Assembly: GCA_026692885.1 (NCBI GenBank)
Contig: JAPLNJ010000682.1
Span: forward strand, 1-14,799
Length of the DNA: 14,799 nucleotides
Direction of reading: 5' to 3'
Source of the DNA: Planctomycetota bacterium
GTDB lineage: Bacteria > Planctomycetota > Planctomycetia > Pirellulales > Pirellulaceae
Part shown: one piece after another, positions 1 through 14,799 of the stretch
Layout: every line of letters begins with the position of its first letter
How positions within the stretch are numbered: the first letter of the stretch is position 1
Made by a program: the position numbers and the translations under genes
Notes under the pieces: model-generated
The model's database searches: none
What the model saw: the letters and a program-made list of their open reading frames with translations, nothing else
What the model was told of the DNA's origin: nothing

Positions 1-1
1 G

Positions 2-649
2 CCGAGGTTGCCGACCAACGATGAGCACAACTGTCCGGTGACCGTGGACCTGAACGGACAAGTCGTGGTTCGGGCTCGGGGCGAGGGACAGCCGCGGGCG
101 ACGGAACTGGTCTTGTCCAGCTCCCGGCTGGAAGGCGACCCCATCGTCTTCAACACCAATCGCCGCTACTTGGACCGAGCCGCCAAGCTCGGCTTTCGTG
201 ATGTCCATCTGTTCGGCAACAACCTCCCGGCGCTGTGCCAGGACGGACGACGTCAGTATGTACGACAGTATCTCTGGGCTCTGCTCGAGCCGGGACAGCC
301 GATCGCCAGCCACACGGACAATGCCCGCATCGAGTCCGCGGTGTGCAGCGTCAAGACCAATCCGCCAAGTGTCAAGAAGAAAAGGAGTAAGACTGCCGTG
401 TCCGATACCCCTACCACCGAAACCACCAAGGTCGTCGAGCCGCCCAAGGAACGCTCTCGGGTGCGCCGTCCGGCCAAGAAGTCTGGCGGCACTTCGTTGG
501 AGCAGTTGATCACCTTGCGCGACGCCCTGCGTGCGGCCGTGAATCAGGTGAACGAGTTGATTCGCGTCCAAAAGCGCGCAAACCGTGAATCGCGGCTCGT
601 GCAGAGCACGCTCGCCTCGTTGCGGCAGCTGCAGAAGACAGCTTCCTGA
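2..649 (+). CDS. DnaN-like sliding clamp, C-terminal part (5' partial)
   Basis: The frame is open to the window edge, so the start lies upstream; a TTG at 8 is probably not the real start. The first ~95 residues resemble the third domain of bacterial beta clamps: a strand-rich stretch (NGQVVVRA), a Gly-containing turn (SRLEGDP), then the fN..YL pattern (FNTNRRYL) and a closing YLWALLEP where clamps have YvvmPm. A Lys/Arg/Thr/Pro-rich linker (about residues 115-165 of the visible part) follows, then a helical, probably coiled-coil tail (SLEQLITLRDALRAAV...STLASLRQLQ) not found in ordinary DnaN. The family role is tethering polymerase to DNA; here it would serve the element's own replication together with the nuclease and primase genes downstream. 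The assignment rests on pattern similarity of one domain only. Confidence 0.55.
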   Translation, partial: PRLPTNDEHNCPVTVDLNGQVVVRARGEGQPRATELVLSSSRLEGDPIVFNTNRRYLDRAAKLGFRDVHLFGNNLPALCQDGRRQYVRQYLWALLEPGQPIASHTDNARIESAVCSVKTNPPSVKKKRSKTAVSDTPTTETTKVVEPPKERSRVRRPAKKSGGTSLEQLITLRDALRAAVNQVNELIRVQKRANRESRLVQSTLASLRQLQKTAS

Positions 650-675
650 ACTTGCGGCGACGGCAACGGCGAAAC

Positions 676-714
676 GCACTCCAGCACGGGGTAATCCACC
701 CCGTGCCGGAGTGC
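676..714. other. Strong stem-loop between clamp-like and nuclease genes
   Basis: GCACTCC (676-682) and GCACGGGG (684-691) pair with CCCCGTGC (699-706) and GGAGTGC (708-714), with a single A/C mismatch and a 7-base loop. No T-run follows, so it is not a canonical intrinsic terminator. It lies 27 bases after the clamp-like stop and 58 bases before the nuclease start, so it could stabilise or attenuate a shared transcript. Confidence 0.6.
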
Positions 715-771
715 CCGTCGATGTCCCCCGCAGTCGTTTCACTCCCACCCGTAATACAGGAGGATAACCTC

Positions 772-1641
772 ATGTCACTGACTTTGCAGGACGAGCGGAG
801 CACCACCGCTGCGCAACCTGCGTTGGCGGCGCACGCGACCTCCGCTAGCCGCGGCCCCGCACCCACGACTCGCGATCACCTGAGCTACTCGGCAATCGCG
901 ACCTACCAGTCCTGTCCGCTTCGGTACGCATTCCAGTACGAGATGGGATTGCCCGAGGAAACCGTTTCGGCAAATCTGGTCTTTGGCCGTGCGGTACACG
1001 AGGGGGTCCAACACCACCTGCGGCAACTGTCGGCTGGCCGTCCGCGGCCGGACCTGGGCACTCTCCTCGACGTCTACGAAGCCGCCTGGGATTGTCGTCG
1101 GGATGCCGAAGTGCAGTTCGCCCAGGATGAAAGCCGCGTTTCCCTGCATCGGCAGGCCGAACGCGTGCTTGTGGCGTTCCAAAGCAGCCCTATGTCTCGG
1201 CCCGTCGGCACCATCGTCGGCGTGGACACCGAACTCCAACGCCAAATTGTTCCCGGCCTGCCCGACTTGCTGGGGCGAGTGGACCTGATGGTCGACATGG
1301 GCAATACGTTGGTGGTCACGCACTTCAAGAGCTCGCGCAGTCGGTGGACCACGGACCAGGTGGAAGCCGCCGCCGACCAACTGTTGCTGCACGGCCAACT
1401 CGTCCGGGACATGGCGCAGGGTCGAAAGCTCGAACTCCAGTTCTGCGTGATCACCAAGACGAAGGACCCGTCCGTCGAGTGCCACGCCGTGGAGTGGAGT
1501 CCTACGCGCTCGGCCCGAAGCACGCGAGTCATCGAGCATGTCTGGTCGGCGATCGCGTCGTCCCACTTCTACCCCGCCCCGTCCGCCTTGAACTGCGGCA
1601 GCTGTCCATTCCGTGAAGCGTGCCGCGTCTGGGACGGCTGA
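772..1641 (+). CDS. RecB/Cas4-like PD-(D/E)XK nuclease family protein with Fe-S cysteines
   Basis: I chose ATG 772 because AGGAGG at 758-763 sits 8 bases upstream; the frame is open further upstream but without a ribosome site. The 289-residue product has the family motifs in order: YSAIATYQSCPLRY (Cys48), FGRAVHEGV (His76), GRVDLM (Asp171), VVTHFKSS (Lys186) and a later QLLLHGQL helix. Cys48 plus the C-terminal CxxCx5C (275, 278, 284) form the 4Fe-4S signature of Cas4, AddB and RecB-like exonucleases. Residue 184, where the family has the metal-binding Asp of DxK, is His (CAC at 1321-1323). The fold looks intact but cleavage may be impaired. The first ~35 residues are Ala/Ser/Thr-rich and probably disordered. 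No cas genes are near, so a role in element replication or recombination is more likely than CRISPR adaptation. Confidence 0.85.
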   Translation: MSLTLQDERSTTAAQPALAAHATSASRGPAPTTRDHLSYSAIATYQSCPLRYAFQYEMGLPEETVSANLVFGRAVHEGVQHHLRQLSAGRPRPDLGTLLDVYEAAWDCRRDAEVQFAQDESRVSLHRQAERVLVAFQSSPMSRPVGTIVGVDTELQRQIVPGLPDLLGRVDLMVDMGNTLVVTHFKSSRSRWTTDQVEAAADQLLLHGQLVRDMAQGRKLELQFCVITKTKDPSVECHAVEWSPTRSARSTRVIEHVWSAIASSHFYPAPSALNCGSCPFREACRVWDG

Positions 1642-1719
1642 CACCCTGTCTTCCCCGCTACGTGGCCGGACCCCGGCTGTCCCCGGGCAGCCAAACAACC
1701 AGAAAAAGAGGTGCACCTG

Positions 1720-1845
1720 ATGGATAGTGTCTTGATTCTAGCCCTCCTGGGCGCAGCTGTGTGGTGTATCTACAAGTCAGGCAAACGCATCGGCAGCCGC
1801 AAAGGCTACAACGTCGGCCGATCGCGGTCCCGACGGCGCCGGTAA
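1720..1845 (+). CDS. Small basic single-span membrane protein (41 aa)
   Basis: ATG 1720 is preceded by GAGG (1708-1711) at 8-base spacing and starts 78 bases after the nuclease stop on the same strand. The product has a hydrophobic segment (about residues 4-18, VLILALLGAAVWCIY), then GKRIGSRKGYNVG, and ends in an Arg-rich tail (about SRSRRRR). This is the layout of a small inner-membrane protein with a cytoplasmic, perhaps nucleic-acid-binding tail. I do not recognise the family. The good ribosome site, the non-random layout and the position in the operon support a real gene; the hairpin 51 bases past its stop is consistent with an operon end there. Confidence 0.6.
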   Translation: MDSVLILALLGAAVWCIYKSGKRIGSRKGYNVGRSRSRRRR

Positions 1846-1895
1846 TCTCGTGCGATGCCCTGCAACCCATCGTTCACCACCGTCACGACCAGCCG

Positions 1896-1917
1896 GCGCC
1901 GCCCTTCGGGGCGGCGC
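1896..1917 (+). terminator. Candidate intrinsic terminator, 9-bp stem with TTCG loop
   Basis: GCGCCGCCC (1896-1904) and GGGCGGCGC (1909-1917) pair perfectly around a TTCG tetraloop. The sequence after it (ccccttctctt) is pyrimidine-rich but not a clean T-run. It lies 50 bases past the 41-residue gene and would close the first operon. Confidence 0.5.
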
Positions 1918-2711
1918 TGGCGGTCCCCTTCTCTTACCTATTGGCCAGCGGGGATGGCAGACGGCTCGCATCGAGAGTGGGTGCCTGTTGACTTGACGAG
2001 GCTGAACGTGAGCATCGGCCCGAGCCGGTATCAGAATCCGGCGTCACCGGGGCGTTTCGTGGCCGATCCGGCAGGCAAATGGGCGTTCCCGCAGACTGAC
2101 TGCAGGTTGCCGCACTCCGCAACGCCTTTATTTTCAAGGTGTTACGTCACGTCACGGTGAAGTGGTAATAGCGTCGTGTCCCGGTCGGCACGCGCCACTA
2201 TTCCTACTTCACCGTTACAGCCTATTTCGATAGCCGAATAGAAGAATCGCGTGGCCCGGGCTGACCCGGCGTGGCGTTGGCAGGGACCTCCAGACCGTTC
2301 GGCGGGAAGGGCAACAGGGGAACGCGGTGACCATTGGCCGCCTTTTCGAAGACGGTTCGGCCAAGGTGTGAGGGGCCGACGGTCTTCGAGCCGCAAAACG
2401 GGTGAACGGGGGGGGCGAGTTGCCCAGAGACAATCGGAACGTCATGTGCGCTGTGGTGAGCGCGACGCGCCATTTTGAGCGACCGTCATCCACGCGAGCA
2501 GACGAATCCGCGCGTGGGCCTCCAGCGGCACACCTGTACCCGCCTGGCCATCTCTGGACCAAACGGCGAAACTCTCGCCCGACAACACGAAACTGGCAGA
2601 AGGGGGGCGTCGTGCGGGAGTGGTTGGCCAGCGGGGACAGCATTGCGGCGTCAAAGGGCTGCGGAGTCTCGAACTCGTGCCTCTGAGTATTCCGCACGTT
2701 GTCCCATCCAA
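1918..2711. other. About 800 bases without a convincing gene; several inverted repeats
   Basis: All open frames here are Arg/Pro-rich, lack ribosome sites and look like shadows. Three structures can be seen: a long imperfect hairpin at 2154-2215, an inverted repeat at 2347-2388 (CGAAGAC/GTCTTCG outer arms with CGGCC/GGCCG inside), and GTGCGGGA/TTCCGCAC arms at 2612-2619 and 2690-2697. It could hold decayed genes, or a cis site of the element such as an origin or transfer site. Nothing directly shows either. Confidence 0.5.
2154..2215. repeat. 62-base imperfect inverted repeat
   Basis: The arm at 2154-2171 (ACGGTGAAGTGGTAATAG) matches the reverse complement of 2198-2215 at 16 of 18 positions. 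The interior pairs further: C-G at 2172-2173 with 2193-2194, and CGTG 2175-2178 with CACG 2189-2192. The result is one long, bulged hairpin in a gene-free stretch. It does not look like a terminator, since no T-run follows. Confidence 0.55.
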
Positions 2712-2999
2712 TCATTCGGTCGCGATAATGAACCCCCGGAAGATGCGTTTCGACACCTCGCGGTCGTTACGGATCATCGCTGTCCCGACCCGCATCAGCG
2801 CCGACCCGATGCCAGGCGCCTTCGCCGCCAGCGTCGTTGGGTCCTCCAGGGCTATGTCGCTCTCCGCGATCTGCCGCACGACCACAGCGAGCGCGTCCAT
2901 GTCACTCGCGGTCACGTCCTTTCCATTCTGATCGGCGATGACGCGAGCTCCGAGTATGAACGCCCGCCAGAGCATGTTGTCGATTTCCCGGTCCGTCAT
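2712..2999 (-). CDS. Hypothetical small helical protein (95 aa)
   Basis: On the minus strand the ATG (complement of 2997-2999) follows a near-perfect Shine-Dalgarno AGGAGGTGA (plus 3003-3011) 3 bases away, the strongest ribosome site in the window. The 95-residue product (MTDREIDNMLWRAFILGARV...) is probably mostly helical, with no membrane segment, signal peptide or metal motif. I do not recognise the family. It is the only convincing minus-strand gene here, lying divergently between the nuclease operon and the zinc-ribbon remnant, and could be a cargo or regulatory gene of the element. A 309-residue plus-strand frame over the same bases (2475-3404) has shadow-like composition and was not accepted. 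Confidence 0.65.
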   Translation of the reverse strand: MTDREIDNMLWRAFILGARVIADQNGKDVTASDMDALAVVVRQIAESDIALEDPTTLAAKAPGIGSALMRVGTAMIRNDREVSKRIFRGFIIATE

Positions 3000-3040
3000 G
3001 GTTCACCTCCTGACCTGCGATTGTCTCCGACCGCGACGCA

Positions 3041-3063
3041 ATTATATATCCAGCAGGCGTCAA
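3041..3063 (-). promoter_or_regulatory. Weak promoter candidate for the minus-strand gene
   Basis: On the minus strand TTGACG (plus 3058-3063) and a consensus TATAAT (plus 3041-3046) lie about 42 bases upstream of the ATG. Their 11-base spacing is too short for a standard sigma-70 promoter, so only the -10 box may be meaningful. The position and the AT-rich patch in a GC-rich region are suggestive. Confidence 0.25.
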
Positions 3064-3598
3064 TGCATACGGACGCAGATGCAGGATGGGACGACGACTT
3101 ACCCCGGCGATGGCCTTGGTCGCCGTCGCCCTCCCCGCCCACGTCGGCGCTCGTCACGTCCTGGCGGCCAGTTTGGCCCACGGAGGCAATGGGCGAGGAG
3201 AACGTGACAGGCGCCAAGACTGGCGGGGCCGCGCCACACGCCCCCGGTAAGAGCGGGCGGTTCTGGGAACGAGTCATTGATCGCCAGGTGCGCCGAAGCA
3301 CACTCCTCCGGATACCCCCAAGTCAGCGCCTACAGGAACGACGCCATGCCTACGCCCCAGACCGGCGCCCGAATCACACTCGTCGCCATGACTGCTTTTC
3401 TTAGCTGACCGGAATCGGCGGTCGGCGTTCTGATCGATTTGGCCCGATGATCCCCGTCGTGTGTCACGCCGTGCACGCCGCCAGATAGATTTGTTTGTGG
3501 CCCCGGCCTGTTTCTTCACGCTAATCGGGCGACTTGTGTACTGGAAGCGGAGCGGCATCCCTTTGGCCAGTGCTTATCGCCCCACGATCGAGAAACCC
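3064..3598. other. About 530 bases with no supported gene
   Basis: I see no frame here with both a ribosome site and protein-like composition. A frame with ATG at 3189 and stop at 3404 has GGAGG only two bases before the ATG and an Arg/His-rich product. The stretch may be promoter-proximal DNA for the zinc-ribbon remnant or decayed sequence. Confidence 0.4.
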
Positions 3599-4289
3599 AT
3601 GCCAATCGAATTATGCGTCCCAACGACTTCCAAGCAAGTCGAAGATCACAACCGTGCGGTCCGTCGGCGAAGCGCGGACCGTACGTGGTACCGGAAGTCT
3701 TGCATCCGGTGCCAGAAGCCGGGGCCGTTCGCGCCTCACGAGTTGCGGCGTCGCGGCTTGCGCCTGATTGTCGACCGCACGGTCCTCTGCGTGTCGATTT
3801 GGCTGGCCCGTTGGCGGTGCAGGAAGTGCGGGTACGTGTTTACCGATTACCCCGACTTTCGTGCTTCCCTATAAGCGATACGCCGGTCCGACACTGCTCC
3901 ATCTGGCCGCCAGCTATCTGGAGCACGACCAGCAGTCCTATCGCGAAACCGTCAGTCCCGGAGGCCGGGTCACAGGCTATCAGACGCCGCCCGGTGAAGC
4001 CAACATCGACGAACGGGCTCTGCATCACAGCACGGTCTGGTGGATGCTGACTTGGTTGGGTAGCCAAGCGGCCGCGCTGGCCAAAGGATGCCGCGTCATC
4101 CGGCCACATCACGCCGGCTCCGCTTGCCATCGCGTCCTCGATGCCGTGGCCCCGCACAAGTTCCGCAGCCCGGAACGTGAACAGGTGCTGCGTCTGGCGA
4201 AGCACCTACTGTATGTGACCACCGCGTGTGACCGGCCGTTGCCGGAAAGATTCTTCCCCCGTTTCGCGACACGATCGGGCTTCGGCTGA
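3599..4289 (+). pseudogene. Zinc-ribbon, transposase-like protein (DUF6431-like), frameshifted
   Basis: Two frames make one protein. From ATG 3599 the first reads MPIELCVPTTSK..., with a zinc ribbon of CIRC (codons from 3701) and CRKC (codons from 3818) followed by GYVFTDYPDF, and stops at 3874. The second continues the same family pattern from about 3864 (LPYKRYAGPTLLHLAASYLE...) to a TGA at 4289. A single-base indel at about 3862-3871 is enough to join them. The Cys4 ribbon followed by yPdf..lPyKRY is what I associate with DUF6431-type proteins, often found near transposase-like genes; the family name is from memory. A programmed +1 frameshift is possible, but I see no classic slippery site with stimulator. 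No terminal inverted repeats were found, so an insertion sequence is not called. Confidence 0.6.
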
Positions 4290-4338
4290 GGTACCTTCTG
4301 ATTCCGACACAGCGCCCGGTCCTTGTACGGAGTCAAAC

Positions 4339-4449
4339 ATGATGGATCGTAACGACGGAGACTGGGCCGTGTCTTGGTGCACGCTGTGGGGCCTCGTGCT
4401 GCTGGGAGGAATCTTCGAGCGGCAGCGCGAGCGGTGTCTCCGCCGCTGA
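4339..4449 (+). CDS. Possible small hydrophobic protein (36 aa)
   Basis: ATG 4339 has GGAG six bases upstream. The product MMDRNDGDWAVSWCTLWGLV... has one hydrophobic stretch (about residues 10-25), then a charged ERQRERCLRR end, so a short membrane-anchored peptide is possible. It ends 53 bases before the primase-helicase gene. There is no family recognition, so this is a tentative call based on the ribosome site and layout. Confidence 0.3.
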   Translation: MMDRNDGDWAVSWCTLWGLVLLGGIFERQRERCLRR

Positions 4450-4502
4450 ATCAAGCTGGTCCACCGAACGCGTTCCGCCGATTCTTCTAAGCATCGCCCA
4501 AA

Positions 4503-7307
4503 ATGGCCCTCGTACCACAACAGCAGATCGACTCGCCGGCGCAGAAGACTTCCACCAGATGTGACAGTCCAATAAGCCTCGGCGCGGATGGCCAAGAGCT
4601 CCTGCGCCAGGTCGTCAATTACTACCACGCGCGGCTGTTGGAGAATCCCGCCGCCCTGCAATACCTGAAAGAACGCGGCATCGACCAGGCGGAAGCAATC
4701 GAGCGATTCAGGATCGGCTTCTCGGACCGGACGTTAGGATTCCGCCTGCCAGTCAAGAAGGTTCAAGCCGGCGCCGGAATCCGTGGTCGGCTGCAGCAAA
4801 TCGGCATCCTTCGTGAGACCGGGCACGAGCAGTTCAATGGCTGTGTGGTGTTTCCGGTGTTTGCTGCCCAGGGAAACGTCTGCGAGATCTACGGACGGAA
4901 AATCAACGATAACCTCCGCAACGACACGCAGTACCGCTTGTACATGGACGCCGGATGTCGCGGAACGGAAACGCGTGGTGTGTGGAACCACGACCAGGGT
5001 GCTACCTGCAAGGAGATCCTCCTTTGCGAATCGATCATCAACGCCCTCACGTTCTGGTGCGCCGGCTACCGTCACGTCACGGCCAGTTACGGGCTGGACG
5101 GGTTTACGGACGAGCACCGGGCCGCGCTGGAACGCTGGGGCGTGCGGCGGGTGCTGATTGCTTATCGCCGAAACGAACTGGGCGATCGGGCGGCCGAGTC
5201 GCTGGCGGGCGAAGTCCTAATCCCGGCCGGATTCGAGTGTTTTCGAATCCAATTTCCGCACGGCATGGACGCCAATGAATACGCGCGGAAAATCACGCCG
5301 GCCACGCAAAGCCTGGACCTAGCGATCCGCCAGGCTGAATGGATGGGACGCGGACAGGACCGGGTCAGATCCGTGCCAGGGGCGGCCGCAAAGCTCGCAG
5401 ACACAAATCAAGCTGCTGACGAGCCGGGACAGCAACCTGAGCGCATGGCAGCGGACGATGGAGTCCGTGCCAGAGGCTTATGCGACGTGACTCCAGCGAG
5501 CGCGAGCCACGCGCCAACACCACTCGTGGTATCTCCCGGCCTTGTGGCCCCGAGGGACGTCGACGCTGAGGTCAAGAATGGTCAAGTCGACGTGACGCTG
5601 GGGAATCGCCGCTATCGCGTCCGTGGACTGGGCAAGAACATGAGCTACGACCAACTGAAGGTCAACATCCTCGTGTCCAAAGGCGATGCCGTGCACGTGG
5701 ATACGTTTGACCTGTATAACGCCCGGTCCCGCGCATCGTTCGTCAAGTTGGCGGCGACCGAGGTCGCTGTGGACGTCGAAGTCATCAAGAAGGACCTGGG
5801 CCGGGTGCTGCTGAAGCTCGAGGAGTTGCAGGACCAGCAGATCGCCGCGGCGCTGGCGCCCAGGGACCGGGCATGCAAGCTATCGGACAAGGACCAAGAT
5901 GCGGCCTTGGAACTGCTGAAGGATCCGAACTTGCTGCAGCGGGTAGCGACCGACTTCGATGCGTGCGGCGTAGTGGGCGAAGAAACGAACAAACTGGTGG
6001 GCTATCTGGCGGCCACCAGCCGCAAATTGGACAAGCCCCTGGCGGTGATGATCCAATCGTCCTCATCGGCAGGCAAGACGTCGTTGATGGATGCCGTGCT
6101 TCGGCTCATGCCGCCGGAGGAGCAGATCAAGTATTCGGCCATGACGGGCCAGTCCTTGTTCTACATGGGCCGGACAAACCTGAAGCACAAGATCCTGGCA
6201 ATCTCCGAGGAAGAGGGCGTCGAGCAAGCGGCCTACGCGCTCAAACTTCTGCAAAGTGAAGGCGAGTTGCGAATCGCCAGCGCGGGAAAGAGTGTCGACA
6301 CGGGCCGATTGGGCACAGAAGACTACCATGTGGAAGGACCGGTGATGATTTTCCTGACGACCACGTCGGACGAACCGGATTTTGAGTTGGTCAACCGCTG
6401 CTTGGTTCTGGCGGTCGACGAAGACCGGGATCAGACGCGGGCCATTCACCGGCGACAACGGGAAGGCCAGACACTCCGCGGGCTGCTGGCGACGCGGCAG
6501 AGCCAGCGGATCGTCAAGTTGCACCAAGACGCGCAGCGATTGCTTCGGCCGTTGGAAGTCGTCAATCCGTACGGGGAACAGTTGACGTTTCTCGACAACA
6601 AGACCCGCCTGCGGCGCGATCACCTCAAGTACCTGACGCTGATTCGGTCGATCGCCCTGTTGCACCAGTACCAACGACCCGTGCGCACCGCCACCTGCGG
6701 CGACGAGACCATCCAATACGTCGAGGTCACGCCGCACGACATTGCGGTGGTGAACGGCTTGGCCGCGGAAGTCCTGGGCCGCACGCTGGACGAATTGTCA
6801 CCCCAGGCCCGCCGTCTGCTGATCCTGCTGCACGACATGGTGTCGCAGAAGTGCCACGAGCTGGCCAGCGAACGGTCAGCGTACCGGTTTACCCGTCGGG
6901 ACGTGCGTGAAGCGATCGGATGGTCGGACTACCAGGTGCGCGTGCACTTGAACAAGCTGGTGCGACTGGAATACGTGCTGGCCCACCGCGGGAGCCGCGG
7001 ACAGCAATTTGTGTACGAGCTGCTCTATGACGGCCAGGGCCGCGAGGGACAGCCATTCTTGTTGGGCTTGATTGATCCGGCCAGACTCAGCCCACACGGC
7101 ATCCCGCAACCGGCGGCCGAGGTGGGCGACGAGTACGATGCGAGGTCGGAGGGGGCGGGAACCAACTTCGAGCATACCGGGGAAAAGGACGAGCCCCCGA
7201 CGAGCGTCCAAAGTGGGCTCAAAGAGGCGTCATTGCGGCCATCGAATCCGCTCGCAACTCTCTCTGTGTCAGCGAGTAACGGCGAAGACCGCGGCCAACC
7301 TGGATGA
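4503..7307 (+). CDS. Primase/helicase-type replication protein with degenerate Toprim
   Basis: 934 residues. ATG 4503 is the first start after an in-frame TAA (4488-4490); no Shine-Dalgarno is visible. Residues ~30-135 resemble the DnaG catalytic-core entry (ALQYLKERGI, FRIGFSD, VVFPVF). Residues ~171-260 are Toprim-like: Glu176 in LLCESIINAL, the ASYGLDG turn, the VLIAY strand and a closing MDANEYA. The expected DxD is R222-R-N224, so both metal-binding Asp are gone. There is no CHC2 zinc finger at the N-terminus. After a linker (~285-355), residues ~455-760 form a P-loop ATPase: SSSSAGKT (519-526, Ser for the first Gly), ILAISEEE (564-571) as Walker B, FLTTTSDEP as a sensor strand. Residues ~785-850 look like a winged helix (FTRRDVREAIGWSDYQVRVH). 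It probably unwinds DNA for the element; priming is doubtful. Confidence 0.8.
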   Translation: MALVPQQQIDSPAQKTSTRCDSPISLGADGQELLRQVVNYYHARLLENPAALQYLKERGIDQAEAIERFRIGFSDRTLGFRLPVKKVQAGAGIRGRLQQIGILRETGHEQFNGCVVFPVFAAQGNVCEIYGRKINDNLRNDTQYRLYMDAGCRGTETRGVWNHDQGATCKEILLCESIINALTFWCAGYRHVTASYGLDGFTDEHRAALERWGVRRVLIAYRRNELGDRAAESLAGEVLIPAGFECFRIQFPHGMDANEYARKITPATQSLDLAIRQAEWMGRGQDRVRSVPGAAAKLADTNQAADEPGQQPERMAADDGVRARGLCDVTPASASHAPTPLVVSPGLVAPRDVDAEVKNGQVDVTLGNRRYRVRGLGKNMSYDQLKVNILVSKGDAVHVDTFDLYNARSRASFVKLAATEVAVDVEVIKKDLGRVLLKLEELQDQQIAAALAPRDRACKLSDKDQDAALELLKDPNLLQRVATDFDACGVVGEETNKLVGYLAATSRKLDKPLAVMIQSSSSAGKTSLMDAVLRLMPPEEQIKYSAMTGQSLFYMGRTNLKHKILAISEEEGVEQAAYALKLLQSEGELRIASAGKSVDTGRLGTEDYHVEGPVMIFLTTTSDEPDFELVNRCLVLAVDEDRDQTRAIHRRQREGQTLRGLLATRQSQRIVKLHQDAQRLLRPLEVVNPYGEQLTFLDNKTRLRRDHLKYLTLIRSIALLHQYQRPVRTATCGDETIQYVEVTPHDIAVVNGLAAEVLGRTLDELSPQARRLLILLHDMVSQKCHELASERSAYRFTRRDVREAIGWSDYQVRVHLNKLVRLEYVLAHRGSRGQQFVYELLYDGQGREGQPFLLGLIDPARLSPHGIPQPAAEVGDEYDARSEGAGTNFEHTGEKDEPPTSVQSGLKEASLRPSNPLATLSVSASNGEDRGQPG

Positions 7308-7620
7308 AAAGGGACAAAGGGGGCCTTCGCACAACAGCACGAACATCGTAGCGGCTATGTCTCTCACGACGTTTTCGCCGGGCATGGTACCCCGTCGGTC
7401 GATTGTCTGCAAAGCCGATCATTCACGTGCGCGGTCCCCATTACAGCGAAGCCGAGCGAGACGTTGGACGAACGCGGCGGCATCCTCATGTGTCCGCCTT
7501 CAGTTGTGTTGGTGGAAGCTACCCGCCGAAGGGACGGAGGAAGAGCCTGGGTCCGTCCGTTCGGCTTTTCGCCTTCAGCTCCGGGCTCGATGACCTACGA
7601 CTGAAAGGAGAATGGGAATT
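7308..7620. other. 313-base gap without a gene
   Basis: This gap between the primase-helicase and recombinase genes has no frame with protein-like composition and a start of its own. Its one clear structure is the hairpin at 7526-7564. It ends with the recombinase ribosome site AAGGAG (7605-7610). Confidence 0.5.
7526..7564 (+). terminator. Candidate terminator hairpin before the recombinase gene
   Basis: CCGAAGGGACGGA (7526-7538) pairs with TCCGTCCGTTCGG (7552-7564) at 12 of 13 positions around a 13-base loop, followed directly by CTTTTC. This fits an intrinsic terminator with a short T-run, or a leader structure for the recombinase transcript, whose start codon lies 57 bases on. Confidence 0.45.
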
Positions 7621-8757
7621 ATGGCTCCGAAGAAACGCCAAGGCGAGGCCCCGCCGCGTCCAGTGGTGGGCGATCCGAGCGATCCCCAAGGGATGGTCGT
7701 GATGTTGAACCAATTCCTGGACTGGCTGCGAGCACGCAACTACGCAGAACGCACGGTGGAATGTCGCCAAATGTACCTGGCCGAGTTTATCAACTGGGCA
7801 GCGATCCGGGGCGTGGCGCGTCCCAACGAAGTGACGCGGGCCGTGCTCGAACGTTACCAACGTTACTTGTACCACTACCGCAAGAAGAACGACCAGCCGT
7901 TGTCCTTCCGCAGCCAACACAACCGCTTGCTACCGCTGCGCAGTTGGTTCAAATGGCTCACACGCAACCGCCACGTGACCTACAACATGGCGGCAGACCT
8001 GGAGCTGCCCCGACTGGAGCATCGGCTGCCGAAACACGTACTGACGCAAAGTGAGGTGGAAACGGTCATCAACCAGACGAACGTCACCGTGCCGCTGGGG
8101 GTACGCGACCGAGCGATCCTCGAAGTCCTGTACTCGACTGGCATGCGTCGTGTGGAACTGACGGGCTTGCAGCTGTACGACGTGGATGGCGACCGCGGCA
8201 CGGTCATGATTCGCCAGGGCAAAGGCAAGAAGGACCGCATGGTGCCGATCGGACAGCGGGCTTTGTCCTGGATCGACAAGTACACGCGAGAGACCCGTCC
8301 CACGCTGCTGGTCAATCCCAGCGAAACGACGCTGTTCTTGACGGCCGATGGCGTACCACTGGCGAAGAGCTACCTGTCGCAACTCGTCAGTGACTACGTC
8401 ACGACGGCCAACCTCGGCAAGACCGGTTCCTGTCATTTGTTTCGCCACACGATGGCCACGTTGATGCTGGAGGGTGGCGCCGACATTCGGTTCATCCAGG
8501 CCATGTTGGGCCACGCCAACATCAGCACCACGCAGATCTACACGCAGGTCTCAATTCGCCAGTTGAAGCGAATCCACGAGGCCACGCATCCGGCAAAAGC
8601 GGGTCGGGAGGCCGATGACGGACGTCCAGTGGACGCCGTTGAATCGGGGCACGAACTTCCGGAGGGCTCGGCCGAAGATGCTTCATCTTTGGGTGGTGAC
8701 GAAAGCGGCAAACCAAGAACCGATGCCCCGATGGATCACGACGACACGCAGTCGTAG
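7621..8757 (+). CDS. Tyrosine recombinase/integrase, XerC/D-like
   Basis: I prefer ATG 7621: AAGGAG (7605-7610) is 10 bases upstream, while ATG 7612 is only one base from it. The 378-residue product has an N-terminal SAM-like core-binding domain (about 25-125) and a C-terminal catalytic domain (about 140-320) with all six active-site residues visible: Arg176 (STGMR), Lys203 (GKGKKDR), His272 and Arg275 (HLFRH), His298 (LGHANISTT) and nucleophile Tyr307 (IYTQV). The last ~50 residues are an acidic, probably disordered tail absent from XerC/D. It cuts and rejoins DNA at specific sites, so it can integrate or excise this element or resolve its dimers. Unlike the two enzymes upstream it shows no lost catalytic residue. 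It is the last replication-module gene and directly precedes the RHS cassette array. Confidence 0.93.
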   Translation: MAPKKRQGEAPPRPVVGDPSDPQGMVVMLNQFLDWLRARNYAERTVECRQMYLAEFINWAAIRGVARPNEVTRAVLERYQRYLYHYRKKNDQPLSFRSQHNRLLPLRSWFKWLTRNRHVTYNMAADLELPRLEHRLPKHVLTQSEVETVINQTNVTVPLGVRDRAILEVLYSTGMRRVELTGLQLYDVDGDRGTVMIRQGKGKKDRMVPIGQRALSWIDKYTRETRPTLLVNPSETTLFLTADGVPLAKSYLSQLVSDYVTTANLGKTGSCHLFRHTMATLMLEGGADIRFIQAMLGHANISTTQIYTQVSIRQLKRIHEATHPAKAGREADDGRPVDAVESGHELPEGSAEDASSLGGDESGKPRTDAPMDHDDTQS

Positions 8758-8765
8758 TCTTTTTT
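8741..8765 (+). terminator. Weak terminator overlapping the recombinase stop codon
   Basis: ACGAC (8741-8745) and GTCGT (8751-8755) form a short stem that includes the first base of the stop codon; after AGTC a run of six T follows (8760-8765). The stem is only 5 bp, so termination may be partial. Confidence 0.35.
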
Positions 8766-8810
8766 CCCGCGCTGGCTAACCTCCTCGTCTTCGCCAGTTC
8801 CCTTCTCAAC

Positions 8811-8873
8811 TGCCTGGGCGACCCGTTTTGGCGGTTCACGGCGTCGCCCAGGGCAGCAGAAAAATATCTGCTG
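8811..8873. repeat. Two overlapping hairpins after the recombinase gene
   Basis: TGCCTGGGCGAC (8811-8822) pairs with GTCGCCCAGGGCA (8843-8855) with one bulged base. Next to it CAGCAGA (8854-8860) pairs with TCTGCTG (8867-8873) around AAAATA. They lie just past an intact recombinase gene and before the first cassette boundary, so an attachment-site or terminator role is conceivable. Confidence 0.5.
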
Positions 8874-8916
8874 TTGCTCTCGCATTGATCTCAATCGGCG
8901 CGGTACAATTCCGGTT

Positions 8917-8956
8917 GCAGTCCCGATGGCGACTGCCCGCTCTTTGACAATCCGAC
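8917..8956 (+). repeat. Cassette boundary element 1 (hairpin + TCTTTGACAAT motif)
   Basis: GCAGTC (8917-8922) pairs with GACTGC (8931-8936), then CCGC and TCTTTGACAATCCG (from 8941). This is the most diverged copy of the element seen at 10710, 12745 and 14380. It marks the left edge of the array, about 160 bases after the recombinase stop. Confidence 0.55.
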
Positions 8957-8977
8957 ATCCAGCTCCTGATTCCGCGC

Positions 8978-9982
8978 GTGCGCCACGTGCAAATCCGAAA
9001 AGGGGGTCACGTCGCCACTGGCCGGAATTCCCTGTACGCCTGTTCCGCGACCTTCGCTGAAACTTGGTCCCGCCCTAAGGCCAGCGTCGCTCCGAAGTAC
9101 GGCAGTGCTTACGGCGGAGCGCGAAGGTTCAATCGTGTTGATCCGTTCGGCGGGAACCGTAATGATCCGCTAAGCCTGCACAAGTACGCATATGTGCACG
9201 GCGATCCGGTCATGGGCGCTGATCCAACCGGGTTAATGACGATGTCCGAAGGACTCGCCACCATGACAGTGCGAGCGGCACTTGTAAGTACGCTCGCGCT
9301 TACGGCCTGGCGAATTGGCGGAGCAGCCCTCATTTCTGGCCTTACCGGAAGGTATCCAGATGCATTGGCGTTTGGTGGCTACCTTTCAAGTGGGCTAGGT
9401 AGTCTGACGCACACGATCGGCGGAATTGAAATAACTCTTGACCCAGCCCGCCACGAGGCCGAAGTTGCCATCTTCGGTGGTTGGGAACCTTCCCTTGGGC
9501 TTGGCCCCCCCGATCCGCACGCGCTTATTTCAAACACCTCAGGGTTTGCGGGACTCTGGTCGCAAATCAGAGCCCATACGGAGTGGGGTTTCTTCGAAGC
9601 ATGGGAATGGCATGCTCCCGCGGCAAAAGGGTGGCTTCCTAGACCGCTGTTTTCCCTGCAAGGAGTGTCATTCGCCGGTTACTTTACTGGTATCGAACAT
9701 GTTCCGGATGACGGCACGGTGATTTACATCAACGGGACGAGTAGTAATCGCGATTACAGCCTTTTTGGAATACTAGGCGGGACGTTTTCACTTACGACGT
9801 TCAATATACCAGACGAAGGTGCCTACATCGCTCTAGCCACAGCGCTGGAGACATCCTTCACTTGGTGGACGGCCTACCAACTACCTGGAATCCCTTCTCT
9901 GGGAGCGTCGATCATAGCAGCTGGCCCTTCGGCGGCACTCGCCGGCGCGAGCGTTGGCTTCTGGGTTGATCAGAAATGGTGA
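8978..9982 (+). CDS. Orphan RHS core + hydrophobic C-terminal toxin candidate (cassette 1)
   Basis: The RHS-associated core (FNRVDPFGGN...SLHKYAYVHGDPV...DPTG) is encoded at 9128-9232, preceded by shared repeat sequence. The listed GTG (8978) has no ribosome site, and no YD repeats precede it, so this is the detached 3' end of an rhs gene, not a complete one. The unique domain after DPTG (about 250 residues) starts with a hydrophobic stretch (MTVRAALVSTLALTAW), has a Trp/Gly-rich middle (about GWEPSLGLG to GYFTGIEHVPDDGTVIYINGT) and a second hydrophobic stretch near the end (LGASIIAAGPSAALAGASVG). I do not recognise the toxin fold. In RHS systems this region is released as the effector. The following gene is an integral membrane protein, which suggests that the effector acts in the membrane or periplasm; this is inference. 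Confidence 0.65.
   Translation: MRHVQIRKGGHVATGRNSLYACSATFAETWSRPKASVAPKYGSAYGGARRFNRVDPFGGNRNDPLSLHKYAYVHGDPVMGADPTGLMTMSEGLATMTVRAALVSTLALTAWRIGGAALISGLTGRYPDALAFGGYLSSGLGSLTHTIGGIEITLDPARHEAEVAIFGGWEPSLGLGPPDPHALISNTSGFAGLWSQIRAHTEWGFFEAWEWHAPAAKGWLPRPLFSLQGVSFAGYFTGIEHVPDDGTVIYINGTSSNRDYSLFGILGGTFSLTTFNIPDEGAYIALATALETSFTWWTAYQLPGIPSLGASIIAAGPSAALAGASVGFWVDQKW
9032..9232 (+). repeat. Shared cassette repeat, copy 1 (RHS core)
   Basis: Direct repeat of ~200 bases running from CTGTACGCC to the DPTG codons. Best conserved are GCGCGAAGGTTCAATCG (9119-9135) and the segment encoding LHKYxYVHG. Other copies: 10915-11117, 12938-13137, 14574-14773. Relative to copy 4 it carries one extra base just before the core. 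Confidence 0.8.
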
Positions 9983-10010
9983 TCTAGCACTTTCGAAGGC
10001 ACCGAAAGCC

Positions 10011-10604
10011 GTGTCAAACGTGGTGAATCGAGAAGAACTTGCGCTTGCGTACTGGGGCAGCGTCGTTGTGGGAAACGCGACGACGGCGGCTCTTTGCGTC
10101 GTGGGCTCGCTCCTTGTGCTCGACATGCAGCTTGATTTGCATGTCAAGATCATCAGCGTGAACCGGGTTAGCGGGCCACTTCTGTTGATTTTCCTCTTCT
10201 GGTCCGAGTGGTTGCTAGCGGCAGTCGTCAGACGGTCTGGCGCCCAGTTTCCCATCGGCAGTAGAGTTTCATGCCTTCTTGGCTTGACTTACTTCCTTCT
10301 CTTCGTCTTCATGTGGAGGTTCGCACGATCTCAATTCGCGACATACCTTGACCACTTGGACTCCTTGTATCCCACTCGCAGCCCAGGCTATTCAACCGAA
10401 CGTTTTGATTACGCCTCCGGGTTATTGTGTCTTTATGGTCATCTTTTTATTCGGGCATCCCTGAAACTCTGGTGTGTCGTTGCTGCTTGCCACGGGGCGC
10501 AGGACGCCGCAACGACGACAGCTGCTCAGCCCGGAGACTCAGGAACTTCGGGCATGAAGCCCGATGCGTCCACCAACGAAGAAGAAATGCGGCGGGGCGG
10601 ATAA
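10011..10604 (+). CDS. Putative membrane immunity protein of cassette 1
   Basis: I chose GTG 10011, 28 bases after the toxin stop, over an in-frame TTG (9954) inside the toxin gene; AAGG (9996-9999) is a weak ribosome site. The 197-residue product has four likely membrane helices: about WGSVVVGNATTAALCVVGSL, PLLLIFLFWSEWLLAAVV, CLLGLTYFLLFVFMW and GLLCLYGHLFIRASLKLWCV. A polar tail rich in Ala, Thr, Ser and Glu follows. It is unlike any family I can name. The position straight after an orphan RHS C-terminal domain, same strand, is where cognate immunity genes lie in rhs, cdi and other polymorphic toxin loci. A multi-span immunity protein would fit an effector that attacks the inner membrane. 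Confidence 0.6.
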   Translation: MSNVVNREELALAYWGSVVVGNATTAALCVVGSLLVLDMQLDLHVKIISVNRVSGPLLLIFLFWSEWLLAAVVRRSGAQFPIGSRVSCLLGLTYFLLFVFMWRFARSQFATYLDHLDSLYPTRSPGYSTERFDYASGLLCLYGHLFIRASLKLWCVVAACHGAQDAATTTAAQPGDSGTSGMKPDASTNEEEMRRGG

Positions 10605-10709
10605 ATGGGGCAGATAATTGGTGCTGGGAGACGCGTGCAAGTCTGCTCACCATATACGGCAGCCCGACTCGTCACCTGACGCGCGAAAGGGCGAGACGAC
10701 TCGACGCGA

Positions 10710-10752
10710 GCGGCGAGCATTTTGCCGCAGATTGTTCTTTGACAATTCGGTG
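10710..10752 (+). repeat. Cassette boundary element 2
   Basis: GCGGC (10710-10714) pairs with GCCGC (10724-10728); AGATTG and TTCTTTGACAATTCGGTG (10735-10752) follow. Inside it ATTGT (10731-10735) and ACAAT (10742-10746) form a second small inverted repeat. A GC hairpin followed by a T-rich stretch could terminate the upstream immunity transcript. TTGACA looks like a -35 box, but no -10 is found at the right distance. Confidence 0.65.
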
Positions 10753-10844
10753 CCCGACCCGATCCGCCGCGCCCGCCCGGCGGCGGCCATCTCGGCAGCT
10801 GTGCCCTCATGGGTAATTAGCAATCGCCCCCACATCCATCGCCG

Positions 10845-11876
10845 GTGAGGGGGCGTGCGCGGTGCGATACGCACTCGGAAGAAATGGTCTACCGAGGTGT
10901 TACTCCAAAAACTGCTGGACGCCTGTTCCTTACCTGGCCGCGCAAGTCCTTGCCGCTCTACGCCGATCGTCGCTCTGAACCGCGGTGGCTTCTATGGCGG
11001 GCGCGAAGGTTCAATCGCAGTGATCCGTTCACCAACCCTCCGCTCGCGGACCCGCTGAGCCTGCACAAGTACTTGTATGTCCATAGCGATGGCATCAACT
11101 TCAATGATCCATCGGGACAGTTCGAGGGTCTAGTCGGGACCATGAACGTCAGTGCGATTCGAGCCAACTTGGGAAGCATGCAAGGCGACATTGGCGCCAA
11201 AGTGGCCGAAGCGGTAGCTGCCGTTGCAAGCGGCGCGACCGCGACTTCAGCGCTGATTGGTTTGCTCGGCGCAGACTTGGCCCGTCTCGGGCTTCCCATG
11301 TTCGCGAAGGCGCTTGGCATGGCCCTAGGCACTTTTCAAAAAGGCATGCGTTCAATCGGCCGGATTCTACCTCGAACGGCCAGCGACAAGGTGGTATTGC
11401 CAGGGATCTTCGGTTTCACTGGCGACGCTGTGGAACGGCTGTTTGATAAGAGCCTCGCGAGCCAGATCAACGTCGGCTCAGCCAAAACACTCAAGCGTGA
11501 ACTGGAAAGCCTCTACGGCTTTGCAAGTGGATCATTGGACAACATTGAGGCGCAAATCCACCACGTCATTCCTCAGTCGTTCAAGACCGATGCGTTGCTA
11601 AAGAAGCTCGGCTTTAACGTAGACGCCGCGCTTAACGCTCTCCCATTGCGAGAAGCAAAGCACCTCGGATCACACCCAAACTATAATAGCGCAATCAAGA
11701 AGGTGCTCGACGAAATCAAGCAATCCAAAGTCTCCATCGGAGAGCAACGCGAGTTAGTCCTTGAGACCATCGCCAATGCGACAACGGCAATTCTTGATGG
11801 CATGTCGGTGCGGAAGACGTCGGGGTCTATCAGTGTTGACGAGTGGTATAGTGCAATCAAGCCGATGCTTCTATAG
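10845..11876 (+). CDS. Orphan RHS core + AHH/HNH-Endo VII nuclease toxin (cassette 2)
   Basis: The frame opens at GTG 10845 without a ribosome site; ATG 10884 (preceded by GGAAG) is an alternative. The core FNRSDPF...LHKYLYVHSDG...DPSG ends at 11117. A helical, Ala/Gly-rich linker follows (AKVAEAVAAVASGATATSAL), then the toxin domain. IHHVIPQSF (His-His codons 11559-11564), a later LKKLGFNVDAALNALPL and HPNYNSAI (from 11673) match the layout of the AHH family of the HNH/Endo VII nuclease superfamily: an xHH motif with a general-base His, an Asn in the middle and an HP.Y element. Such toxins cut DNA or RNA in the target cell. All the motif residues I can recognise are present, so the domain looks active. 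No RHS shell (YD repeats) is encoded upstream. Confidence 0.75.
   Translation: MRGRARCDTHSEEMVYRGVTPKTAGRLFLTWPRKSLPLYADRRSEPRWLLWRARRFNRSDPFTNPPLADPLSLHKYLYVHSDGINFNDPSGQFEGLVGTMNVSAIRANLGSMQGDIGAKVAEAVAAVASGATATSALIGLLGADLARLGLPMFAKALGMALGTFQKGMRSIGRILPRTASDKVVLPGIFGFTGDAVERLFDKSLASQINVGSAKTLKRELESLYGFASGSLDNIEAQIHHVIPQSFKTDALLKKLGFNVDAALNALPLREAKHLGSHPNYNSAIKKVLDEIKQSKVSIGEQRELVLETIANATTAILDGMSVRKTSGSISVDEWYSAIKPMLL
10915..11117 (+). repeat. Shared cassette repeat, copy 2 (RHS core)
   Basis: Starts CTGGACGCCTGTTCC and ends at the DPSG codons. GCGCGAAGGTTCAATCG lies at 11001-11017. This copy is 203 bases. The stretch before the core (TTCTATGGCGGGCGCGAAGG) is nearly the same as in copy 3. 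Confidence 0.8.
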
Positions 11877-11887
11877 GGGGAGCTGTC

Positions 11888-12475
11888 ATGTGTACGCTCG
11901 ATACGAATCTAGCAACGACGCTTATCGATGAAGTGGTCGAATGGGCGCGATCGGATACGTTGTTTGTCCAGAAGGAAATGGCTGGGCAACTCGAACGCCA
12001 ATTCGGTATGGAGAAGATATCGTGTGTCATCAAGGACGGCCGGGACTTCCTACGCGCGATTGACGTTACGAATGAGCAAACGTCCTATCAAGAGTTGGAT
12101 GAGATTATCGAACAAATCGAATCCTATTATAGGACGGTGGACTCCTTTAGCCCCCTGGACTTTAGTCATTCAATTATTGACAAGGTATCAGCAGCCTGTG
12201 AGTCGGTTGGTAAACAATCCAGCGTAAGGCAACTCGCCGAAGCGATGACTTCAATCGAGCGAAGATGTGGTGGAATTGACGAGATGTCCGCGCACATAGC
12301 CACGACGGTCGCGCGTCACCTTTCAGCCGTGATCTACGCACGGGCCTTGACGTTAAGCAGACGGTATGGACCCACTGAGATGGTCTTCCTTGCGTACCGA
12401 AAGGGGTTGTTTCCGTTCGGATGGAGTTGGGAGAATGCGGAGGTCTTGTGTGTTGACCCGAGCCGTGTCGGGTGA
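11888..12475 (+). CDS. Putative immunity protein to the AHH nuclease (cassette 2)
   Basis: ATG 11888 lies 11 bases after the toxin stop, with GGGGAG overlapping and following that stop codon at a 5-6-base spacing: a good site and a tightly coupled pair. The 195-residue product is soluble and helix-rich, with an acidic middle (QELDEIIEQIESYY) and a Trp/Phe-rich end (FPFGWSWENAEVL). I recognise no named immunity family. Acidic surfaces are common in proteins that neutralise nucleases by blocking the active site, so the role follows from position and charge. In its first 120 bases I count 62 G+C, visibly below the recombinase gene (41 of 60 in one line), consistent with acquisition from elsewhere. 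Confidence 0.65.
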   Translation: MCTLDTNLATTLIDEVVEWARSDTLFVQKEMAGQLERQFGMEKISCVIKDGRDFLRAIDVTNEQTSYQELDEIIEQIESYYRTVDSFSPLDFSHSIIDKVSAACESVGKQSSVRQLAEAMTSIERRCGGIDEMSAHIATTVARHLSAVIYARALTLSRRYGPTEMVFLAYRKGLFPFGWSWENAEVLCVDPSRVG

Positions 12476-12937
12476 CAGCGAGGCGTCGATTACCACGAGG
12501 ACGCTACGGCAGCCGAAACGACAGTGGGCGCGCGTGCGTAGTTTCCAGGCGGGGTTGCGGCCCGGTCAGTTCTGTTGCGACGGATGGTGTCGCCACCGGT
12601 GAAGCGGGAATGGGGATGGAAAGGTGCAGGCACCAAATATGGCGAATGTGGGACGACCGGCGTGGCCGGGTCCCGACGCACAATAGCTCCTCCGAGGAGC
12701 TGACCTGGGGCGTGATCCCCTCGCAGGCGAACAAGGGGACGTGAGCGGCACTCAGGCCGCGGCAGTTCTTTGATAATTCGGTGACGGAAAGCAGGCTGCT
12801 TCGCCGGCTGCATCCATGCGCCCGGCGGATCGTCTCCACTGGACGGCCGCTCGTCCCGCCGCGACGAAACCAAGTCCTCCGCCAAGTCTTGTGCAATTCC
12901 GAGAAAGTGCTCTATCGCGTCCCGCTTTCCAGAAAGA
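12476..12937. other. Gene-free spacer between cassettes 2 and 3
   Basis: No convincing frame. It holds a perfect palindrome AGCTCCTCCGAGGAGCT (12685-12701), a GGTGC/GCACC mini-hairpin near 12623, and boundary element 3 (12745-12783). The last ~150 bases are the variable spacer between boundary element and shared repeat; the equivalent spacers in cassettes 2 and 4 have about the same length but little obvious identity. Confidence 0.5.
12745..12783 (+). repeat. Cassette boundary element 3
   Basis: GCGGC (12745-12749) pairs with GCCGC (12756-12760), then GGCAG and TTCTTTGATAATTCGGTG (12766-12783), one base different from copies 2 and 4. It sits about 270 bases past the cassette 2 immunity stop. 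Confidence 0.65.
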
Positions 12938-13137
12938 CTGTACGCCCGTTCCCCGCAGCTTTGCGCAACTCCTTGCCGCCTTGACGGAACCGTGGCCCTA
13001 TATTTCATCGGCGTTTATGGCGGGCGCGAAGGTTCAATCGCCTGGATCCCTTCTTCGGGCACGTCCAAGATCCGTTGACGCTCCACAGGTTTCTCTATGC
13101 CCGCGGGGATGGGGTGAACTACAGTGATCCGACAGGC
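12938..13137 (+). repeat. Shared cassette repeat, copy 3 (RHS core)
   Basis: Runs from CTGTACGCCCGTTCC to the DPTG codons. GCGCGAAGGTTCAATCG lies at 13024-13040. An in-frame TGA at 12982-12984 interrupts its upstream part, so only the core portion can be translated in the toxin frame. Confidence 0.8.
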
Positions 13138-13803
13138 AAAGACTTTACGCTGGGCGGTTGCATGGCAACGGGCGCAATCATCGGCGGACTAGCTGGCATG
13201 GTCGGCGGTGCGGCAGTCGGCGCATATTCCTCGGGGCAGCTTCTGAGTTTCAAGACCTTGGAATACGGGTTGATTGGACTGGTCGGCGGGGCCGCTGCCG
13301 GTGCCCTCGTCGGGGCGTCGGTGTTCTTCGGTCCCCAAATGGTCAGTTTTCTGATCGGGAGGGGGAGTTTCTCCGTCACGCTGAAATTGGCATTCCGCCA
13401 CACAATCTCCGACCGCATCCTCTGGACCGGCTTCGCTCTGGGAGCGGTGGCAGGGCTGCTAAATCCGGAACTGAAGGCACCGATCTTATCAAGCGCGACA
13501 TGGTGGAGCATAGACCGGAATCTCCGGTTCCTTACCGGTCTTGAGGTGGCAACGAGGCAGATCACGACGAGCTTCGGGCCTGCCGTGGCAGATGCCGTTC
13601 TGAAGCTCTCAAGGGCCTACCGGGGCGGGACATTTTGGGCGATGAAATTCACGGCGGGCTTCACCATTGGCACGGTCTGTGGATATACCGCCAGACAGGT
13701 CTACGATTTGGCGAACGAACTCACCGGTTGGGCAAACGAGGCCGTCGCAGGCGGCGGCCCTGGCGACGACGCGATTGCGGACGGCTTTCTGGAACAAGAT
13801 TGA
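13075..13803 (+). CDS. Orphan RHS core + Gly-rich hydrophobic toxin candidate (cassette 3)
   Basis: The toxin frame is open from 12985 and encodes the core FNRLDPFFGHVQDPLTLHRF...DPTG from 13033. The only start-like codon is TTG 13075, which is really the Leu of DPL inside the core, so no true start is seen. The domain after DPTG (about 220 residues) is strongly hydrophobic at first, with glycine-zipper-like runs (GAIIGGLAGMVGGAAVGAYS and GLIGLVGGAAAGALVGASV). A later WTGFALGAVAGLL and a helical end (TARQVYDLANELTGW) follow. Glycine-zipper segments occur in pore-forming or membrane-translocating parts of RHS and CDI effectors, so part of this may be the pre-toxin translocation region. I do not recognise a catalytic motif. 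Confidence 0.6.
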   Translation: MTLHRFLYARGDGVNYSDPTGKDFTLGGCMATGAIIGGLAGMVGGAAVGAYSSGQLLSFKTLEYGLIGLVGGAAAGALVGASVFFGPQMVSFLIGRGSFSVTLKLAFRHTISDRILWTGFALGAVAGLLNPELKAPILSSATWWSIDRNLRFLTGLEVATRQITTSFGPAVADAVLKLSRAYRGGTFWAMKFTAGFTIGTVCGYTARQVYDLANELTGWANEAVAGGGPGDDAIADGFLEQD

Positions 13804-13864
13804 GGCAGTTTTGTTGAACGACCCGGCGCGGCACACTCGCAAAGATAGAAGACGGAGGCTCACG

Positions 13865-14293
13865 TTGGCAAAGGACCAGCGCAGCGCATTCGAAGAACGG
13901 GTCCCCATGTCAGACCAGTTGTTCCTGGCGAAGATCGACGCCACTGGCGGCGATGCGGGTGTTCTCTTGGCAATTCGTAACGCGATGGCCGAATCTTGCG
14001 CGTTGCATGCCGAGTCGATTTATGACGACGACGAGTGTGATACACTCTGCAGCTTGAGCCCCTTTGGATGGGATCCGACGCCGCTCCAATGCGAGTTAGA
14101 ACGACTGCTTGGCACATCCTTGCCCGATGAGCTTGCCGCCGTGTTCCCAATTCCCGGCGGTTGGAAGTTCATCTGGTGGGATGGCGGCATACGGTTTCTC
14201 AGATGGAAACGAGAGAACCCCAATGCTGTGACGTTCGGCGGCTGGGCGAAGGCAATACTACTCCTTCTAAGAGAGCGCGGTTTGATCGGCTAA
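13865..14293 (+). CDS. Putative immunity protein of cassette 3
   Basis: TTG 13865 is preceded by GGAGG at a 6-base spacing and starts 61 bases after the toxin stop. ATG 13907 in the same frame lacks a ribosome site but is possible, and an open frame extends upstream over the toxin end. From TTG the product has 142 residues, soluble, with an acidic patch (YDDDECD), FGWDPTPLQCELERLLG and a Trp-rich stretch (PGGWKFIWWDGGIRFLRW). No family recognised. The place is that of a cognate immunity gene. It does not look like a membrane protein although its partner is hydrophobic, so the neutralised activity may be cytoplasmic. Confidence 0.55.
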   Translation: MAKDQRSAFEERVPMSDQLFLAKIDATGGDAGVLLAIRNAMAESCALHAESIYDDDECDTLCSLSPFGWDPTPLQCELERLLGTSLPDELAAVFPIPGGWKFIWWDGGIRFLRWKRENPNAVTFGGWAKAILLLLRERGLIG

Positions 14294-14379
14294 GTTGCCA
14301 TAGAAGAAGCCGAAAAGCACAGGGAATAGGGTCAAGACTTGACGCTTGATGAGTGACGGGACAGGACACGTCGAAACGA

Positions 14380-14422
14380 GCGGCGGCCAGACCGCCGCGG
14401 ATTGTTCTTTGACAATTCGGTG
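14380..14422 (+). repeat. Cassette boundary element 4
   Basis: GCGGCG (14380-14385) pairs perfectly with CGCCGC (14393-14398) around GCCAGAC; GGATTG and TTCTTTGACAATTCGGTG (14405-14422) follow. The last 18 bases are identical to element 2, about 3.7 kb away. The hairpin plus T-rich stretch comes 86 bases after the cassette 3 immunity stop. Confidence 0.65.
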
Positions 14423-14545
14423 ACCGAGGCGGGCATTCAGTCTGTTGGACATCAGCTAACGGAGAAGGCGTGTCTGCCCGCGAGCCCAGGATGTGCACCG
14501 TTGTAAAGGCGAACCGCGGCCCTCTCGCGCAGACACCAAAATTAG

Positions 14546-14799
14546 GCCTACCGGGTCCTGGCTCCAGGGCTTGCTGGACGTCCGTCCCCTACCTCGCAGC
14601 CCAAATCCTCTCCGATCAACGCCGAGCGTCGCTTTGAAGTACGGCGGTCCTTCCGGCCGGCGCGAAGGTTCAATCGCCTGGATCCGTTCCCTGGGAACGC
14701 CAACGATCCGCGAAGCCTGCACAAATATGTCTACGTGCATGGTAATCCCATCAATGGCCTGGACCCGCTGGGCCTGTGGTCTATCAGCGGCGTTCTCAG
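14546..14799 (+). CDS. Orphan RHS core, start of cassette 4 (3' partial)
   Basis: The frame is open from 14546 (after an in-frame TAG at 14543-14545) to the window end, with no ATG, GTG or TTG before the core. The core reads FNRLDPFPGNANDPRSLHKY...YVHGNPINGLDPLG from 14669 to 14773. The unique domain begins with LWSISGVL and is cut by the window edge, so its toxin type cannot be told. Of the four cores it looks closest to what I remember of intact planctomycete RHS proteins (PGNANDP...INGLDPLG). Confidence 0.65.
14574..14773 (+). repeat. Shared cassette repeat, copy 4 (RHS core)
   Basis: Runs from CTGGACGTCCGTCCC to the DPLG codons. GCGCGAAGGTTCAATCG lies at 14660-14676. Its AAGTACGGCGG before the core is also recognisable in copy 1. 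Confidence 0.8.

Follow-up and report, generated by a model that had tools for sequence, protein, structure and literature searches.

The window (the whole stretch of 14,799 nt that was analysed) is, taken as a whole, best explained as the right-hand part of a member of a family of tip-swapping integrative elements, and we hold this reading to be likely. A recombinase/primase pair stands ahead of a row of detached RHS toxin tips, and the XerC-type integrase would recombine at a short motif, J, the coding border of delivery shell and toxin tip. Module anatomy, synteny, the J boundaries in relatives, one empty/filled pair and the identity of a boxA motif were read directly from sequence.

Upstream genes (all + strand): The small zinc-ribbon-like protein (3461..3874) was syntenic with 11193–11900 of contig C318 of the relative G001; DNA identity between window 3612–4532 and C318 11206–12151 was 67.8%, and DUF6431 was matched at 1.9e-6 by the C318 version and at only 0.17 by that of the window. 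The primase-like protein (4503..7307) gave Pfam Toprim_2 at 4e-10, DNAG_N at 5e-9 and a weak P-loop match, with 83.4% DNA identity to C318 over 2753 nt; no CHC2 zinc finger was matched in Pfam (the relative in genome G172 has CHC2 at 1.5e-21), so the window copy may be defective. The adjoining tyrosine recombinase (7612..8757) belongs to the XerC-like subfamily PRK01287: NF002331 452.8 bits (cut-off 371), Phage_integrase 5e-41, 86% amino acid identity to the C318 copy. A prophage was rejected, the recombinase having no phage relatives (tblastn, 1e-50, 50,697 phage records); none of the viral contigs carried the J pattern. The order primase–recombinase–array is kept between the window and G001 at 81–83% DNA identity, and the cassettes differ. 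The original prediction had set the array behind a recombinase, and this is right; the recombinase is not a mere neighbour, as it forms with the primase a unit that recurs at shell/tip borders.

Modules: GCGCGAAGG was located at 9119, 11001, 13024 and 14660, all on the + strand, and the intervals of 1882, 2023 and 1636 nt bear out the four same-strand modules predicted at about 1.9, 2.0 and 1.6 kb. In each, a conserved leader that is apparently not translated precedes the final ~38 residues of the RHS core and a toxin-like tip that differs from module to module; behind the tip, modules 1–3 carry a small gene that, by this position, is probably an immunity gene; Pfam and NCBIfam profiles gave no convincing immunity family match for the three. 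Module 1 (9119..9982, J motif GCGCGAAGGTTCAATCG at 9119–9135) ends in a tip with no Pfam match, followed by the probable immunity gene 9954..10604. Module 2 (11001..11876, J at 11001–11017) ends in an AHH nuclease tip (Pfam AHH 3e-11, 43.7 bits, cut-off 22.3), followed by 11888..12475. The glycine-rich tip of module 3 (13024..13803, J at 13024–13040) is homologous to the tips of C318_4 (39% over 252 aa) and C132_1 (37% over 252 aa), and is followed by 13907..14293 (longest ORF behind the tip, 13775–14293). Module 4 (14660..14799, J at 14660–14676) has its tip cut by the window end; any small gene would lie beyond.

In NCBIfam all four tips matched the latter half of TIGR03696, the RHS core family (positions 43 to 75 or 76 of 76), with E-values of 2.5e-5, 0.0097, 0.0065 and 4.9e-6; every score stayed below the curated cut-off of 32.5 bits. 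The modules are orphan RHS tip modules, as had been foreseen: in the window 4/4 tips start within these positions, and most of the wider set of 13 modules described below have no start of their own. Direct repeats of 68–145 nt at 62–77% identity (families D1–D3) recur in the window. The ~200-base repeat said to encode the core does exist; it is longer, its start lying ahead of a motif ~260 nt upstream of the core, and is for the most part apparently non-coding leader. Beyond leader and core no DNA match between window modules was obtained (blastn, 1e-6, stretches of at least 60 nt), in keeping with the earlier statements that the cores have diverged and that the C-terminal domains, and the small genes of modules 1–3, differ.

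A continuous rhs reading frame through the four cores was looked for in the window and none was found; the window likewise holds no rhs shell gene, as first noted. In module 3 a stop lies in frame 39 nt ahead of the core, and the stretch from this stop to the core contains no start codon; module 4 stays open over the 114 nt that precede the core, but these hold no ATG, GTG or TTG. Among the 13 modules with a core (window, G001, G002), 8 had none of these codons in the reading frame from the last stop to the core, and 5, window modules 1 and 2 included, had some in-frame start upstream at non-conserved places.

Junction J: The window form is GAAGGTTCAATCG. The 17-mer GCGCGAAGGTTCAATCG was identical in 11 of the 13 cored modules and had one mismatch in the other 2; seven of the 13 came from a pattern demanding the 17-mer, and the 6 unselected ones were the window four (4/4 identical) with C318_3 and C229_2 (one mismatch each). 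The codons GCG CGA AGG TTC at J were fixed in 13/13, partly forced by the search pattern, and such constraint is not unique to J: TTC of the following DPF was kept in 13/13 and CCG in 12/13, again partly forced by the pattern, and the DPxG codons vary among the 13 modules.

A shell of matching type was found in G001, a relative with the same kind of array, which qualifies the view of an array without a parent gene in sight. It is one open frame of 5182 codons on contig C140, ending at ...GGAAGGTTCAATCG, the exact junction; it sits on a contig other than that of the array and, outside the array, is the only TIGR03696 match of G001 at E ≤0.001. The contig itself stops at this point, so that the agreement with J could be accidental. 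In the window no J within one mismatch was found left of the recombinase, and the sole match with two mismatches (4757) lies inside the primase gene; hence the left end of the element and the shell are not seen. The J copies that can be seen all lie to the right, and none of the modules inside the array has a recombinase; these points tell against the integrative-element reading. A copy of the J motif on contig C317 of G002 was taken as chance, no RHS gene being seen there.

Other Planctomycetota: Of 13 loci taken from the phylum search, 6 had an RHS core near the primase (NCBIfam; TIGR03696 over the cut-off in 3, below it in 3 with E 0.0023 to 5e-7); the remaining 7, with more distant primases, showed no RHS core in a blastp screen. 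Genomes G172 and G218 form an empty/filled pair: shell and tip2 are contiguous at J in G218 and 7652 bp apart in G172, where the insert contains another tip, ORFs, primase and recombinase, with TGCTCCAGAGA at both ends. Such an empty site in a relative was seen once. G162 has tandem copies with a period of 7101 bp, bounded by GCCCCAAACAGT. In each of E. coli SCU-111, Enterobacter, Paraburkholderia, G172 and G162 (contig C24), the short J of the shell/tip border recurs behind the recombinase; the J copies of relatives consist of RHS core codons, or of VENN codons in the CdiA of Enterobacter. The limits of J are less sharp in G172 (11 nt) and Paraburkholderia (13 nt), where similarity extends further. 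The 13-nt repeat of G450 (locus L103) was set aside as not decisive, being inside a longer shared core.

The empty/filled pair and the exact tandem copies indicate that the element arrives with a tip of its own and displaces the old tip to a place behind itself. The incoming element would have the order J–tip–immunity…primase–integrase–leader; its integration at J in a shell gene would leave the shell with a new tip, and the old tip, displaced behind the right end of the element (the leader), would become an orphan. Repeated events, with loss of the mobility genes or with cassettes that lack them, would then yield the array of leader–J–tip–immunity modules. The primase/ATPase, which we liken to those of P4-type satellites, would probably serve replication as a circle. 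Catalysis at J by this recombinase, the order and direction of events in the window, the function of boxA and immunity by the small genes are what we infer here from sequence.

Proteobacteria and plasmids: The recombinase–primase unit was found at shell/tip borders in further planctomycetes and likewise in E. coli, Enterobacter and Paraburkholderia; on plasmids it also stands behind cdiA, and a small circular plasmid carries it too. The arrangement is thus not only planctomycetal. On an Enterobacter plasmid the period is 7685 and J is TGTTGAGAATAAC (the VENN codons of CdiA), base-exact from both sides. In E. coli the 1110-nt xerC query matched 53 of 5426 genomes at 186 places, all chromosomal among the matches listed (30 of the 53 records); xerC adjoined rhs genes in 8/8 genomes viewed (5 from the xerC list, 3 via a tip search). 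A Lonsdalea plasmid of 11,289 bp carries two tips starting in the RHS core border, small genes, HTH, SymE, RelE/DinJ, primase and xerC, with little else annotated; a Shigella plasmid of 8,758 bp carries xerC, HTH, SymE and IS, with no primase annotated. Janthinobacterium was rejected: its array lacks clean module repeats and holds no more than a degenerate copy of the primase.

The one presence/absence difference analysed in E. coli is that between R12 and MP1, which have identical protein records for Rhs, primase and xerC but differ by one whole element. The switch lies in the leader, ~700 nt ahead of J; excision at J was accordingly rejected for R12, and the breakpoint indicates homologous recombination, not exchange at J. 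This pair favours an ordinary orphan rhs-CT/immunity array of the enterobacterial type, with RecA-dependent core swaps and the recombinase as a passenger, which we rate as unlikely for the window. It also agrees with the pattern given in passages of PMC3150448 (Poole 2011) and PMC3967940 (Koskiniemi 2014), where most orphans have no start signals and are followed by immunity genes. Tip exchange as proposed in PMC3967940 is homologous recombination via 522 bp at 95%, whereas the orphan cores here share only ~110 nt with one another, at 62–77%, and, on their upstream side, 13 nt with the shell. The element boundaries exactly at J in Enterobacter and G162, and the recurrence of the recombinase/primase unit at such loci across phyla, also argue for the integrative element.

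Leaders: The motif TTCTTTGA[C/T]AATTCGGTG was found ~260 nt upstream of the core at 10735, 12766 and 14405 (3 found, 0.01 expected), in internal leaders 2 (10690..11000, boxA-like motif 10732–10751), 3 (12715..13023, 12763–12782) and 4 (14360..14659, 14402–14421), all + strand and supported by alignments. Leader 1, next to the recombinase (8900..9118, +; alignments), has the divergent form CTCTTTGACAATCC near 8939, with boxA-like CGCTCTTTGACAATCC at ~8938–8953; its type also occurs in C318_1 and C318_6.

These proximal leaders (W1, C318_1, C318_6) differ in their 5' part from the internal ones, and all modules seen run in one direction, as would suit an integron-like store in which non-autonomous J–tip–immunity–leader cassettes were inserted one at a time at an attI-like proximal leader, the internal leaders being attC-like. 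This reading overlaps with the preferred one and is considered possible, although on the doubtful side: the recombinase is XerC-type and remained below the cut-offs of the integron-integrase models (TIGR02249 122.8 bits, cut-off 265; PRK15417 78.4, cut-off 435), the moving unit includes the recombinase in relatives, and two arrays contain remnants of recombinase or primase (C318, recombinase/primase at 26040–26695; Janthinobacterium). A recombinase fragment lies ahead of C318_6.

The leaders of this lineage, judged by their motif, carry the rRNA-type boxA antitermination motif, overlooked in the earlier and in this respect incomplete reading of the leader. boxA TCTTTRACAATTYGGT had 12 exact matches in 5 genomes (reversed control, 0): 3 16S leaders, 1 ahead of 23S, 3 tRNA arrays, 1 Cas4-Cas1 contig and 4 RHS array leaders; the array leaders of relatives carry boxA as in the 16S/23S rrn leaders of their own genome. 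It may keep the untranslated array, and hence the immunity genes, transcribed: under the integrative-element reading, boxA would prevent Rho from terminating transcripts that run through tips left untranslated, and the immunity genes would in this way remain expressed. In 9 stretches from leaders of other families boxA was absent at ≤3 mismatches. A family-wide leader was rejected; with leader model R1, strong matches among 241 genomes of the family of G001 were confined to G001, with weak partial matches in 11 others (2 such regions pattern-searched only). A hairpin before boxA as boxB (9 stretches folded, z −1.72 to 0.41), a tRNA-like reading of the GGGTTCGAnnCCC stretch of some leaders (ARAGORN, no tRNA in the window) and a promoter before module 1 (−10-like TACAAT; promoter scan, no promoter-like site on the + strand) were also discarded.

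Joining at the RNA level, in which the leader would supply an intron's 3' half and shell mRNA would receive the tips at J by trans-splicing, would fit an apparently non-coding leader that ends at an invariant motif, the 8/13 tips without a start codon and a shell contig ending at the same motif. It is highly improbable: a ribozyme or intron was sought without any Rfam match in the window up to E 5, RNAalifold covariation was next to nil (term 0.08; both leader alignments gave a single two-sided pair), and in other genomes J marks the edge of an insertion at the level of DNA.

Comparison with known systems: Islands in tRNA genes, and e14/phage 21 in icd, arise by an integrase acting in the 3' part of a gene, with short direct repeats and the gene end restored; in the present case the end that comes with the element is not the old one, the toxin is altered and a probable immunity gene is added. 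Integrons and shufflons, too, keep rows of coding ends next to a tyrosine recombinase; the present enzyme is XerC-type, the modules are not inverted relative to each other and no integron-integrase model was matched over its cut-off. The orphan cdiA-CT/cdiI and rhs-CT/rhsI modules, as presented in passages of PMC3150448 and PMC3967940, are likewise detached tips that begin at the conserved shell/tip motif, mostly without a start; an immunity gene stands behind each of them, a probable one behind modules 1–3 here. In the present case the tips are accompanied by boxA, by a conserved leader that is apparently not translated and by the integrase/primase unit. The orphan region of E. coli EC93 is transcribed and its immunity gene expressed (PMC3150448). 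For polyimmunity loci, passages of PMC3482391 (Zhang 2012) give recombinases such as XerC/D as adjacent in several cases and suggest for them a part in collecting immunity genes; those passages describe no element, site or tip replacement. Compared with rrn boxA (Nus complex), the motif is that of the 16S/23S leaders of the same genomes, placed before arrays of untranslated toxin tips, with a candidate function. No account of XerC with toprim at cdiA, or of rhs integrase attachment sites with a C-terminal toxin, was found in a search mostly outside the subscription literature.

Tips beside an integrase whose relatives sit at the joints of toxin body and tip look like a store of interchangeable warheads with the machinery that moves them. 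We give about an even chance to the wider proposal that a cross-phylum class of small integrative plasmids uses the shell/tip border of polymorphic toxins as its attachment site. Each copy would bring a new warhead and antidote, keep the gene in frame and send the old warhead into an immunity archive, boxA-protected in this lineage; the familiar motifs of the border, VENN in CdiA and the end of the RHS core, would be conserved partly as integrase sites, and orphan arrays would be the sediment of repeated integrations. Tip turnover in polymorphic toxins is usually put down to homologous recombination. If the border motif has an integrase of its own, tip exchange would be an assayable genetic programme; this would account for a border made of a short, exact DNA motif and for orphan tips standing in rows, and following the recombinase would become a route to new toxin–immunity pairs. 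The boxA leaders suggest that an archive of untranslated toxin ends may be protected from Rho and its immunity genes kept on.

Downstream of its tyrosine recombinase (7612–8757) the window holds four modules, all on the + strand; GCGCGAAGGTTCAATCG is identical in the four, at 9119, 11001, 13024 and 14660. The reading frame from GCGCGAAGGTTCAATCG onward, ARRFNRxDPF...LHKYxYVHGDP-like...DPxG, corresponds to the latter half of the RHS core as modelled by NCBIfam (TIGR03696): in each module the match covers model positions 43 through 75 or 76 (of 76) and scores 16.4–27 bits, under the family's curated threshold (32.5 bits), as expected of half a domain. Each core continues into a different C-terminal toxin-like domain (tip): module 2 – AHH nuclease (Pfam, 3e-11); modules 1 and 3 – no convincing family in family searches; tip 3 has two homologs among the tips of relatives, matching along its length (39% and 37%, each over 252 aa). 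Modules 1–3 carry a small gene behind the tip, taken as immunity from its position only. In 8 of the 13 modules of the window and its relatives G001 and G002, the stretch from the last in-frame stop to the core has no ATG, GTG or TTG; the other five, window modules 1 and 2 among them, have at least one start codon, at non-conserved places. Because the cores match the end of the RHS core and mostly have no in-frame start codon, the modules are orphan tips, as the original prediction had it. Outside the conserved unit, a PD-(D/E)XK nuclease gene (652–1641) gave a weak match to Cas4 (8.7e-9, below cut-off).

A contig collection covering 84,980 species, each represented by a single genome, was scanned for an exact pattern that demanded the 17-mer, and the module was found in two metagenome-assembled genomes, a Candidatus Anammoximicrobium (G001) and a Phycisphaerae bacterium (G002), whose isolate names have a common project prefix: G001 contig C318 – six modules, behind a recombinase copy; G001 C132 – one module; G002 C229 – two modules and one leader without its tip. 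Conservation of the 17-mer in the seven scan-found modules is by selection; among the six unselected modules it is identical in the four of the window, with one mismatch each in C318_3 and C229_2. Window and C318 are 83.4% (4578–7321) and 81.2% (7529–8951) identical over primase and recombinase; beyond these they have only leader and core in common, and their left flanks showed no DNA similarity (blastn). The machinery thus stayed while the array content turned over. Within the C318 array, 26040–26695 (10040–10695 of locus L021) is a 92% copy of the recombinase 3' end with a first-type leader, a second recombinase remnant. At the start of the primase gene about 260 nt are absent from the window (window 4532–4578 against C318 12151–12455), where C318 apparently encodes a CHC2 zinc finger; given this, the window copy of the primase may be defective. 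To the left of the unit in C318 (L020, 1–8345) lies a very long, repetitive, adhesin-like reverse-strand ORF of 2781+ aa.

Each window core is preceded by a conserved, apparently untranslated leader, 181 nt long in module 1 and about 260 nt in the others. TTCTTTGA[C/T]AATTCGGTG was found in the leaders of modules 2–4 (3 matches, 0.01 expected by shuffling) and in divergent form in that of module 1. Module 1 has one additional base immediately ahead of its core, which speaks against translation through the leader. RNA structure in the leader was not supported.

The rRNA-type antitermination motif boxA was compared with 16S leaders of those relatives that have rRNA genes in their assemblies: TGATCTTTGACAATTTGGTA in G001, TGATCTTTGACAATTTGGTG twice in G172; close forms in G218, G211 and G002. 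The 16-mer TCTTTRACAATTYGGT gave 12 exact matches in five genomes, the reversed control none. Four of the matches lie in RHS array leaders; of the other eight, three are at 16S leaders, three within large tRNA arrays, one precedes a 23S gene and one sits on a Cas4-Cas1 contig. Seven of the eight non-RHS sites thus belong to long untranslated transcripts, the remaining one lies at a cas locus with a presumed CRISPR array, where the same 16-nt motif stands at 3082–3097 of L155 (G001 C147). We infer that the array boxA would have the same job as elsewhere, antitermination over untranslated stretches: tips free of ribosomes would be open to Rho, and with boxA transcription would continue as far as the immunity genes. 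No boxA was found at up to 3 mismatches in leaders of other families (9 stretches), so the motif seems particular to this lineage.

The delivery body (shell) was sought in G001, where, C318 aside, a single TIGR03696 match at E ≤ 0.001 was found, on contig C140; C132 carries a 397-nt shell fragment 89% identical to C140. C140 is a single open frame of 5182 codons with a base-exact end at ...GCCACCGGAAGGTTCAATCG, the junction motif of the shell being GGAAGGTTCAATCG. Ending there, it is a shell without exactly the part that the orphans supply, its assembly breaking off where alternative tips would diverge; the position of the contig end could also be coincidence. GAAGGTTCAATCG is common to shell and leaders. 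In the tip-less G002 leader unrelated DNA begins right after GAAGGT, and our best guess from sequence is that the overlap GAAGGT would be the exchange point. That leader (L023, C229, 4300–4580) ends in GCGCGAAGGT and is followed by an unrelated reverse-strand gene, present in more complete form in G001 C132. Left of the recombinase the short repeat at the shell–tip border (J) was absent from the window within one mismatch (one 2-mismatch match lies inside the primase gene) and from C318 within two mismatches.

A recombinase search of 241 genomes of the family of G001 (E 1e-110) returned three genomes, G001 included. G172, a chromosome-sized contig, has the order rhs – tip – ORF – HTH – CHC2 primase – recombinase – leader – orphan tip, its rhs extending past the left edge of the fetched sequence; in G218 a homologous rhs is fused directly to a homolog of the G172 orphan tip (41% over 204 aa). 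In G172 the two corresponding blocks are separated by 7652 bp; in G218 they adjoin at TGCTCCAGAGA, a sequence found at either end of the G172 insert. Judged by this alignment, G172 is the filled and G218 the empty site; part of the 11-nt match TGCTCCAGAGA may be shared coding. G162 has a 712-codon gene without family match, then two tandem unit copies (period 7101 bp) bounded by GCCCCAAACAGT; a pretoxin HINT domain (3.5e-7) was recognised in the last tip. Across the phylum, primase relatives at 1e-60 were found in 12 of 392 genomes, G001 included (two candidates scored per genome; 13 loci fetched). Six of the 13 loci have an RHS core close to the primase (TIGR03696 over cut-off in L103, L104 and L113, below in L105, L111 and L102); a blastp screen found none in the other seven, all with more distant primases.

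By its family match (452.8 bits, cut-off 371) the window recombinase belongs to the XerC-like subfamily PRK01287, and 17 of 72,556 plasmid records matched it at E 1e-70. Ten were viewed, two of them, both Caballeronia, without annotation. A toxin-, adhesin- or tip-like gene is close by in 7 of the 8 annotated plasmids (about 5 kb off in the Salmonella one); the eighth, a Shigella circle, carries the small gene WP_023155272.1, which in E. coli SCU-113 lies behind an RHS or ADP-ribosyltransferase tip. In Enterobacter pJBIWA003_2, the clearest case, cdiA carries TGTTGAGAATAAC, the VENN codons, and copies of the unit recur at a period of 7685; the 933-nt leader copies show no difference up to the final base of TGTTGAGAATAAC, and tip matching begins at the first base of TGTTGAGAATAAC, which fixes J exactly on either side. 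The related pJBIWA005_2 has the same J behind the leader (877 of 933 leader bases identical); the Paraburkholderia candidate J, GGCAGCTTCCTGA, has less sharp bounds. A Lonsdalea populi plasmid of 11,289 bp, annotated with two tips starting in the RHS core border, small genes, HTH, SymE, RelE/DinJ, primase and xerC, fits a free circle. In Enterobacterales (L139, L140, L142–L147) the unit cargo also includes HTH, often SymE, and RelE/DinJ-type pairs in some plasmids.

The xerC of the Shigella plasmid, taken as query, found matches in 53 of the 5,426 E. coli genomes searched; the 186 matching places are all on chromosomes. Eight loci were viewed (SCU-113, SCU-111, 200164, KW21 and IH5 from the xerC list; R12, A36 and MP1 via tip search): xerC and primase adjoin rhs genes in all eight, SymE and HTH are present in all except IH5. 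MP1 and R12, whose Rhs, primase and xerC protein records are the same, differ in the presence of one whole element. The changeover from one leader to the other falls about 700 nt before J, inside a 65-nt identity stretch; whichever of the two strains is ancestral, the difference thus arose by homologous recombination of leaders, which speaks against a purely site-specific view.

Orphan tip arrays (PMC3150448, PMC3967940) and polyimmunity loci near XerC/D recombinases (PMC3482391) are already in print; no paper linking a toprim-XerC element to tip exchange was found in literature searched without most subscription journals. The moving unit would be J-tip-immunity...primase-recombinase-leader: integration at the J of a shell would swap the tip, the old one being stored behind the leader. 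The window would then be the recombinase end with at least four stored tips, the left end of the element being outside the window or lost; those internal modules that lack mobility genes may be either remnants, such as the recombinase copy within the C318 array, or trans-mobilised cassettes. Both processes may be active, the integrase inserting elements at J and leader homology removing them.
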